Shown here: positions 1 to 64,000 of the stretch, in pieces
Position numbering within the stretch: the first letter of the stretch is position 1
Layout: each line of letters begins with the position of its first letter
Source: Nanohaloarchaea archaeon SW_7_43_1
GTDB lineage: Archaea > Nanohalarchaeota > Nanosalinia > Nanosalinales > Nanosalinaceae
DNA: 64,000 bases
Assembly (NCBI GenBank): GCA_003009795.1
Contig: PXPE01000001.1
Span: 62,001-126,000 of the forward strand
Direction: 5' to 3'
Program-made: the position numbers and the translations under genes
Notes under the pieces: model-generated
What the model was told of the DNA's origin: nothing
Databases searched by the model: none
The model's input: the letters and a program-made list of their open reading frames with translations, nothing else

Positions 1-593
1 ATGCTCTTTACCCGTTGATGCAGGCACTTGATGTTCCACATCTTGATGTTGACCTGGCGATGGGAGGCACCGATCAAAGAGGAATACATATGAAACTGGC
101 ACGGGACAAGCTACCGGAAATAGGATACAGCAAACCGGCGGTCCTACATTATCCGCTATTGACTTCTCTAAAAGGTGAGGGAACAAAGATGAGCTCTTCC
201 AAACCTGAGACAATGTTTCCTCTTCATGCAACAGAAGAAACGATCAAAGACAGGATTTCAGGCGCCTACTTCGATACTGAAGCTCTAGATGAATATCCAG
301 AGGGAATAGATGAAAACCCTGTGATGCAGATAGCGGATAGATTTATCTTCGGCGCTGACCGAGATCTCCATGTTCTTACTGAGGAGTATGATGTGGATGA
401 ACAGTATTCAAGCATGGAAGAACTTTACGGCGATATTAGAGAAGACGAACTTCACCCTCAGGACGCCAAAAACGCTGTCGGAGAGGAGATAGCAGGAAAG
501 CTTGAACCTGTAAGAGAAAGATTCAAGGATGAACCTAGGCTTCTCGAACCGGTTTCCGAAATGGGATATGACCTGCCGGAGTATGTCGAATAA
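1..593 (+). CDS. tyrS: Tyrosyl-tRNA synthetase, C-terminal part (5' end outside window)
   Basis: Charges tRNA-Tyr with tyrosine in the cytoplasm. The frame is open from base 3, so the gene enters from the left edge and no start codon is in view; about 196 residues are visible. They contain the class I tyrosine-pocket segment GGTDQRGIHM and the KMSSS loop (GTKMSSSKPE), followed by the helical C-terminal part. The HIGH motif would lie upstream of the window. The short spacing of 70 nt to serS suggests adjacent synthetase genes, but serS has its own TATA-like box. Family assignment is secure from the two motifs. Confidence 0.93.
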   Translation, partial: ALYPLMQALDVPHLDVDLAMGGTDQRGIHMKLARDKLPEIGYSKPAVLHYPLLTSLKGEGTKMSSSKPETMFPLHATEETIKDRISGAYFDTEALDEYPEGIDENPVMQIADRFIFGADRDLHVLTEEYDVDEQYSSMEELYGDIREDELHPQDAKNAVGEEIAGKLEPVRERFKDEPRLLEPVSEMGYDLPEYVE

Positions 594-634
594 ACAAAGG
601 TAGATCAAATTCAGAGAAACTATGACCGTTCTAG

Positions 635-644
635 TTAAAAATTT
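635..644 (+). promoter_or_regulatory. TATA-like box of serS
   Basis: TTAAAAATTT lies about 25 nt upstream of the serS ATG, the spacing expected for an archaeal promoter giving a leaderless or nearly leaderless mRNA. Confidence 0.5.
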
Positions 645-663
645 CCTTACTTAAAGAGTTTCT

Positions 664-1929
664 ATGCTGAACATAGACCTTTTCCGGGAAAAGCCTGAAA
701 GAATCAAGGAATGTGAGATAAAAAGAGGTAATGATCCGGAAAATGTTGACAAGGTAAATGAACTTGATACAGAATGGAGAAACAAACTTCAGAAACTGGA
801 ATCTCTGCAACAGGAGAGAAATACAGTAGGTGATGAGATTGCGGATCTGAAACAAACCGGTAAGGATGCATCGGACAAGATTGAGAGAATGCAGGAGGTC
901 AAGGAGAGAATATCAAAACTTGAAGATGAAGTCGATGAACTAAAGGAGAAGAGAGATACTGTAAGGTACAAGGTCGCCAATCTCCTGCATGAAGACGTTC
1001 CGGAAGGAGAAGGCGAGGAAGACAATATTGAGTTAAGAAACTGGGAGCCTGAGAATGGAAGAGACAAAGATTCGAAACTCGCTGCGGACATAATGCAGGA
1101 AGAGAATCTGTTGATGAGTGAGAAAGCTGCCGAAGTCAGCGGAGAAAGGGCATACTACCTGACTACAGAATTACTCAGACTGAACCAGGCGTTAACCAAC
1201 TTCGCCCTTGATTTCATGAGAGACAAAGGATTTGATCTGCATCAGACACCCTTCATGCTTGAAGAAGATGCAATCAGCGCAGCGGTCGACATGGAAGCAT
1301 TTGAAGACCAGCTATACCAGGTAAACGAAAACGGAAGGTACCTTATCGCGACCGCGGAACACGCTCTCGCAACTATTAAGAAAGATGAAGTGATTGATGA
1401 AGAACTCCCATTGAAACTTGGAGGTTTCTCAACCAACTTCAGAAGGGAGGCTGGAAAACATGGAAAACAGACGCGAGGACTCTGGAGGGTACACCAGTTC
1501 GAGAAAGTGGAACAGTTCATTTTCTCGAAACCGGAAAGCCATCTTGAGCATATGGAATTAATGACACAGAACGCTGAAGAAATTATGCAGGAACTAGGCC
1601 TTCCATACAGAGTAGTGGATATCTGTGACGGAGATATTGGGGATAAAACTTACAAGCAGTACGATATTGAGGTTTGGAGACCGCCTCTCGGAGAGTACGG
1701 CGAAGTCGGTTCATACGGTAGCTGTATAGATTACCAGACAAACAAACTGGGAACAAAGTTCTTTGATAACGGGGAGAGGAAAATACCGTATACTATATAC
1801 GCAACAGCCCTAGCCAACCCGAGAATTATCACAGCTATAATAGAGAACAACCAGACAGAGAATGGGATCAGGATTCCGGAACCGTTGAGAGATTACATGG
1901 GAGGAGAGGAGTATCTACGGCTGGAATAG
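664..1929 (+). CDS. serS: Seryl-tRNA synthetase (common bacterial/archaeal type)
   Basis: Class II aminoacyl-tRNA synthetase that loads serine onto tRNA-Ser. The 421-residue length is normal. Residues about 30-105 form the charged coiled-coil arm that contacts the tRNA long variable arm. Motif 2 is visible as NFRREAGKHGKQTRGLWRVH and motif 3 lies near the C-terminus around ITAIIENNQTENGIRIPEPL. It is the widespread type, not the methanogen-specific rare SerRS. ATG at 664 is 25 nt after a TATA-like box, fitting a leaderless start. Confidence 0.97.
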   Translation: MLNIDLFREKPERIKECEIKRGNDPENVDKVNELDTEWRNKLQKLESLQQERNTVGDEIADLKQTGKDASDKIERMQEVKERISKLEDEVDELKEKRDTVRYKVANLLHEDVPEGEGEEDNIELRNWEPENGRDKDSKLAADIMQEENLLMSEKAAEVSGERAYYLTTELLRLNQALTNFALDFMRDKGFDLHQTPFMLEEDAISAAVDMEAFEDQLYQVNENGRYLIATAEHALATIKKDEVIDEELPLKLGGFSTNFRREAGKHGKQTRGLWRVHQFEKVEQFIFSKPESHLEHMELMTQNAEEIMQELGLPYRVVDICDGDIGDKTYKQYDIEVWRPPLGEYGEVGSYGSCIDYQTNKLGTKFFDNGERKIPYTIYATALANPRIITAIIENNQTENGIRIPEPLRDYMGGEEYLRLE

Positions 1930-1978
1930 TTTACCACCTGCTAGTAACTATTTATTTTTTACGTTCGTTTATTAATAC

Positions 1979-2740
1979 ATGCCGTATGACCTCGACCCGA
2001 GAGGAGAAAAAGTAGAGAATATAAGAGAGAGTTATCAGAGCCGAAACCCGTCTTTAGTCGAATTACTGAACGCTGCAGACTACCTAACAAGGGAATATTT
2101 CGATAAAGAAAAAACCGGAATTATCGGAGGACTAACCACCGTCGAAGGAGCTCATTCGACATCGACTAGAAGGCCTGTCTCCGCGAGCATTGACATCGCA
2201 TACGTAGACGAAGAAAATAACCTTGAACAACTGGGCACTGATTATCCCTCATGGGAATTTAAAGGTACAAAATTTGTTGATTATCAGCAATTATCTGACA
2301 TAGATAGCAGAGAAGAAAAGCATTTGGAGATTAGTCTGGTTGAGGCTGAGGAATTTCCTTTATTCAATTTCACAAGAGACTTAATTGAAGAAGGAGATAA
2401 CTATACTCTAACCGCACAAGATGGGTCAGGATACATACACGACTTCGACATCAGACTGGCGGATCCAGTAGAAAGCGTATGCTCAAAGTTCAATAGACTT
2501 CAGAACCGCGGAGGCATAACTAAAGGAAGTGACTACGTTGACATGGCCTCCCATCTACACTGGATGCATCAAAAAGATGAAAGCATGTTAGAGGAGCTCG
2601 GAGAGATGATAGATGAAAGAGTTGAGGGCAGCTATGAAGAAGCTGTAGAATCAATTCAGCGAGGAGCTGAAAACTTCAAGAAAGAGGAGAAAACATTTTT
2701 GGAAGAGCCGATCGAAGAGCTTGAAGAGGCGATAAGGTGA
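1979..2740 (+). CDS. Nucleotidyltransferase-fold-like protein, first of a tandem pair
   Basis: No named family is certain. The N-terminal part has a GG loop (IIGGLT, about residue 49) followed by RRPVSASIDIAYV, which resembles the GG...R.x.S.DID pattern of AbiEii/MNT-type nucleotidyltransferases, although the second acidic residue of the D-x-D pair is Ala here. A KGSDYVDMASHL segment near residue 187 resembles the C-terminal K/R...D.vDl helix of the same superfamily. The next gene shows the same layout, so the two are paralogues; they overlap by 4 nt (GTGA) and are probably co-translated. The start ATG follows an AT-rich TATA-like stretch. The fold is inferred from pattern only. Confidence 0.5.
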   Translation: MPYDLDPRGEKVENIRESYQSRNPSLVELLNAADYLTREYFDKEKTGIIGGLTTVEGAHSTSTRRPVSASIDIAYVDEENNLEQLGTDYPSWEFKGTKFVDYQQLSDIDSREEKHLEISLVEAEEFPLFNFTRDLIEEGDNYTLTAQDGSGYIHDFDIRLADPVESVCSKFNRLQNRGGITKGSDYVDMASHLHWMHQKDESMLEELGEMIDERVEGSYEEAVESIQRGAENFKKEEKTFLEEPIEELEEAIR

Positions 2741-3498
2741 CCGATATTCGGACCATCGAACCTATGCCATATCAAGAATTCAGGGAGAGATACGAGGAAG
2801 ATGAGTACAACTCAATGGATGAAGCGCTCAGAATTTCTTCCCAGTTTTATGAAGAAGAAATGGAAGAAGATGCAACACTTTTCGGCAGCCTATTAGTACA
2901 TTCGGATATCTACGGATGGAACAATTTGAACAGACCTACAGATAGAACAACCGAATTTCTTACAACAGAAGACGAAATAGCCCGATTAGGAGAGGAATAT
3001 GATATATGGGAGCCAGAGGACAACTGTTATTTCCTTGACTATAATGGATGGGCGGTAGGCCTCATTCCTGTAGAAAAAGATGTTTTTGAAGGCGAATACC
3101 TGGAAGAGCCTATAACCATTTCTGAAAGCTTTCTTCAAAACAGCACAAGGATCGAAATAGACGGTAACGATCTCAAGGTATTGAGGCCAGAGATCAACTT
3201 CGGTATGAAGGCTCGAAGATATACAGATAGTCTTCTCTCAGAATCATATGTCAAGTCAAACGATTTGGCAGACATGGCATCAATGATGAAGTCCCATAGA
3301 AAACAAGAAAACGGGGAATATGATAGAAAGATGCTGGCGGATGTGGTGGAAGATTATACCGAAGGACAGTTCCCGGAAATTGAATGGTTAAAAGATACTC
3401 AGATACGAGTGGACGAACACATCACTCTCAACGATTGGAAAGATATCAACTTGGAAGCTGAAGCCCTCTACAAGGAACTGGAAAAAGCACCATTCTGA
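2737..3498 (+). CDS. Nucleotidyltransferase-fold-like protein, second of a tandem pair
   Basis: GTG start overlapping the stop of the preceding gene. It matches that gene in layout: FGSLLV in place of the GG loop, then RPTDRTTEFLTTEDE with similar spacing, LGEEYDIWEPEDNCYFLDY aligned with a comparable block of the neighbour, and KSNDLADMASMMKSH in the C-terminal helix. The acidic catalytic pair of true nucleotidyltransferases is not recognisable, so it may be catalytically dead and act as a partner of the first protein. Both are very acidic cytoplasmic proteins of 253 residues. Function is unknown. Confidence 0.5.
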   Translation: MTDIRTIEPMPYQEFRERYEEDEYNSMDEALRISSQFYEEEMEEDATLFGSLLVHSDIYGWNNLNRPTDRTTEFLTTEDEIARLGEEYDIWEPEDNCYFLDYNGWAVGLIPVEKDVFEGEYLEEPITISESFLQNSTRIEIDGNDLKVLRPEINFGMKARRYTDSLLSESYVKSNDLADMASMMKSHRKQENGEYDRKMLADVVEDYTEGQFPEIEWLKDTQIRVDEHITLNDWKDINLEAEALYKELEKAPF

Positions 3499-3505
3499 TT
3501 TTTAA
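3499..3505 (+). promoter_or_regulatory. TATA-like box of topA
   Basis: TTTTTAA sits 26-32 nt before ATG 3531. This supports ATG 3531 as the start and a leaderless mRNA, rather than the upstream in-frame TTG at 3522. Confidence 0.5.
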
Positions 3506-3530
3506 GAATAGCAGCACTTCTTTGTTTTGC

Positions 3531-5576
3531 ATGGAAACCACAGTGATGATCGGGGAGAAGCCGAAAGTTGCTTCTCGACTGGCGAATGCCCTCGGAAACT
3601 ACTCGACACAGGAGAACAGGGGAGTAAAGAACTATGTTCTTGAGACAGATGACAGAAAGATAATCATAGCTCCTGCAGTAGGGCATATCTTCAATCTTGA
3701 GCAGACAGAGGAAGGATGGGACTATCCAGTCTTCGATGTAGAATGGGAACCTATCTTCGAAAATCAGGACTCCGCAGATTATGTAAAGAAATACTACAAC
3801 AATCTTAAAGACCAGTTAGGAAAGGCTGATACATATATCAACGCGTGCGACTTCGACGTTGAGGGCAGTACAATAGGAGGAACAGTCCTTAGAGAAATGG
3901 TTGACGCAGATGAAGAAAGAATTGAGAGGATGAAGTTCTCAACCCTAACTCCTTCCGATCTACAAGAAGCCTTCGACAACCTTGAAGAGTTCGACAGAGG
4001 TATGACCGAAGCAGGTATCACAAGACACATACTCGACTTCTACTACGGTATCAACGTTTCCCGTGCCCTGATGAAAGCCGTGAGAGCAGCAGACCGGTAC
4101 AAAACATTAAGCACGGGGCGTGTCCAGGGACCAACTCTGAAGATTCTGGCCGATCGGGAAAGAGAAATCCAGGAGTTCAAGCCTGATCCTTACTGGGAGA
4201 TTTATCTGAATCATTCAGAGTTCACAGCTCAGTGGGAGGATGATGAGGACAGAATCTGGGATGAAGAAACTGCAGAGAGAAAGTTCGAGAAAATAAAGGG
4301 AGAGAAAGAAGCTGAGGTCACCGACGTTAAAGTCAACAACTACAAACACAACCCTCCAATACCGTTCAATTTAACCGGGCTGCAGAGCGAAGCTTCTTCC
4401 CAGCTGAATATCTCACCAAAACAGACCCAGAGTATCGCACAGACACTTTATGAAAACGGCCTAATTTCCTATCCGAGAACTGAGTCACAGAAACTACCGC
4501 CGAAGATCGGTTACAAGAACATACTGAACAGTATAAAGGGACAGGAAAAGTACGATGATCTGGCAAAAAAAGTTCTGAAGAAAGACAAGAAAGATAACCT
4601 ATACACAACCCAAGGAAAAAAGAAGGATGACGCACACCCAGCGATCTATCCAACCGGTGAATCACCTTCCGGATCATTATCAAAGAAGGAGGACCAAGTC
4701 TATGATTTGATAGTGAAACGATTCTTCGCGGTATTCGGAAAACCGGCGAAAAGAAAATCAATCACCTTTACTCTAAATGTCAAAGATGAAGAGTTCAAGG
4801 CCAAGTCAAAAATCACAGTAGAGAGAAACTGGTACGACCTCTACGAACCATATGTAAGAGTTGATTCAGCCAAGCTCCCGGAAATGGAGGAAGGACAGAA
4901 ACTGCCCATCGACAGCTTTGACAAAGAGGAGAAGGAAACTCAGCCTCCAAATCGTTACTCGCAGTCAGGTATCGTGAATGAGCTTGAGACCCGTAACTTG
5001 GGAACAAAGGCGACTCGAGCAAAAACTGTAGATCGATTATATGACCGAAATTATATTGAGGAAAAGCCGATAGAGGTAACTGATCTAGGTCTTGTAGTTG
5101 TCGAAACACTTGAGGATTACAGCCCTGATCTTGTATCGGAGGGCTTGACGCGGGAATTCGAGGAAAAGATGGAGTCCATCAGAGAGGAAGACGAGAGCCG
5201 TGAAGAGGTTCTCTCCGAGGCTCAGGACAAGCTAATAGATACACTGACCAACTTCAAGGAGAAAGAGGGAGAGATCGGAGAAAAACTGGTGGATACAATA
5301 GATTCGGAAAGGAAAAGAAGGAGAAGGCTCGGACCATGCCATGAATGTGGGGATGGAATGATAAGGATAATCAAGAAAGGAGGATCCAGCTTCGTAGGAT
5401 GCTCAAATTATCCTGACTGTGAGAACACTTACCCACTTCCCAATAATGGGAACATTAACTCGACCGACCAAGAATGTGAGGAATGCGGTAAACCAATGAT
5501 CTACGTTGACAGAAAGAAAGGTAAGAACTACCAGATGTGCGTTGACCCTGACTGTCCGAGCAAGGACGATTGGTAA
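3531..5576 (+). CDS. topA: DNA topoisomerase I (type IA)
   Basis: Relaxes negatively supercoiled DNA by single-strand passage. The N-terminal Toprim domain shows IGEKPKVASRLA and the metal-binding CDFDVEGS motif. The active-site tyrosine lies in LISYPRTES at about residue 314. The C-terminus carries two four-cysteine zinc ribbons (CHECG...CSNYPDC and CEECG...CVDPDC). The length of 681 residues fits archaeal TopA rather than reverse gyrase, and no helicase domain is present. The start is set at ATG 3531 because of the TATA-like box about 27 nt upstream. Confidence 0.96.
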   Translation: METTVMIGEKPKVASRLANALGNYSTQENRGVKNYVLETDDRKIIIAPAVGHIFNLEQTEEGWDYPVFDVEWEPIFENQDSADYVKKYYNNLKDQLGKADTYINACDFDVEGSTIGGTVLREMVDADEERIERMKFSTLTPSDLQEAFDNLEEFDRGMTEAGITRHILDFYYGINVSRALMKAVRAADRYKTLSTGRVQGPTLKILADREREIQEFKPDPYWEIYLNHSEFTAQWEDDEDRIWDEETAERKFEKIKGEKEAEVTDVKVNNYKHNPPIPFNLTGLQSEASSQLNISPKQTQSIAQTLYENGLISYPRTESQKLPPKIGYKNILNSIKGQEKYDDLAKKVLKKDKKDNLYTTQGKKKDDAHPAIYPTGESPSGSLSKKEDQVYDLIVKRFFAVFGKPAKRKSITFTLNVKDEEFKAKSKITVERNWYDLYEPYVRVDSAKLPEMEEGQKLPIDSFDKEEKETQPPNRYSQSGIVNELETRNLGTKATRAKTVDRLYDRNYIEEKPIEVTDLGLVVVETLEDYSPDLVSEGLTREFEEKMESIREEDESREEVLSEAQDKLIDTLTNFKEKEGEIGEKLVDTIDSERKRRRRLGPCHECGDGMIRIIKKGGSSFVGCSNYPDCENTYPLPNNGNINSTDQECEECGKPMIYVDRKKGKNYQMCVDPDCPSKDDW

Positions 5577-5662
5577 AAAAGCAGGTTAGCTTCTGCTCAA
5601 CGCCCAGCTAAATCATACTTGTACCTTTAATGGGGTAACCAGAAAGCTGAATAATAAAAATT

Positions 5663-6517
5663 CTATTCGCCCTCACTTGATAAAAACTCGATGACGTTGT
5701 CGGTTCTTCCCTGGGCTTCCTCAAGGTTAAACTCTTTGCCCAGCTCCTCAAACTTTTGCCCGAACGCTTCTTCATCTCCGATCAGCTGCCTAATATCCTC
5801 TGCTGACTCAATAAACTTTTCACGGATTCTAATATTCTCCGGGTTCTCTGCCTGAATCGAACCGTAAAGCCCGGGTTTCTGGTTCAACATTCTCGCCGTT
5901 AAATCCGTTATCAGCTGGTAGACAGGTGAAGAGTAATTCGACATTTCCTCTCCATCGATCCCGGATTTCCTTATTGTTTCTGCAACTACAAGTTCGGAGA
6001 AATGAATCAGTCCCTGTACCAGTGACATGGCCTCATCATGGGATTCAGGATCGGTAATATGTATGTCAGCTCCCTTTTGTTTCCAAAACTCTTCCATCTC
6101 TGTCCATTTCTTCCCTTTCTCAGGGCATAGAACAATTTTTTGGCCTTCAACCGGGTTGCTGGGGGCGTACATGGGATGCATTCCGAGGACTTCGCCGGAA
6201 TAATCTTTCATCGCCTCAACCGGTTTCTTCTTAACCGAGGTTACATCACAGAATAGAGCATCATCGGAAATCTCTGGGCCGATCTCATGAATGACCTCCA
6301 AGGTTACGGCGATCGGAACAGCGACAATTATGACATCAGCATCTTTGGCAGCCTCTTTGTTCGAACCGTAATCCCAGCCATGTTGATCTGCTATCTTTTC
6401 TGCTTCATCGGTGTTTGTGCCGGAAATTATTATCTCATTGCCGTCATCCAGATGGTTTCCCAGATGCTGTCCGAATTTGCCTGTACCACCAACGATTGCC
6501 ACCGTTCTATCTATCAT
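5663..6517 (-). CDS. tyrA: Prephenate dehydrogenase (TyrA family)
   Basis: Last gene of the aroQ-pheA-aminotransferase-tyrA operon. It should oxidise prephenate to 4-hydroxyphenylpyruvate with NAD(P)+. The N-terminus has a Rossmann motif, AIVGGTGKFGQHL, and the TyrA-like segment VLGMHPMYAPS follows at about residue 125, with a helical dimerisation domain behind it. ATG 6517 is chosen because it overlaps the preceding stop codon by one base (TAATG), a translational coupling; a longer start at 6535 would run back into the neighbour. Arogenate specificity cannot be excluded. Confidence 0.88.
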   Translation of the reverse strand: MIDRTVAIVGGTGKFGQHLGNHLDDGNEIIISGTNTDEAEKIADQHGWDYGSNKEAAKDADVIIVAVPIAVTLEVIHEIGPEISDDALFCDVTSVKKKPVEAMKDYSGEVLGMHPMYAPSNPVEGQKIVLCPEKGKKWTEMEEFWKQKGADIHITDPESHDEAMSLVQGLIHFSELVVAETIRKSGIDGEEMSNYSSPVYQLITDLTARMLNQKPGLYGSIQAENPENIRIREKFIESAEDIRQLIGDEEAFGQKFEELGKEFNLEEAQGRTDNVIEFLSSEGE

Positions 6518-7686
6518 TATCCTTCGTTCCCACATTCTTTATCCAGAATATCGAAAGCCTTGTTAATCTCTTCTTTTGTAGTAGAGCCAAAACATATTCT
6601 AACATTCTCATCGCCTTCAGGTCCCATCGGTTCACCCGGAACCATAGCAACACCTTTCTCAACCATTTCAAGGCAGAAGTCCCACGAATCCGTTCCAACT
6701 TTCGGGAAAGCGTATATAGCTCCTTCCGGGGTTTCAAATTCCCAACCGATTTCATTCATCCTGTCTACCACCAGATCTCTCCTCTCCTTATAGGTTCTCC
6801 TCATCTGCTCGACATGTGAATCATTTTCCAGGGCTTCTACAGCTGCGTACTGAGAAATTCTTGGAGGACAAGCGGTAGTCGCTCGAGAAACTTTGGCGTA
6901 ATGGTCGATGCTTTCTCTTCCCGAGATTATCCAGCCGATTCTCCAACCGGTCATCGCATGGTTTTTCGATACAGATCCAATGATGACAGAATTATCTGAA
7001 TAAGACGCAGGTGAATAATGATCCCTGCCGTAAGTTAGCCTGTGGTAAACCTCGTCCGAGACCATTAGGCTGCCTGATTCCTCGGCGATCCTGCCTATTT
7101 CCCTGGCCTGGTCCTCGGAAAGCACATTACCGGTCGGATTGGAAGGCGTGGTAACCACAAACAGATCTGCCTCCGCTATCCTGTTTTTAGCCTCCTGCCT
7201 GAGCCGACCCTCGTTATTCCAGTACTTTACTTGCTCCCATTGGTTGCCGTTGACCTCGCTTATCATCTTGTAAGGCCCCCAGCAGGGATCGTTGAAAACT
7301 GCTTTATTTTTCGATCCTAGGTGAGCAGAGAATACTGAGTATAACGCTCCCATCCCACCGGTGGTTATCATGACGTTTTCTTTTTCCACCGATTCAACTC
7401 CTTGTTTCAGGTTTTCCTCTTCCGCTACAGCCTGTCTCAGTTTTTCTATGCCAAGCATCGGGGAATAGCTTTGTTTGTTTTTGAGCCCTTTCTTCGCTGA
7501 ATCCTTAATGTGTTGAGGTGTATCAAAGCTGGGCTGGCCTATATCAAATCTTATGCATTCATCTTTTTCGGAGGCTTTGTGCGCTATCTTTCTTATCGAA
7601 AGATCAATATTCTTAACCTTATCTCTAAAGATTTCTTCCACCCTTTCTGTATGATCCAAGGTTTTTGACATCCGCGTAGGTTTCAA
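6517..7686 (-). CDS. Class I/II aminotransferase (aromatic or aspartate aminotransferase-like)
   Basis: PLP-dependent fold-type I aminotransferase. The Schiff-base lysine lies in GSVSKNHAMTGWRIGW, and TTPSNPTGNV and VSDEVYHRLTYG are the usual cofactor-binding segments. Lying between pheA and tyrA, it most likely converts phenylpyruvate and 4-hydroxyphenylpyruvate to phenylalanine and tyrosine; this is inferred from position. The 5' end overlaps pheA by 62 nt if ATG 7686 is used, or 47 nt from ATG 7671. Both reading frames are well conserved through the overlap, so it is genuine. It shares one base with the tyrA start. Confidence 0.9.
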   Translation of the reverse strand: MKPTRMSKTLDHTERVEEIFRDKVKNIDLSIRKIAHKASEKDECIRFDIGQPSFDTPQHIKDSAKKGLKNKQSYSPMLGIEKLRQAVAEEENLKQGVESVEKENVMITTGGMGALYSVFSAHLGSKNKAVFNDPCWGPYKMISEVNGNQWEQVKYWNNEGRLRQEAKNRIAEADLFVVTTPSNPTGNVLSEDQAREIGRIAEESGSLMVSDEVYHRLTYGRDHYSPASYSDNSVIIGSVSKNHAMTGWRIGWIISGRESIDHYAKVSRATTACPPRISQYAAVEALENDSHVEQMRRTYKERRDLVVDRMNEIGWEFETPEGAIYAFPKVGTDSWDFCLEMVEKGVAMVPGEPMGPEGDENVRICFGSTTKEEINKAFDILDKECGNEG

Positions 7687-8404
7687 GGCATTTCATTGCT
7701 TTCTGGAATCTTCCCAAGCCTTTTGGTTCTTCGGCTTCTAGATAGAAATAATAATCTCCGAGACCGTCTCGAGTAGGCCTAGACTGGATATAAGAGAGAT
7801 TAATCTTATGGTCTGAGAAACAGGAAAGCATTTTTGAGAGAACACCTGGGTCATCCTCTCCAGGCTCCAGTACCAATGAGGTTTTCTCAGGATTTTGATT
7901 TTTCTCTCCATTGATCACCAAGAACCGGGTAGTGTTCGAGGCTTCATCTTGAACGTGTTCCTCCAGAATCTCGAGATTATTTAGTTCAGCCGCCAGACCT
8001 GAACAGATTGCAGCCTCATTTCCCTCAATTTCCTGCCCTGCTTTAGCGGTTGAAGAAGATTCAATCTCTTCCCAGTCGTTGTCCTCTATCATTTCTCTGC
8101 ACTGGCTCAGCGCCTGGGGATGGGATCTAACGCTCTTTACATCCTCTATATTATAGTTTGATGCAAGAACATGATCAATCTCAACGAGAACCTCTCCTGT
8201 CACCCCGGGATTTTTCTCCCTAAGAAGATCAATTGATTCACCGACTCCTCCACCAAGTGAGTTCTCAAACGGTATCACAGACACATGTCCTGATTCAACA
8301 GACTTCTCTATACTGGAGCAGGTAAATGGCTGATAATCTGAGAAGTATTGATCAACCGCCTGATGAGTGTAAGTTCCTTCAGGCCCAAGAAAAGCTACTT
8401 TCAT
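7625..8404 (-). CDS. pheA: Prephenate dehydratase with ACT domain
   Basis: Converts prephenate to phenylpyruvate, the phenylalanine branch. It begins with the typical FLGPEGTYTHQA, has the IPFENSLGGGV segment near residue 45 and the catalytic Thr-Arg-Phe motif in ASNTTRFLVI near residue 157. The C-terminal 85 residues form an ACT domain (SLVLEPGEDDPGVLSKML, then IQSRPTRD), the usual site of phenylalanine feedback inhibition. The length of 259 residues is that of a monofunctional enzyme. It overlaps aroQ by 4 nt (ATGA) and the aminotransferase by up to 62 nt. Confidence 0.96.
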   Translation of the reverse strand: MKVAFLGPEGTYTHQAVDQYFSDYQPFTCSSIEKSVESGHVSVIPFENSLGGGVGESIDLLREKNPGVTGEVLVEIDHVLASNYNIEDVKSVRSHPQALSQCREMIEDNDWEEIESSSTAKAGQEIEGNEAAICSGLAAELNNLEILEEHVQDEASNTTRFLVINGEKNQNPEKTSLVLEPGEDDPGVLSKMLSCFSDHKINLSYIQSRPTRDGLGDYYFYLEAEEPKGLGRFQKAMKCLETYADVKNLGSYRKGGRNL

Positions 8405-8670
8405 TCAATTTCACCTCTTGCTTCTCCATTCTCCATTTCAATTAGAAGCTGTCCTAACTCTCTGCCTTTTTCCTTCGGGAGTTCCTGCCTTTCAAACAGT
8501 TTCTCGAACTCCTGTTTTGTCTTCTCCTGTCTACTGTTGTCGTCGACATCCAATTCCTTTTCTTTCTTGCACTCAGAGATCTCCTCAGCTATATTTATTC
8601 TTCGGGAGACCGCATCCACTATCTCAGCGTTAACCCTGTCAACCTTTCTTCTGTAATCCTCTAAGTCCAT
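8401..8670 (-). CDS. aroQ: Chorismate mutase (AroQ type)
   Basis: First gene of the aromatic operon, converting chorismate to prephenate. It is an all-helical 89-residue protein with the AroQ pattern DLEDYRRKVDRVNAEIVDAV, then SRRINIAEEISECKKEKELD, and a C-terminal helix ending near the pheA overlap. ATG 8670 is preferred over TTG 8676 because a TATA-like box is centred about 30 nt upstream. The separate mutase and dehydratase differ from the fused P-protein of enteric bacteria. Confidence 0.88.
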   Translation of the reverse strand: MDLEDYRRKVDRVNAEIVDAVSRRINIAEEISECKKEKELDVDDNSRQEKTKQEFEKLFERQELPKEKGRELGQLLIEMENGEARGEIE

Positions 8671-8695
8671 GCACAAATAACTATGCTTGCTGACT

Positions 8696-8705
8696 GTTTA
8701 TAATT
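8696..8705 (-). promoter_or_regulatory. Promoter of the aroQ-pheA-aminotransferase-tyrA operon
   Basis: On the minus strand AATTATAAAC is centred about 30 nt before the aroQ ATG, giving a leaderless four-gene transcript. No attenuator-like leader was seen because there is almost no leader. Confidence 0.5.
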
Positions 8706-8744
8706 GGACGATTCCATCATCCTGTTGTGTAATCTGTGGTGTAT

Positions 8745-9434
8745 TCAGAACAATCCTTTATTCTTCACGGATTCAAGCCCTTCATCAGTTATCTTGAACT
8801 GCGATGATTTTCCTTCCGGCATCGAACGGTGTTTCTCGATCTCAATCTCCCGAACTGATTTGTCGGAGTTCGAAAGCTTGAGAAGGCATTTCGACCAGTA
8901 ACGTGGGACATCGCTGCCTACCAGTTCAATACTGTCCTCATCAAAACTGCTGTATACCTGATTTGTCACAAGCACAGGAATGTTGTTCTTCCTCGCAATC
9001 TTTGAAAGCTGTGATAACTGTTGTGATAATTTCTGGTTGACCTCCTGAACCTGATTTCCCTTTGCTTTTAATCGATACAAAGACACCATAGAGTCGACTA
9101 TAACTATTCCCGGATCGTGTTCCTCTGCTATCTCCTCCAAGGAATTGATTGCATCTTCCTGCTGTCCAAAGTCAAGAGGCTCGTTCAGAACAATGTTTTC
9201 CAGCGCTTTCTTTGATGCAATTTGTTTGAATCTCTCTGGAGAAAAACCTTTCTCTGTATCAATATAGACAACTTTCTCCCCTTCCTCAGCTAGATGTGCC
9301 GCTGCCTGGACACAGAAATTGGTCTTCCCTGAACCCGATTCACCGAAGACATTGGTTATTATACCTGTCTCTAACCCTCCACTAAGGAAGGAATTGATCG
9401 GTTCGCTGCCAGTCGATACGCGTTCAACTTCCAC
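8745..9434 (-). CDS. radB: DNA repair and recombination protein RadB
   Basis: Archaeal RecA/RadA paralogue lacking the N-terminal helix-hairpin-helix domain; accessory factor in homologous recombination. Walker A is GESGSGKTN near residue 31, Walker B is GIVIVDSMVSLY, and LVTNQVYSSF occupies the position of the L2 segment. The length of 229 residues is typical. The start is GTG 9434, with an AT-rich TATA-like element (AAGATAAAAGATTT) about 26 nt upstream. It stands alone and is transcribed in the same direction as the aromatic operon. Confidence 0.93.
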   Translation of the reverse strand: MEVERVSTGSEPINSFLSGGLETGIITNVFGESGSGKTNFCVQAAAHLAEEGEKVVYIDTEKGFSPERFKQIASKKALENIVLNEPLDFGQQEDAINSLEEIAEEHDPGIVIVDSMVSLYRLKAKGNQVQEVNQKLSQQLSQLSKIARKNNIPVLVTNQVYSSFDEDSIELVGSDVPRYWSKCLLKLSNSDKSVREIEIEKHRSMPEGKSSQFKITDEGLESVKNKGLF

Positions 9435-9518
9435 GCAGAATGATTGCTTCCAAATCTTTTATCTTGAATGGCAAATTAACCGAAGGATTAAAAATAATAC
9501 AGGCATATTATTTAGGTC

Positions 9519-9761
9519 ATGTCAAAGGTTGCTGTCAATGTCGCAGACAAAGAAAAGTCGCTGATAGATAAGTTTGTGGAGAAAATTCCTGGCTACAAGA
9601 ACAGGTCAGACTTCATACGGAAAGCCGTGAGAAACGAAATGAAAAGGGACTACGAAGTTCTGGAAGAAATATCAGGTTCTTGGACAGAAAAAGAAGCGGA
9701 AAAGGCCGAAAAAAGGATGAGGGAACTGAAAGAAGAGGATGTTGAGGCTTCAAAAACATGA
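9519..9761 (+). CDS. Ribbon-helix-helix antitoxin (VapB-like)
   Basis: 80-residue protein with an N-terminal ribbon-helix-helix DNA-binding unit: the strand SKVAVNVADKEKSLIDKF, then GYKNRSDFIRKAVRNEM. The charged C-terminal helix is the expected toxin-wrapping part. It overlaps the following PIN-domain gene by 4 nt (ATGA), the standard antitoxin-first layout. A TATA-like TTAAAAATAA is about 30 nt before the ATG, so the pair has its own promoter, presumably autoregulated. Confidence 0.85.
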   Translation: MSKVAVNVADKEKSLIDKFVEKIPGYKNRSDFIRKAVRNEMKRDYEVLEEISGSWTEKEAEKAEKRMRELKEEDVEASKT

Positions 9762-10126
9762 TAATTGATACAAACTTTGTTATAGATCTTCTAAGAGGCA
9801 GGAAAGACGCTAGAGAAAAACTTGAAGAACTGAAACAAAAACGAGAGCCATTAATAATTCCTCCTGGCGCAGTTTTTGAACTGAAAGTAGGTAAACCTGA
9901 GGACGAAGAAATAGACAAGATTCTAGGCAACCTTTCAAGAGCAGATTTAACTCCAGAAATAGAAAAGGAAGCCGCCATTATAAGAAGAAATCTTGAAGCG
10001 GATGGAAAACCTATAAGCTCTATTGACTATCTTGTAGCCGGGACAGCCAGAAACCTGAACGAGAAGCTGTTGAGCCGGGACACACATTTTGGAAGGGTTG
10101 AGAACTTAAGAGTTGAGAGATTCTGA
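9758..10126 (+). CDS. PIN-domain toxin (VapC-like ribonuclease)
   Basis: 122-residue PIN domain. The acidic metal-binding residues are visible in IIDTNFVIDLL (first Asp), GAVFELKVG (Glu), SSIDYLVAGTA (Asp) and LSRDTHFGRV (Asp). VapC toxins are Mg-dependent RNases, often cleaving tRNA or rRNA; the target here cannot be read from sequence. It is translationally coupled to the preceding antitoxin. Confidence 0.9.
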   Translation: MIIDTNFVIDLLRGRKDAREKLEELKQKREPLIIPPGAVFELKVGKPEDEEIDKILGNLSRADLTPEIEKEAAIIRRNLEADGKPISSIDYLVAGTARNLNEKLLSRDTHFGRVENLRVERF

Positions 10127-10186
10127 CCTCTTTTTTTATTCACGTCAACAAAAAAGGGTTTAAATGTTAGAGATACTCCAGTATAT

Positions 10187-10543
10187 ATGCCCCGAGAAGA
10201 GGAGGCCTCACTGCTCACGTATAATACTCACAGAGAGAAGTTTGAATCCGTCTATGAAAGGAACAAGTTTTATCGCGGCCTTTTCGGGTATAAACAGACG
10301 GTCAAAAAGAATGGGAAGAAGTATGAATACGAGAAAGACGGACTTATGGATCAAATACCGAATGCAAGAATCGATGATTCGGTATTCATAATATCAAAAG
10401 GTAAAGTCCAGAGAGTTGAGAATTACTTTATGGATTGGGGAGAAAAAGTTTCCCACCACATATTCAAGGTACTGATTGAAGACCGAAACATAATAGAACA
10501 GTTCAAAGACAAAGAAGACGGATCAGAAGAAGCTAAAACGTGA
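10187..10543 (+). CDS. Small conserved-looking protein upstream of cdc48, function unknown
   Basis: 118 residues, charged, with no signal peptide, membrane segment or motif I recognise. A central block ([18 protein letters not shown]) suggests a small alpha/beta domain. The start ATG is about 30 nt after TTTAAATG, consistent with leaderless transcription. It ends 7 nt before cdc48 and so is probably in the same operon; a role with the Cdc48 unfoldase is possible but only inferred from position. Confidence 0.6.
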
Positions 10544-10550
10544 TAATACA

Positions 10551-12833
10551 ATGACAGACGACAATAACGACGAAACTGTAAAACTCCGGGTAGGAGAAGT
10601 TCCTCCAAACGCACAACAGGATATAGGAAAAGGAATAGTGAGAATCGACTCCAAGGTAATGGAGGAACTCGGAGTTGCAGAAGGCGAGGCAGTCGAAATC
10701 GAGGATGGAAGAAAAACAGTAGGAAGAGTAGCAAGGAGCTATCCTGCCGATAAGGGACTAGGAATCGCGAGAATGGACGGCTACATGAGAAAAAACGCGG
10801 GAACATCTCTGGGACAGAAAGTAAATGTAAACAAGGCCGACCTAAAAGAAGCCGAAAAAGTAACTCTAGCGCCAGCAGAAGAAGGCGTAATGATACAGGT
10901 ACAGAATCCTAATATCTTCCAGAGAGCATTGAGAGGAAGAGCAGTAACCAGGGGAGATATAGTTGTGCCGGGAGATTCACAGGACAGAGAGAAATCCTTC
11001 TTCGACGATGTATTCGATATGGAAGCTGACCGGTTCAGGTTCTCCTTCGGACAGGACACCAAACTAGCTGTGGTTGGAACTAAACCAAAAGGACCGGTGA
11101 AAATCACAGAAAATACTGAGATAGAGGTCAAACAGCAGTCAGTGGAAGAAACTGAACAACAAGAAGTCAGGGTTCCAGAGGTAACTTACGAAGACATTGG
11201 TGGGCTGGAAACCGAGATCCAGCAGGTTCGGGAAATGATCGAACTACCGATGAAACACCCTGAAGTATTCCAGCAGCTTGGAATCGACGCACCGCAAGGA
11301 GTCCTGCTCCACGGACCGCCGGGAACAGGAAAAACACTGCTGGCGAAAGCAGTGGCGAACGAAGCCGACGCCACATTCATGTCAATTAACGGCCCGGAGA
11401 TTATGAGCAAGTTTTATGGAGAATCAGAGAAGCAGCTGCGTGAAAAATTTGAGGAAGCTCAAGAAAACTCTCCAGCAATAATTTTCATCGATGAAATCGA
11501 TGCAATTGCCTCCAAAAGAAGCGAGGTAGGTGGAGAAGTAGAGAGAAGAGTAGTAGCCCAGCTACTATCATTAATGGATGGGCTCGAAGAAAGAGAAAAC
11601 GTCATAGTCATTGCAGCAACAAACAGAGTTGATGCAGTAGATGAGGCTCTGAGAAGAGGAGGAAGATTCGATAGAGAAATTGAAATCGGTGTACCAAACA
11701 GAGAAGGAAGAAAAGAGATCTTCCAGATCCACACCCGGAACATGCCATTAACTGAAGGTGTCGGACTGGAGGAGCTAGCCGATAAAACACACGGATATGT
11801 GGGAGCAGACCTCCACGCAGTATGCAAAGAATCAGCAATGAGCGTGCTGAGAAACGTCCTACCTGAGATAGATCTTGACGGCGAGATTCCAAGCGAAGTT
11901 ATGGACAAACTTGTAGTTGATCAAGATGCAATGATGGAGGGAATTAGAAAAGTTCAGCCGAGCGCTATGAGGGAAGTAATGGTAGAACTACCGAAAGTCA
12001 CATGGGAAGATGTAGGAGGACTGAACAGCACAAAGGAACAACTCAGGGAGATGGTTGAATGGCCTCAAAAGTATCCTGAAAGATTCGAGAAAATGGGAAT
12101 TGATGTTCCAAAAGGTATTCTGCTCTACGGACTTCCAGGAACCGGGAAAACACTGCTAGCGAAGGCAGTGGCTAACGAAGCCAACGCCAACTTTATCTCG
12201 ATCAAAGGCCCGGAGCTCCTAAGCAAGTACGTCGGAGAATCAGAGGAAGCTGTCAGAGAGGTCTTCCAGAAAGCGAGACAGGTAGCTCCATGCATCCTGT
12301 TCATTGATGAAGTCGATTCTATAGCCGCAAGAAGAGGTTCAAGGAACGATTCAGGAGTTGGAGACCGGATGGTCAACCAGCTGCTAACAGAGCTTGATGG
12401 AATAGAAGATCTCGAAGGAGTAACAGTGATCGCTGCAACAAACAGACCTGATCTAATTGATCCGGCTCTATTGAGACCTGGAAGAATCGATAGGGATATC
12501 GAGGTAGAGATTCCAGACCTTGAGGCCAGAAAGAAGATTCTCAAAGTTCATACAGGTGAAATGTCGCTTTCAGGCGACATCGACATAGAGGATCTAGCAC
12601 AAAAGCTTGAGGGATATGTCGGTAGCGATATTGAATCGCTCTGCAGAGAGGCTGCGATGCTTGCACTCAGGAAAGATCCGGAAGCAGAAGAAGTCGAGAT
12701 TGAGCACTTCGAGGATGCGATGGAGGAGACAAAACCGACAGCAACTGAAGAAAACAGGGAACACTACAAGCAGATGATGCAGAAGATGGATAAGGTTGAG
12801 AAGACTGATGACAGTCCTGACTACTACGCATAA
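10551..12833 (+). CDS. cdc48: Cdc48/VAT-type AAA+ ATPase
   Basis: Double-ring AAA+ unfoldase that feeds proteins to the proteasome and remodels complexes. It has an N-domain (residues about 1-190) with the double-psi-barrel features [15 protein letters not shown] and [12 protein letters not shown], a D1 ring with Walker A GPPGTGKT (about 253) and [10 protein letters not shown], and a D2 ring with Walker A GLPGTGKT (about 526) and [10 protein letters not shown]. The C-terminus ends in YYA, which fits the hydrophobic-Tyr-X tail used by archaeal Cdc48 to dock on the 20S proteasome. 760 residues is the normal length. Confidence 0.97.
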
Positions 12834-12916
12834 CCCTCCTCCACTTTTAATTTTTCTTTACTTCCTTCCCGAGAGTCACCGGAACCTTATTAACACAAAA
12901 AGGAGAAAGATTAATT

Positions 12917-13885
12917 ATGTCAGAGGAAAATTTTGAGTGCAATACCTGCGGAGAGGACTTTGATTCTGAAAGAGGACTTCACGTCCATGAAAGCCGTTCA
13001 CACAACAATGATGATAAAGTATCTGAAAAGCCTACTTTTGAAATAGGTATCAGGAAGTTTGGCTTTCTAATGTTTACGTTAGGTTTGACTACAGGAATAA
13101 TATTAGGAGGTTTTCTGGTTGGAGCTGGGATGTCCGGATCTGGCCTTAAATTTGAGACAGCAGGATCTGATACAGAAACACCGAATGAACCCAGCACCGG
13201 GAACAATGATAACGATAATATAGATTCACAAAACCAGGATTCAGGAACAGGAGTTGTTTCACTCCAGAACCCTGAGTATCCATACGGAAACCTGGAAGCC
13301 GGAGTAGGATCAGGTGAAAAAACTTACGGCGATACTACTTTCAAGCTGGAGGGAGAACCTTACATAGGATCTCCTGATGCAGAGGTGACAGCGGTATCAT
13401 TCGAAGACTTTGAATGTCCGTTCTGTAAGAGATACAATGAGAATGCATACACTGGAATAGTGGAAAACTATGTACAGAACGGAGATGTTCAGTACTTCTA
13501 CAAGAACCTTCCGCTACAACGTATTCATCCGTGGGCAGAGTCTTCAGCTCTAGCCTCAGAATGTGCGTTAAATCAGGATGCGGAGACGTTCTGGATATTC
13601 AAGAAAGGTTTCTTCGATAACCAGGAAGCACTTGGAAACGCTCACCAGAACGGTAACTTCGATGAGTCAATGTATAACTGGGCGGAACAGACAGGTCTAG
13701 ATACCGGCCGGTTCAAACAGTGCTACGATAACGAAAAGGAGCTGGAAGAAGTTCAACAGGACAAACAGGAAGGGAACGATAGAGGGGCGTCGGCTACTCC
13801 AACCATCTTCATCAATGACCAGAAGTTAGAAGGAGCTCAGCCTTACTCCCGATTTGAATCAACGATAGATGAACAGTTAAAGTAA
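12917..13885 (+). CDS. Membrane-anchored DsbA-like thioredoxin with N-terminal C2H2 zinc finger
   Basis: Residues 8-29 form a C2H2 finger (CNTCGEDF, then HVHESRSH). A hydrophobic segment at about 46-70 follows, then a Gly/Asn/Asp-rich linker and a DsbA-type thioredoxin fold with active site CPFC at 167-170 and the cis-proline loop SATPTIFIN near residue 293. Topology should place the finger in the cytoplasm and the oxidoreductase domain outside, where it would form or isomerise disulfides. The next gene starts one base after the stop and encodes a Cys-containing membrane protein. A second protein of the same architecture lies at 17.8-18.6 kb. The zinc finger's role is unknown. Confidence 0.88.
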   Translation: MSEENFECNTCGEDFDSERGLHVHESRSHNNDDKVSEKPTFEIGIRKFGFLMFTLGLTTGIILGGFLVGAGMSGSGLKFETAGSDTETPNEPSTGNNDNDNIDSQNQDSGTGVVSLQNPEYPYGNLEAGVGSGEKTYGDTTFKLEGEPYIGSPDAEVTAVSFEDFECPFCKRYNENAYTGIVENYVQNGDVQYFYKNLPLQRIHPWAESSALASECALNQDAETFWIFKKGFFDNQEALGNAHQNGNFDESMYNWAEQTGLDTGRFKQCYDNEKELEEVQQDKQEGNDRGASATPTIFINDQKLEGAQPYSRFESTIDEQLK

Positions 13886-13886
13886 G

Positions 13887-14408
13887 ATGAACTCAGAAGA
13901 CTTCCTGAAGGATCTGAAGAAAGGAATTAAATCCGGCTTCAACTCAGGAAGAAAAACAGCTTTGACTGTTTCCATTTCTATCCTATTTTTTATTCTGATA
14001 TCTCTCTCCACCAATATAGGTTATTCAACACAGATGTTTTCAGCAGGTATAGAATACTGGTTACCTGCCATTTCTTTGTCAGTTACCGGTCTCTACCTGA
14101 ACGGAGGTGTATCAGAAATCATACTTAACCTGGTTTACTCTGTCTTAATTGGAATAATAGTCACTAATACATATATACAGTTCAGAAACTCTGGGACTAG
14201 AGCGAGAAACTTTTCAGGGATAGCGCCCGGTTTCTTAATCGCCGGATGCGCCGGATGTGGGATAGGTTTGTTGAATTTAACAGGTCTGACTGGAGTGGTT
14301 GCAGTCTTGCCTTTCCAAGGAACACTGATCAAACTCACGGGAGTAATACTGTTAATCTACTTTATAGCAGATATCGGAAAACCTGAGCTCTGTACTATTC
14401 CTTCCTAG
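13887..14408 (+). CDS. Polytopic membrane protein with intramembrane CxxC, partner of DsbA-like protein
   Basis: 173 residues with about four hydrophobic segments. The third segment contains IAGCAGCGIGLL, a CxxC pair inside or at the edge of the membrane. It starts one base after the DsbA-like gene, so the two are almost certainly co-expressed. A membrane redox partner that reoxidises or reduces the thioredoxin is an attractive guess, but I do not recognise the family and it lacks the second Cys pair of DsbB. The last 14 bases overlap the end of the convergent methionine aminopeptidase gene. Confidence 0.65.
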   Translation: MNSEDFLKDLKKGIKSGFNSGRKTALTVSISILFFILISLSTNIGYSTQMFSAGIEYWLPAISLSVTGLYLNGGVSEIILNLVYSVLIGIIVTNTYIQFRNSGTRARNFSGIAPGFLIAGCAGCGIGLLNLTGLTGVVAVLPFQGTLIKLTGVILLIYFIADIGKPELCTIPS

Positions 14409-15291
14409 TTGTAACTATATTCTCACCGTCTTCTCCAACACCGATGAGAACAGTATGTTCTGCCTGTGCAACCGTTCCATCGTTTTCCTCATTGAGAACT
14501 TCGTAGGAGTTAACGATACCTGACTGAACCAGTTTATTCATCGCCATCTTCTTTCTACCCGTATAATTGTCTATCCAACGTGTTGTAAATGGTAGGCCGT
14601 TGAAGTTTTTGATCTGTCCAAGAAGCTTTCTCTCCATTCTCCCTCTAACATTTCTGTCCTGCTCAAGCTTGTAAATATTGCCGGGCTTGCCATTCTTGAT
14701 TTTTCCACCGCCATCCGTAATGAAAGGCTCTACAGCTACGGCATCGCCTTCTTTAAACTCGTGAGAGGAAGCATTATCCACACAGGGTATAGAAACTCCA
14801 GCATGCTGCGTATATCTACCGAGGTAATGACCGGTCAAATTTCTTACAACCTGATAATCATCCGAAACCTGTGACTCTACAAACCGTCCGAACTCCCCAA
14901 TCGTTTTCCCGGGTTCAAGGAAGTTCAATGCCTTCTCCAAAACCTCCTCAACCTCATCAACCATTCGTTTCTCACTATCTGAAGAATTGACAGTAAGAGC
15001 TGTATCCGCTATGTAACCTTCTGAGTGAGCTCCGATATCGATCTTCAGTACGTCATCTTCGCTTAAATTTCTTGATTCGTCGTTGCTCGGGGTGTAGTGA
15101 GCCGCCTCCTTGTTGATGGAAAGGTTCACAGGGAATGCGGGCTGAAGCCCTTCACTGCGTATACTTCCCTCTATTTCATCTGCGATGGTTTTCAGATTGG
15201 TTCCGGGAGTCGCGATTTCACGCGCCTTTTGCCTGGCACCCTGAATTGCTTCACCTGCTTCAATGTAGTGCTGCCTTGTTTCCTCGTCCAT
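14395..15291 (-). CDS. map: Methionine aminopeptidase, type II
   Basis: Removes N-terminal methionine from nascent proteins, using two metal ions. The ligands are visible: two Asp in KIDIGAHSEGYIADTALTV, His in LTGHYLGRYTQH, Glu in VAVEPFITDGG and Glu in AQAEHTVLIGV near the C-terminus. The winged-helix-like insertion between the last two (around LPFTTRWIDNYTG) marks it as the archaeal/eukaryotic type II. ATG 15291 gives 298 residues and has a TATA-like GTAAAAAC about 30 nt upstream; a longer start at 15345 would run into the upstream methyltransferase. Confidence 0.95.
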   Translation of the reverse strand: MDEETRQHYIEAGEAIQGARQKAREIATPGTNLKTIADEIEGSIRSEGLQPAFPVNLSINKEAAHYTPSNDESRNLSEDDVLKIDIGAHSEGYIADTALTVNSSDSEKRMVDEVEEVLEKALNFLEPGKTIGEFGRFVESQVSDDYQVVRNLTGHYLGRYTQHAGVSIPCVDNASSHEFKEGDAVAVEPFITDGGGKIKNGKPGNIYKLEQDRNVRGRMERKLLGQIKNFNGLPFTTRWIDNYTGRKKMAMNKLVQSGIVNSYEVLNEENDGTVAQAEHTVLIGVGEDGENIVTTRKE

Positions 15292-15316
15292 GAGGTAAAT
15301 TAGTCGGTAAGTGTTT

Positions 15317-15937
15317 TTACTTCTCTGGCTTCTCGGCGAAGACATTCAAGAAGTAATCGAACTCCTCACGGTCAGGATTGTTTTTCCCTGAAAGCTTCTC
15401 GTCAATCTCATATCCTGCGCTTTCGATTATTTCGTAGGCCTTGTCCTTCGAGACCAGATAGTGTTTGATGCTACCATTGTCCGTTTCATCCATGTAGAAT
15501 TCCTTCTCTCCAAGCTTGAAGGTGATCTGGGCGAGACCGCCTTTCTCCGTGACCCTATAGAGTTCTTCAGCCGCGTCCCTCATGCCCTCTGGATTGTTGA
15601 AATGAATGGATGCACAGCACCAGACTCCGTCGAAACTGTTGTCATCGAAATCAAGATGTTTCATGTCTGACTCCATAGCTTCTAATTCTCGCTGCTCGAG
15701 GTACTCAACCACTTCCGAGGATACATCAACACCGACAGCGTCCAGTCCGTTCTGCTCGAAGTAAGCAACATCATGGCCCGGGCCGCATCCAGAATCAAGA
15801 ATTCTATCACCCGACTCGAACTGTTCGACAAACCTGTCTCTTATGTTCAGAAACTCCTGAGGGAAGTTGCTCCGCTTTGTGGCCTCCGCCAGACCCTCAG
15901 GATCAGTGTAGAAATCTTCAGGATTCACGCGCAACAC
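15317..15937 (-). CDS. SAM-dependent methyltransferase (class I)
   Basis: 206-residue Rossmann-fold methyltransferase. Motif I is ILDSGCGPGHDVAYF, the acidic loop after strand 2 is AVGVDVSSEVVEYL, and motif IV is FDGVWCCASIHF. The substrate is unknown; the family includes small-molecule and ubiquinone/menaquinone-type methyltransferases. The start is GTG 15937 or 15928, overlapping the end of the malic enzyme gene by up to 20 nt, so the two form an operon. Confidence 0.82.
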   Translation of the reverse strand: MLRVNPEDFYTDPEGLAEATKRSNFPQEFLNIRDRFVEQFESGDRILDSGCGPGHDVAYFEQNGLDAVGVDVSSEVVEYLEQRELEAMESDMKHLDFDDNSFDGVWCCASIHFNNPEGMRDAAEELYRVTEKGGLAQITFKLGEKEFYMDETDNGSIKHYLVSKDKAYEIIESAGYEIDEKLSGKNNPDREEFDYFLNVFAEKPEK

Positions 15938-17078
15938 CGGTCTCTACGGCAGCCTCTCTGACTCTTTCGGCGATCTCCATCGCGAGCTTTTTGTCCAGAG
16001 TGTCAGGAACGATTCTGTCTTTCTCAGGTTCGATGAATCCGGCGATTGCCTCCGATGCAGCCTGTTTCATTTTTTCATTAATATGGCTGGCTCGTACATC
16101 GAGCGCTCCACGGAAAACACCTGGAAATGCCAATGAGTTATTCACTTGGTTGTCAAAATCGGATCGACCTGTAGCCGTGATGTATGCACCGACTTCCCGG
16201 GCTTTGTCGGGTTTTATTTCCGGTTCCGGGTTAGCTAGTGCGAACACAATCGGATCATCAGCCATTGATTCAACCATTTCTTTTGAAACAATTCCGGATG
16301 CTGAAAGACCGATGAAAACATCTGTATCTTCCATTGCATCCTCAAGACCTCCTGATTGCTCAGAAGCCAGCGTTCTATCGGCCAGATCCGCCTTGTATAT
16401 ATTCTCATCATCAGTCCTTAGAATGCCGGAAGAATCTACCGGCACAATGTTTTCAGCTCCAGCATCAATTAGAAAGTTTGCTACAGCAATACCTGAGGCC
16501 CCGGCACCGGAGATCGTAATTCTGACGTCTTCTATACTCTTACCAGCGATCTTCAAAGCATTATTCAGCGCTGCAAGAACAACTATCGCTGTCCCGTGCT
16601 GATCGTCATGGAAAACCGGTATATCCAATCTATTCTCCAGCTCTTCTTCAACCTTAAAGCATCTCGGTGCCTTGATGTCCTCCAGGTTGATCGCTCCAAA
16701 AGTTGGTGCTTCTCTTTCCACATGTTCAATTATATCTTCGGCAGAATCAGCATTTATGCAGATCGGGAGACCATCGACTTCTCCAAACTTCTTCATTAGA
16801 TTTGCTTTACCTTCCATTACCGGCATTGAAGCTTCCGGACCTATATCACCAAGACCGAGAACTGCCGATCCATCAGAAACAACCGCTACAAGATTTCCTT
16901 TAGAAGTATAACTGTAGGCTTCCTCTCTATCATCTGCTATCTCTCTACATGGCTCGGCTACCCCAGGAGTATAAATCAGATTCAGATCCTCGATACCGTC
17001 TATATTGACAGAGGGTTCTACCGATATTTTACCCGGATTTTTAGAATGAAGCTCCAGAGCCTTCTCTTTATCAACCAT
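15918..17078 (-). CDS. NAD(P)-dependent malic enzyme
   Basis: Oxidatively decarboxylates malate to pyruvate, giving NAD(P)H. It shows LIYTPGVAEPC (substrate loop), GLGDIGPEASMPVMEGKA, AINLEDIKAPRCF, the metal-binding PVFHDDQHGTAIVVLAAL, and a Rossmann motif ISGAGASGIAVANFL near residue 190. 386 residues is the short archaeal/Gram-positive form without the C-terminal phosphotransacetylase domain of MaeB. In a reduced metabolism it could supply pyruvate and reducing power; coenzyme preference cannot be read safely. It leads a two-gene operon with the methyltransferase. Confidence 0.94.
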   Translation of the reverse strand: MVDKEKALELHSKNPGKISVEPSVNIDGIEDLNLIYTPGVAEPCREIADDREEAYSYTSKGNLVAVVSDGSAVLGLGDIGPEASMPVMEGKANLMKKFGEVDGLPICINADSAEDIIEHVEREAPTFGAINLEDIKAPRCFKVEEELENRLDIPVFHDDQHGTAIVVLAALNNALKIAGKSIEDVRITISGAGASGIAVANFLIDAGAENIVPVDSSGILRTDDENIYKADLADRTLASEQSGGLEDAMEDTDVFIGLSASGIVSKEMVESMADDPIVFALANPEPEIKPDKAREVGAYITATGRSDFDNQVNNSLAFPGVFRGALDVRASHINEKMKQAASEAIAGFIEPEKDRIVPDTLDKKLAMEIAERVREAAVETGVARES

Positions 17079-17202
17079 ATCTGTTGATTATCGCAGGAAT
17101 TAAAAAACACTTCGAACCCTGGAAGAGGATTTTACCGAAAATTAGTTTCTTCCGTATCCCTGGTTAGGAAAGTTTGGAACTACTAATGTCAAATTCATTG
17201 AA

Positions 17203-17733
17203 CTATTCTTCAAATCTCCAAAGTACAACAATTGTCACTATGAGAGCTGTGAAAGCCATCACCGGAATAGTGATATATCCGTAATGGAATGTATACTCGG
17301 TAGAGCAGCTCACAGCTGTAATTGAACATCCTGCCGAGCTGAACTGATCAAATCTCTGGATTATCGAATGATAGAGAGCGATAGGAGCTCCAATCAAAGC
17401 AAGGGGTATCACATAATCACCTAGATCAGACTTATTTAGAAACAAAGCAGTTGCTGACAGAACCGGTATCGGATAAATGAATATTCTCTGGAACCAGCAA
17501 AGTCTGCATGGCTCATAACCTAGTATATTGGATAGATAGAGACTGCCAGCGGTCGCAACTGACGTCACCACAAAGACTATCTCGGTTGAATAACTTGAGA
17601 TATAACTTTCTATTCTGGAGATTGGTTCAAAACTGTAACCAGCCTTTTTCAGTGCAAAAATGGCCAGGCTGGCAATTAAAGCTAAATCAAGTATAAGTAC
17701 CCCAAATGCCAGCACCTCCGTAACTAAGCTCAT
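17203..17733 (-). CDS. dsbB: DsbB-like disulfide bond formation protein
   Basis: Quinone-coupled membrane protein that reoxidises DsbA. The 176-residue protein has four hydrophobic segments, the first Cys pair in EPCRLCWFQR (Cys76 and Cys79) and the second in the extracytoplasmic loop (Cys136 and Cys143). This is the canonical DsbB layout. ATG 17733 is preferred over longer upstream starts because those would translate across the divergent promoter and lack DsbB character; TTTTTAATTC lies about 28 nt upstream. It is divergently transcribed from the DsbA-like gene at 17.8 kb. Confidence 0.93.
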   Translation of the reverse strand: MSLVTEVLAFGVLILDLALIASLAIFALKKAGYSFEPISRIESYISSYSTEIVFVVTSVATAGSLYLSNILGYEPCRLCWFQRIFIYPIPVLSATALFLNKSDLGDYVIPLALIGAPIALYHSIIQRFDQFSSAGCSITAVSCSTEYTFHYGYITIPVMAFTALIVTIVVLWRFEE

Positions 17734-17788
17734 ACTTACTAAATTTGGAGATTGAATTAAAAACCTGCCGTAATAATTTCTGGATATA
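17734..17788. promoter_or_regulatory. Divergent promoter region between dsbB and dsbA-like gene
   Basis: 55 nt separate the two start codons. The leftward TATA-like TTTTTAATTC and the rightward ATTAAAAAC overlap around 17755-17765, each about 28-30 nt from its own ATG. The two genes probably share control through this compact bidirectional promoter. Confidence 0.5.
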
Positions 17789-18595
17789 ATGACAGACTGT
17801 AAATACTGTGACAAAGAGTTTGATTCTGAAGATGAAAAGTATCTCCACTGGGGAAAAGAACACGAGGACGAACTCAGCTCACATGACAAGGAAAAAGTGA
17901 AGAAAGCCGAGAAAAAGACCGAGCAGAAAAAATCCGAGAAAATGAAAAGAAGAAAGAAACTCGGCGGACAGGCACTCGCTGTCGGAGGCGCTTTACTGGT
18001 TGCAGCAGTTCTTGGTTACCAAGCATACAGCTCTATGAACCCCGGAGGCGGACAAACGGGAGACTTCAACCTAGAGAACCAGCCTTTCCAAGGCAATCCA
18101 GACGCTAATGTGACAGTAGTTGAGTTCGGAGATTACTCTTGTGGTCACTGCCAGAGGTTTGAGAACGGAGCTCATAAACAACTTGAAGAAAACTATATCA
18201 GCACAGGCAACGTAAAATTTTACTGGGTAAACTACGCCTTCCTCGGCCCCGAATCAACTGATGCAGCGGTAGCGAGTGAATGTGTCTATGATCAGACAGA
18301 AGCCAACGAAGAGTTCTGGGAATTCCACAGCGAAATGTTAAACAACCAGAAAAACGCTGACTGGGGATCAACAGATCTGTTCGTCCAGATAGCAGGGGAT
18401 ACAACCGACGTCAACACTGAGGAACTCCGATCCTGTATCTCAAATCAGGATACAGTCAGCGAGGTGCAGTCCGACAGGGCTCAGGGATCAAACAACGGAG
18501 TAACCGGAACACCTTCAATATTTGTCAACGGGGAGAGAATCCCGAACAACAAGTACTCCTCAATCAAAGCAGCAATAGAGCAGAAATTAAGTTAG
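17789..18595 (+). CDS. Membrane-anchored DsbA-like thioredoxin with N-terminal zinc finger (second copy)
   Basis: Residues 4-25 form a C2H2 finger (CKYCDKEF, then HWGKEH). A long Lys/Glu-rich helix (about 28-52), a membrane segment (about 53-75) and a thioredoxin fold follow, with active site CGHC at 118-121 and cis-proline loop TGTPSIFVN. CGHC is more reducing/isomerase-like than the CPFC of the copy at 12.9 kb, so the two may have different tasks. It is divergent from dsbB, its likely reoxidant, and its stop lies one base before the Ogg-like gene. Confidence 0.9.
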   Translation: MTDCKYCDKEFDSEDEKYLHWGKEHEDELSSHDKEKVKKAEKKTEQKKSEKMKRRKKLGGQALAVGGALLVAAVLGYQAYSSMNPGGGQTGDFNLENQPFQGNPDANVTVVEFGDYSCGHCQRFENGAHKQLEENYISTGNVKFYWVNYAFLGPESTDAAVASECVYDQTEANEEFWEFHSEMLNNQKNADWGSTDLFVQIAGDTTDVNTEELRSCISNQDTVSEVQSDRAQGSNNGVTGTPSIFVNGERIPNNKYSSIKAAIEQKLS

Positions 18596-18596
18596 A

Positions 18597-19256
18597 ATGA
18601 ATACAGACAAGGTTAAGGCTCATTACAGGGAGAAAGAAACAGAGATTGAGAAAAGATTGGAACAGTTTCGGGCGTTGAGAGATGAGAGCGACTACAGACT
18701 TTTCATAGAGCTGGTTTTTGTGATACTGAGCTCCCAGACAGAGGCACATAAAGCCTGGAAGGCAACGGAAGAACTCGATGAGAAAAACCTGCTGATGGAA
18801 GGAAATAAAGACCAGATCGCCAAGATTCTCGAAAGAAACGGGGTAAGCTACGAAGAGAATAAAGCCGAATATGTCGTGGGTAACCGAGAATTTCTCTCCC
18901 AGCCAACTCTAAAGAATCCAACAAAAGAACTGAAACTCAAAGAAAAGCTTGATCTAGAAAATCTGGAAAAGACTAGAGAATGGCTTGTAGAAAACATCAA
19001 AGGCATCAGCTGGAAAGGCGCTTCACATTTTCTTAGGAACATTGGTTACGGAGACGAATTTGCAATTGTCTCAAGCTACATCTCTCAAAGTTTATTCGAA
19101 CTTGAGCTTCTGGAAGAAGCTGATTTACCTAAAGATAAAGAGGAATATTTGAAGCAAGAAGAAAAAATGAAAAAGCTTGCTGAAGAGACCGGAATAGATA
19201 TTCTGGCCCTCGACTTAACTCTCTGGTCAATGGAAACAGGAGAGGTTTTCAAGTGA
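18597..19256 (+). CDS. ogg: Archaeal 8-oxoguanine DNA glycosylase (Ogg2-like), catalytic Asp not conserved
   Basis: Helix-hairpin-helix superfamily glycosylase/lyase of 219 residues. The N-terminal block FIELVFVILSSQTEAHKAW and the hairpin GISWKGASHFLRNIGYG with catalytic Lys140 match archaeal Ogg2, which excises 8-oxoguanine. The following segment, normally AI-[IL]-DRHI with the essential Asp, reads AIVSSYISQS here, placing Ser159 at the Asp position. The enzyme may be inactive, have altered chemistry, or use another acid. The start is one base after the DsbA-like stop, so it is in the same transcript. Confidence 0.8.
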   Translation: MNTDKVKAHYREKETEIEKRLEQFRALRDESDYRLFIELVFVILSSQTEAHKAWKATEELDEKNLLMEGNKDQIAKILERNGVSYEENKAEYVVGNREFLSQPTLKNPTKELKLKEKLDLENLEKTREWLVENIKGISWKGASHFLRNIGYGDEFAIVSSYISQSLFELELLEEADLPKDKEEYLKQEEKMKKLAEETGIDILALDLTLWSMETGEVFK

Positions 19257-19386
19257 GTAATTCTTCTAATCTATATTCCGCGCCTACTTTTCCTTCTTTG
19301 GCCATTTCTAAGAGCTTTTAATTGACTTGCCCGGCTTTACTCATACCGGACATTGGATTCGGTTCAAATATTTTAGAGAGATCAGT

Positions 19387-20484
19387 TTAGAAATCGGCTT
19401 GGAAGTATGTAGCTCTTATTATTATATAGACAAAGTAAAGCAGTACAAGCAGCAAGCCTCCTATGACGGTAAGCACTCCGTTCTCGGATTCTTCAAATTT
19501 AGTTGCAGTATTATTCATTCCTGTTTTACGGAAAAACGGTGCCAGCAGATCTCCTATCTTTTCTCTGTTCCAAAGATAAGTAATCAGTACTATAGCTGTT
19601 CCGGCCTGTACAGGGAGATCCCAGAGTATGAGAGGTCGGGGAATAGTGTAGCTGGATATTGCTGCGCCAATTCCTATACCCATCAAAGGATTGGTTATAT
19701 TACTTCCTATCAAAGTCCCTAGCGAAAGACCTTCAGCTCCTTTACGTACCGCTGAAAGCGCTGTGAAAAACTCTGGCATAGCTGAGACAAGACCTATAGT
19801 TGTTACTCCGATCATCGAGCCAGATATACCTGTCTCTGCAATCAAAGTTTCAACTACACCCAGAAAAATATCTGAAAAGTATATCAAGAAAGCCATTCCT
19901 AGAATCCCTACACCAAGATCTGTCCAAGGTTTTTCACTAGGTTCTGCATCACCGTGGCGCAGAAGTTTCTCGCCTCTCTTGGAATATAAGTAGTAGATAT
20001 AGCCAGCAAATACTGTCACGAGCAAAACACCTTCAAACCTGCTTAAAGTTCCATTTAAGGCCATAGAAAGTACTAGAAGGTGCGCTGCAACCATCGGAAA
20101 GTAATCTCTCTTTATGAAATCACGTGTGAATACGAAGTGGTTGCGTCCCTTCATCACCGATGCAAGAACTACAACAGTACCCATAATCAGAGTCTGCTGG
20201 ATTACATCTGATCCGATATTCATACCAAGTACAGTTCCTGAAATCTCGTTTATAGCCGCCGGATTGTTCAGTATGTTAAGTGATCCGACCATATGCACTG
20301 ATATTTCAGGTAAAGAAGTACCTATAGATATGATCGTCATCCCAATTACAACTTCAGATACACCAAAACTCTTGGCTACCGACTGCATCCTCTCAACAAC
20401 TTTCTCAGCGCTGAATACGATAACAACGATAGAAACTAGCCCTATAACTATTTGGGGAGCTAAGCCTGTAAAACCAAAAGCCAT
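19387..20484 (-). CDS. Cation/Ca2+ exchanger, CaCA family (YrbG-like)
   Basis: Membrane antiporter, probably Na+/Ca2+ or H+/Ca2+. 365 residues with about 10 hydrophobic segments in two inverted halves. The alpha-1 repeat shows IISIGTSLPEISVHMVGS and GMNIGSDVIQQ; the alpha-2 repeat shows GLVSAMPEFFTALSAV and IGSNITNPLMGIGIG. These hold the acidic ion-binding residues (Glu in SLPE and MPE). The start has an AT-rich TATA-like element upstream. It is a single gene between the ogg and polB transcription units. Confidence 0.92.
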   Translation of the reverse strand: MAFGFTGLAPQIVIGLVSIVVIVFSAEKVVERMQSVAKSFGVSEVVIGMTIISIGTSLPEISVHMVGSLNILNNPAAINEISGTVLGMNIGSDVIQQTLIMGTVVVLASVMKGRNHFVFTRDFIKRDYFPMVAAHLLVLSMALNGTLSRFEGVLLVTVFAGYIYYLYSKRGEKLLRHGDAEPSEKPWTDLGVGILGMAFLIYFSDIFLGVVETLIAETGISGSMIGVTTIGLVSAMPEFFTALSAVRKGAEGLSLGTLIGSNITNPLMGIGIGAAISSYTIPRPLILWDLPVQAGTAIVLITYLWNREKIGDLLAPFFRKTGMNNTATKFEESENGVLTVIGGLLLVLLYFVYIIIRATYFQADF

Positions 20485-20522
20485 GAATCGTTATTTAATT
20501 AAAACGATTAAAAATTCATTCA

Positions 20523-23500
20523 TCAAAATCTTCCGAGACCGCTCTGCTTCCCTTTACCTCTCAGCTGGCCCTCTGTATAACCGAACACTTTAAGAACTCT
20601 CATAACAACCGGCAGGACCTGATTCTCAATATAGTAATCGGCATCATAACTCTCCGCCTGTTCAAGAACTCGGGCTCTCTGGGATATACTACCTCCTCCC
20701 CGGGTTATAACATACGCTATAGTTGATCCCGGTGAGATGTCTATACCGTCTTTTATCGCTTTTTTAGCCGCTTCGACATGGGGTGCAGTTGAGTCATAGT
20801 TTTCCGGTTTCTTGTTCAAAGTCGTATAAATTCTGAGCTCCTCAACAGGAACCTCGCCTTCTCTAAGCCTTTCTACGATCTGTTTAGCTATCTCAACGGC
20901 TTCATCAACATCATTTTCAAGAACCTGTCTCAAAACCCGTTTCTGAGCCTTCTTGGCGATCGGAGACCAGTCTCTTCTAACCTGTTCGAAACCGGTAATC
21001 TTCATTTCACCGTCTTCACCAATTAATGCATACTTCTTTTTCGCACCGTCTCCGGAATCTGTAGAGGTGAAGAAACCTCTCTTGAAAAAGCCTTCAAACT
21101 CTAGCTGCATGAACTCCGGTAGATCGCTATTGACCTTTTCTAGAAATGAATCCATATTTTCTCTGATATTTTCTCCTTTTAGGAAAACCGAGTCGGTATT
21201 GTGGACCAGTATGAGGCCTTCTGCGTCTACAAAATTGTGTTCCCCTTTTACTTCTAAATCGTATACTTTCTTCTTGGTTGGACTAACTTTCTCAATATTG
21301 TTTATTTTTGCAGGCGTGAAGTCCTTCTTTGCGTATTCAGGAGCTTTAGGGGCGGTATTACGTATTGATTTTATCTGTGGCTTATCAGATCGGTATTTGA
21401 ACGATACATCATTTATAGGTCTTCCATATCCATTCTCTCCAAGTTCCAGTTGTTTAAGTATGTAGTGAACCTGGTTCGCAAGATCAGTACTTTTAGTTGA
21501 GAACTGCATATTTTCAGAATTGTACCTAGAATCGTGATCCTTGTCCCTGGAACCATCAGCCTCGAAGTATCCTTCTACAAAAGACTCCTTGAGCTGTTCG
21601 TGTCCATTGATTATAACTTCGGGAACTTTCTTTCCTGATGAACCTTTACCTGCATCCAAACCTTCCACAAATAAGCTTACAACCGGTTTTCTTTGAATGC
21701 GGTAGTAATACATCTTGTTGCCTGTTCGGGAGTCAATATCTTCGATTAAGGAGAGTTCTTCGTCCAAAATTTCATCAAAGAAGCGTTTTACTCTGCGTAT
21801 ATTGCTTTTGTCTTGCCCTCCGAAGGAGATCATCTGTTTATCCCTCTTTGATGCCGAGCCATCACCACAATAAAAACCTAGTATCCAGGCAAGTTCCAAG
21901 CTTAGCTCCCAAAAACGAGGTACTCTACCAGCCTTGGCGTTTTCACATCCTATATATGAGTGATCGGAGGTGGCTTGGTCTAGTTCTACATATCTTTCGG
22001 AATGCTGGCTGTGGACATGAGAGGATAGATGATATTCTTCCTCACAGTAAGGACATATACCTTTCTCCGCAGGAAATCTCTCAGTATCTCTATAAGCCCT
22101 CAGCTCAGAACTTGTATAATCTAGTTCTGTAAGATCCAGAGTATCTCCTTCTGAATACTTCTCCTCAGCTTCAGGAGGCTCGGATATAGAAATAAGATGA
22201 TCTCCTTTCTCAAGTTCTTGAGCATCTGCCAGCTGGACACTCTCTACGCCATATTTATAGATTGAGTGCTGCGGCGTAACCTCAGTCCTCCCTCTATTGG
22301 TGTCAAACCTCAGTAAATCGCCGTCATAGTCATGCATTATGGCTCGCTTCACGGGCCGGAAAACTGATTCACCTTTCTCCTTATCCCAAGCAAGAGTCTT
22401 GTAACTCTCTGGATCTTCAAAATCTTCAACAAATTTCCCTATCTCAACGAATCTAGTGTTTGCGTCAGAATCCTTCACAACTATCTGTCTCGAATAATCC
22501 AGGCTGTCACCGTACACAATTTCAAATCCTTTATCCTCCGCTACATCTATTGTATCTTGTATATACTGTCTTCCAAGATATGTAGTGGCTTCAGCACATT
22601 CTCTAGAGTACCAGCGGGCGCCATTGTATCCAAGATAGCCATAAAACGAATTTGCAAGTATTTTTTCGGCTTGCTGGCGGTTATCAAGGTTTTGATGCTC
22701 TGAGCTATCTTTATCGAGATCCTTCATTTTTTCCTTTAGCCGGGAACGATCTTCTACTAGTTCTTCAACCAGTTCCGGAAAGAATCCCTGGTTATCTTGG
22801 CAGAAGTTGTAGTCGAACTCGTCCAGTTCAAACTGGTCACCACATTCTTCCAGATTCAGAGTATCTGGCGAAATGTTGTGGCTTACTAGTACGGTAGGAT
22901 ATAGGCTCTTAAAGTCTAGTACGGCTATATTCTCGTAAAGACCTGGTTCAGGAGTATAGACAAATCCTCCTGAGTAAGCCCCTTGTCTTCTCCTGTTTCT
23001 TCTCTTATCCCGGGAAGGCCGATTACGCGGCAACATGTCCCGCTCGTGCGCCTCCCTGAGCAAGTAGTTCTCTGTCAGCTGACCGTATGTAAGCCGACAG
23101 GCATCAAATGGGATCAGCCCTGTTATCCTTGATAACTCCAGTATCTGCGGTCCGATTTCTTTTCCTAACCTGTAAGTTAACTCTGAATCTTTCAATGCGT
23201 AATCCGCGAAAGCACCGAGATCTTCTTTATCTCTCCATGAAGCCTTCATCTCCTCCCAGGAGAGATCATTCTTTTTCTCACCTAACATCTCTTCCGCCAC
23301 AGAGTCAAGATCAAGAGTCTCCGACTCCAGTCCTGGAGAAAGGACATGTGAGATAAACGGATATAAATCAAGGTGCATTCTACCTTTCAATCTAGCTCCT
23401 GCGAATCTTCCCCGACGGTTGAACTTCATTCTTTCCCCATCTCTACCCAATGCCAGTTCAAGGCCATAATCGTCCGATCTTTCCCTGAGAACATCAAAAT

Positions 23501-24239
23501 CATACTCATCGGTGTTGTAGCCGAGTAAAATATCAACATCTCTTTCTCTAACAGTTTCGATCAGTTTTACGATTGTCTCTCTTTCCGTTTCAACGGTTCT
23601 GACGAAGTCTCGGTCGATCTCCTCTGTTGTGAACACTTTCTGGAATTCTTTCGAATAGACTGAGGCCATTATTATCCTGTCTTGGTATACCTCGAGATCG
23701 AAGGCAAGGGTCTCCCAATTCTGGCTCTCATCTGCCTCTACATCTGCACTAATTGACTGGAGCTCTAGCCTGAGATCAAATTCCTCTGAGTTAACTTTTT
23801 CGCCTTCCACTTCTATCCATTCAGCTGGTTTAATTCCTTTATCAATTAGATAACGTTTGTAGAACGGAATGTCAAATTCTCTGCATTCCTTTATTCCTTT
23901 CATATCCCAGAGCTGGTTTTTCAGCTTCGGAATCTTGGGAGGAATGCTGGTATGGACTTTCAGGACTTTTACTTCCTCATTCCCTTGCTTAAGCTTTTCC
24001 TGGCTAATACCTCTAACCGGTATTTCCTCGCCTTCCTCCTCGAACTCGGATTCAATTATCCGCTCTTCAATTCCATCTATATCCTCATGTTCTTTCGGAA
24101 CAGCGTAAAGATAAGGCAGAAAGTCTTTATCGAGGAAGAGAATATTTTCCCCTTCACGAGATACTCCAAAGCACCTAACGGTTACCTCTCCCTCCTCAAT
24201 CCTGTAGTCGGCATCGATCACCTGGATTTTCTTCTTCAT
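20523..24239 (-). CDS. polB: DNA polymerase B (family B), intein-containing precursor
   Basis: Replicative DNA polymerase with 3'-5' exonuclease; 1238-residue precursor, 802 residues after splicing. Exo I is LAFDLEVY (about 180), Exo II GYNTDEYDFD, Exo III YALKDSELT; motif A is DFKSLYPTVLVSHN (about 442), motif B KILANSFYGYLGY (about 526). Motif C (YGDTDS) is split after YGD by an intein at residues 579-1014. The C-terminus QSGLGRF resembles a PCNA-interacting peptide. ATG 24239 (MKKKIQVIDADY) is chosen over the longer frame to 24329, whose extra residues are hydrophobic and unlike PolB. Confidence 0.96.
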   Translation of the reverse strand: MKKKIQVIDADYRIEEGEVTVRCFGVSREGENILFLDKDFLPYLYAVPKEHEDIDGIEERIIESEFEEEGEEIPVRGISQEKLKQGNEEVKVLKVHTSIPPKIPKLKNQLWDMKGIKECREFDIPFYKRYLIDKGIKPAEWIEVEGEKVNSEEFDLRLELQSISADVEADESQNWETLAFDLEVYQDRIIMASVYSKEFQKVFTTEEIDRDFVRTVETERETIVKLIETVRERDVDILLGYNTDEYDFDVLRERSDDYGLELALGRDGERMKFNRRGRFAGARLKGRMHLDLYPFISHVLSPGLESETLDLDSVAEEMLGEKKNDLSWEEMKASWRDKEDLGAFADYALKDSELTYRLGKEIGPQILELSRITGLIPFDACRLTYGQLTENYLLREAHERDMLPRNRPSRDKRRNRRRQGAYSGGFVYTPEPGLYENIAVLDFKSLYPTVLVSHNISPDTLNLEECGDQFELDEFDYNFCQDNQGFFPELVEELVEDRSRLKEKMKDLDKDSSEHQNLDNRQQAEKILANSFYGYLGYNGARWYSRECAEATTYLGRQYIQDTIDVAEDKGFEIVYGDSLDYSRQIVVKDSDANTRFVEIGKFVEDFEDPESYKTLAWDKEKGESVFRPVKRAIMHDYDGDLLRFDTNRGRTEVTPQHSIYKYGVESVQLADAQELEKGDHLISISEPPEAEEKYSEGDTLDLTELDYTSSELRAYRDTERFPAEKGICPYCEEEYHLSSHVHSQHSERYVELDQATSDHSYIGCENAKAGRVPRFWELSLELAWILGFYCGDGSASKRDKQMISFGGQDKSNIRRVKRFFDEILDEELSLIEDIDSRTGNKMYYYRIQRKPVVSLFVEGLDAGKGSSGKKVPEVIINGHEQLKESFVEGYFEADGSRDKDHDSRYNSENMQFSTKSTDLANQVHYILKQLELGENGYGRPINDVSFKYRSDKPQIKSIRNTAPKAPEYAKKDFTPAKINNIEKVSPTKKKVYDLEVKGEHNFVDAEGLILVHNTDSVFLKGENIRENMDSFLEKVNSDLPEFMQLEFEGFFKRGFFTSTDSGDGAKKKYALIGEDGEMKITGFEQVRRDWSPIAKKAQKRVLRQVLENDVDEAVEIAKQIVERLREGEVPVEELRIYTTLNKKPENYDSTAPHVEAAKKAIKDGIDISPGSTIAYVITRGGGSISQRARVLEQAESYDADYYIENQVLPVVMRVLKVFGYTEGQLRGKGKQSGLGRF
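21198..22505 (-). other. Intein in PolB motif C (between YGD and TDS)
   Basis: 436 codons. It begins with Ser (SLDYSRQIVV) and ends with EGLILVHN followed by Thr as the +1 residue, the canonical His-Asn junction. Two LAGLIDADG-type blocks are present, LAWILGFYCGDGS and FVEGYFEADGS, so a homing endonuclease is probably intact. An unusual C2H2-like cluster CPYCEEEYHLSSHVHSQH lies between the N-terminal splicing block and the first endonuclease motif. The insertion site is the well-known pol-c position of archaeal PolB. Confidence 0.93.
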
Positions 24240-24539
24240 GAAAACAAAACCGGTTTTGAAAGTTAAGTAAAGGTCGCTTTGAAAAGGAACTGAGCTGATC
24301 AGTAGCAATTGGGAAAAGATAATACACATGCCTGTTCATACCAAACAAAACAGTTTCTTCAAGAAAAAGTGCTTATGAAAAATTGAAGAGTTTGAAAAGA
24401 GCCAAAAGCTTTTCTGATGTAATCGAAAGGATATAACAGAATCAGCGCTTGGAAGAATCCGGATTTGAACCGAAATCGAGAGAAATGTAATTGGGAAGTT
24501 TTCGGAATTCTTTTTAACCGATATATGAAATAGGTCTTC
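24240..24539. other. Gene-free stretch upstream of polB and the lipoprotein gene
   Basis: 300 nt between divergent genes. It holds the probable promoters of both flanks (TTTTTAACC about 28 nt before ATG 24540) and a tRNA-T-arm-like fragment at 24449-24482. No convincing coding region was seen on either strand. Confidence 0.5.
24449..24482 (-). repeat. tRNA 3'-end-like relic, copy 1
   Basis: On the minus strand TTCGG-TTCAAAT-CCGGA (24458-24474) forms a perfect T-arm (five pairs with one G-T) followed by an acceptor-like TTCTTCCA. No matching 5' half exists, so it is a fragment rather than a gene. GAACCGAAATC and the adjoining bases recur at 25861-25906. Confidence 0.4.
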
Positions 24540-25052
24540 ATGAAGAGGCGCATACTTGTGTCTCTGAATTTGGTCATCATAGCTTCAGGATGTATTGGAA
24601 GTCAGAGTGCTTCTGAAGGATTTCTAACAGAATATGATTCAAATGTTTTGCAGCTACAGAGCCAGGGTCAGGGCATCAAATTTATTCTGAACAAAAATAC
24701 TCAAAATTATACAATCCAAACTTCTTCGCCTGTTAAAGCTGAAGAAATGTTTTCTGATGTAGATAATCGCACTCGAAAGCTACGAGATGTTTGTAGCACG
24801 TTAAAAGATATGGCGTACAGTGGTGTCAATCGAGCGGAAGGTCAGCAAAAGTTTAACATCCTAAATCAAGATGGCGAAGTATTAGAGAGTAAGAAAAGCA
24901 TAAACACGACAAAATTAGCAGCAACCTTGGAAAGATATGAATTATCCAAGGTCGAGTATACTGTTCTTAATGAGTCCGGAGATATAGAAGCGGAATGTAT
25001 AATGCAAAGTAAACAAGATGATGGTATAGAGATCAAGTTTTATGGGGATTAA
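24540..25052 (+). CDS. Secreted lipoprotein, function unknown
   Basis: 170 residues. The N-terminus MKRRILVSLNLVIIASGCIG is a signal peptide with a lipobox (IASGC), so Cys18 is probably lipidated and the protein anchored on the outer face of the membrane. The rest is hydrophilic with no recognised domain. TTTTTAACC about 28 nt before the ATG is a good TATA-like box. Codon use is AT-richer and the protein less acidic than most neighbours, in keeping with an acquired patch (24.4-27.3 kb). Confidence 0.65.
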   Translation: MKRRILVSLNLVIIASGCIGSQSASEGFLTEYDSNVLQLQSQGQGIKFILNKNTQNYTIQTSSPVKAEEMFSDVDNRTRKLRDVCSTLKDMAYSGVNRAEGQQKFNILNQDGEVLESKKSINTTKLAATLERYELSKVEYTVLNESGDIEAECIMQSKQDDGIEIKFYGD

Positions 25053-25127
25053 GAGAATAAATCCCAAAATTTGGTCTCATCAATCTTCTCTTAATCCTTT
25101 GTGGAACAGGATTCCTATCAAATGTGG

Positions 25128-25162
25128 TAATATACAATTGGCAGGACATGTTCCGACCTTAT
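25128..25162. repeat. tRNA 3'-end-like relic, copy 2 (weak)
   Basis: The sequence TATACAATTGGCAGGACATG resembles GATATGCAGTTGGCAGGACC of the copy at 27243-27281. It is short and degenerate. Confidence 0.3.
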
Positions 25163-25164
25163 TC

Positions 25165-25785
25165 CTAATTCTTAACTGACGAATTTATTTCTATATTTTC
25201 TGCCTTTTCAGGGTTTTTCAATACTATTTCAATCACTCTATCGAAAAATCCCTCTAGAGTATCAATCAGGAAGTCCGGATTATCGCTTTCCATTAACTTA
25301 TTTTTGAAGATTTTTTCCAGTTTTTGTAGTGCTCCTGATGCCACACACCCTTTAAGCCTCTTCTCATACTCCTCTCTGTATTTTTCTGGTATTACTGAAC
25401 CTATTTCGGCATCTGTTTCGTTCATAATCTCTTGATTCAGGCTTTTGAGACGGTTCCCGCACTCTTCAGGTATTGAATCAGGTCTATCAGAAATATTTAC
25501 CAAGGTAGGAGGGGGCTTACAGCTTTCAAGCTTGTCTGGAACCCTCTCATAAAATTCCTGTCTTAACTCCAAATCATTTTCTGGATTTTCTCTTATCCTC
25601 TGCTCATATTTTTCTCCCATTCTGTCTATCTTTGACCTGCAGAAGTCTGTGGTTTTATCTGGTAGCGTATAATCAAGCTCAATACCAGAATCTGTGTTGT
25701 TGGCCGTTGAGTTGGATTGGGCCATGACAGCGGATAGAATTAATATTCCTCCCAAAAACAACCAAAACGGTTTGAATAACCTCAC
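25165..25785 (-). CDS. Secreted acidic helical protein, function unknown
   Basis: From GTG 25785 the protein has 206 residues with a signal peptide (VRLFKPFWLFLGGILILSAV, then MAQSNST). Reading from 25902 would instead add an odd N-terminus derived from the repeat at 25861-25906, so the shorter start is preferred. The mature part is rich in Glu, Asn and Lys with five Cys (TTDFCRSK, LESCKPPP, PEECGNRL, LKGCVASG among them), suggesting extracytoplasmic disulfides and a helical fold. No family was recognised. Confidence 0.55.
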   Translation of the reverse strand: MRLFKPFWLFLGGILILSAVMAQSNSTANNTDSGIELDYTLPDKTTDFCRSKIDRMGEKYEQRIRENPENDLELRQEFYERVPDKLESCKPPPTLVNISDRPDSIPEECGNRLKSLNQEIMNETDAEIGSVIPEKYREEYEKRLKGCVASGALQKLEKIFKNKLMESDNPDFLIDTLEGFFDRVIEIVLKNPEKAENIEINSSVKN

Positions 25786-25860
25786 ATTTAGAAATAATTC
25801 ATTTTTCCTGTTAAATCTGTCGAAGGTTACATGCCAGTTTCCGGGACACAATGAAACCTG

Positions 25861-25906
25861 GAGATATGCAATTGCCAGGGCCAGAATTGGAACCGAAATC
25901 AAGAGA
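25861..25906. repeat. tRNA 3'-end-like relic, copy 3
   Basis: GAGATATGCAATTGCCAGGG followed by ccagaattggaaccgaaatc. It is homologous over about 90 nt (25815-25906) to the copy ending at 27281, with many substitutions, and shares GAACCGAAATC with copy 1. Confidence 0.4.
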
Positions 25907-26077
25907 TAATAAATGGAAGTTTCTGGATTCCACGGTTTCCACTAGCTGTGTTTAAGAAAAGAGTTTTGAACACGATATATACTAGTTTTGGAGAACCTCC
26001 GACCACAAAAAATACAAATTTTAAACGCGGCCGTTTATACCAAAAAACATTTAAGTTGTGATAAGTAAGTGACAAAC

Positions 26078-26542
26078 ATGACTGTTGATGAATACTTTGG
26101 TCCTGTATCTGTCAAAGGAATGGTGGAATTCCTAAATACTCTAGAAGGAGAAGTTACGGTATCACAGAGCCATGAAGAATTTTTCTTAAATGGTGAGGTT
26201 GAGGTTTATACGGCAGCAGAATATCTTGAAGGTGTAGTAGAAGGAGAAGCCCAGCGTTCGGCCACTCCTTGGCTCGATAATGATGATGGAGATGGTCTGC
26301 TTGACCCTGAAAGTTTAGAACCTTGGGAAACTAGAGATAGTTATTCGGGTGAATTCCGATTAAAAAGTCAAGCTGTAACAGAAGACGGAATTAGTTATGA
26401 ATTCAAACTTCAGGCAGAAGACGGAGATGGAAAACAATGCGACATCACCATGACAGGAATGGAAGAAAACTATGAGAGCACAAGTTCAAATATTGGAATA
26501 AATGCATATATGTCAAAAGCCTTCAAAGAAGCCGGAATTTAA
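26078..26542 (+). CDS. Acidic protein of unknown function
   Basis: 154 residues from ATG 26078; an in-frame GTG lies 9 nt upstream. CATTTAAG about 27 nt before the ATG is a plausible TATA box and favours ATG. The protein is strongly acidic (for example TPWLDNDDGDGLLDPESLEP) with no signal peptide or known motif; the DNDDGDG stretch could bind calcium, but its spacing is not a standard EF-hand. It lies in the AT-rich accessory patch. A near-palindrome TAAACG-CGGC-CGTTTA at 26022-26037 lies upstream. Confidence 0.5.
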   Translation: MTVDEYFGPVSVKGMVEFLNTLEGEVTVSQSHEEFFLNGEVEVYTAAEYLEGVVEGEAQRSATPWLDNDDGDGLLDPESLEPWETRDSYSGEFRLKSQAVTEDGISYEFKLQAEDGDGKQCDITMTGMEENYESTSSNIGINAYMSKAFKEAGI

Positions 26543-26562
26543 TCTAAAAAGATGAATATATC

Positions 26563-26926
26563 ATGAATGATTCAAATCCTTGCTATGAGGCTCCTGAAGA
26601 AGAGAAAGGAAAGGACTGCAAATTGGAATAAATCTGAAATAATAAGTTTTCTGGACGAACAATATGAGAATCCTCTGGAAGAATTTGGAGCAGAGGACTA
26701 TGAAGAATTAGAGGATAAAGTAGAAGAACGAGGACTTGTATATGACGAGGGTTCAGACTGGAGATACGAACAAGTGCCAGAACTTGGCCAAAGAGACTAT
26801 GAATCGGAATCTGTATTCGGTTTAGTGCCTAAGGGGAAGGCTGATGAAATTGAAAGTCCTGAACCTTGGGAAGTGAAATTCCGAGATGAAGAAGGAGAAG
26901 TCCAAGTTCACTGGAAGAATAGATAA
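26563..26926 (+). pseudogene. Small acidic protein gene with apparent +1 frameshift
   Basis: ATG 26563 is about 25 nt after AATTTAATCT and opens an acidic frame MNDSNPCYEAPEEEKGKDCK that stops at TAA 26629-26631. The rest of the protein (NKSEIISFLDEQYENPLEEF onward, to 26926) lies in the +1 frame. The alternative start in that frame, ATG 26567 or 26585, gives a basic, hydrophobic N-terminus unlike the rest. The most likely explanations are a disrupted gene, a sequence error, or a programmed frameshift at about 26625-26631. Function is unknown. Confidence 0.45.
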
Positions 26927-27329
26927 AGATTTATTTTGAACTTCAATCGCGATTTTTTACAGTACTATGGAAAAATATATTTTGAAAATTTTTCAACTAA
27001 TTTAATTATCTAAATAAGGCCGGAATACAGAAGTAATGAAGTCTGTACTATACGAGTCCTCGGAACTGTCATGGGGCATACTGAATAAGTTCCTCCATCC
27101 TCTATTCTTTCTACTTTCTCGAACCATCTTTTGACTCTTTCCCATTGCTCTTCACAGTCTGAGATAATGTAAAATAAGCTGAAAATTCTTTTTGATTTAA
27201 ATCGAGAATATCCGTGGCAGTTTCGGGATTTCTTAGAATCGTGGAGATATGCAGTTGGCAGGACCGGGATTTGAATCAAACCTCTGATTATGCAAATAAA
27301 TTAAATCTCTACATCAGCCATAACATAAT
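26927..27329. other. Gene-free stretch with tRNA-like relic
   Basis: 400 nt without a convincing gene. It contains relic copy 4 and, at the right end, AATAAATTAAAT (27293-27304), the TATA-like box of the following phosphoesterase. A leftward frame of 89 codons (27010-27279) starts inside the relic and is probably fortuitous. Confidence 0.45.
27243..27281. repeat. tRNA 3'-end-like relic, copy 4
   Basis: GGAGATATGCAGTTGGCAGG followed by ACCGGGATTTGAATCAAACC. The CCGGGATTTGAA core is what an antisense tRNA T-arm looks like, but the opposing stem no longer pairs. It aligns with copy 3 over about 90 nt. Confidence 0.4.
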
Positions 27330-27986
27330 ATGAAACTGCTACTGATCACTGACATCCACGGCGACACTGAAAACCTAGAGAGAATTATTGAGAGAGAAAA
27401 TTATAACGCGGTTCTCTGCGCAGGGGATCTAAGCGATGCGAACGAATTCGACGATTATAAGGCGCAGCTGGACAAAGTTCTCGATGTATTTGAAAAACAG
27501 GGAGTTATGACGAAAGCCGTTCCCGGAAACATGGATCCGGAAGAGGAATGTGTACGAGAGTTGATCCAGAGAAGGATGAATATCCACAAGAAGATCGCGA
27601 GCTTTGAGGATTTCGAGGCGGTAGGTTTCGGAGGAGGCATAACACCGTTCGGGACACCGTTCGAACCTGAAGGTGCCAAGATCAAGAACGCTATGGAAAC
27701 CCTCTACGATAGGATGAAGGCCGATAGAAAATTCGGAGTTATCCATCAACCACCTGTCGATTCTCAGCTCGATATGGCTGATGGGGATCATGTTGGAAGT
27801 CAGGAAGTAAGGGAAATCATCGAGGATAAAAAGTTCGAGCTTATTCTGACCGGTCACATCCATGAGTCGAGAGGGCGTGATGAGATCTCAGAAACTACTG
27901 TAGTCAATCCTGGCCCTGTCATGGAGGGCTACTACGCCATAGCCGACACTAAGGGAGAAATAGACGTTGAGATGAAACAGCTGTAA
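27330..27986 (+). CDS. Calcineurin-like metallophosphoesterase
   Basis: 218-residue protein with the five metallophosphoesterase blocks in order: LLITDIHGD (8), VLCAGDLSD (31), AVPGNMD (64), GVIHQPP (137) and LILTGHIHESRG (171). These give the Asp/His/Asn ligands of a dinuclear metal site. Size and motifs resemble the YfcE/MJ0936-like group of small phosphodiesterases. The substrate is unknown. The start ATG lies about 30 nt after an AT-rich TATA-like box. It marks the return to ordinary codon use after the accessory patch. Confidence 0.9.
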   Translation: MKLLLITDIHGDTENLERIIERENYNAVLCAGDLSDANEFDDYKAQLDKVLDVFEKQGVMTKAVPGNMDPEEECVRELIQRRMNIHKKIASFEDFEAVGFGGGITPFGTPFEPEGAKIKNAMETLYDRMKADRKFGVIHQPPVDSQLDMADGDHVGSQEVREIIEDKKFELILTGHIHESRGRDEISETTVVNPGPVMEGYYAIADTKGEIDVEMKQL

Positions 27987-28131
27987 CTGAACGGCCCAGC
28001 CGGCTTCCAATTTATTTCTTCTACCTTCTTCAATCTTTTCTCGGCATTTGGTGTGTTTTAAACAGCTGGATAGCTGAAAGAACTACCGATCGGATATATT
28101 TATGATATGCACAAGTGTTAAGTTTACAGTG

Positions 28132-28140
28132 TTTTTATAA
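28132..28140 (+). promoter_or_regulatory. TATA-like box of histone gene 1
   Basis: TTTTTATAA would place transcription start near 28165, leaving a leader of about 37 nt that includes the Shine-Dalgarno site. Confidence 0.4.
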
Positions 28141-28185
28141 GCAAGCTAGATATACCCTATAATAGGATAAATACTTATTCTGTAC

Positions 28186-28195
28186 AAGGAGGTGA
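28186..28195 (+). promoter_or_regulatory. Strong Shine-Dalgarno site of histone gene 1
   Basis: AAGGAGGTGA is nearly a full anti-16S match with 6 nt to the ATG. Most genes here look leaderless, so this is a marked exception shared with radA and the PRC-barrel gene. Confidence 0.7.
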
Positions 28196-28201
28196 ACAAA
28201 C

Positions 28202-28399
28202 ATGGCAGAACTACCACTTGCACCAGTAAAGCGAATCATCAAACAGGCAGGAGCTCATAGAGTTTCAGAAGGAGCAGTAGAGGAACTCAGAGATGAGCTG
28301 GAAGATTATGCTGAGGACAGAGCAAGAGAGGCAAAGGAATTCGCTTCTCACGCAGGACGGAAGACAGTGCAAGCTGACGACGTCAAAGCTTCTCAGTAA
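28202..28399 (+). CDS. Archaeal histone 1
   Basis: 65-residue histone fold: helix 1 [14 protein letters not shown], long central helix [20 protein letters not shown], and C-terminal [14 protein letters not shown]. The RKT...DDV triad that positions the loop-strand on DNA is intact. It forms dimers and wraps DNA. The leader with a strong Shine-Dalgarno site suggests high expression. A second histone of equal length is at 44.9 kb. Confidence 0.96.
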
Positions 28400-28438
28400 A
28401 ATCTTTCTTAACTCTATTTCACTATTTTCTTTTTTACT

Positions 28439-29194
28439 ATGAAGTTGGAGAACAGTTTTATTCTTGCACCAGGAATCGGAGAGAAAACAGAGCAGAAACT
28501 ATGGAAAAACAATGTAACCCACTGGGACGAAGTATCACAGACGAATGCGATAGGAAATACGAGGCGTGAAACCTTGGAAGGTTTTCTCAAAAAGGCAAGA
28601 AAGAATCTCAAGGTAGGCAACAGTTATTTCTTCGGAGACAAGCTACCGAATAAGAGTCTGTGGAGAGCATATAGAAACTTCGAGGAGGATGCTTGTTTTT
28701 TCGACATTGAGACAACCGGTCTGGACAAGAGCCGGAACAGGGTGACAACTATTGCTTTTCATAGAAACGGCGAGACCCGAACACTGGTAAGAGGTCAGAA
28801 CCTGACACGAGAGAATATTCAAAGAGAGATCTCCAATTCGAGTATGCTGGTGACTTTCAACGGGAAGAAGTTCGATCAGCCCTTCCTAGAGCACAGTTTT
28901 GATCTAGACGTAGATACTACTCATCTTGATCTTATGTATCCATGCAAGAGGATCGGTCTTTCCGGCGGGCTGAAGAAGATCGAAAAACAGATAGGAATCG
29001 ACAGGGATCTTGAGGATGTCGATGGTCGGGAAGCCGTCAGGTTGTGGAAAAAGTATGAAAACAAGAACAACGAGGACGCGCTAGACAAACTTGTAGAATA
29101 CAACGGATACGATGCCCGGAATCTCCAGGAACTGGCTGAAATCATTCATGAGAGACTCGAAAGCCGTTTTTATCGGCCTCACATTAGGCAATAG
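28439..29194 (+). CDS. Predicted DEDD-type 3'-5' exonuclease (RNase H-like, YprB-like)
   Basis: 251 residues. The N-terminus (APGIGEKTEQKLWKNNVTHW) looks like a helix-hairpin-helix DNA-binding segment. From about residue 82 an RNase H-like exonuclease fold shows CFFDIETTGLD (ExoI D-x-E), LVTFNGKKFDQPFLE (ExoII) and VEYNGYDARNLQEL (ExoIII), with HLDLMYPCKR between. This matches the RNase H-like family found in YprB. It probably trims DNA or RNA in repair; the substrate is unknown. Confidence 0.85.
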   Translation: MKLENSFILAPGIGEKTEQKLWKNNVTHWDEVSQTNAIGNTRRETLEGFLKKARKNLKVGNSYFFGDKLPNKSLWRAYRNFEEDACFFDIETTGLDKSRNRVTTIAFHRNGETRTLVRGQNLTRENIQREISNSSMLVTFNGKKFDQPFLEHSFDLDVDTTHLDLMYPCKRIGLSGGLKKIEKQIGIDRDLEDVDGREAVRLWKKYENKNNEDALDKLVEYNGYDARNLQELAEIIHERLESRFYRPHIRQ

Positions 29195-29233
29195 AGGAAA
29201 TATTTATAAGAGTCTGAGCTCAACTATGGCATA

Positions 29234-29356
29234 GTGTCAAAAATGGTCCTAAACAACGAATCCGGAATGCATATGATGCCGGTGAGCTACAGCTATAATA
29301 GGGCCAAGGCTAAGTCCAACAAATTCTTCAATATTATTGGCATCCTAGCAGAGTAA
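29234..29356 (+). CDS. Possible small protein (40 codons) preceding structured RNA segment
   Basis: GTG 29234 (or ATG 29243) opens a frame ending at TAA 29354-29356. The peptide includes GMHMMPVSYSYNRAKAKSNK and is not obviously a random translation. AATATTTATAAG at 29199-29210 is a good TATA-like box about 25-30 nt before the start. Whether this is translated or simply the 5' part of the RNA that follows cannot be decided from sequence. Confidence 0.35.
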   Translation: MSKMVLNNESGMHMMPVSYSYNRAKAKSNKFFNIIGILAE

Positions 29357-29804
29357 AGCGGAATGACGCCTTGGCTCCCAAATCGGAGCCATTCTCGAGC
29401 CGACCGCAAAAAACCAAAACAACTGAACAGGGTTTTTCCACTCACCTGCTATCTCCACACCGTAGGGAAAAATCCAGGGGATGACTGTTGCTTGCAAGGT
29501 AGCGGTCATCCTCCAAAACATTTTCCAAACTTGACAACTCGAGATCACTCCACACCAGGTGTCAACAATTAACGCAAACACACGCAACTTCGAAGCCGAG
29601 CTCCAAGCTCAGGCGGAAAGAAACAATGTACCAAGGACACAGCTCAGCTCAGAAGCAACGGTACTAACAGCAACAGCGCTTTAGAAAAGGGATGCCGGAG
29701 AACATTCGTTTTATTTCCAAGCCAGAGTTAATGCTTTTCCACACCTCCGGCTAACAGAGGAACAAACAATACTAAGAACCTCTGTAAAAATCCCTTTCTT
29801 TTTT
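29357..29804 (+). ncRNA. Candidate structured non-coding RNA, unknown family
   Basis: At least nine mutually compatible helices can be drawn: GCGG/CCGC (29358/29404) enclosing TGGCTCC/GGAGCCA (29372/29385); GGGTTTTTCC/GGAAAAATCC (29430/29466); an 11-bp stem 29477-29487/29503-29513; TTGACA/TGTCAA (29531/29560); GAGCT/AGCTC extended by GCC/GGC (29595-29614); GTACC/GGTAC (29628/29660); and AAAGGGAT/ATCCCTTT (29686/29790) enclosing GCCGGAG/CTCCGGC (29694/29745) and ACAGAGG/CCTCTGT (29754/29779). Linkers are A/C-rich, and the last helix runs into CTTTTTT. I could not find the conserved blocks of RNase P RNA or SRP RNA. Orientation is inferred from the upstream TATA box and the T-tract. Confidence 0.5.
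29794..29804 (+). terminator. T-rich terminator after structured segment
   Basis: CTTTCTTTTTT follows the closing helix of the candidate RNA, the usual archaeal termination signal on the plus strand. It overlaps the stop of the convergent gene. Confidence 0.5.
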
Positions 29805-30276
29805 AATCCAGGGCAGCTGACTCGAACGCAACCCATCCGTTCGCCATCGAATCAAGTATCGAGGTGAAAGACTTTGCCGGCTTAATAATCTTCCTTCTAC
29901 CCTTCTTCCCTTCATTTCTTCCCCTGAATTCCATGTATTCATACTTGATAATTCCTAAACGCCTCAATTTGGGAAGAATATTGTTCTTAAGGTTGGACTT
30001 GCCTTTCTCATGCCCCCACTCATCGAAGCTGTTTAGTTTTTTCGAACCAATTTCTCCCTCCTTCTTCAACTCTCTCAGAAAGATCTTGGCATACTTATTT
30101 CTCTTTGGGGACTGCTCATGTGGGAAGAAAAGATCTACAATTTTCTCCCAGTTCCATGCTCTCTCGCTTTTCTTGTATTTTTGTTCTTCCTCAGGTATAG
30201 CTAATGAATGCTTTGTGACTATGGTAGTAGATTTCCTGGCTTCTTCATCGACAAAAGGATGTTGATCTTCCGACAT
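29803..30276 (-). CDS. Unknown protein, possible winged-helix DNA-binding protein
   Basis: 157 residues, unusually basic for this genome in its C-terminal half (RGRNEGKKGRRKIIKPAK). The central region (YAKIFLRELKKEGEIGSKKL, then SNLKNNILPKLRRLGIIKYE) has the helix-turn-helix-wing rhythm of a winged-helix domain. It is divergent from grpE across a short shared promoter region. A regulatory role over the neighbouring chaperone genes is possible but unsupported beyond position. Confidence 0.45.
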   Translation of the reverse strand: MSEDQHPFVDEEARKSTTIVTKHSLAIPEEEQKYKKSERAWNWEKIVDLFFPHEQSPKRNKYAKIFLRELKKEGEIGSKKLNSFDEWGHEKGKSNLKNNILPKLRRLGIIKYEYMEFRGRNEGKKGRRKIIKPAKSFTSILDSMANGWVAFESAALD

Positions 30277-30353
30277 ATTTAGTGTCTAACAAAGGAGGTA
30301 TAATAAAATTACGACCGGAACCGGTTAAAAATATTCAACAAAGTAGACTAGAT

Positions 30354-30857
30354 ATGGACTACAACAACCTTTCCAAGGAAAAGCTTGTAGAAGCATTAGA
30401 AGAGCTTGAAAAAGAAGGCGTAGAACTTGAGAAAGAAAGAAAAGAGTTTGAGGAAAAGGCAAAGAAAGCTAAGGCTGACTTCGAAAACTACAGGAAAAAA
30501 GAAGATGAAAGAAAGCAAAGATGGCAGAAACAGGCTGAAGAAGAGCTGGCCGAAGAACTGATTGAGGTACTTGACAATCTAGAGAGAGCGATAGCTTCAG
30601 CTGAAGCCGATTCAGGTATAGTAAAGGGGGTCAAAATGGTTTCGGACCAACTCTATGAGAAACTGGAGAAGAAAGGGTTAGAAAGAATAAACGCTGAAGG
30701 AGAAGAGTTCGATCCCAAGATGCACAAAGCGGTCGAAACCAGAGAACACAGTAAGGAGAACAGGATACTAGAACAGAAAAGAAAAGGATACAAGTTCTAC
30801 GATAAAGTCCTAAGGGAAGCCGAAGTGGTTGTAGGAAAGTCAGATAAAGAGGAATGA
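30354..30857 (+). CDS. grpE: GrpE nucleotide exchange factor
   Basis: Exchanges ADP for ATP on DnaK. 167 residues from ATG 30354: a long charged coiled coil (about 1-65), then the beta-domain block KGVKMVSDQLYEKLEKKGLE, DPKMHKAVETREH and the C-terminal KGYKFYDKVLREAEVVVGK. GGTTAAAAATATTC about 27 nt upstream supports this start; an in-frame start at 30282 would include the promoter. It lies 530 nt before dnaK with one opposite-strand gene between them. Confidence 0.94.
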   Translation: MDYNNLSKEKLVEALEELEKEGVELEKERKEFEEKAKKAKADFENYRKKEDERKQRWQKQAEEELAEELIEVLDNLERAIASAEADSGIVKGVKMVSDQLYEKLEKKGLERINAEGEEFDPKMHKAVETREHSKENRILEQKRKGYKFYDKVLREAEVVVGKSDKEE

Positions 30858-30864
30858 GCCCAAT

Positions 30865-31269
30865 TCAATTCTGAAGACTTGAATCAATTTTACTGATCAT
30901 TGAATATACATCACGACCTTTAAGACCATCGTTCAGTTGTATACCTACTATCTCGTCCTCTATCGAATCTTCATCAAAATTTATTATATCCGCTTCCAAA
31001 ATATTGTACTCCACGATATCCTCTACATACGATTCGAATTCTTCTCTAGAACTCCAAACTGGATCCGGCATTGGATCTTCTTTGGCTGTCATTCCAGTAT
31101 CCGGCATATATGTTTCTCCATGAGGAAATACATCCTGAACCTGTTCAGCTCCGTAAACATCCTCTGGCACTTTATCTATACCTGCTATAAACTGGCAGAG
31201 TATCGGCCGGTACATCTCCCATTCGCCGTTCCTCTGTATGTACTCCTCAAAGTCTTCCAGATTTACCAT
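30865..31269 (-). CDS. Unknown acidic protein between grpE and dnaK
   Basis: 134 residues from ATG 31269 (an in-frame ATG also at 31281). Very acidic, with no signal or membrane segment. A C-terminal block (IVGIQLNDGLKGRDVYSMIS) may be a small globular domain. A TATA-like stretch lies about 27 nt before ATG 31269. It is on the opposite strand to the chaperone genes. Not recognised. Confidence 0.5.
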   Translation of the reverse strand: MVNLEDFEEYIQRNGEWEMYRPILCQFIAGIDKVPEDVYGAEQVQDVFPHGETYMPDTGMTAKEDPMPDPVWSSREEFESYVEDIVEYNILEADIINFDEDSIEDEIVGIQLNDGLKGRDVYSMISKIDSSLQN

Positions 31270-31389
31270 GAGAGTCAACATAAAATCTTAGATATTAAAA
31301 CAGTTTCGTGGCTCAATGATTCTGCATTGATTTATCGGATCGTTTAAAAATTTTTATTGTTGTATACAAAAACATAGGTGTGATTCTAA

Positions 31390-33315
31390 ATGGGAAAGAT
31401 AATCGGTATTGACCTTGGAACAACTAGAAGCGCAGTAGCATCAATCGAAAATGGAGAACCAAAAATTCTGGAAAACTCGGAAGGAGAAAGGATAACACCT
31501 TCAATAGTGGCTTTCGACGATGGAGAGAGACTGGTTGGGAAACCGGCGAAAAACCAGATGCTGACCAACGAGGAGGACACGGTAAATTCTATTAAGCGAC
31601 ACATGGGAGAAGAACACGAGGTGGAGCTTGGAGGGGAGGAATATACTCCTCAGCAAATCTCATCAATGATTCTCCAGAAACTAAAAAACGATGCAGAGGA
31701 GAAGCTTGGAGAAGATGTCGAGAAAGCAGTTATCACCGTCCCAGCTCACTTCGACGATACACAGAGACAGGCAACAAAGGATGCCGGAGAGATCGCAGGA
31801 CTTGAAGTTGAAAGGATACTGAACGAGCCTACCGCCGCTTCACTGGCATACGGACTTGATGACGAAAAGGAGCAGACGGTGCTTGTATATGACTTCGGTG
31901 GGGGAACATTCGACGTTACCGTACTTGAGATGGGTGACGGGATCTACGAAGTCCAATCAACAGAAGGAGATAACGATCTAGGAGGTGACGACTTCGACCA
32001 GAAAATCGTTGAATGGGTACTAGAAAAGTTCGAGGAAGAAAATAATATCGATCTATCCGGGAACGATGAAGCAATGCAGAGAATCCGGGAGAACGCGGAA
32101 GAAGCGAAGAAGGAGCTTTCATCCAGGAAGTCCACTAAGATAAACATACCTTTCATTCACCAGGAAGACGGGGAAACATATAATATAGATTACGAACTGA
32201 CCCGTTCCAAGTTTGAAGAACTGGTAAACGAACTCATCCAGAGAACGACAGATCCTACCGAAACAGCGATACAGGACGCAGAAATCGAAAAAGCCGAGAT
32301 AAGTGAGGTGATCCTCGTTGGAGGTACAACCAGAGTCCCGGCGGTAAGAGAACACGTCCAGGCAATCACAGGTCAGAAGCCAAACAAAGAGGTCAGTCCA
32401 GATGAAGCCGTAGCAGAAGGCGCAGCAGTCCAAGCCGGAAGCATCTCAGGTGAAATGGATGACATTCTACTGCTGGACGTAGCACCGCTATCCCTCGGAG
32501 TAGAAGTGAAGGGAGGATTGAAGGAGACACTTATTGAGAAAAACACCACTATCCCTGCAGAAGAGTCAAAGACCTTCACCACCGCACAGAACAACCAGTC
32601 AATGGTGACAGTCCATGTTGTCCAGGGTGAAAGAGAGATGGCAAAGGACAATAAATCACTTGGACAGTTCAACCTTGAGGGAATTCCGCCGGCGCCGGCC
32701 GGACAGCCAAGAATCGAAGTAACATTCGAGATTGACGCAGATGGAATACTGAACGTCTCAGCGGAAGAACAGGAGTCAGGGGAAGAAGCATCAATCACAA
32801 TTGATGATGCCTCTAGATTAGATGATGAAGAAATAGAAGATATGAAGGAAGAAGCAGAGAAACACGAAGAAGAAGACAAGAGAAGAAGGCAGTTTATTGA
32901 GGCCAAGAACCAGGCTGACTCCACGATCAGTCAGGCAGAAACACAGATAGAAGAACACGGAGACAAAGTCGACGATGACTCAATCATCGAATCAGTAGAG
33001 AACGCAATTGAAGAACTGGAAGAGGAAAAAGAAGAAGCAGAAGAGATGGATGACCTGGAAGAAGCCACTGAGAAAATCGAAGAAGCAATCGAAAATCTCC
33101 AAGAAGAGCTACAGGAAATCGGTAAGGAAATCTACGGAGATCAGGCCGGAGGCCCCGGAGCAGGGGGCTTTGACCCAAGCAACATGAGCGAGGAAGACCT
33201 CAAACAAGCAGCCCAGAACATGAACATGGGCGGAGCACCAGGCAATTCTGGAGACGACGAGGTAGTTGATGCCGACTACGAAGAAGTAGATACTGGCGAC
33301 GAAGAGGAGGAATAA
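31390..33315 (+). CDS. dnaK: Hsp70 chaperone DnaK
   Basis: 641 residues. Nucleotide-binding domain (1-360) with [28 protein letters not shown] and [17 protein letters not shown]; substrate domain from about 370 ([17 protein letters not shown]) and a helical lid ending in [17 protein letters not shown]. The phosphate-1 loop usually reads GTTNS; here Asn is replaced by Arg. It lacks the extra segment seen in proteobacterial DnaK, like archaeal and Gram-positive forms. Archaea acquired this system from bacteria. A TATA-like GTTTAAAAA and an AGGTG Shine-Dalgarno-like site precede the ATG. Confidence 0.97.
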
Positions 33316-33396
33316 ATCATCTCCTCTTTCCCTCCTAAAACCTTTCAGAAGCTACCGAATCGGAGCCTAATTTGATCAAACTCTTGTGAATATACA

Positions 33397-34479
33397 TTGA
33401 CAAAAAAATATTACAAGCTTCTCGGCGTGAGCGAAGACTCCTCTCAGGACGAGATAAAGAAGGCCTATCGTAAAAAGGCCAAAAAGTATCACCCTGATTC
33501 TAACTCTGATACTGCGGACGAGGAGAAGTTCAAGAAGATAAATAAGGCATACGATGTTCTTTCGGATGAGGATAAGAGAAAGAAATACGATCGGTTCGGA
33601 GAACAAGGAGTAGAAGGTCATGCCGGCAGAGGTCAGCGCCGAGCTGCTTCCAACTTTCAGGATATTTTCGAGCAGATATTCGGCGGAGGAGGAATCGGTG
33701 GCCGAGAGAGGAATCAAGGAAACCATCTCAAGATGCAGACTAGTATAACGCTGGAAGAAGCGTATAAAGGGGTTGAGAAAACCTTTGAAGTCGATCGAAA
33801 AGTAAAATGTTCTAACTGTGACGGCACGGGAGCCGAAAACAAAAACAGTTCAACATGCTCCAGATGCTCAGGAAGAGGAAAGGTAGAACAGGTCCAGAGA
33901 ACTCCGCTGGGTAGAGCAAGGTCGGTGACCGAATGCCCCAAATGTGATGGGAGGGGAGAAATACCGGAAACAAAGTGCTCTGAATGCAACGGAAACGGAT
34001 TGAAGGAAAAGGAAAATAAGATAACAGTGGATATACCTCCTGGAGTGAAAGACGGTCAAAGGCTCAGAATGTCCGGTGAGGGGAACAGATCAGTCTCCGG
34101 TGAAAGCGGTGACTTATTTCTCTACATTAATCTTGAGGAACACGAAATCTACGAGAGAAAGAATGAGGACCTCTTCACAACTTTAACGGTAGGGATTGGG
34201 GATGCCGCGCTCGGGACAAAAGTAGAACTCGAACACCCGGACTCAGATATACAGCTTGATATCCCTAAAGGCACACAACCCGGTCAGGTGTTGCGGATCC
34301 AGGGCAAAGGTATGCCCACACAGAGAAGAATGAGAAACAAAGGAGACCTCTATGTCAAAATAGATGTTCACGTTCCGGAAAAATTAACGGAAGAGCAGAG
34401 AGAGGTTCTTGAGGAAATGAGGTTAGAAGGAGAGAAAGATAAAACCTTCTTTGAGACTGTTAAGGACTTTATCAGCTGA
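33397..34479 (+). CDS. dnaJ: Hsp40 co-chaperone DnaJ
   Basis: Type I Hsp40, 360 residues. J domain 1-68 with the HPD motif (KKYHPDSNS), a short Gly-rich linker (FGGGGIGG), then four CxxCxGxG zinc repeats ([32 protein letters not shown]) and C-terminal substrate-binding domains. TTG 33397 is the only plausible start, since the J domain begins immediately after it (YYKLLGV). It stimulates DnaK ATPase and delivers substrates. It follows dnaK by 81 nt and is probably in the same transcript. Confidence 0.96.
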
Positions 34480-35209
34480 CCGCCGCCTTGATGTACGGGA
34501 TCGAGTACATTATTCCCACACCAAGCGAAAACACGACTAGATGTGTGATCCAGTTCTCACTACCCTTGAAGTCGGGCAGCAGATCACTTCCTGCTATAAA
34601 GACAAAGTTTCCAACCACAAGAGGCAGCAGAACCGGTACTGTAGCTCCCGAAAGCTGTGATAGACCTAAAACCAGTCCAGCACCGATAAACATAAAGACG
34701 CTGATACCAATGTTTACCCCCAAAGCCTTCAGTTTGGAGAAACCGTAGTCAACCATAACACCGAAATCCCCGAGCTCCTTTGGAATCTTGTGCGCAACCA
34801 CAGCGATTGTCGCTGCTATACCGGCGGAACCTGATGCTAAGAAGCTTGTAGCGATAAGAATTCCGTCCAGAATATTATGAACTGAGTCTCCGGCAGCCAG
34901 GACGTATGGCAAAGGTTCTTTGTGATTTCCGCTATGGTGGCAGTGCCAGTGAAACATTCTTTCAAGTACGAAAGAGCCCATCATACCGGCAATTATCAGC
35001 AGTCCGGTTATTCTACCATAGTTAAACTTGTTCGCTAACCGGAATACCAAGTGTATAAAGACTCCTCCAAATATTGTTCCAGCTGAGAGAGATATCAAGT
35101 ATGGAGTTACTTTCTCAAAATTGTCATCGGATATGTAGAGCATAAATCCTCCGATAGCCGAAATCAAAGATGTTAAGATCAGACTTCCGAATATTGTTGC
35201 CTCAACCAT
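34472..35209 (-). CDS. ZIP family metal transporter
   Basis: 245 residues, about eight hydrophobic segments. The transport motif [13 protein letters not shown] in segment IV and [13 protein letters not shown] in segment V are the ZIP metal-binding helices, and the [12 protein letters not shown] loop is a likely metal-sensing His cluster. It imports Zn2+ or a related divalent metal. ATG 35209 is preferred to TTG 35215. The last 8 bases overlap the end of dnaJ on the other strand. Confidence 0.92.
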
Positions 35210-35400
35210 CACCAAATAAATCTATTATTAACTCTTTAAATGGTACTACTAACTCTGTGTTGTGGTAATAATCAGCCTGTTGATAGACGATAAACACTTA
35301 ACAAGATCAAAAAAGAGGTAGAAGCAAATTTTTTTGGTCAAAACAAGAGGCCGAAGTGTCTGTAACTAATTTTATATCATAAACGACATAGTTAGAAAAT

Positions 35401-36543
35401 GTGGTTACTGTAACCATCATTGGAGGCGGGGTAATCGGATTATCTACGGCAGTAATGCTTGATGAACACCCTCAGTCGGATAACTTGAACATACGTATCT
35501 TGGAGAAGGAAAATTCTTTAGGATCGAAGTCGACAGCAGCTGCAGGCTGTGGAATGCGGACGTTATATCGACACGATACAAACTTAGAGCTTGCCAGGCG
35601 CGGACTACGTTTCTGGTCAAACGCGGAGCCAATACTCGGTCAGGAGATCGGCTTTAGGAGAAACGGATATCTGTTCTTAACAAACAATCAACAAACCCGT
35701 GAAACGCTGAACAAACAATCTCAAAAACAGCATATAAACGGTTTTAACTCGGAGATAAATCCCGGCAAAACTAAAACAAAGGGTATCGACAACTTAGGCC
35801 TATCAAACTATAGTTTTAGTCTCTATCTTCCTAACTCAGGGTTGGCTTCACCAAATAAGATAGTATCAGCTCTACAAAACAAAATAAATAAGTCTGATAT
35901 ATCAGTGTGCACAGATACGCAGGTACTGGATTTAAAACGGGGGGGCGACCAGTGGGATGTCTTATGTGAAGATGGTAAATTGAGATCTGATTATGTTGTT
36001 AATGCAGCAGGTGCTTGGGCTGGTCAAGTCGCAAAGATGGTTGATACTAACCTTCCAATAAAGAATACAAGACGAAGACTATCAAAAATGGATAGATCAG
36101 TAGATCCAGATACTCCTCTTACGGTTGACATAGATACAGGAGCTTACATACTCCCGGACGAGGATGGAACTCTTCTTGCTGGAGGCAACCTTCTAGATGG
36201 AATGGACAGATATGATGAGAACGATCCAAGCTCATTTTCACTATCTATCGATGAGGATTGGAACAAAAAATTCCGATCTGCTGCATCAAATATAGACAAC
36301 AGTCTCTCTAATGCAACAATTGTAGATAGTTGGACAGGACTTTATGCAATGACTGAAAGCCGGGTGCCAATAATATCTGAGAACAAAGGGATAATACATG
36401 CATGCGGTTTCAGCGGTCACGGAATAATGCAGGCACCAGGTGCCGGTCACATAGTCTCACGGATTATATGTGAGGGCTACAATCCTATGCTCAGGGGACT
36501 AGGTATTAACAATCGACCGGATAGCACAGATATCCAGTTCTAA
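35401..36543 (+). CDS. FAD-dependent oxidoreductase (DAO family)
   Basis: 380 residues. The N-terminal FAD-binding Rossmann motif is VTIIGGGVIGLSTAV, the second contact is YVVNAAGAWAGQV near residue 200, and the C-terminal block GFSGHGIMQAPGAGHIVSR matches D-amino acid/sarcosine/glycine oxidases and dehydrogenases. The substrate is unknown; an amine or amino acid is likely. Start GTG 35401 has TTTATATCATAA about 27 nt upstream. The protein is less acidic and richer in Ser and Asn than its neighbours, which may indicate transfer. Confidence 0.86.
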   Translation: MVTVTIIGGGVIGLSTAVMLDEHPQSDNLNIRILEKENSLGSKSTAAAGCGMRTLYRHDTNLELARRGLRFWSNAEPILGQEIGFRRNGYLFLTNNQQTRETLNKQSQKQHINGFNSEINPGKTKTKGIDNLGLSNYSFSLYLPNSGLASPNKIVSALQNKINKSDISVCTDTQVLDLKRGGDQWDVLCEDGKLRSDYVVNAAGAWAGQVAKMVDTNLPIKNTRRRLSKMDRSVDPDTPLTVDIDTGAYILPDEDGTLLAGGNLLDGMDRYDENDPSSFSLSIDEDWNKKFRSAASNIDNSLSNATIVDSWTGLYAMTESRVPIISENKGIIHACGFSGHGIMQAPGAGHIVSRIICEGYNPMLRGLGINNRPDSTDIQF

Positions 36544-36577
36544 GCTCGACTACAACACAGATAAATGAGAATTTTTT

Positions 36578-36709
36578 TCACCGGTTTACGACCGCATAAC
36601 TGTAAGTATCCCACATAGGGTGCTTGATCTTATCGACGCCGTCCACGCTATTTCTAACGGCATTAACTGCTTTAATGCTCAACATAGGGAAACTTGAATG
36701 AGTAAACAT
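36578..36709 (-). CDS. Small protein or gene remnant (43 codons)
   Basis: ATG 36709 to TGA 36578. The peptide includes AVNAVRNSVDGVDKIKHPMW, ending WDTYSYAVVNR, and looks like the C-terminal tail of a larger protein, so a remnant is as likely as an intact small gene. There is an in-frame TAG just upstream. I do not recognise the parent family. Confidence 0.3.
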   Translation of the reverse strand: MFTHSSFPMLSIKAVNAVRNSVDGVDKIKHPMWDTYSYAVVNR

Positions 36710-36763
36710 GCTGTCACAAAACTAAGGAAAACATCCAAAAAATATCTACTGTAAATATTATCT

Positions 36764-37135
36764 ATGGAACTAGCACACACGATGTTGAGAACCGGCTCAC
36801 CAGAACAGATGATTGAATTTTATGAAGCAGCATTCAGCATGGAACTAAAGAGGAAATCAGTGAACGATTCATTCACCCTATATTTCATAGGACATCCTGG
36901 ACAGACAGCAGAACTGGAACTAACGTATAACCATGGTGAAGACGGAGAATATGGAAAGGGAGAGGGATTCGGTCATATAGCAATCCGAACACCTGAGGAT
37001 ATGACTCTGCAAGAAGCTTACGATAAAGCGGTAGAGGCGGGAGGAAAAGACTATCGGCCACCAAAGGAATGCCCTGGAAACTACGCCTTCGTAAAGGATC
37101 CGGAAGGATACGAGGTTGAACTACTAGGAAACTAG
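36764..37135 (+). CDS. Glyoxalase I family protein (lactoylglutathione lyase-like)
   Basis: 123 residues of the vicinal-oxygen-chelate fold with two beta-alpha-beta-beta-beta repeats. The four metal ligands of glyoxalase I are at the expected places: His in LAHTMLRTG, Glu in AELELTYNHG, His in GFGHIAIRT and Glu in GYEVELLGN. It would isomerise the hemithioacetal of methylglyoxal, although the thiol used by this organism is unknown. It stands alone, with no obvious operon partner. Confidence 0.9.
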   Translation: MELAHTMLRTGSPEQMIEFYEAAFSMELKRKSVNDSFTLYFIGHPGQTAELELTYNHGEDGEYGKGEGFGHIAIRTPEDMTLQEAYDKAVEAGGKDYRPPKECPGNYAFVKDPEGYEVELLGN

Positions 37136-37225
37136 AACAGCCTTTCACGGACATTTTTTGACATTGGAACTCTACTGTCGCTATTTGAAGGGTCTTTTTA
37201 GTTGATGGATTCGAATCCATAGTGT

Positions 37226-37975
37226 ATGGAAACTGAAAAAATCGAAGAAGATCTCCAGATGCTGGTTCTATTCGCCACGACCCAGATACTTGGTCTTCTA
37301 ACGGCTTACAGGCTTAAATTCCGTAATATTTCATCTACTCCGGTATCTCAGGGATCAGTACCATGGATCATGATTGCAATAGTTGGCGTATCCGCACTTC
37401 TGATGGGATATATATACGGGAAAAAGATGTACGGAGCAGCCGATCTCTGGATATACACAGTCTATGCTCTATCATCTTTCATCGTGTTCGACAGCTTTCT
37501 CGGTGTTAGAGCGACGATGTTGCTCGTGACAGCGCTCCTGATGGCAATTCATTTCTCGGAGTCTGATTTTGTCACAAGTGCTTTGCTGTCGGTATGTTTT
37601 GCCGGTGCCGCGACCATAATGGGAATAGTGCTAACCGTTCAGAACGCCGCAATCTTCGTGGTTCTGTATATGGTTTATGATGTTATAGCGGTGAAAACCG
37701 GTTTTATGGGACCTCTGGCTCAGGAGACTGATAGAAGCTCTTTCCCTGGATTCAAGATCGGTTCAAGGGTTTTAGGTGGCGGTGATGCTATTGTTCCACT
37801 AATATTTGCGATCACGGTACTTGAGTACGGTTTACAGACATCGATTTTGACAGCTGGTGGCTCCCTCATCGGGCTCCTGACTCTGAAAGCTGCCATGCGG
37901 AAGAAGATGGTTCCAGCAGCACCGCTGATATGCATAGGTGCTTTTGCAGGATTCGCCTTATCGCTCCTTATCTGA
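37226..37975 (+). CDS. Presenilin/signal-peptide-peptidase family intramembrane aspartyl protease
   Basis: 249 residues, about nine hydrophobic segments. The three family signatures are in order: YDVIAVK (catalytic YD, about residue 151), LGGGDAIVPL (equivalent of GxGD, about 192) and VPAAPLICIG (PAL-like loop near the C-terminus). Archaeal homologues such as PSH cleave transmembrane helices, for example remnant signal peptides. It is the only recognisable intramembrane protease here and sits next to a block of exported proteins. Confidence 0.86.
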   Translation: METEKIEEDLQMLVLFATTQILGLLTAYRLKFRNISSTPVSQGSVPWIMIAIVGVSALLMGYIYGKKMYGAADLWIYTVYALSSFIVFDSFLGVRATMLLVTALLMAIHFSESDFVTSALLSVCFAGAATIMGIVLTVQNAAIFVVLYMVYDVIAVKTGFMGPLAQETDRSSFPGFKIGSRVLGGGDAIVPLIFAITVLEYGLQTSILTAGGSLIGLLTLKAAMRKKMVPAAPLICIGAFAGFALSLLI

Positions 37976-38104
37976 TTTGGAACAGAAAATTCAGTAGGGA
38001 GATATGAAGGTTGAGGGATTGCGGAGAGGATCAAGAAAGTTCAGGACAACGAAATAAAAACGGCAAGTCTAGATATGTTCTAAGTAGTTTTCTTACAAAA
38101 TCAG

Positions 38105-38860
38105 TCAGCCTTCTCCAGAGGGACTTTCTTCTCCTTCTTCGTCTTTTCTAGGGATCTTGTAGTATAGGAATCCTCCACCACCCATTACCGCAATCAGCCC
38201 TGCAATCAATCCAAGGTTTTGGTAATAACTGTTCCGGGCGTTTTCCAGGCTCTTCTGAGCGTCCTGTAAGTTACTGTTCGAGTTTTCAAGCTCATTTGAG
38301 GCATTGGCGCTTATTGATTCGATTTCTTCCTGGGTGGATGCATTCTCCAGCTTTTCTTTGTCCTTTTCGGCTTTCTCTAGCCGTTTCTCACTTTCCTCTA
38401 TGTCCCTTCGAGCTTCTCTATTCTCACTGTTATTACCGTATTTCCTTTCGGATTCTCTCAGCTCTGCCTTTGCTTCCGCCAAGTTGTCTTTCGCTATCTC
38501 AATCCTGAGTTCTAACGCTGCTGCAGTGTCTTGTTTTCTTTGATCTATTTTGGAGCTGTTTTGCCTTTCTCCAGAATCGTTTTTCTCTGAGCCTTCTTCG
38601 GTAGTCTTGTTTTTACTGGTTCTGTTCTCGGAGCTGCCGACGTTCACGTCAAGCGATGTGTTTGATTCCCGAACTTCTGCGTCCAAACTTGTATCTATGC
38701 CTTTATCGGAATCCGTGTCAGGATCTGCGTTGCCGTGGAAACTGCCTGTAATTTTCAAATCAGTGTCTTCAGTCGGCTGATCCGGTGTTCCCATAGATAT
38801 AGCTGAGACTGATCCCGTGGCTAGCATTAGAGCTGTAAGCAGTGTGAGAAATTTTTTCAT
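38105..38860 (-). CDS. Secreted coiled-coil protein with C-terminal membrane anchor
   Basis: 251 residues: signal peptide (MKKFLTLLTALMLATGSVSA), an acidic Thr/Ser/Asn-rich region to about 110, a long coiled coil (about 110-205, for example IAKDNLAEAKAELRESERKY) and a C-terminal hydrophobic segment (LGLIAGLIAVMGGGGFLYYK) followed by a charged tail. It would be displayed outside the cell as a stalk held by its C-terminus. It starts 2 nt after the Lrp-like regulator gene, so the two are co-transcribed. Function unknown. Confidence 0.7.
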   Translation of the reverse strand: MKKFLTLLTALMLATGSVSAISMGTPDQPTEDTDLKITGSFHGNADPDTDSDKGIDTSLDAEVRESNTSLDVNVGSSENRTSKNKTTEEGSEKNDSGERQNSSKIDQRKQDTAAALELRIEIAKDNLAEAKAELRESERKYGNNSENREARRDIEESEKRLEKAEKDKEKLENASTQEEIESISANASNELENSNSNLQDAQKSLENARNSYYQNLGLIAGLIAVMGGGGFLYYKIPRKDEEGEESPSGEG

Positions 38861-38862
38861 GT

Positions 38863-39360
38863 TTACTCCTCTAGCTGTGTTTTGATGTTATGTTTAATGA
38901 GGTGTGTGAAGTCTTCCTTGAATATTTTATCTGGTGCGATGAGTCTTTTATCAAATTTGTTGATCTTCGAACGATATTCATTTTTAAAGCTTTCCATGAA
39001 TTCCAAGTACTCATCGAAGTCCGGAAATCCCACAAATAACACCAGTGTCCGCCGGAAATCATCTGTCTCACCCAGAAATATTGTGTTGGGTTTATCAGCA
39101 AGTTCGGTTTTGTCAATCGGTTCTGAAAGCTGTACAGTCATCATGCAGTAAACCGAAATTCCTACTGCCTCCAGGTCGACTATCGGTAGGTACTCATGTA
39201 TGGTGTCATTTTCCTCAAACTTTCTCCTGATCCGGTTTGCTGTTGCCTTGCTCATTCCTGTTTCACTGGCGATTTCTGTGTCGGTTCTGCTTCCGTCCTC
39301 AATAAGGGCTAAAAGAAACTTTCTCTCATTATGCGACATGTCTTCAATACTTTCTCTCAT
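38863..39360 (-). CDS. Lrp/AsnC-like winged-helix transcription regulator
   Basis: 165 residues. The N-terminal helix-turn-helix is NERKFLLALIEDGSRTDTEI then SETGMSKATANRIRRKFEEN, and the rest has the alpha/beta RAM-like pattern of Lrp proteins (VYCMMTVQLSEP, FVGFPDFDEYLEFMESF). ATG 39360 is supported by TTTTATAAAG about 27 nt upstream; longer frames run into the neighbouring gene. It leads the operon with the secreted coiled-coil gene and is divergent from the low-complexity secreted gene, so it is a good candidate regulator of both. Confidence 0.78.
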   Translation of the reverse strand: MRESIEDMSHNERKFLLALIEDGSRTDTEIASETGMSKATANRIRRKFEENDTIHEYLPIVDLEAVGISVYCMMTVQLSEPIDKTELADKPNTIFLGETDDFRRTLVLFVGFPDFDEYLEFMESFKNEYRSKINKFDKRLIAPDKIFKEDFTHLIKHNIKTQLEE

Positions 39361-39433
39361 GCACAACAAATAACTGACAAACTTTATAAAAGTACGGTTG
39401 TAAATGAGAAAATACCTCATAACGTGATCAACA

Positions 39434-40210
39434 ATGAAAATGAAAACACACACCCGAAACGCAGTTTTGATGACCCTCGCAGTAGCGCTGATGGCAGCAC
39501 CAGCAGCCGCAACACACACAGAAGCTGGCGCCGCAGCGCACACATCGACGAACGCAGACGCTAATGCACACACCAACGCACAAGCCGATACAGGAGTAAT
39601 GGCTGAAGCAATTGTCAACCTGGACTCTAGAGTAAGTGAACTTGAGGCAGAAGTAAACGAGCTTCAGGCACAGGTTAACGGAAGTTCAGATACAGAAGCC
39701 CACGGCTCAGCTGAGGCAGACGCCGACGTGAATGCTGAAGCAGATACAAACGTAGATGCGGATGCAAACACGAACTCACACGCACAGGCCCAGACACACA
39801 CAAATGAGAACGGAGAGACCAACGCTGATTCAGAGAACAGTATCTTTGCAAGAGTATCTGGTATGTTCGCAGGAGGCGCTGACGCAAACGCTGATGCAAA
39901 CGCACACACAAATGCAGACGCTGAAACAAGCGTAGAAGCATCCGAGAACTCGAAAGCCAAATCAGAGACTGACGGAGAATCAGGAATTACAGGTACAGTC
40001 AAGGCTCACATCGGAGCAGCTGCTGATGCAGAATCAGACACAAAAGCAGAAAGTGATTCCTCCGCAGAAGCAGACTCTCACACCAGTGCCAATGCTGACG
40101 CAGACGCTGACGCAAACGCACACACAGACGCAGATGCAAACACAGATTCAAACGCAGACGCATCAGGTAGTGCAGAAGGCGGGCTGGCTGGTTCAGTAGG
40201 CCTTAACTAG
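39434..40210 (+). CDS. Secreted low-complexity Ala/Asp/Asn/Thr repeat protein
   Basis: 258 residues. A signal peptide (NAVLMTLAVALMAAPAAA) is followed by long stretches in which Ala alternates with Asp, Asn, Glu, Ser, Thr or His (such as ADANAHTNADA), a short coiled-coil block (RVSELEAEVNELQAQV, about 66-81) and one non-repeat island (SIFARVSGMFAGG). No Cys. The alternating pattern would give an extended strand or fibre with one Ala face. A smaller relative is at 42.5 kb. It is probably a surface coat or adhesion protein; function unknown. Confidence 0.7.
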   Translation: MKMKTHTRNAVLMTLAVALMAAPAAATHTEAGAAAHTSTNADANAHTNAQADTGVMAEAIVNLDSRVSELEAEVNELQAQVNGSSDTEAHGSAEADADVNAEADTNVDADANTNSHAQAQTHTNENGETNADSENSIFARVSGMFAGGADANADANAHTNADAETSVEASENSKAKSETDGESGITGTVKAHIGAAADAESDTKAESDSSAEADSHTSANADADADANAHTDADANTDSNADASGSAEGGLAGSVGLN

Positions 40211-40218
40211 AAAAATGA

Positions 40219-40249
40219 CTTTTTCCCTTTCTTTTTTCTTCTCTCTTCT
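40219..40249 (+). terminator. T/C-rich terminator after low-complexity gene
   Basis: A pyrimidine run with several T-tracts (CTTTTTCCCTTTCTTTTTTC) begins 9 nt after the stop codon. Confidence 0.6.
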
Positions 40250-40388
40250 AAATCACACTAGGCACCATCTTACCTCTAACAAAAGTTGTCTAAATTGTTG
40301 AATTAGAACAAACATTCAATGTATTTTAAAATCAAATGTTGTTAATAGACAAGAAAAACATAATAGAGAGTATGTTCGATACAAATAC

Positions 40389-40407
40389 ACACTCATACGA
40401 TGAGTGT
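40389..40407. repeat. Inverted repeat ACACTCAT-ACG-ATGAGTGT
   Basis: Perfect 8-bp arms around a 3-nt spacer. The same arm, extended by one base, recurs at 40765-40793. Confidence 0.6.
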
Positions 40408-40444
40408 TCACATGTAATACACACTCTTACTGTGGAAAAGCTCT

Positions 40445-40458
40445 AAAACGGCCGTTTT
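40445..40458. promoter_or_regulatory. Perfect palindrome AAAACGGCCGTTTT
   Basis: A 14-bp palindrome in non-coding DNA, the size and symmetry of a dimeric-regulator operator. A related near-palindrome lies at 26022-26037. Confidence 0.35.
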
Positions 40459-40764
40459 CAGGCATCTCAGATTGAACGAGTAACTCGTCATCTCCAGAGG
40501 GCAATCTAAAGGACAAATAGAATACATAGAGAAAGCTCAAAAACATCAAAAACCGTCAAAATAAAGGAGGTATAGTTTGACGAGGGTTCCATATATAGAA
40601 AACAAGCTGTCGAAGTTATAGGTTCTTTATGCTATACCATATCCACCTGGCATACCCGGGAGTAAGGGTCAAGGACATATGAAAAAACACAATATCATGC
40701 ACTCTAAATATACCTTCTTTGTTCCAGGCCATGTTTTGAAGACGGCACTTTTGAACGATAGGAG

Positions 40765-40793
40765 ATGAGTGTTCATCTAGTCCCAACACTCAT
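40765..40793. repeat. Inverted repeat ATGAGTGTT / AACACTCAT
   Basis: Perfect 9-bp arms with an 11-nt spacer, overlapping the 3' end of the small leftward gene. It shares its arm sequence with 40389-40407. Confidence 0.6.
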
Positions 40794-40996
40794 TTCTCTG
40801 TATGATCGCTTAGTATTCTTAGCACGATATCTCGATTGTTCTCTGTATAGAGTATGTTAGCGACACCTTTCTCACTCTCTGTTACTGATACTCCAAGGGC
40901 TATCTCATCGAAAACATCCTTCAGACGGTCAAAAAGTCCACCTTCACCGTATATTATGAGGCGCTTGCCATCGTCTTGGATCTTTGTTATTCGCAC
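40790..40996 (-). CDS. Small unknown protein (68 residues)
   Basis: GTG start at 40996; an A-rich TATA-like stretch (AATAGTAAAAAG) lies about 27 nt upstream. The sequence (KRLIIYGEGGLFDRLKDVFD, then ANILYTENNRDIVLRILSDH) looks like a small alpha/beta fold with normal amino-acid composition for this genome, so it is probably a real gene. No family recognised. Its stop lies within an inverted repeat. Confidence 0.45.
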   Translation of the reverse strand: MRITKIQDDGKRLIIYGEGGLFDRLKDVFDEIALGVSVTESEKGVANILYTENNRDIVLRILSDHTEK

Positions 40997-41229
40997 AATA
41001 ATCTGTTGCTAGGGTTTCTTTTTACTATTTTTCAGATCATTCATTATGGAAAAAATCTGTGTATAAATTTGCCATGTAAGAGTGAAAGCGAATAGCATTT
41101 AAAATTATTGTATGTTGGTGTAAAGTGAACATTGTTTGTGAGAGCTCTGATCAGATACTCATGGTTTACTGTCATATCTAGATGCTTTATGGGCTCAAAA
41201 AAGAGTGCCCAACATGAGTTTTGCGACGT

Positions 41230-42330
41230 CTAATTCCTATTGTAGAAAAGTTCTTGATCAAGTGAGTTTCCCACAGGCGTTGTTGAATGAAGCAACTTGC
41301 TGATCTCGCCATCTATCTCTTCCATCTCATTGTAACTTGCCTTCAAGTTCGAATTATCAGGCTCCTCGCTGTATCTCACGAAAGTATAAGCATCATACGA
41401 ATAGTTTCCGCCAATCGCTCCCGCTAACGCAGCTTTACCCTCCTCCTTGTTAGGAACTGGCTGTACCTCTATGTCTTCATGGCCAAATCCTAAGTTGTGT
41501 GAAAGCTCATGACCCATAGTCATAAAGGGCTGATATTCTGAATAGTCATCTCTATCTATTATCAATGGTATTGTTTCCTGATTCTCCTCAATCTGTTCCA
41601 ACGCCTCCTGCTTTCCGACAACGTTTTCATTTTCAGTTACTGATCCTTCATTGCCAACATAAACAGTACTTGTACAGGTGAATCCTTCGGGAGTATCTCC
41701 AGAGGAAACATGACCTCTTCCTAACAGGTCATTTTGATCCTCTCTTTCACCTGTATGTGATGATAAGTGAAGCACAATGTCATAACCCTCATATTCCTGA
41801 GCCAGCTCTGCGGCATCTGAAAATATTTTATCGGCTGAACTCTCCGATTTATTCAAGTCAATCTCTTCATCATGTACATCTACATTGGAGTCTCCTGCTA
41901 CAAAATTGGTCCAAGGCTCCAAAAACTCATCTCCCACGTATTCAGGAATATCGCTCGGGATATCTCCGTAAGTTAGTTTTACATCCAATACGCCCTCATC
42001 GTCATTAGAGAGTTCTTCTCCCGAAGCAATTCTATCATAGACCTCAGGCTCCGGCAGATTATATGCATCCTTCAATGCCGCACCCAGGTCTTGAGGAATA
42101 CCTCGTCTCAGTCTGGCATCATACTCACTAATTTCTCCGTCCCCATCAAGATCTATGTAGCCCTCCGATGTAATATTCATCGGATTATCTAGGATATCGG
42201 TTAAATCATAATCTGGTTCATATTTACCTTCGAATAAGGAGCTGGATGAGGTAATAGGGAACAAAACAGCGGGTGCACCTACAGAACCTAAAGATTTCAG
42301 GAAGTCCCGACGAGTCTTCTCGCTATCCAT
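41230..42330 (-). CDS. Tat-exported zinc metalloprotease, metzincin-like
   Basis: 366 residues. The N-terminus EKTRRDFLKSLGSVGAPAVL is a twin-arginine signal. The zinc motif GHELSHNLGFGHED fits HExxHxxGxxH of metzincins. A calcium-loop/dockerin-like segment DLDGDGEISEYDARLRRG lies near residue 60. The folded, Tat-exported protease would act outside the cell, on host or self proteins. The promoter has GTTATAAT about 30 nt before the ATG. Its placement among surface proteins supports an extracellular role. Confidence 0.82.
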   Translation of the reverse strand: MDSEKTRRDFLKSLGSVGAPAVLFPITSSSSLFEGKYEPDYDLTDILDNPMNITSEGYIDLDGDGEISEYDARLRRGIPQDLGAALKDAYNLPEPEVYDRIASGEELSNDDEGVLDVKLTYGDIPSDIPEYVGDEFLEPWTNFVAGDSNVDVHDEEIDLNKSESSADKIFSDAAELAQEYEGYDIVLHLSSHTGEREDQNDLLGRGHVSSGDTPEGFTCTSTVYVGNEGSVTENENVVGKQEALEQIEENQETIPLIIDRDDYSEYQPFMTMGHELSHNLGFGHEDIEVQPVPNKEEGKAALAGAIGGNYSYDAYTFVRYSEEPDNSNLKASYNEMEEIDGEISKLLHSTTPVGNSLDQELFYNRN

Positions 42331-42494
42331 AATTTGTTATCATAGAGTAACAATTATAACTTATTGGGTTAGAGGTCTCATATTCAATGAATTTGTGCCG
42401 CAAATCGGATATCAAATAAGTTTGAACTACTTTATTGGTCATTTTTGGGAGAATAAAGCAAAAGAATATTTAAATCTTCCGTAGATTTGGACGA

Positions 42495-42950
42495 ATGGGT
42501 GGACAAACCATGAAATACAAACGAACGTTCACGGCAGCAATTCTGCTAATCGGACTTATAACAGCTACACCTACAGTAGCTGCACAGGCTCAGGGAGAAG
42601 CACAGTCAGAGGCAAGTGGCGGAATAGTGGCTGACATAAGTTCAGCGTTAAGCCTAGACGCAGAAGCAAATGCCGAGGCAGATCAAGAAACAAAAGCTGA
42701 TAGCAACTCTAGTGAAGAAGACCAAGAGAGTTCAACTTTCAGTGCTGTAGTAAACGTCTTTACAGGATCAGATTCTGATGCAGATAATGAAAGAAATGAA
42801 AGCAACTCTAGCAAAGAAGGATCAGCAGTTAACGCAGTAGTAAACGTCTTCGTCGAATCAGAATCCAACACAGAAGCCGAGGCAAATGCAAACACAGAGG
42901 CTAACGCAGATGCAGAAGCTGAGAGCAACACAGGGTTCAGCCTGTGGTAG
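42495..42950 (+). CDS. Secreted low-complexity protein, relative of the 39.4-kb gene
   Basis: 151 residues. The signal peptide (FTAAILLIGLITATPTVAAQ) is followed by Ala/Glu/Asn/Asp/Ser-rich sequence (such as TEANADAEAESN). The hydrophobic motif SAVVNVF / NAVVNVF occurs twice, about 30 residues apart, separating acidic Ser/Asn stretches. No Cys. ATG 42495 is chosen because ATATTTAAATC lies about 25 nt upstream; ATG 42510 is the alternative. Probably a surface-exposed or released structural protein. Confidence 0.62.
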   Translation: MGGQTMKYKRTFTAAILLIGLITATPTVAAQAQGEAQSEASGGIVADISSALSLDAEANAEADQETKADSNSSEEDQESSTFSAVVNVFTGSDSDADNERNESNSSKEGSAVNAVVNVFVESESNTEAEANANTEANADAEAESNTGFSLW

Positions 42951-42956
42951 AAACCA

Positions 42957-42977
42957 TTTTCTCTTCAAATTTTTTTC
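42957..42977 (+). terminator. T-rich terminator
   Basis: TTTTCTCTTC and ATTTTTTT tracts follow the stop of the low-complexity gene. Confidence 0.5.
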
Positions 42978-43076
42978 GAAGTATTTCTATCGGAAGCAGT
43001 ATTCTGAAATACCCAAGCAGGAGATCTACAAATGTTAAGAAGCCATGAAAGAGGGTTTTTTCCCCATCAATGCGCT

Positions 43077-44801
43077 CTATCCGACTGCTTCCTCTATCCT
43101 ATTCGAATAGTTTGTATAGATATAGGAGGATGCTATAAGTAAGATGCCGAGCACTAGGAATGATACTGTTCTCGAAAAAGTATCTAAGCCTGAAGTATCG
43201 ACAATAAATACTTTGAACGTAGTAATACCTAGAACCGCTATCGATTGCCTTCTAAAGTAGGTTAGACGAAGCTTAATGCCCATTATTAACAGGCATAAAC
43301 CATAAACTCCCCAAAGAACTGACAATCTAAACCCTTCTATTTCCAAACCTATAGCAGTCATCGACAGCAACACTATGGACCATGAGAAGGCTCTCTCTAC
43401 CAAATTATAGTCCAAATTCATTTTCCTTAATCCATCTCTGTTAAGCCTAGAAAGAAGGTAAATAACTGTAAAGCCTGTAATAACTGCTAAGTATGCAAAT
43501 AATCTGGTAGACGATAAAGGATTAGAATAGCTAAGACCAGCCAATCTCCAGGAATCATAAATCAGGACTTTGGACCCGGCTACGGCAGAAACGAAATAGC
43601 CGCCATAGCTTATTTCCTTCCTACCTAAGTTCAGGGATAAAAATACAAGTAGAATTGCTAATGCTGAGTAAACGACCGTGGTCCAGAAATCAGAGAAGTA
43701 AAGAAAAATCCCTGTTAATCCAAAAGGAATACCTGAAAACAGATAGTGGTTTTCCAGATCTACATCAAGGTTCTGTGATACGAAATAGACTAAAGTCTGT
43801 AAAGCAAAAATTCCAAAGTAAATTCCGTATAAATATTCAATGCCTGATTCCATGAACTCTAAGGTCGCCAGGGCAGTGAAAAGCAAAGGCGTAACATAAA
43901 TACTGGCTAGCCCTAAAACTCTATCCAAATCATTCAGCTCCCTTAATTTATGCAAAATTGCTGAACTAGAAGCCGTGAACAAAGCTAACATTGAAGTAAG
44001 AAATATCAACCCTGATTCATGCCCTCCGATTTCACTCCAAATACGGTATATGCCCATCGTTGAGATAAATGCGTAAAGATGAATGGCCAGCCAATTCTTG
44101 TAATATGACAATAAAGCGGTTCCTCCAGCCAACAACCCAACGTAAATCAGTATATAATATCCTATATTCGTACCAAGATAAGCAGTTGCGAATCCAGCAG
44201 TAACTGCTTCAGCGCCGAAAACCTTTGAATTTTCACGGACAGCTATAGCAAACATTCCTAGTGCTACAGCCGCTAAAAAGAATACATTCTGTTCCAATGT
44301 AAGACCTATAGCTTGCTGATACCCTGAGAAATGGTAGGACGCATAAACCACGAAATAAACAATTCCTGTTCCGCCACCCATCAAAGTACGACCCCACCTC
44401 TCATACCCGGAGAACTTCTCCTTAGCAAACCATCCTAAGCCACTTATCCCTAAACCTGCAATCAATCCTAACACTATCCTGGTAGTATAACCGATTAAAT
44501 CCTGCTGTATAGCATATCTAATTGAGAAAGCTATACCTAAAACAAATGCAAGAACTCCTATCCTGCCTAACCATTTCAGCCCTACTTCCGACTCAAGAGA
44601 AGGTGATTTCATACCGGAGTCCTCGCTAGAATCATCTCGTTCTTCCGATGAATCACTTGAAGAATCAAAATTATTCTCCAAACTTCCCCCAATATCTTCC
44701 TTGTCCCCGGTTAGAGCATCCTCTATTCTACTTAGTCGGTCATCAATGTTCTCAACTTTCTCTTCCAGATCATCGATTCTACTATCTTCTTCCCCGGTCA
44801 T
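43077..44801 (-). CDS. DUF2339-type polytopic membrane protein
   Basis: 574 residues. An N-terminal acidic coiled-coil (RIDDLEEKVENIDDRLSRIE) and Ser/Asp/Glu linker precede roughly sixteen or more hydrophobic segments starting around residue 75. The first membrane segment WLGRIGVLAFVLGIAFSIRY and the repeated GI(x)YF/GGG patterns match DUF2339 proteins. Function is unknown in any organism; the family is usually discussed as an envelope protein. It stands alone. Confidence 0.75.
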   Translation of the reverse strand: MTGEEDSRIDDLEEKVENIDDRLSRIEDALTGDKEDIGGSLENNFDSSSDSSEERDDSSEDSGMKSPSLESEVGLKWLGRIGVLAFVLGIAFSIRYAIQQDLIGYTTRIVLGLIAGLGISGLGWFAKEKFSGYERWGRTLMGGGTGIVYFVVYASYHFSGYQQAIGLTLEQNVFFLAAVALGMFAIAVRENSKVFGAEAVTAGFATAYLGTNIGYYILIYVGLLAGGTALLSYYKNWLAIHLYAFISTMGIYRIWSEIGGHESGLIFLTSMLALFTASSSAILHKLRELNDLDRVLGLASIYVTPLLFTALATLEFMESGIEYLYGIYFGIFALQTLVYFVSQNLDVDLENHYLFSGIPFGLTGIFLYFSDFWTTVVYSALAILLVFLSLNLGRKEISYGGYFVSAVAGSKVLIYDSWRLAGLSYSNPLSSTRLFAYLAVITGFTVIYLLSRLNRDGLRKMNLDYNLVERAFSWSIVLLSMTAIGLEIEGFRLSVLWGVYGLCLLIMGIKLRLTYFRRQSIAVLGITTFKVFIVDTSGLDTFSRTVSFLVLGILLIASSYIYTNYSNRIEEAVG

Positions 44802-44929
44802 TGAAACTTAAATTTCTCTGAGACTGATTTAAAACATTATTGCAAATCTGGATACGGTTCTGAGAGATCTTGTAAAACCAACAATCTTGTTTAAATACTT
44901 AACTTCAGATTTGTTATTTGTGGTAACCA

Positions 44930-45127
44930 ATGGAATTTTCTATCTCGAAAATGAAGGAAATGATCAAAAGTGAAGGGGACAAAAGAGTATCAGAAGACGC
45001 AGCTGAGGAACTTGGGGAGCTACTCGAACTGTTTGCAGGAGATCTAGCTGAGGAATCAGTCGCTGTTACAGAAGAGGAAGACAGGAAGACAGTTAGAGGC
45101 GAAGACGTCAAAGAAGCTCTGAGATAA
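44930..45127 (+). CDS. Archaeal histone 2
   Basis: 65-residue histone fold, more acidic than histone 1. Helix 1 is SISKMKEMIKSEGDKRVS, then the central helix EDAAEELGELLELFAGDLA and the DNA-contact segment DRKTVRGEDVKEALR. TTTAAATAC lies about 35 nt upstream, giving a leader of about 10 nt, without the strong Shine-Dalgarno site seen for histone 1. It could heterodimerise with histone 1. Confidence 0.95.
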   Translation: MEFSISKMKEMIKSEGDKRVSEDAAEELGELLELFAGDLAEESVAVTEEEDRKTVRGEDVKEALR

Positions 45128-45197
45128 AAACCAATTTTTTGTTCTTTGAATTCTAACAGACATCACGGATTTAAGTCTTCCATCTCAAAATTCTGAT

Positions 45198-46193
45198 ATG
45201 GAACCTGAACAAATTGTGGAAAAAATAGTAGAGGAAACAGATCTTGAAGAAGACGAGATAGAGGAAAAAGTCGACGAAAAAATGGACGAGTTCGAAGGAC
45301 TTGTATCTGAGGAAGGTGCAATCCATCTGGTAGCAAAGGAAGCAGATGTCCAGATAGCGGAATCAAGTGATCAGGCACTGAAAGTCGAAAATATCGTTCC
45401 AGACATGAGAAAAGTTAATATCAAAGGACGGGTAACAAGAATATCTGAAACCAACACCTTTGAGAGAGATGACGGAGACGATGGCAAAGTAAGAAATATT
45501 ACACTGGGAGATGGCACCGGTACCGCAAGACTATCTCTCTGGGACGACCAGACCGAGATCGCTGAAAAAGTTGATGAAGGCGACGCAATAGGTATCTCAG
45601 GAGCATACACTGTAGAAGACAACCAAGGTAACGCAGAACTAAGACTCGGGGACTCCGCACAAGTGAAAATGATGGACGATGATGAAGTTCCCGAAGTTGA
45701 GGCAGATGAGGTAAGTGAGAAAACTGAAGCCAGCATTAGAGAGGTAAGAAGCAAGAACGCCGAGTACAGCGTAAGAGGAATGATAATGGATGTTTATACC
45801 AGCAGCCCGTTCTACTCGCAATGTCCTGAATGTGGAAACACAGTAAGAGAAGACGATGATGGAGAATACGTGTGTGAGGAACACGGGGAAGTAGAGCCGG
45901 ATAAAGCACTTGCAATGTCAATCGTTTTGGACGATGGAACAGGCAATACTCGGGTTGTAATGTTTGGAGATAGAGCGCGGGAACTTCTCGATATTGATGA
46001 GGAAACCGAGAAAGAAGGAGATATTGAAGCAGTCGAGAAAGCAGCCACAGACGTGATCGGAAGAAGAATAGAAGTTGAAGGCCGTGCACGCCACAACGAT
46101 TATTTCGGAACGCTTGAGCTCATAGCAAATAGCTTTGAAGAGATAGAAGCTGAGAAAGAGCTTGACCAGATTATTGAGATGTTCGAAGCCTAA
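45198..46193 (+). CDS. RPA-like single-stranded DNA-binding protein
   Basis: 331 residues with two OB folds (VNIKGRVTRISETNTFERDD and YSVRGMIMDVYTSSPFYSQC regions) and a four-ligand zinc ribbon inside the second (CPECGN, then CEEHGE, about 210-230). This is the euryarchaeal RPA41-like layout. It protects single-stranded DNA in replication and repair. It precedes radA by 62 nt in the same direction, a natural functional pairing. Confidence 0.88.
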   Translation: MEPEQIVEKIVEETDLEEDEIEEKVDEKMDEFEGLVSEEGAIHLVAKEADVQIAESSDQALKVENIVPDMRKVNIKGRVTRISETNTFERDDGDDGKVRNITLGDGTGTARLSLWDDQTEIAEKVDEGDAIGISGAYTVEDNQGNAELRLGDSAQVKMMDDDEVPEVEADEVSEKTEASIREVRSKNAEYSVRGMIMDVYTSSPFYSQCPECGNTVREDDDGEYVCEEHGEVEPDKALAMSIVLDDGTGNTRVVMFGDRARELLDIDEETEKEGDIEAVEKAATDVIGRRIEVEGRARHNDYFGTLELIANSFEEIEAEKELDQIIEMFEA

Positions 46194-46241
46194 AAAAACT
46201 ATACTACTTAGACAAAAGATCAAGAATTTCTTAACAAAGAA

Positions 46242-46248
46242 GGGAGGA
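46242..46248 (+). promoter_or_regulatory. Shine-Dalgarno site of radA
   Basis: GGGAGGA with 7 nt spacing to the ATG. It indicates a leadered transcript, probably read through from the RPA gene. Confidence 0.6.
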
Positions 46249-46255
46249 CAATACT

Positions 46256-47206
46256 ATGACAGAAGACAACGAAAAAGACCTTGTAGAACTGAAAGGAGTA
46301 GGAGAAAAAACAGCGGAAAAACTCGAAGAAGCAGGCTACGACGATCTAATGTCGATCGCTACAATGAGCTCCGGAGACCTCGGAGAAGTCGCAGATCTTG
46401 GCGATAAAAAATCACAGAAGATAATCACTGCAGCACGGCATGAACTAGACCTAGGATTTGAGACAGGAAAGGATAAGTACGATTCCAGGAAGGAAATGGG
46501 TCGGATTGCCACAGGATGTGAAGACCTCGACGAAATCGTAGGAGGTGGAGTGGAAACACAGAACATTACAGAGTTCTACGGAGAATACGGATCAGCAAAG
46601 ACACAGATTTCACATCAGCTCTCAGTAAACGTTCAGCTACCTGAGGGAGAAGGCGGCTTAGGGAAAGGCGCAGTATATATTGACACGGAAGACACCTTCA
46701 TTCCAACAAGAATCGAGCAGATGGCCGAAGCCCGAGGACTTGACGTTGAGGAAACACTTGACAACATCCACGTCGCCCGCGCATACAACTCGGATCACCA
46801 GATGTTGCTTGCAGACGAGGCACAGGATATCTGTCAGGAAGAAGACATAGGATTGATCATAGTTGATTCTCTAACAGCCCAGTTCAGAGCAGACTACGTC
46901 GGAAGAGGGGAACTAGCCCCTCGACAGCAGAAACTGAACAGGCACATGAACACACTGCTCAGACTGGCTAACTCCCACAATGCCGCAGTAGTCGTCACAA
47001 ATCAGGTCATGAGCAACCCTGACCAGATGTTTGGTGACCCAACAAAGGCAATTGGAGGACACATCGTTGCACACAACTCCGCAGTACGACTCTACCTGAG
47101 AAAAGGAAAGAAAGACAAGAGAGTAGCACGACTCGTCGACTCACCCTACATGCCGGAAGCAGAAGCAGTATTCAAAGTAGCAGACGAGGGAATAATCAGC
47201 GATTAA
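46256..47206 (+). CDS. radA: DNA recombinase RadA
   Basis: 316-residue archaeal RecA/Rad51 orthologue that forms the strand-exchange filament. The N-terminal helix-hairpin-helix (LVELKGVGEKTAEKLEEAGY) is followed by the ATPase core with DLDEIVGGGVETQ, Walker A GEYGSAKTQ (109-117), Walker B GLIIVDSLTAQF and VVTNQVMSNPDQMFG. The residue before the Walker lysine is Ala114, whereas Gly is almost invariant there. Everything else is normal, so it is probably active but merits checking. The last 4 bases overlap a convergent toxin gene. Confidence 0.96.
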   Translation: MTEDNEKDLVELKGVGEKTAEKLEEAGYDDLMSIATMSSGDLGEVADLGDKKSQKIITAARHELDLGFETGKDKYDSRKEMGRIATGCEDLDEIVGGGVETQNITEFYGEYGSAKTQISHQLSVNVQLPEGEGGLGKGAVYIDTEDTFIPTRIEQMAEARGLDVEETLDNIHVARAYNSDHQMLLADEAQDICQEEDIGLIIVDSLTAQFRADYVGRGELAPRQQKLNRHMNTLLRLANSHNAAVVVTNQVMSNPDQMFGDPTKAIGGHIVAHNSAVRLYLRKGKKDKRVARLVDSPYMPEAEAVFKVADEGIISD

Positions 47207-47565
47207 CGGAAATTCTTGACATCCGTTATTTCCCTTATTTTTTCATCGGTAGTCAGGATTACCTCACCCTCACTGAAAGCTACTTGAAGAGCATCAAATG
47301 TGTGAAGATCGTATTCCTCCATATAATGTGCAGCTTCCAGATATTTATCCATATCTGCCTCAATTTGCATCAACATCTCAAGTTCAGATAGTTTCTTCCT
47401 CGGACTCAAATCATTTCTCTCACAGAGAATTAGAACCTCGTTTAAGGTCACGTGGCTCGTAAATATTTCCTCCTTATGCTCTTCGTAAACTGCTCTAGCA
47501 GAGTCCTTGAGCCAGTCAGAATCTTTCAGTAAAGCCAGTATGAAATCGGTATCTGCATACATCAT
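47203..47565 (-). CDS. PIN-domain toxin (VapC-like), second pair
   Basis: 120 residues with PIN acidic residues in MYADTDFILALL, VTLNEVLILC, THFDALQVAF-like TFDALQVAF and TTDEKIREI. Probably an RNase toxin. The gene overlaps the upstream antitoxin by 4 nt. The C-terminus converges with radA. It is distinct in sequence from the PIN toxin at 9.8 kb and paired with a different antitoxin fold. Confidence 0.87.
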   Translation of the reverse strand: MMYADTDFILALLKDSDWLKDSARAVYEEHKEEIFTSHVTLNEVLILCERNDLSPRKKLSELEMLMQIEADMDKYLEAAHYMEEYDLHTFDALQVAFSEGEVILTTDEKIREITDVKNFR

Positions 47566-47792
47566 TTTGTTGCCTGTTCTCTGGAATCTTTTCTTACATC
47601 TTCCTTTAGTTCTTCTATAGACTTGTCTTCTAGAGCTTCTTCCTCCTGAAAGCTTTCTAACGGATCTTCTGGTAAAGGCAATAATAAAATTTCATCCTGA
47701 GTCTCAATTATTCGAAATTTGTCCGTATAACCATTTCTAATTTCTTTGGGTAAATACAATCTACCTTGGTCGTCAACAGAAGCAACAGTCAT
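47562..47792 (-). CDS. AbrB/SpoVT-type antitoxin
   Basis: 76 residues. The swapped-hairpin DNA-binding unit is VASVDDQGRLYLPKEIRNGY then KFRIIETQDEILLLPL, followed by an acidic helical tail that would bind the toxin. It comes first and overlaps the PIN gene (ATGA). An inverted repeat overlapping the promoter (47802-47817) is a likely autoregulatory operator. Confidence 0.87.
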   Translation of the reverse strand: MTVASVDDQGRLYLPKEIRNGYTDKFRIIETQDEILLLPLPEDPLESFQEEEALEDKSIEELKEDVRKDSREQATK

Positions 47793-47801
47793 AGTACCAC
47801 A

Positions 47802-47817
47802 GAAATAAACTTATTTC
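47802..47817 (-). promoter_or_regulatory. Promoter/operator of the AbrB-PIN pair
   Basis: GAAATAA-AC-TTATTTC, perfect 7-bp arms, lies 10-25 nt before the antitoxin ATG and covers the expected TATA position. Confidence 0.5.
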
Positions 47818-47932
47818 CATTGAATTAAATTTGTTTCCACTAAAGCTGAGTATAAAAGTGATTATATCTGAAGTAAGAAACGATAAAGAGCACAAGGCCT
47901 GTCTAAGTAGATTCCTACTGCAGAATCACCAA

Positions 47933-48193
47933 TCAGATTATGTCGCTTTCTGAGACGATCACAAAGTCACCGATGCTTCTAACCGCTGAGAACGGGACAA
48001 TGTTTCTTCCCTTCCGGTCTTCCTGAAGTTTTACATCGTCGATGTGTTCTGTTGTGTTGGAAATTAGCAGGTTCATAAGTTCTCCTGTGTCTCCGACGAA
48101 TGAGATATCTTCTACTTCTCCGTATTTTTTACCATGTTCTTCCGAAACTATTGTTCTACCAACGATCTGTGATCCTCGAGGTCTATCAGCCAT
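47933..48193 (-). CDS. PRC-barrel domain protein
   Basis: 86 residues: GSQIVGRTIVSEEHGKKYGE and VEDISFVGDTGELMNLLISN, then NIVPFSAVRSIGDFVIV, the six-strand PRC-barrel pattern. Such short archaeal proteins are linked to RNA metabolism or, in some archaea, to cell division (CdpB family); which applies here is unclear. A Shine-Dalgarno site (GGAGGAG on the minus strand, 48198-48205) stands about 5 nt before the ATG. Confidence 0.85.
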   Translation of the reverse strand: MADRPRGSQIVGRTIVSEEHGKKYGEVEDISFVGDTGELMNLLISNTTEHIDDVKLQEDRKGRNIVPFSAVRSIGDFVIVSESDII

Positions 48194-48242
48194 TTTTGCT
48201 CCTCCGTAACATGTTTTTATGGCCGAGACATTAAAAGTTTAC

Positions 48243-48782
48243 ATGGCCCGAGTGTTCTCAGCGATCGATGTAGAAAATGAAAAACTTCTTGAAGAACTGG
48301 CTAAAGTCCAAGATAGAATAGACCTGGGTTTCTCACCGGTCAAGAAAGACAAAATGCATATCACTTTACAGTTCTTCCAAAATATAGATAAAAAGGAAAT
48401 AGACGAGCTGAAAGCGACGATGGATAAACTTGAGGCTGATTCTTTCACAGCGGAGGTTTCCGGCGTCGGATGCTTTCCCTCAACTGAACATATAAGGGTG
48501 GTTTGGTCGGGTCTAGATCAGGAAGAGAAATTTCAGAGGCTTTACAACCAGCTTTCTGACCATAAAATAACATCTGACAACAAACATGAGTTCAAGCCTC
48601 ACATAACCCTTATGCGGGTGAGAGATATAGATAAGGATAAAAAGAAAAAACTGAGAAGAACCCTGAGGGAATTTGAAAACCATAGATTTGGCGAGCTTGA
48701 AGTTAGAAATGTCAAACTTTTCCGATCCGATCTTCAACAGGGTGATTCAAGATACGAGAAACTTTACAGCAAAGAGCTGTGA
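48243..48782 (+). CDS. thpR: RNA 2',3'-cyclic phosphodiesterase (2'-5' RNA ligase family)
   Basis: 179 residues of the 2H phosphoesterase superfamily. The two HxTx motifs are HITLQFFQ and HITLMRVRD, about 80 residues apart. It opens 2',3'-cyclic phosphates on RNA or ligates tRNA halves. ATG 48243 (MARVFSAIDVEN) is preferred to 48219 because a TTTTTAT box lies about 27 nt upstream. It overlaps the next gene by 4 nt. Confidence 0.93.
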   Translation: MARVFSAIDVENEKLLEELAKVQDRIDLGFSPVKKDKMHITLQFFQNIDKKEIDELKATMDKLEADSFTAEVSGVGCFPSTEHIRVVWSGLDQEEKFQRLYNQLSDHKITSDNKHEFKPHITLMRVRDIDKDKKKKLRRTLREFENHRFGELEVRNVKLFRSDLQQGDSRYEKLYSKEL

Positions 48783-49126
48783 CGCACAGGGAACTATACT
48801 TTATATCTACCGTACTCGCAGTGATAGGACTGGGAATAATGTTTGTGACAGCGGAAAGTATTGAACCGGAAACAAATAAGATTGAAAGTCTCAGCTCCTC
48901 CTCACAGACAGGAGACATAATAACGGTTAAGGGAGAAGTGATCTCAAGCCAGTATGTAGATGGAAACCTGTTTCTTACAGTTGAGGACGAAACAGGATCA
49001 ATGTCGGTCGCAGACTTCAACTCGAATAAAAACTTTCAGGAAGGAGAGAAGGTATCGGTTGAGGGCGAGATAACTCTTTATGAAGGCGAATTAGAGCTTA
49101 TAGCCCAGGCAATTGAGAGACAGTGA
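48779..49126 (+). CDS. Membrane-anchored OB-fold protein
   Basis: 115 residues, GTG start overlapping the thpR stop (GTGA). One N-terminal hydrophobic segment (LYFISTVLAVIGLGIMFVTA) is followed by an OB fold (DIITVKGEVISSQYVDGNLF then LTVEDETGSMSVADF, and KVSVEGEITLYEGELELIAQ). The OB domain should lie outside the cytoplasm if the segment is a signal-anchor. It is coupled to both neighbours by 4-nt overlaps. Function unknown. Confidence 0.72.
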   Translation: MTHRELYFISTVLAVIGLGIMFVTAESIEPETNKIESLSSSSQTGDIITVKGEVISSQYVDGNLFLTVEDETGSMSVADFNSNKNFQEGEKVSVEGEITLYEGELELIAQAIERQ

Positions 49127-49548
49127 TTGGATTTAAACCGTTTCAGGATGAAATCTTCAGTATGTTACTTTACCTGATAATACTATTGCTTGCGTTGCCT
49201 TTTGTTGATCTTTATCTTCTGATTGAGGTCACGGGCAGAATCGGATTTATCGAGACCTTGGGCCTGGTTTTCCTTACAGGAATTCTGGGTGCCTTCTTCG
49301 TGAAACGGGAAGCGAAAACTGTCTGGAGGAAACTCGGTGTCTCTGTAACAGCAAACGAAGTATCCCGAAACGTCCTAGAGGGTGCAATGATCGTTCTAGG
49401 AGGCCTAATGCTGTTAAGCCCAGGATTCATCACTGATGCTGTAGGCTTCCTGCTGGTAATAGGCTGGACTCGGATAAGGATAGTGCTGAAAATAGAGGAA
49501 AAAATGAAGGAAAAATCCAACTTCAAGGTCCAAGTACAGCAGTTCTAG
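49123..49548 (+). CDS. fxsA: FxsA family membrane protein
   Basis: 141 residues from GTG 49123, with ATG 49159 as an alternative start at the first membrane segment. The FxsA signature is visible: ALPFVDLYLLIEVTGRIG, then LTGILGAFFVKREAKTVW and GLMLLSPGFITDAVGFLLVI. In E. coli FxsA relieves phage F exclusion, but the general role is unknown. It ends in convergent overlap with the next gene. Confidence 0.88.
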   Translation: MIGFKPFQDEIFSMLLYLIILLLALPFVDLYLLIEVTGRIGFIETLGLVFLTGILGAFFVKREAKTVWRKLGVSVTANEVSRNVLEGAMIVLGGLMLLSPGFITDAVGFLLVIGWTRIRIVLKIEEKMKEKSNFKVQVQQF

Positions 49549-50246
49549 GCATTATAAGAGGCGAAAAAGGAAAGAGCAAGTACCGCCAATCCCGCCTCCG
49601 ATGGTATACTAAATCCGTACATCGAAAGCGCTATACTCCCAAGTACCAATGCCCCACCTTTTCTAATGTAGTTAAGGTCGAGCTGTGACGTATCTAGCCT
49701 TGATGCGAGGAATAATGCTGAGAGAGCTACCAATGCCGTTCCCGCTGCAGGAGCAACATACTCAAGGCTTAAGGCGACTGAACTCGGATTCTTTACCGAT
49801 AAAACCATACCGGTTATCAGTATGGCAGGTACTGAAAGCCATTCCCCGACTTCTAAACCACCCATCTTCACCGCTATCGTAAATAATGCTAATCCGGCCG
49901 CGTATCGAAGTCTTCCCACAAAGAACAGCTGCTCATAGATCGGAGCCACCAAAGATATCAAGATCGCTCCGACTACTAAGTAAGGTGCTGCCCGAAACAC
50001 TGTTCTTGTCGCCTCTTTTCTCGTCTCCGAACACGAGTACAGTACTGCAAGTGCTCCCGCTCCCGTGAAAACTGTCAACGCCACCGATACCACATCAGAG
50101 AACGTCTCAATCGCTCCTGTAACAAGAAGGGTTGCGAAGACTCCATCAACAAGCGGAAGGCAGAGGATAAAAATCAGTTTCCGTGCGTCCTTATCGGGAA
50201 CGAGTAAGTGCCTTGAAGCGCCGTCACTCAATCGTTCCAGAACCAC
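49545..50246 (-). CDS. Polytopic membrane protein (DUF5794-like)
   Basis: 233 residues with six or seven hydrophobic segments. The N-terminal block LSDGASRHLLVPDKDARKLI followed by LPLVDGVFATLLVTGAIET resembles haloarchaeal DUF5794 proteins as I remember them; this assignment is tentative. GTG 50246 has GCATAAAAAC about 25-30 nt upstream. Function is unknown. It shares 4 bases with the end of fxsA. Confidence 0.65.
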   Translation of the reverse strand: MVLERLSDGASRHLLVPDKDARKLIFILCLPLVDGVFATLLVTGAIETFSDVVSVALTVFTGAGALAVLYSCSETRKEATRTVFRAAPYLVVGAILISLVAPIYEQLFFVGRLRYAAGLALFTIAVKMGGLEVGEWLSVPAILITGMVLSVKNPSSVALSLEYVAPAAGTALVALSALFLASRLDTSQLDLNYIRKGGALVLGSIALSMYGFSIPSEAGLAVLALSFFASYNA

Positions 50247-50280
50247 AGAGAAATACCCTTTCTAAGTTTTTATGCGGCCC

Positions 50281-50323
50281 CGGAACCAAGAATCATTTCC
50301 AATTAACAATTGCCTTGGTTCCG
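50281..50323. promoter_or_regulatory. Inverted repeat CGGAACCAAG / CTTGGTTCCG around a TATA-like box
   Basis: Perfect 10-bp arms enclose CAATTAACAATTG, ending immediately before the ATG of a small gene. The TATA-like CCAATTAAC is about 25 nt before that ATG, so the repeat brackets the promoter. Confidence 0.5.
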
Positions 50324-50422
50324 ATGGTCAGAAAATTAGTAAACCTAAACTTAGAGATCATCGCAGTAGCTGACATAAACATTTCATCAACAGTCCTCGA
50401 ACCAGCCACTGCATTCATATAA
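50324..50422 (+). CDS. Candidate small protein (32 residues)
   Basis: ATG 50324 to TAA 50422. The peptide (MVRKLVNLNLEIIAVADINI then SSTVLEPATAFI) is well composed and the ATG follows a TATA-like box and inverted repeat at leaderless distance. If transcribed, the 5' arm of the repeat would not be in the mRNA, so the repeat would act as a DNA operator. No family known. Confidence 0.4.
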   Translation: MVRKLVNLNLEIIAVADINISSTVLEPATAFI

Positions 50423-50452
50423 TCTAACATAGTCGGGAAGCTGTTTTAAATG

Positions 50453-51409
50453 TTACTCTGGATTGATCAGTATTTCGCCTTTATCAATTACTTTCTCACC
50501 GTCAAACTTGACGGTAGGATCCTCACATATTGTATCCCAATGGATATCGCATACGTTCCTCTTTTCATGATTCTCTGAGAAATAACTTGAGTTGTCTCCA
50601 AACGCAACATGTACCGTTCCTTTAACCTTCTCATCCTGGAGAACATTACCGATCAGAGTAGCTTTCGGGTTCGTTCCAATTCCTAGTTCGGCGACCTGTT
50701 TCGCACATCTGAACTCTTCAAAAGTCTCCGTAAGTTCCGATTCTTCCTCATCTTCATGTCTCACCGCTACCGCCCTATTGTCCTCGATCTCGATTTCTGT
50801 TCCTTCTGGAGCGAAGGGAAAATGATCAATAACTAGAACTCCGTTTGCATCGATAACACCGCCATCAGCTTCTCCTGCCGGAAGATTTCCGAAATCCCCC
50901 TCTTCCCTGATAAAACCTGTATCCTTCTCAAAGTACTTCCGATCAACTTTCAAAGTTAGATCAGTCCCGCTCGGTGTCTCGATTCTTACCTCTGAAACAT
51001 TTTCAAGTGCATTGTAGAATCTCCGGGAAAGATCACGAACTTCTTCATAATCTGCATTCAGGCTCTGATTCCAGACTTTCTTTGTAACAGTAGGCATCGT
51101 AGCTACACGGGACCCTGCCTCATTTGCTTTATGCCTAGCATCAGTGTGAGATAAAGACTTCAAAGTTGGAGCTATAACAGCATCAGCCTCTTTCATACTT
51201 TCCGCAACTTCTTGAGGTGGTTCTTCGCCATGATTCTCCGGTTCCTCATACTCCATCAAACGGTAATCCGCGCCTACGTTATCTAATACTTCAAGAAGCG
51301 AATTAATTAAATCCTGGTCATTACCATCGTTCAGAACAAGCACTTCTTCCCCGGATTCAATATCCATGCACTGATTAACAACTGTTTCAGCTCCTTCCTT
51401 AAGGCTCAT
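50453..51409 (-). CDS. AmpS/aminopeptidase T-like metallopeptidase (M29-related)
   Basis: 318 residues. The C-terminal half carries the M29-type landmarks GNLPAGEADGGV, AELGIGTNPKA, VHVAFGDN and CDIHWDTI, with the conserved Glu, His and Asp that bind two metals. The N-terminal half is the alpha/beta domain typical of COG2309 proteins. Cytoplasmic aminopeptidase is the likely role. It has its own leftward promoter and sits 90 nt after the deaminase-like gene. Confidence 0.85.
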   Translation of the reverse strand: MSLKEGAETVVNQCMDIESGEEVLVLNDGNDQDLINSLLEVLDNVGADYRLMEYEEPENHGEEPPQEVAESMKEADAVIAPTLKSLSHTDARHKANEAGSRVATMPTVTKKVWNQSLNADYEEVRDLSRRFYNALENVSEVRIETPSGTDLTLKVDRKYFEKDTGFIREEGDFGNLPAGEADGGVIDANGVLVIDHFPFAPEGTEIEIEDNRAVAVRHEDEEESELTETFEEFRCAKQVAELGIGTNPKATLIGNVLQDEKVKGTVHVAFGDNSSYFSENHEKRNVCDIHWDTICEDPTVKFDGEKVIDKGEILINPE

Positions 51410-51500
51410 ACAATATTCTTAGTGTCCAGAGTTAAAATGCTTTCTAGCTTAGCCGGGCAGAAGTTACTCTGCCCTGAATAAAAAAATCAGCTCGGTTTTC

Positions 51501-52409
51501 TCACAGATTCCCGGGGCTGAAGGGTAGCGGAAAATCCTCGGAAAGTTTCCTCCTCATAACATCCTCTTGACCGGCAAAAACCAGGTCAAGATCCTCGTGG
51601 CCTCTGCTAATATCCTGAAACTCGGCCATGGTTTGAAGACAGTTACCACAGCTAGATCCTCCTTCAGGAGTCGAGGTCGCTATCACAATTTTATCAAAAT
51701 CGCCAGGTTCCTCACCGTAACGCACAGCTTTCGCAAAAACATCCTCTGAATGAGCCGTCAACTTCCTATCATCCTCATGCTCCTTATTGCTGTACGGATA
51801 AACAATACCATCAAAAGTCATCAACGCAGAACCAACCTCAAAACCCGAGTCATCAGCATAAGCCTTCTCCATACCCTGCTCAGCAATATCGATCAACTCC
51901 CGTTCAACTTCCTCCTTGCTTCTATCAGTATCCAGCTCCAGATAAGAACTATAGGGCTCAAAGCTCTCATCAACTACCTCAACACCCTCATCGATATGAG
52001 GAATCACAGCATCATCCTCATCTCTTTCGACAACTCTGTAAAACATTTTCTCATCCAAAGCAGTATTGCAAACCTTTAGAGACATTTCAACATCGATGAA
52101 ACCATATAAAGATTCTAGATCCGTTCCTCTCAACCTGTAATCAGGATCCTCAGTGACAATTACTGCGTCAGAAAACTTTCTGCCGCCGTTCTGCAAACCC
52201 TCATGCACGGCATTAGTCAAAGCCCAGAAACCTGTAGTATAATTAGTATTCTCAATATCTACACCTGCAGAACCGCGGCCATACTCATCCACTACAACAG
52301 CAGAAGTATCATACTGCTCATCTTCAGGATCAAAAAAATTCGGATAGGACTTATCTAAAACCTGAAAAGCAAGTTCCTCAGCACTCAAAGAAACTTCTCC
52401 ATCAGACAT
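51501..52409 (-). CDS. Cytidine deaminase family protein, two-domain
   Basis: 302 residues, the size of the dimeric two-domain cytidine deaminases. The C-terminal domain has GFEVGSALMTFDGIVYPYSN, LTAHSEDVFAKAV (usual HAE is HSE) and GGSSCGNCLQTMAEF (usual PCGxC is SCGNC), so all zinc ligands are present. The N-terminal domain is a degenerate copy without ligands. It probably deaminates cytidine or deoxycytidine for pyrimidine salvage, though the altered PCxxC leaves the substrate open. Confidence 0.8.
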   Translation of the reverse strand: MSDGEVSLSAEELAFQVLDKSYPNFFDPEDEQYDTSAVVVDEYGRGSAGVDIENTNYTTGFWALTNAVHEGLQNGGRKFSDAVIVTEDPDYRLRGTDLESLYGFIDVEMSLKVCNTALDEKMFYRVVERDEDDAVIPHIDEGVEVVDESFEPYSSYLELDTDRSKEEVERELIDIAEQGMEKAYADDSGFEVGSALMTFDGIVYPYSNKEHEDDRKLTAHSEDVFAKAVRYGEEPGDFDKIVIATSTPEGGSSCGNCLQTMAEFQDISRGHEDLDLVFAGQEDVMRRKLSEDFPLPFSPGNL

Positions 52410-52464
52410 GAACTACTCTTAAAATACAAACTTCAATAATCTTGCCCTCTAACAAAGAAATTAC

Positions 52465-52539
52465 GCCTCGATGGCTCAGCCTGGCTAGAGCGGTCCCCTC
52501 GTAAGGGACAGATCCCGAGTTCAAATCTCGGTCGAGGCT
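52465..52539 (+). tRNA. tRNA-Thr (anticodon CGT)
   Basis: Complete cloverleaf: acceptor GCCTCGA/TCGAGGC, D-arm GCTC/GAGC, anticodon stem GTCCC/GGGAC with loop CTCGTAA (anticodon CGT, reads ACG), variable AGATC, T-arm CCGAG-TTCAAAT-CTCGG, discriminator T. No intron and no encoded CCA. Its 3' end is partially duplicated at 53191-53212. Confidence 0.97.
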
Positions 52540-52541
52540 TT
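52520..52541 (+). repeat. Left copy of tRNA-Thr-derived direct repeat (attachment-site-like)
   Basis: TTCAAATCTCGGTCGAGG plus CTTT, the T-loop to acceptor end of tRNA-Thr. It matches 53191-53212 at 17 of 22 positions in direct orientation. Confidence 0.5.
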
Positions 52542-52580
52542 ATAAAGGATATGCTTTGAGAACTCTGTTTGAGGTCTAAA

Positions 52581-53090
52581 TTAACTCACCGTCCAAACTG
52601 CAGAAGCCCAAGAGTCTTCTTCATCATATTGCTCAGGTCTCATATTAGAAGGAGTGTTTTCCCAGATTTGTTCTCCTATTTCTCCGCCTTCTATTCTAAT
52701 TTCTGTATCAACTTCTTGCAAGTCTTCTGGTTCCTTTACTCTTTCACCGGTCGCTGGTCTTGCTCCATAATTGAGCAGATGGTTATCAGAGCGGAGTTTT
52801 AGTTTGTAGCTTTTCCAGTCCGTCCTACTTCTGGTTATCGGATTTTCAATCCTCGTCACTTCGTAATCTCTGCCCAGAAATTCTGAGACTTGCATCTCCA
52901 ATCCATCTATTATAGCGTCCAAAGGCTCGTCTAAATCTTCATCTCTTAAGGGCACTCCTACCCCTTCTGGATTTAATAGTTTATATTTTGTCCTTTTAGG
53001 TCCTATATCCCAGCTTTCTCTTTGTTTTGCCATTTTGTAAAGTTCTTCTCCAGAAAGGAGTATTCCAGAATTATAAGCTGCTCCAGACAT
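52581..53090 (-). CDS. Unknown protein inside the tRNA-Thr mini-element
   Basis: 169 residues, charged and soluble, with no signal, membrane segment or motif I recognise. Blocks such as RRESWDIGPKRTKYK-like sequence near the N-terminus and IRIEGGEIGEQIWENTPSNM near the C-terminus are not diagnostic. It is the only gene between the tRNA and the decayed copy of its 3' end, so it is probably cargo of a small integrated element. No integrase is present. Confidence 0.5.
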   Translation of the reverse strand: MSGAAYNSGILLSGEELYKMAKQRESWDIGPKRTKYKLLNPEGVGVPLRDEDLDEPLDAIIDGLEMQVSEFLGRDYEVTRIENPITRSRTDWKSYKLKLRSDNHLLNYGARPATGERVKEPEDLQEVDTEIRIEGGEIGEQIWENTPSNMRPEQYDEEDSWASAVWTVS

Positions 53091-53190
53091 ATTAACTTGC
53101 TGAAAATGAACTCATAAAAATCTGTCGCCTATCGAAAACTTTAGATCTTTCGCAGGTCACCATTTTAAACGTTAGACTTGGAAGCAAGCA

Positions 53191-53212
53191 TTTAAATCCC
53201 GGTCGGGGTTTG
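53191..53212 (+). repeat. Right, decayed copy of tRNA-Thr 3' end
   Basis: TTTAAATCCCGGTCGGGG plus TTTG. The differences from the tRNA copy are mostly transitions, as expected of a relic attachment site no longer under tRNA selection. Confidence 0.5.
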
Positions 53213-53288
53213 GATTTGCCTTTTTATGCATGACTAGAGTTGGTGGCGCAGAATTCTACCTTACACTCCAAGATTTGAAATCAAGTCG

Positions 53289-53837
53289 TTATTTTTCCAC
53301 ACTGACTAAAACCGGAGAACAGTTTAGATTATTTCTCAAACTTTTGATAGAATCCATAAATCTTGTTTTTGGCATCTGTATTTCTCTTCCTGTCCAGGAA
53401 TCATTGACTGCGAAACAACCATCTGAGTAATCACTAATTACAACCCAGTGAGCAAAATGGGTATACATATCCAAACTCCTTTTATCGAGCAAGACTATCC
53501 CCAATCCTGTTTCAACCGCCTCTCTGTAATCGCCGCACGACATTATTTTATGCTCGGGATCTATCTTATTCCCTAGATTTTCAGATAATTTTTGATATTT
53601 CCAGACAAGGTAGTCTGACTCTATGAATACCTCGACAGAGTGGTCTTGCATTAATTCGTTTATCAAATAAGGCTCGTAGCACTCCCTATCAAACCTAAAT
53701 GATTTTTCAAGCAAATCAAGCTCATCATCCTTGCTGAACTCAAAACCATCACCGTAATAGGATTCTACCATCGCATAACAGTTTATGAAACAACCAAACG
53801 GAGTTTCCTGTTTCAAGGTATTTGGGCTATTATCCAT
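53289..53837 (-). CDS. C39-like cysteine peptidase domain protein
   Basis: 182 residues of the papain-like C39 fold. The N-terminal QETPFGCFINCYAMVESYYG gives the oxyanion Gln and nucleophile Cys, and HFAHWVVISDYSDG then FAVNDSWTGREI give the catalytic His and following Asn/Asp. No ABC-transporter part, signal peptide or membrane segment, so it is a free-standing domain. It may process a small peptide or be an effector; no precursor gene with a double-Gly leader was seen nearby. It lies just beyond the tRNA mini-element. Confidence 0.72.
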   Translation of the reverse strand: MDNSPNTLKQETPFGCFINCYAMVESYYGDGFEFSKDDELDLLEKSFRFDRECYEPYLINELMQDHSVEVFIESDYLVWKYQKLSENLGNKIDPEHKIMSCGDYREAVETGLGIVLLDKRSLDMYTHFAHWVVISDYSDGCFAVNDSWTGREIQMPKTRFMDSIKSLRNNLNCSPVLVSVEK

Positions 53838-54067
53838 TGATTTAGAGAATCAAAATATCCTCAAATCTTTTCAATCTTGCTAAAAACAAAAATAAACTTT
53901 TTAAATAGAATTTTGATCCTTAAATCCTATCTCAAAATTTTAATTATCGGAGATGACCGGTTATCTTACCGCCTATTTGGGTCTTCAAAATTCGGTTTGA
54001 GTACTATATTTCCCGACTTATTTGCTGAATCTCAAATATTTAAATGTCACTACACGAGCTGGTTCTT

Positions 54068-54538
54068 ATGAACCAGAAAATCTCCAGAGAACAGACCGAT
54101 GTTTTGTTCGAAAGAATTATTGCACAGATTGTAGACAATTTGATAGTAGCGTTTGCAGCGCTCTCAATTTTAGCTCTAACATTTTTATTGACATACTTAG
54201 GTTTTAGTTCCGTAGCTGGGAGCTTAGCTCCGGGCGGTCTTTTGCTGATAGGTATAGTCTTGGCCTTTGCACTTAGTACAATTTATCAGGCGTTTCTTGA
54301 GTATTACTGGAACGGCCAGACTGTAGGAAAAAGGTTAACGGATATACAGGTAGTGAAACAAGATGGTGGAAAAATCGGATCAAAAGAGGCTGTACTGAGA
54401 AATTTGCCTAGTTTAGTGATTATAGATTTCTTCTCCGGCATACTTTTCTATACGGCAGCGATAGCAAGCATTAAGTCAACAGAGAAAAGACAGAGAATCT
54501 TTGACCGTTTGACTGGAACAGTTGTTGTAGAAAGATAA
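54068..54538 (+). CDS. RDD family membrane protein
   Basis: 156 residues with about three hydrophobic segments. The family layout is seen as AQIVDNLIVAFAALSILALT (the D of RDD is kept, R replaced by Q), then YYWNGQTVGKRLTDIQVV and a final RQRIFDRLTGTVVV. Function of RDD proteins is unclear; transport or stress roles have been proposed. ATG 54068 is chosen because ATATTTAAATG is about 30 nt upstream; ATG 54044 would overlap the promoter. Confidence 0.85.
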   Translation: MNQKISREQTDVLFERIIAQIVDNLIVAFAALSILALTFLLTYLGFSSVAGSLAPGGLLLIGIVLAFALSTIYQAFLEYYWNGQTVGKRLTDIQVVKQDGGKIGSKEAVLRNLPSLVIIDFFSGILFYTAAIASIKSTEKRQRIFDRLTGTVVVER

Positions 54539-54589
54539 AATTGAAGAAGCGAAAGAGGCGTAGAAAAGTAAGCATCCTAGCCGGGTTTT

Positions 54590-55558
54590 TTAGTTTCCGT
54601 GAGCACCGTTTCTGTACTGTGTGCTGCCTGTAACACGGACAAACTCGCTTTTATCACGTGCGTCTGTAACATTGTTGGCGCCGCAGTAACTTAATCCGCT
54701 TCTTAAACCACCTAGGTACTCCTGGATTACGTCTTCAACGCAATTGTTCTCTTCATAAAACATTACCTCTCCCTCTTCGTAACTATCTGATTCTTTCAGA
54801 TCGCGGTCGCTTCTGTCTTCGGCAGCGGCTTTTGTTGACATACCTCTGAACTCTCCATCTTTGGGAGATTCGTAAGTATCTCCGAATACACCCCCACACA
54901 TAACGGCATCTGCTCCAGCCATTAACGCTTTACAGAGGTCACCTGGTTTGCGGATACCACCGTCAGCAATCAGATCCGCATCCAAGTTCTGTTCGCTGAT
55001 TTCCTTTACAGCAGAAAACTGTGGGTACCCCGCCCCGGTCATTTCACGGGTTGTACAAGCCGCACCCGGACCAACACCGATTTTAACTATGTCTGCACCG
55101 CTTTTGCTGAGATCGTAAGCACCCTCCACAGTAGCCACGTTACCAGCAGCTACAGGCACATCATAAGCTTCAGTAATATCTTCAATATAATCCATAAACG
55201 CTTCATGGTGTCCATGCGCAATATCCGCCACGAGCATGTCAACACCGGCATCAACAAGTTCCTTACAACGGCTGTACTCGTTCAAACCTACGGCACCGGC
55301 AACAGGTGAAATACCTTCAACCATTTCAGCCTGCTCACTTGGCTCTAGGAACCGGTGGACAACTCCTATACCTCCCTGTTCGGCTATTTCCTCAGCCATT
55401 CTTCTTTCAGTTACGGTATCCATAGGAGCTGAAATCATCGGTGCTTCAAGAGTTATACCGGCCAGCTCTGTAGAAGTATCAACATTCGAAAGACTTTCTA
55501 CACCAGTTTTTTTGGGTTTTAGAAGTACGTCATCGTAACAAAGTTTAGTTTCTTCCAA
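54590..55558 (-). CDS. IMP dehydrogenase/GMP reductase family enzyme without CBS domains
   Basis: 322 residues, a TIM barrel. The N-terminal YDDVLLKPKK, the phosphate loop and catalytic cysteine VKIGVGPGAACTTRE, the LIADGGIRKPGDLCKALMAG strand and the C-terminal SGLSYCGANNVTD region are all family-typical. The absence of CBS domains and the length favour a GMP reductase, which returns GMP to IMP, but CBS-less IMP dehydrogenases exist. It is a single gene. Confidence 0.85.
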   Translation of the reverse strand: MEETKLCYDDVLLKPKKTGVESLSNVDTSTELAGITLEAPMISAPMDTVTERRMAEEIAEQGGIGVVHRFLEPSEQAEMVEGISPVAGAVGLNEYSRCKELVDAGVDMLVADIAHGHHEAFMDYIEDITEAYDVPVAAGNVATVEGAYDLSKSGADIVKIGVGPGAACTTREMTGAGYPQFSAVKEISEQNLDADLIADGGIRKPGDLCKALMAGADAVMCGGVFGDTYESPKDGEFRGMSTKAAAEDRSDRDLKESDSYEEGEVMFYEENNCVEDVIQEYLGGLRSGLSYCGANNVTDARDKSEFVRVTGSTQYRNGAHGN

Positions 55559-55652
55559 AAGTAATCCTCCCGGGAGTAATCAAATGAAGCAAGCTTATAA
55601 CATTTTAGCATAAAGCAGCTCTGGTTTCAGATATTTCTATCCTGTTGCAGAT

Positions 55653-56795
55653 TCAGGATGTTTCGAAGGCCTCAAGAGCGCTTCGAGTAAAAACTTTGGA
55701 TTTCGAAGAGTTTGAAGCCCCTGATTTTTCCATTCCTAATACATAATCTGCTCCAGCGCCCTCTGCCTGGTTAATTTTCTGCTGATCAATTTTAGCATCT
55801 AATGCCACCAACTTACAGCTTTCGACATCAGATACTTTCTGACTCATCTGACCGACCGGGAATCTTTCCAAAGTTTCAAAGTTTTCATCTAATATGGTGG
55901 CGGCCCTAGTACCCACTAAATCTTCTAGTATTCGCTCAAATCTGTTTCTATCCTCCTGATCTATTTCCTCTTCAGCATTACTTTTGCTTACATATTTGAA
56001 AGGTTCCTTGTCTCTCAATGCTTTATAGATCTGCTCTTTGCCGAGTTCTTCCACTTCTTTACGTTCAGGTGCCCGAGCTATGTAATCCGGTTCTGCTTTT
56101 TCCTCAAGCTCCCTCAGTATCAAGTCTCCTCCTCTGTCGCCATCAAGAAATGCTGTAATTGTTTTATTTTCGGTTATTTCCTGTGCGTTCTCCGGTATAG
56201 AGGTTCCTCCAAGAGCTACTGTATTCTTTATACCGTTTTTCAATAAGTTGAGGAGGTCTGCTTTTCCCTCTACAAATATTATCTCTTCCGACTGTTCGGC
56301 TGAAGGTCCTGCACTGAATCCTTTGTAAGCTGTTATTTCTGATGTTCTTACTTCTTCTTTGACTTCTCTTGTTATACTGTTTTTCTCGGGTTTCTCTTCC
56401 TGCATTTCAGAGAGTAACTGCTTAGCTCTTTTGACTATGTAGTCTCTTTTAGTGTTCCTTCTATCGTCTATCTCTTCTACCCTGATATCTGCTCCTGTAG
56501 GACCTACACGCTCGATGGTCTCCAGAGAAGCAGCCAGTAACGAAGTCTCAGCCGAGTCAAGAGACGTCGGTATTTCTATCTCGGCTATGGAAGTTCCTTC
56601 CTTATCTTCAACCCTTACATCTATTCTGCCGACCCTTCCTTTTTCCTGCAGCTCTCTGAGATCAAGTTCGTCTCCAAGAAGTCCTTCAGTCTGACCGAAG
56701 ATTGCGCCGACAATATCCGGTTTCTCAATTATTCCTGAGGACTCAAGTTCTGCCCTGATAAGGTATTTAGTTGAGCTCTGCGATATTTTCCCCAT
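55653..56795 (-). CDS. dnaG: Archaeal DnaG primase-like protein
   Basis: 380 residues. The N-terminal archaeal block SSTKYLIRAELESSGIIEKP and GAIFGQTEGLLG is followed by a Toprim domain (IIFVEGKADLLNLLKNGIKN, then TAFLDGDRGGDLI) with the Glu and Asp-x-Asp metal ligands. Archaeal DnaG can prime DNA and is also part of the exosome. A structured element with a 9-bp closing stem lies about 80-146 nt upstream. Confidence 0.95.
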   Translation of the reverse strand: MGKISQSSTKYLIRAELESSGIIEKPDIVGAIFGQTEGLLGDELDLRELQEKGRVGRIDVRVEDKEGTSIAEIEIPTSLDSAETSLLAASLETIERVGPTGADIRVEEIDDRRNTKRDYIVKRAKQLLSEMQEEKPEKNSITREVKEEVRTSEITAYKGFSAGPSAEQSEEIIFVEGKADLLNLLKNGIKNTVALGGTSIPENAQEITENKTITAFLDGDRGGDLILRELEEKAEPDYIARAPERKEVEELGKEQIYKALRDKEPFKYVSKSNAEEEIDQEDRNRFERILEDLVGTRAATILDENFETLERFPVGQMSQKVSDVESCKLVALDAKIDQQKINQAEGAGADYVLGMEKSGASNSSKSKVFTRSALEAFETS

Positions 56796-56874
56796 TATTA
56801 TCTTTCCTCCAGTCTTCCCCTAAACTCTCCTTTATCCATATTCACAGTACTTCGGTCACATATGTATAGTATAT

Positions 56875-56941
56875 GGCTGCTCTGTAACACAGACGATCAT
56901 CCGGTAGTCCCAATCGTCGCGCCTGCTGACCGAGAGCAGCC
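56875..56941. ncRNA. Candidate small structured RNA or cis element upstream of dnaG
   Basis: Outer stem GGCTGCTCT/AGAGCAGCC (56875/56933, 9 bp, perfect) encloses GACGAT/ATCGTC (56892/56913) and a small CTGT-GTT-ACAG hairpin on the minus strand. No T-loop is present, so it is not a tRNA. Either strand could be transcribed: TATA-like sequences lie on both sides. The layout is loosely like an H/ACA-type guide but no clear ANA box is placed correctly. Confidence 0.4.
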
Positions 56942-57031
56942 ATAAAAATAATATCTTACTGTCTCTTATATGTTCAACTTTCTACCAACCTTTTTCTAGG
57001 TAACGATTAGGATTGGCTGGCTTCTAACCGG

Positions 57032-57718
57032 CTATTGGAAGAAAATTCCTTCTTCCGGAACCGGTTCGAACTCTGACTGCCGGGTTTTACTTTGAGTTGG
57101 CTCTTCACCGTGATACTTTCTCAGGTACTGGAAGTACTCCGTTGTTTTCTCCCTGGCATATTCTCCATCATAATCTACCATTTCATGAACTATGAACATC
57201 ATAAATATCCAGCGGAAAAAACGGTTTAGAGGATAGGCTATGACTCTGGGGAGATTGTCAATACCCGAGGGGATGTTGTACTTTAATTCGGTATTTACAA
57301 GGTACTCAACCATTGCGAAGTCATTTTCGCCAGAGGGCGGTGTTTTTGTATTGATCGTTGACTTTATTCTCAGTTTTCCTCTATTACTGGGAAGATCGTC
57401 TTCCTTCTCTATCGTAGATTTGAACGATCGAGAGTCGACGTTCTCCTCATAATGTGTTTCATCCGGTCTTCCCATATCCATGTTCTGTTTGAAGATATAG
57501 ACATGGTCTTGGTATATTCTCGGGATTTTCGGGCTTTCGTACCATTCAACCCTGTTCTGGATTTCATGCCATCCTCCGTTAAAAAGCTCAAAATGATGCC
57601 AGGTATCATCCCTATGCCCGAATTTCTGTTCTTCATAGTTGTTTTTATAGGTATTAGGAGTGTGAAACCATGGTAAAATGTTTTTTCCAAGAAAACCGGG
57701 GTCTTTGTTTTCACTCAT
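57032..57718 (-). CDS. Unknown protein, third of a related three-gene cassette
   Basis: 228 residues. A basic/aromatic N-terminal part (WHHFELFNGGWHEIQN) and a C-terminal amphipathic or membrane-associated helix (PLNRFFRWIFMMFIVHEMVD) precede YFQYLRKYHG. The order of blocks (charged N-terminus, a VIAYP segment, then a helix rich in Trp/Tyr/Phe) resembles the two upstream genes. Spaced 6 nt from the preceding gene, so co-transcribed. No family recognised. Confidence 0.5.
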   Translation of the reverse strand: MSENKDPGFLGKNILPWFHTPNTYKNNYEEQKFGHRDDTWHHFELFNGGWHEIQNRVEWYESPKIPRIYQDHVYIFKQNMDMGRPDETHYEENVDSRSFKSTIEKEDDLPSNRGKLRIKSTINTKTPPSGENDFAMVEYLVNTELKYNIPSGIDNLPRVIAYPLNRFFRWIFMMFIVHEMVDYDGEYAREKTTEYFQYLRKYHGEEPTQSKTRQSEFEPVPEEGIFFQ

Positions 57719-57724
57719 TTGTTA

Positions 57725-58351
57725 TCACTTTGATGGAGGCTGGTAGTGTGATGCTCCTGATCTGTGTACGGTTTTCTCGACTCCGAATTTTTCACGCATT
57801 AGGTTGTGTATGATCACGGTTGTTTCTTCGGCTTCCTCTTCGTATCTGTTGATTTCTTTTGAGTAGAACTTGTTGTACCAGATTCCTACTAGTATCTCGT
57901 AGAACTTTGATTTCTGGAACCTGGATCTGTGTTCGGATCTCAGCCCTGTCTTCTTTTTCCAGTTTTCCCGTGGTTCTTGTTTGAAACCTTTTGGCAGCCA
58001 GCTGATAGGGTCCCCGCCCGGGTAGATACTGATGACTTTGGAATCGACTTTTACACGGGCCTTGTGAATATCGTCTGGACGGTCAATGGTATAGAAATCT
58101 TTAGGTTTCTTCGCTTTGAAGGAAATATTAAACATTAACACTGTATGAGGGCTTTTCTCCTTGAAAGCTTTCATCCTGATACGGTCCTTGGGTTTCTTCA
58201 CTGAGAACTCCATTCTTCCTCCTTCCTCAATCCTATCCATGTCGAACTCGTCCACAAGTATGTCTTTGAGATCATGGTAGATTCTGGCAGGATCCTCTTC
58301 AACGAAGAAATGATCCTGTTTCCCGATCACAGATTCCTCAAACTTTACCAT
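57725..58351 (-). CDS. Unknown protein, second of a related three-gene cassette
   Basis: 208 residues. Contains DPARIYHDLKDILVDEFDMD near the N-terminus, a KVISIYPGGDPISWLP block in the middle, and a helical end FYEILVGIWYNKFYSKEINR followed by YEEEAEETTVIIHNLMREKF. These correspond in order to blocks of the gene just upstream (QPERAYPEIRDLLERRMAFD, KLVTSYPVTGWKA, ALYEKFLYGEVRKEWEHAVE). Spaced 4 nt from it. Possibly a small alpha/beta (SRPBCC-like) fold; function unknown. Confidence 0.5.
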   Translation of the reverse strand: MVKFEESVIGKQDHFFVEEDPARIYHDLKDILVDEFDMDRIEEGGRMEFSVKKPKDRIRMKAFKEKSPHTVLMFNISFKAKKPKDFYTIDRPDDIHKARVKVDSKVISIYPGGDPISWLPKGFKQEPRENWKKKTGLRSEHRSRFQKSKFYEILVGIWYNKFYSKEINRYEEEAEETTVIIHNLMREKFGVEKTVHRSGASHYQPPSK

Positions 58352-58355
58352 GGCC

Positions 58356-58811
58356 TTACACCGCTTCCAGGTTCTGTCTTACCCTGTTCATTAACTGATC
58401 GGTTTTGCTCTCCACTGCGTGCTCCCATTCCTTCCTTACCTCACCGTATAGAAACTTTTCATACAGTGCGCGGTAAGCATAGTACCACAGGGTTGCCTTC
58501 CAACCTGTTACGGGATAGGATGTCACAAGCTTTCCTTTAACCTGTAAGTCAAGCTCTTCGGATTCCTTGTTTATCACGGTAAATATCTCTAGAATCTCAG
58601 CTGTATGTTTGTCGAAAGCCTCCTCAGTCACTATCTTGGAGCGGACATTTCCTTCATCGACATCGGTGTAGTATTTCTCCTCGGTGACATGGTCAAAGGC
58701 CATTCTTCTCTCCAGGAGATCTCTTATCTCAGGGTAAGCTCTCTCAGGTTGGTCTACAGCGATAGTCTGCCGTCTTCTCACCACTTCCTCCTGAATTTTC
58801 ATACCGCTCAT
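58356..58811 (-). CDS. Unknown protein, first of a related three-gene cassette
   Basis: 151 residues, soluble and acidic-to-mixed. It shares block order with the following gene and is the most compact member. ATG 58811 has TTTTTTATCC about 30 nt upstream, so the cassette probably starts its own transcript even though it lies 55 nt after the CBS gene in the same direction. Confidence 0.5.
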   Translation of the reverse strand: MSGMKIQEEVVRRRQTIAVDQPERAYPEIRDLLERRMAFDHVTEEKYYTDVDEGNVRSKIVTEEAFDKHTAEILEIFTVINKESEELDLQVKGKLVTSYPVTGWKATLWYYAYRALYEKFLYGEVRKEWEHAVESKTDQLMNRVRQNLEAV

Positions 58812-58866
58812 ATAGAGTTAACTGGTGGAAGGTAGGATAAAAAAGAGAAGGTGCTGAGAAAAATTT

Positions 58867-59415
58867 TTACGAGACGTCAAGGTTTGCTCTGCATTCTTCA
58901 CAGAGAAGTTCTCCTGCCATTTCCCTGAGGTCTTCAGAGTAATTGCCGCATTCCTCACAGACTCCTTCCTGAGGTTCTTCCTGTGGTGTTGCAGGTGCTT
59001 CTAGCTCTCTTTCCTCTCCGATGATTTCCGCGAAGCCAGGCCACGCCCGTATAATATCGCTTTGTGTTAAGATGCCTACAAGCATGTCGTTTCTGACAAC
59101 AGGTACTCGAGAGATTTCGTTCCGAACTAAGGCCATTGCTACATCATCAAGAAGCTCTGTCTCTTCTGCAACGATCAGATCGGTACTCATTACTTCTTCA
59201 ACTTTGGTGTTTGCAGGATCAAGGCCTTCAGCAACTACCTGATAGGCTATGTCTCTGCAGACGATCACTCCGACTGCCTCTTCATTTTCGACAACCACTA
59301 AGCCTCTAATCCCTTCCTCTCTAAGAAGGTTGGCTGCCTCTATTACTGTTTTATTCTTTTCAACGGCTATTACGCCGTCGGTCATTACCTCCTTTACCTG
59401 GACTTCTTGTTTCAT
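58867..59415 (-). CDS. CBS-pair protein with C-terminal zinc ribbon
   Basis: 182 residues: two CBS domains (VKEVMTDGVIAVEKNKTVIE to about 60, and VEEVMSTDLIVAEETELLDD to about 125), then an acidic Pro/Glu linker and a CEECGNYSEDLREMAGELLC / CEEC ribbon. CBS pairs bind adenosine nucleotides; the zinc ribbon suggests coupling of nucleotide sensing to nucleic-acid or protein binding. ATG 59415 is used; the next upstream in-frame start adds a hydrophobic stretch of no family character. It follows the PolD gene by 38 nt. Confidence 0.86.
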   Translation of the reverse strand: MKQEVQVKEVMTDGVIAVEKNKTVIEAANLLREEGIRGLVVVENEEAVGVIVCRDIAYQVVAEGLDPANTKVEEVMSTDLIVAEETELLDDVAMALVRNEISRVPVVRNDMLVGILTQSDIIRAWPGFAEIIGEERELEAPATPQEEPQEGVCEECGNYSEDLREMAGELLCEECRANLDVS

Positions 59416-59453
59416 AATAGGAAACAGATATGGCAACACTCTTAACCCTTGTC

Positions 59454-62400
59454 CTAACCTGTGAACTGCCTCAACCCGCTCTGCCTGTTATCCTTGCCGA
59501 AAAGGCTTTGAAGAGTCTTGTTAAGAACTAGTATCTGCTGCCGGACATACGGCGATACCTCATACTCATCGATTATATCCTTGGAAGGTTGCATGTACTT
59601 CTTGATAGTGCCTTCGGAGATTGTGAGAAGTACCTTTCCATTACATTCCGGGCATTCAGCCGTTGCTTTCCCGGAAGGAGCGATGGTCTGGTTGGTTAGA
59701 GGCACCCTGCGGAACTTGGTGTTACAATCAACACAACGCATCTTCTGGGATGAGAAAGATCTCAAGTTACCTTTGATATCTGGTATGAAATGCTTGTTGA
59801 GTAAGAGCTCCGCAACTTTGTTTTCGTCTACAGCCTTGAATTTTTCTCCGATACCTAGTTGTGCCGAAGTCTTCTCGCTCATTTCATCTAGAGTTACGTA
59901 TTCGCTCTGTGTCGGGCCGTCCTCAATATTTGAGGTCTCGTGAGTGTAGCCATGATCATACGGTCTATCGCTATGTACAATATCTTCACCAATCTCGATA
60001 TCGGTCTCAATGTTCCAGGGCTTTTTGTACTCAGTGGTTTCCTCGTAGAAGCTGAGAGGATACTCATCCACCGTTTCGATCGCCCAGGCCTCATCATCAA
60101 CCTCATCAGGGTTTAAAACTGTTGAAAGGATTAAAGGCGCATCCATGGTCGCAGCTCCCGTCATGTCTGGAAGGAAATCTCTTGAAAAGTTCAGTAAGCC
60201 GTCCATAAGCAGTAGAATGGCGTCCTCGTCTCCGTCGCAATTGTTGGTAATTAAATTGTCCGTCGTGATAAAATTGTGAGTATTTTGCACTTCTATATCG
60301 TACATAAACTTTTCTTCAGCCTTTTCTATTTCTTTAGACTTTATAGGATCAAGTGTTATCTCCCCTCTAGCTTCTATCCTAGGACTTCTTTCTTTCGAGT
60401 AATCTTTCTCAAGGGCTTCCTGCTTTCTCTCTAGTTCAAAGCCAATCTGCTTTCCAAAGTTTACGGCATGTGAGGACCTGATATGAAGCTTATGGGATAC
60501 AAATGTTCTATCTTTGTAATGTTCCTCACCGTACTTGTCAATTAGTATTCCTCCTGCTTCTCTTTCCGAAGTATTGTATCTAGTAAATATACCGAATCTT
60601 TTCAGCATCAGATCAATATCATCGAGTAACCCTCTTGACACACTAGTGGCCTGAACATGTAGTCTGCCCTTCTCTACCGATCCATCTCCAGCGAAGTAAG
60701 CAGAAAGTAGCGGCTTTATCTTTGATTTAGGCACAGACTTAACGAATTCCGGTATTCTTTTTTCATGGGCTCCTGTACCTATTTCAAGCTCTTGGAAGAA
60801 CTCGTAGATTATCCTTGAACTTAAAGTCAGAATATGGTCTCCTTCCGAAGGCTCATATCCAAAGACGGACTTGATACAGTCTGTCATCTGTTCTTTCAGT
60901 TCTTCTTCTCCGAACGCGAAGCAGACTTGGTAGAATTCTTCACCCTTCTTCTCCGACTTCCTTGTATAACCTTCTGCTAGATAATATCCTAGCAGTTTCA
61001 TGAAATCATCATTTATCTCGATGTCATTGGACAGTTCAACGTTGTCTCGTTTTGCAGCAATTATTGCATCTCCAGAAATCTGATAATCCATACCTGCCTC
61101 CTGGGAAAGCCTGTCTAGAATCTTTAGTGGTACGGTTTCTCGATATCTGTAATTACCTAGTGTTTTCTTGCTGATTCCTAGTAGATCTGCTGAACTCTTC
61201 AAGCCGCCAAGCTCATCTATCAGGCGATTAAGAGTATCTACATCCTTTCTTATCACTATTCCTTCGGTATCAATAAAGTCAGTTAGATGAATTCCGTCTT
61301 TACTCTCAAACTCTACATCAATTTCCAGTGGCGCCAGAAGCCGATCTCCTTCATCAACTTCACGAGCTTTCTTCACACCTTTAGATGTTTTTAGCCTATG
61401 GTCGGGGAATACCTCAATCTTTCTTCCTGAAGCGGTTTCAAATTCAATCTTAAACTCTTGTGCAGGAGCCCTGTAAACTTTTGTTGCATCTGAAGCAGTA
61501 ACTTCATTATCTTCTTCAGATAAAACTGATATCTCGATCTCTTTCTCAACTGTACCAGTGCTATCGGTTTCTTTTTCGCCCTGAGCAGTCTCAAATATTT
61601 CCATAAGTTCTTTCTTTGTACCGTCAGCCAACTTTACTTCTGTATGGCCAGGAAGACAGTTGCGCCTCTTTCCTGCGTGCCAGTAAGGATGGGCATAGAT
61701 TCCTTTGGCTTCTGTAAAACCGATTATTCTCCCTACTGTTCCTCCTGATGTGTGTGGAGCTAACCCGATAACGAGCGATCCTATTAGATCCTCTTTCTTT
61801 TCTATATTGTAGTATGGCTCCATGTCGTAGAACTGTTCTAGGAGGTCATCAACGAAGTTGGCTACACTTATGAAGTATTCAGATGCTGGTATGGTTTTGT
61901 CGTTTTCCGGTATCACTATGTCCTGGGGTTTTAGCGCTAGGACTTGGTTGTCGTTTTCAAGCGGGTTGCCGTCTATGTCTTTGTTGTAGCCTAGCTCTCT
62001 GAGTTTTTCGACCGATACGTCGATCTCGGAGGGCTTAAAGTGGGTCATCGGGATGTCTGAGGCGTCGTATCTAACTGTTCCATCTTTGTTTACGTAAAGG
62101 CCGTGTTTTTCTCTCAGTAGTCCTTTCTCTACAGGTTCGACGTGCTTGTGTTTGCCGCTCATACCTCTTACTGATTTCAGAAGCTCCGGCAGATTTCTCA
62201 TCCCTAGGTTTTCCATCGCGTTGTCGATAAGTTTTCGTGTGTCTATTTCGGTGTACTTGTATCGCTCAATCCTCTGGTTGCCACATTTCTCACATTCATC
62301 TACTTCTTCATCGTGCTCATTGTCGCATTCCTTGCAGAACCAGATCGGGTTTGCCGGGGCGTCACAGTCGATACAGTAGGAGAAGTATGTGTATTCGTTG

Positions 62401-64000
62401 CATTTCGTGCACCGGTTGTGAAGTATTCTCTGTTTGACTTTTCCTTTCTCATCGTGTAATTTATTGTTGTAAGTTGCGGTAAGGTTTCTCATTCTGCCTC
62501 CTTCCTTCTTTCCGCAAGGGAAAAGCAACTGTGGGTCTCCTTTGATCGTTCTTTTCTCTGCTTTCTCCGGTCTGCCCATTCTGGATCCGAGATAATGAGG
62601 TGCCTGATCTCTTACCTCTATTCCTGAGACTTCCTGTATAAACTCCGGGATCTCGTTTTGGTTTTCGAGTTCAGGTTTTCTATCAGTATTCCCGAGAAGT
62701 CTATTCAGGACTTTGAGATCTTCTTTCCTTACTTTGATTTCGGCATCCTCAGTTTTATGCTGTACTAGTATATCTTCCAGGGCTTTCTTGGTCTTCTCGC
62801 CCGATAAGTCGTCTTCCTGTACAGAGCGGTATAATGCTTTGAATCTTTCAACCGAGGTTTCATCCCAATGATAAGTCCATTTCGGATGAAGCGGGATACC
62901 AAGTTTCTCTGAGATCTTGAATGCTTCCTCAGGGCTTGGATCTCTCTCTGAAAAATCTTTACCAAGTTTTACTCCCTGCTTTTCCAGTTCTTGAGCCAGT
63001 TCTTTTTCCCACCATTCCTCAACATAGGCTGAGGGTAGAAGTTTTTTGCCGTTCTCCAAAAACTCTCCGTAGGTTACGAGCATGTCACCGAGGAAAAGTA
63101 TTTCATCGACTTTTCTCTCCAGATCCCGTGCCTGTTCCCGAGATTCAACCTTGATTACTTCTCCGTTCTTTAATCGAACAACCGGCGGGTGTATCGTATC
63201 ACAGGCAGTTCCGACGGTTGCTTTACCAGGATATTCGACCTTGAACTGTGTTCCTATTGCAGCGAACCTTTCTGTGATCTCCATTGTCGCTGGATGGAAG
63301 GAGACGGCTGCCAGACCGTTAGTTCTTGAGTGTCCGTATCGAAGTCGGAATCCTCCTTTTTCTCCAGGATGACCTAGAACCGGTCTCCCTGCCGTCAGGG
63401 AGCCCAGGTATTTATCGGAAGGTGTGTAACCTTTCTGCTCAGAACTGTCTGAATCCTCGTCTCCTGAGGAGTGAATTGATTTCTGGAGCTCAATGTATTT
63501 TTCAACCCAGCTCCAGTGCTCAAGCTCGAACTCGGATCCCCATTTTTCAATTCTCTTCTCAATTTTTGGCGCTTTCAACGGTAAACCGTCAAGATAGACA
63601 AGACACATTCCTCCTCTAATCCGGTTGGTGTCGATCCTCTCTAAGTCTTTGTGGTTAGAGACATCTAATTGTTCGGTCGGGGAACCTGTTACCTCGACAG
63701 GAACGTTTTCCGCAATCATTTCTGTCTCCTCTCTGGTGGGATTGTACTGCTTTGCAGTAACCCTGTTGTAGTAGTCCTCAACCTCGGCTGCATATCTCTT
63801 GACGACGGTTTCCGAGGGTTTAAACCGGTCGAGACCGACTCCTATCCTCACATAATCGGCGAGAAGGACACTCATAGCGGAGGCGGTTCCTCCTGCGGAT
63901 CGAATAGGTCCTGAGTAGTAAATAGCAAGGTATTCAGAGCCGTCATCGTTTTCCCTTATTCTGATATCTCCTATTCCTTCAAGCGGTGCAGTGGTTATAC
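59454..64000 (-). CDS. polC: DNA polymerase D large subunit DP2, intein-containing precursor (start outside window)
   Basis: Catalytic subunit of the archaeal replicative polymerase D. The frame stays open to the right edge through YYSGPIRSAGGTASAM, so the N-terminus lies outside. The visible part contains the RYAAEVEDYYN and DTNRIRGGMCLVYLDG segments, a cluster of zinc motifs (CTKCNEYTYFSYCIDCD, then CKECD and CEKCG), the catalytic RRNCDGDEDA block (split by an intein), and a C-terminus RQSGLRQFTG resembling a PCNA-binding peptide. The small subunit DP1 is not in this window. Confidence 0.95.
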   Translation of the reverse strand, partial: ITTAPLEGIGDIRIRENDDGSEYLAIYYSGPIRSAGGTASAMSVLLADYVRIGVGLDRFKPSETVVKRYAAEVEDYYNRVTAKQYNPTREETEMIAENVPVEVTGSPTEQLDVSNHKDLERIDTNRIRGGMCLVYLDGLPLKAPKIEKRIEKWGSEFELEHWSWVEKYIELQKSIHSSGDEDSDSSEQKGYTPSDKYLGSLTAGRPVLGHPGEKGGFRLRYGHSRTNGLAAVSFHPATMEITERFAAIGTQFKVEYPGKATVGTACDTIHPPVVRLKNGEVIKVESREQARDLERKVDEILFLGDMLVTYGEFLENGKKLLPSAYVEEWWEKELAQELEKQGVKLGKDFSERDPSPEEAFKISEKLGIPLHPKWTYHWDETSVERFKALYRSVQEDDLSGEKTKKALEDILVQHKTEDAEIKVRKEDLKVLNRLLGNTDRKPELENQNEIPEFIQEVSGIEVRDQAPHYLGSRMGRPEKAEKRTIKGDPQLLFPCGKKEGGRMRNLTATYNNKLHDEKGKVKQRILHNRCTKCNEYTYFSYCIDCDAPANPIWFCKECDNEHDEEVDECEKCGNQRIERYKYTEIDTRKLIDNAMENLGMRNLPELLKSVRGMSGKHKHVEPVEKGLLREKHGLYVNKDGTVRYDASDIPMTHFKPSEIDVSVEKLRELGYNKDIDGNPLENDNQVLALKPQDIVIPENDKTIPASEYFISVANFVDDLLEQFYDMEPYYNIEKKEDLIGSLVIGLAPHTSGGTVGRIIGFTEAKGIYAHPYWHAGKRRNCLPGHTEVKLADGTKKELMEIFETAQGEKETDSTGTVEKEIEISVLSEEDNEVTASDATKVYRAPAQEFKIEFETASGRKIEVFPDHRLKTSKGVKKAREVDEGDRLLAPLEIDVEFESKDGIHLTDFIDTEGIVIRKDVDTLNRLIDELGGLKSSADLLGISKKTLGNYRYRETVPLKILDRLSQEAGMDYQISGDAIIAAKRDNVELSNDIEINDDFMKLLGYYLAEGYTRKSEKKGEEFYQVCFAFGEEELKEQMTDCIKSVFGYEPSEGDHILTLSSRIIYEFFQELEIGTGAHEKRIPEFVKSVPKSKIKPLLSAYFAGDGSVEKGRLHVQATSVSRGLLDDIDLMLKRFGIFTRYNTSEREAGGILIDKYGEEHYKDRTFVSHKLHIRSSHAVNFGKQIGFELERKQEALEKDYSKERSPRIEARGEITLDPIKSKEIEKAEEKFMYDIEVQNTHNFITTDNLITNNCDGDEDAILLLMDGLLNFSRDFLPDMTGAATMDAPLILSTVLNPDEVDDEAWAIETVDEYPLSFYEETTEYKKPWNIETDIEIGEDIVHSDRPYDHGYTHETSNIEDGPTQSEYVTLDEMSEKTSAQLGIGEKFKAVDENKVAELLLNKHFIPDIKGNLRSFSSQKMRCVDCNTKFRRVPLTNQTIAPSGKATAECPECNGKVLLTISEGTIKKYMQPSKDIIDEYEVSPYVRQQILVLNKTLQSLFGKDNRQSGLRQFTG
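60240..61658 (-). other. Intein in DP2 catalytic motif (RRN / CDGDEDA)
   Basis: 473 codons. It begins CLPGHTEVKLADGTKKELME and ends DNLITNN, with Cys as the +1 residue. The penultimate residue is Asn rather than the usual His. It carries two LAGLIDADG-type blocks, MKLLGYYLAEGYT and LLSAYFAGDGSVEKG, and a helix-turn-helix-like insert (SSADLLGISKKTLGNYRYRE). The insertion point interrupts the invariant NCDGDED sequence of the PolD active site, the site used by other archaeal DP2 inteins. Confidence 0.92.

Follow-up and report, generated by a model that had tools for sequence, protein, structure and literature searches.

The interval 29195-29804 of the window, by which we mean the whole 64,000-nt stretch of DNA analysed here, probably encodes an undescribed structured bicistronic mRNA that represents a new kind of L7Ae/kink-turn control. 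Two short reading frames, ORF1 and ORF2, are separated by a kink-turn (k-turn) hairpin and by two further hairpins, P2 and P3. The order of the elements, from a TATA box through ORF1, the k-turn hairpin, P2, P3 and a Shine-Dalgarno sequence to ORF2, is constant; the helices of the k-turn, P2 and P3 covary, ORF2 is conserved as a protein, and ORF1 keeps its frame and its stop. The functional reading that we prefer, with about as much confidence as doubt, is that of a short-leader bicistronic mRNA in which an L7Ae-responsive structured leader and a leader ORF would control ORF2.

Organization and distribution of the locus

The elements of the locus are the following:

29202-29210, + strand: TATA-like box (TTTATAAG region) in the window sequence
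29243-29356, + strand: ORF1, 37 codons plus stop TAA, MVLNNESGMHMMPVSYSYNRAKAKSNKFFNIIGILAE
29243-29251, + strand: segment A1, region of the ORF1 start codon (ATGGTCCTA), pairs with B
29300-29311, + strand: segment B, AGGGCCAAGGCT, at the RAKA codons of ORF1, partner of either A1 or A2
29358-29407, + strand: k-turn hairpin with C-stem GCGG/CCGC, AAU bulge and tandem GA/GA, then the A2:A3 stem
29367-29378, + strand: segment A2 (CGCCTTGGCTCC), 5' strand of the apical stem of the k-turn, alternative partner of B
29430-29475, + strand: hairpin P2 (GGGTTTTTCC / GGAAAAATCC) with a conserved internal loop
29477-29513, + strand: hairpin P3, about 17 bp
29557-29561, + strand: AGGTG, the Shine-Dalgarno of ORF2, with complementarity to the 3' tail of the 16S, GGAUCACCUCC
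29568-29684, + strand: ORF2, 38 aa, (I/M)NANTRNFEAELQAQAERNNVPRTQLSSEATVLTATAL, predicted start AUU, in-frame alternative GUG at 29559
29686-29804, + strand: 3' three-way junction AAAGGGAT..ATCCCTTT and T-tract

Of the 19 genomes in the GTDB family of the window, 18 contain the locus, the sole exception being the 180-contig assembly G012. Two genomes of a second family have it in diverged form, and every carrier belongs to the salt-loving Nanohaloarchaeota. A DNA search matched the region in 13 of the 19 family genomes, and the named matches (SG9, M3_22 and MAGs) are all Nanohaloarchaea. With a covariance model built from the end of ORF1 and the k-turn (R1), 17 of the 19 were matched at E<1e-11. 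The copy in G004, weakly matched by R1 (E 0.065), was confirmed by reading the sequence and by the ORF2 profile (E 4e-16), of which the G004 sequence is itself a member. As for the other family, R1 reached E 0.03 in G023, whose TATA box, ORF1, k-turn and ORF2 were recognised by reading, while the ORF2 profile matched G020, which is not among its members, at E 9e-7. By eye, a histone gene lies upstream of the locus in G023, G020 and the window, and the convergent gene downstream in G023 and G020 resembles 29803-30276, although neither was detected when the product of the window gene was used as a protein query. Neither R1 nor the ORF2 profile found the locus in families f2, f4 and f5 of the order, none of the viral contigs searched carries it, and among 394 genomes the ORF2 profile gave convincing full-length matches only in Nanohaloarchaeota. 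A weak R1 match in G024 coincides with the beginning of a coding frame that appears unrelated, and was for that reason put down to chance.

Only close genera (that of the window and g7) share the 3' three-way junction. On account of this restriction, we regard it as a probable local terminator that separates convergent genes, outside the conserved core. The gene which it faces (29803-30276, - strand) encodes a 157-aa product without a Pfam or NCBIfam family; a relative with 29% identity occurs in the distant archaeal genome G031. Farther upstream in the window, 20523-24329 (- strand) appears, from its translation only, to be a 1268-aa DNA polymerase B-like ORF with an apparent intein.

Folding and covariation of the RNA

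The + strand of 29195-29804 folds at -163 kcal/mol, compared to -138.8 ± 5.0 kcal/mol in dinucleotide shuffles (z -4.85); the - strand shows no excess folding with respect to its shuffles (z -1.37). The sequence-only reading of this DNA had proposed a structured RNA here, which is borne out by the excess on the + strand and by the covarying helices of the k-turn, P2 and P3, where the compensatory changes that would be expected in homologues are indeed found. Its hairpins, its TATA-like box (placed at 29199-29210; a similar box occurs in 19 of the 20 genomes) and its 3' three-way junction with T-tract are all present where it had located them, and the 5' peptide of about 40 codons that it suspected is real, being ORF1, whose frame is open in all 20 orthologues. 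On the other hand, it had seen no credible protein in about 450 nt, within which a second conserved coding frame, ORF2, is in fact located. Its suggestion of a new ncRNA class stands as regards an undescribed, covarying structured RNA, and falls as regards an RNA free of protein, since the region reads as a bicistronic mRNA.

All 20 sequences have a 3-nt bulge (AAU in the window, GAU in most relatives), tandem sheared G:A/A:G pairs and C- and NC-stems, as well as AUGA and GA with a G:C pair at -1b:-1n. In the k-turn block (20 rows), 93.2% of the cells pair, compared to 83.9 upon shuffling, and 10 cells are changed on both sides, compared to 2.0. The observed covariation score of 0.348, compared to 0.171 upon shuffling, was reached in none of 500 shuffles. 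An alignment-free arm-swap test, in which the own helix arms are compared with arms exchanged between genomes using one genome per genus, gave P 0.0006 for the C-stem and P<0.0001 for the NC-stem of the k-turn, z -5.2 (P<0.0001) for P2 and z -6.8 (P<0.0001) for P3, under permutation nulls that, like the k-turn shuffles, ignore the phylogenetic tree. The apical motif of P3, UGCUUGCAAGGU, is conserved within the family; in the second family, P2 and the loop motif of P3 are not clearly retained.

ORF1

ORF1 ranges from 25 to 43 codons, and the gaps among its orthologues are multiples of 3. Its ATG lies 30-40 nt downstream of the TATA-like box in 19 of the 20 genomes, which leaves a leader of just a few nt. 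The stop codon is interchanged between TAA, TAG and TGA and is found exactly 1 nt before the C-stem of the k-turn in 18 of the 20 genomes. The peptide, which belongs to no family in Pfam or NCBIfam, has a pN/pS of 0.74, and the third positions are fixed within A1, within B and in the final codons, which indicates a constraint at the RNA level, as expected for a leader that is so constrained. Its end, ..(F/L)LAE-stop, is conserved, with different endings in G004, G017, G023 and G020.

ORF2

ORF2 measures 37-39 aa across genomes, with N4 and E11 invariant, and its pN/pS within the family is 0.50, the amino acids being kept while the third codon positions drift. A Shine-Dalgarno sequence (AGGUG in most genomes) and a start codon are present in every genome whose sequence covers that region. 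Most genera start ORF2 at AUG; the start would be AUU in the genus of the window, in g6 and in G014, and AUC in both G007 and G008. Between the Shine-Dalgarno and the AUU of g6 there is no in-frame AUG, GUG or UUG, which makes a non-AUG start difficult to escape in g6; the window offers GUG 29559 as a possible alternative to AUU 29568. A known gene starting at AUU is bacterial infC (IF3), which shares this codon and a good Shine-Dalgarno with the ORF2 of some genera; it is unlike ORF2 in length and sequence class, and the AUU/AUC start of ORF2 is deduced from sequence only. ORF2 matches no Pfam or NCBIfam family, and a PDB profile search returned chance-level matches only.

In the second family, ORF2 begins with MCTDCR (G020) or MCSNCR (G023), a CxxC replacing (D/N)ANxR. 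The N-terminal motif, approximately (D/N)xNx(R/K)xFExEL, also starts other tiny proteins (about 30-47 aa) whose tails differ, at second loci in G003:C1:836895, G009:C1:678586, G011:C22:10567, G014:C12:2725, G008:C1:988674, G010:C1:795144 and G005:C1:426320. The tiny protein at the second locus of G011 is also without an AUG and may begin at AUU.

Alternative pairing of A1, B and A2

Pairing of B with A1 and pairing of B with A2 constitute an alternative complementarity. Comparison of own with exchanged partners gave P 0.0004 for A1:B and P<0.0002 for B:A2; for the window, the A1:B value is -13.4, compared to -11.7 in a per-genome control, which gives weaker support. B:A2 outperforms its controls with shuffled B in 16 of the 19 genomes and is absent in G010, G004 and G023, the three in which A1:B is strong. 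In most genomes A1:B is modest, and in single genomes it is often no better than shuffled B. Ensemble folding, in which there is no energy term for the k-turn itself, mostly favours A1:B together with the k-turn hairpin.

Bacterial leader-peptide attenuators of the trp, tna and speF type likewise combine a short leader ORF with a structured leader ahead of the output gene, and have mutually exclusive helices, for which A1:B and B:A2 are the candidates here. The present locus differs from them in being archaeal, in having a k-turn in place of the terminator/antiterminator, in having the leader start codon inside one of the helices, and in showing no recognisable amino-acid run. The P values of the two pairings speak for an attenuator with a leader ORF, yet B:A2 is missing in 3 of the 19 genomes and A1:B is weak per genome.

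The k-turn and L7Ae

Metal ions by themselves do not suffice to fold k-turns with a G:C pair at -1b:-1n, and every k-turn studied folds with L7Ae (PMC6298567); in other archaea, the binding of L7Ae to mRNA k-turns represses translation (PMC5539422). According to the rule taken from PMC6298567, by which k-turns whose -1b:-1n pair is not C:G need a protein, the G:C found in 20 of 20 sequences places this k-turn in the protein-needing sequence class. Members of the L7Ae family occur in 26 of the 27 genomes. As in the L7Ae-regulated archaeal leaders (l7ae and nop5 of Sulfolobus and Archaeoglobus; PMC5539422, PMC6298567), there is a GAU-type bulge with tandem G:A/A:G, a -1b:-1n pair disfavouring protein-free folding, and a site on the mRNA near translation signals. 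Unlike in those leaders, the k-turn follows the stop of a leader ORF, is accompanied by the A1:B/B:A2 alternative pairing, and neither overlaps nor masks the Shine-Dalgarno of ORF2, from which it is about 125-190 nt distant in the family instead of being adjacent to the ribosome-binding site. Masking of this Shine-Dalgarno by the fold is not supported either, its unpaired probability over 19 genomes being 0.28 for the native and 0.33 for the shuffled sequences.

Nanohaloarchaeal l7ae mRNA carries its own k-turn-like leader, GCCUUGAUGA..GAAAGGUG, whose C-stem would hold the Shine-Dalgarno (e.g., G000:C1:426407-426682). Reading this leader by eye revealed, in most genomes of the family, a CCUU-GAU-GA...GA-AAGG element with AAGG as part of the Shine-Dalgarno; a strict scanner flagged it only in G009. 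Such a leader makes an autoregulation of L7Ae in this phylum probable.

Discussion

We infer that L7Ae folds the k-turn and closes ORF1 because L7Ae represses mRNAs through k-turns in other archaea, the k-turn is of the G:C class, and both L7Ae and the l7ae leader are present. Free L7Ae, a ribosomal and k-turn protein, would bind and fold the k-turn; the folded k-turn would trap A2 with A3, and B would be freed to pair with A1 over the start codon of ORF1, which would then be off. Without L7Ae, B:A2 would form, leaving the ORF1 start open; alternatively, a ribosome stopping 1 nt before the C-stem might open the k-turn. Translation of ORF1 could, in turn, alter the expression of ORF2 via coupling, transcript stability or premature termination. 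The complete scheme, namely an archaeal leader-ORF switch in which an L7Ae-sensing k-turn exchanges strands with the ORF1 start and controls undescribed proteins of about 38 aa, AUU/AUC-started in several genera, is offered as a tentative possibility that we would sooner doubt than affirm.

It is also conceivable, though unlikely, that the RNA itself is the product, either an L7Ae-binding ncRNA or an L7Ae sponge (an RNP scaffold), in which P2 and P3 would be additional binding domains and the ORFs secondary features of a dual-function RNA. The covariation of P2 and P3, with their conserved loops and their distance from the start codons, would be accounted for, as would a k-turn of the L7Ae type and the stronger constraint on ORF1 at the RNA than at the protein level; moreover, an expressed, conserved nanohaloarchaeal intergenic RNA of 266 nt has been reported (PMC7002113), which may or may not be this RNA, SRP RNA being of similar length. 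However, ORF2, with its Shine-Dalgarno and start codon, is clearly under selection as a protein, and ORF1 retains a stop despite the changes between TAA, TAG and TGA. A different role for ORF1 is that of a nascent-peptide sensor (an arrest peptide of the TnaC/SpeFL type) which would stall at the stop, remodel the k-turn and control ORF2 in response to a signal other than L7Ae. The conserved (F/L)LAE end, 1 nt from the k-turn stem in nearly all genomes, fits this proposal, whereas the weak conservation of the peptide, the four deviating endings and the fact that the end is kept also at third positions, which speaks for an RNA constraint, make it quite improbable.

A diverged copy of a known RNA (RNase P RNA, SRP RNA, an H/ACA or C/D guide, or tmRNA) could likewise contain a k-turn, as RNase P, SRP, C/D and H/ACA RNAs do, and the start of ORF2 superficially resembles a tmRNA tag; nevertheless, we regard this as extremely improbable. 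Nowhere in the window is the threshold of an Rfam family attained, an outcome that leaves the structure proposed by the sequence-only reading unrefuted, and scanning the region at relaxed thresholds returned chance matches only (mir-872, E 0.19; snR67, E 8). That reading had also found neither RNase P RNA nor SRP RNA here, and rightly so, the copies of this genome mapping elsewhere: RNase P RNA (RF00373) has no match in the region and one at C1:3405-3813 (E 2e-9, below the curated cut-off), and archaeal SRP RNA (RF01857) matches C1:816233-816500. ARAGORN finds no tmRNA, and ORF2 has a Shine-Dalgarno and start codon of its own. An H/ACA guide is contradicted by the sequence after the k-turn stem, which is of the GAAAA/AAAAA type in orthologues, without an ACA box in place, and a C/D guide by the base-paired, covarying stem that occupies the space between the GA elements. 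A junction of ORF1 with ORF2 by an intron or a ribosomal bypass was also considered; the idea was abandoned in view of the separate Shine-Dalgarno and start of ORF2 and of a spacer whose length is free to vary (188-250 nt). As a separate observation, the RNase P RNA of this clade (G000:C1:3405-3813 and relatives) is divergent, falling below the Rfam cut-off or escaping detection in many genomes.

If the preferred reading of an L7Ae-responsive leader with a leader ORF is true, control by L7Ae and the k-turn would extend to a new kind of gene, and an attenuation-like logic with a leader ORF would exist in Archaea. It would also reveal, in a phylum with reduced genomes, a family of small proteins without a match in the libraries searched.
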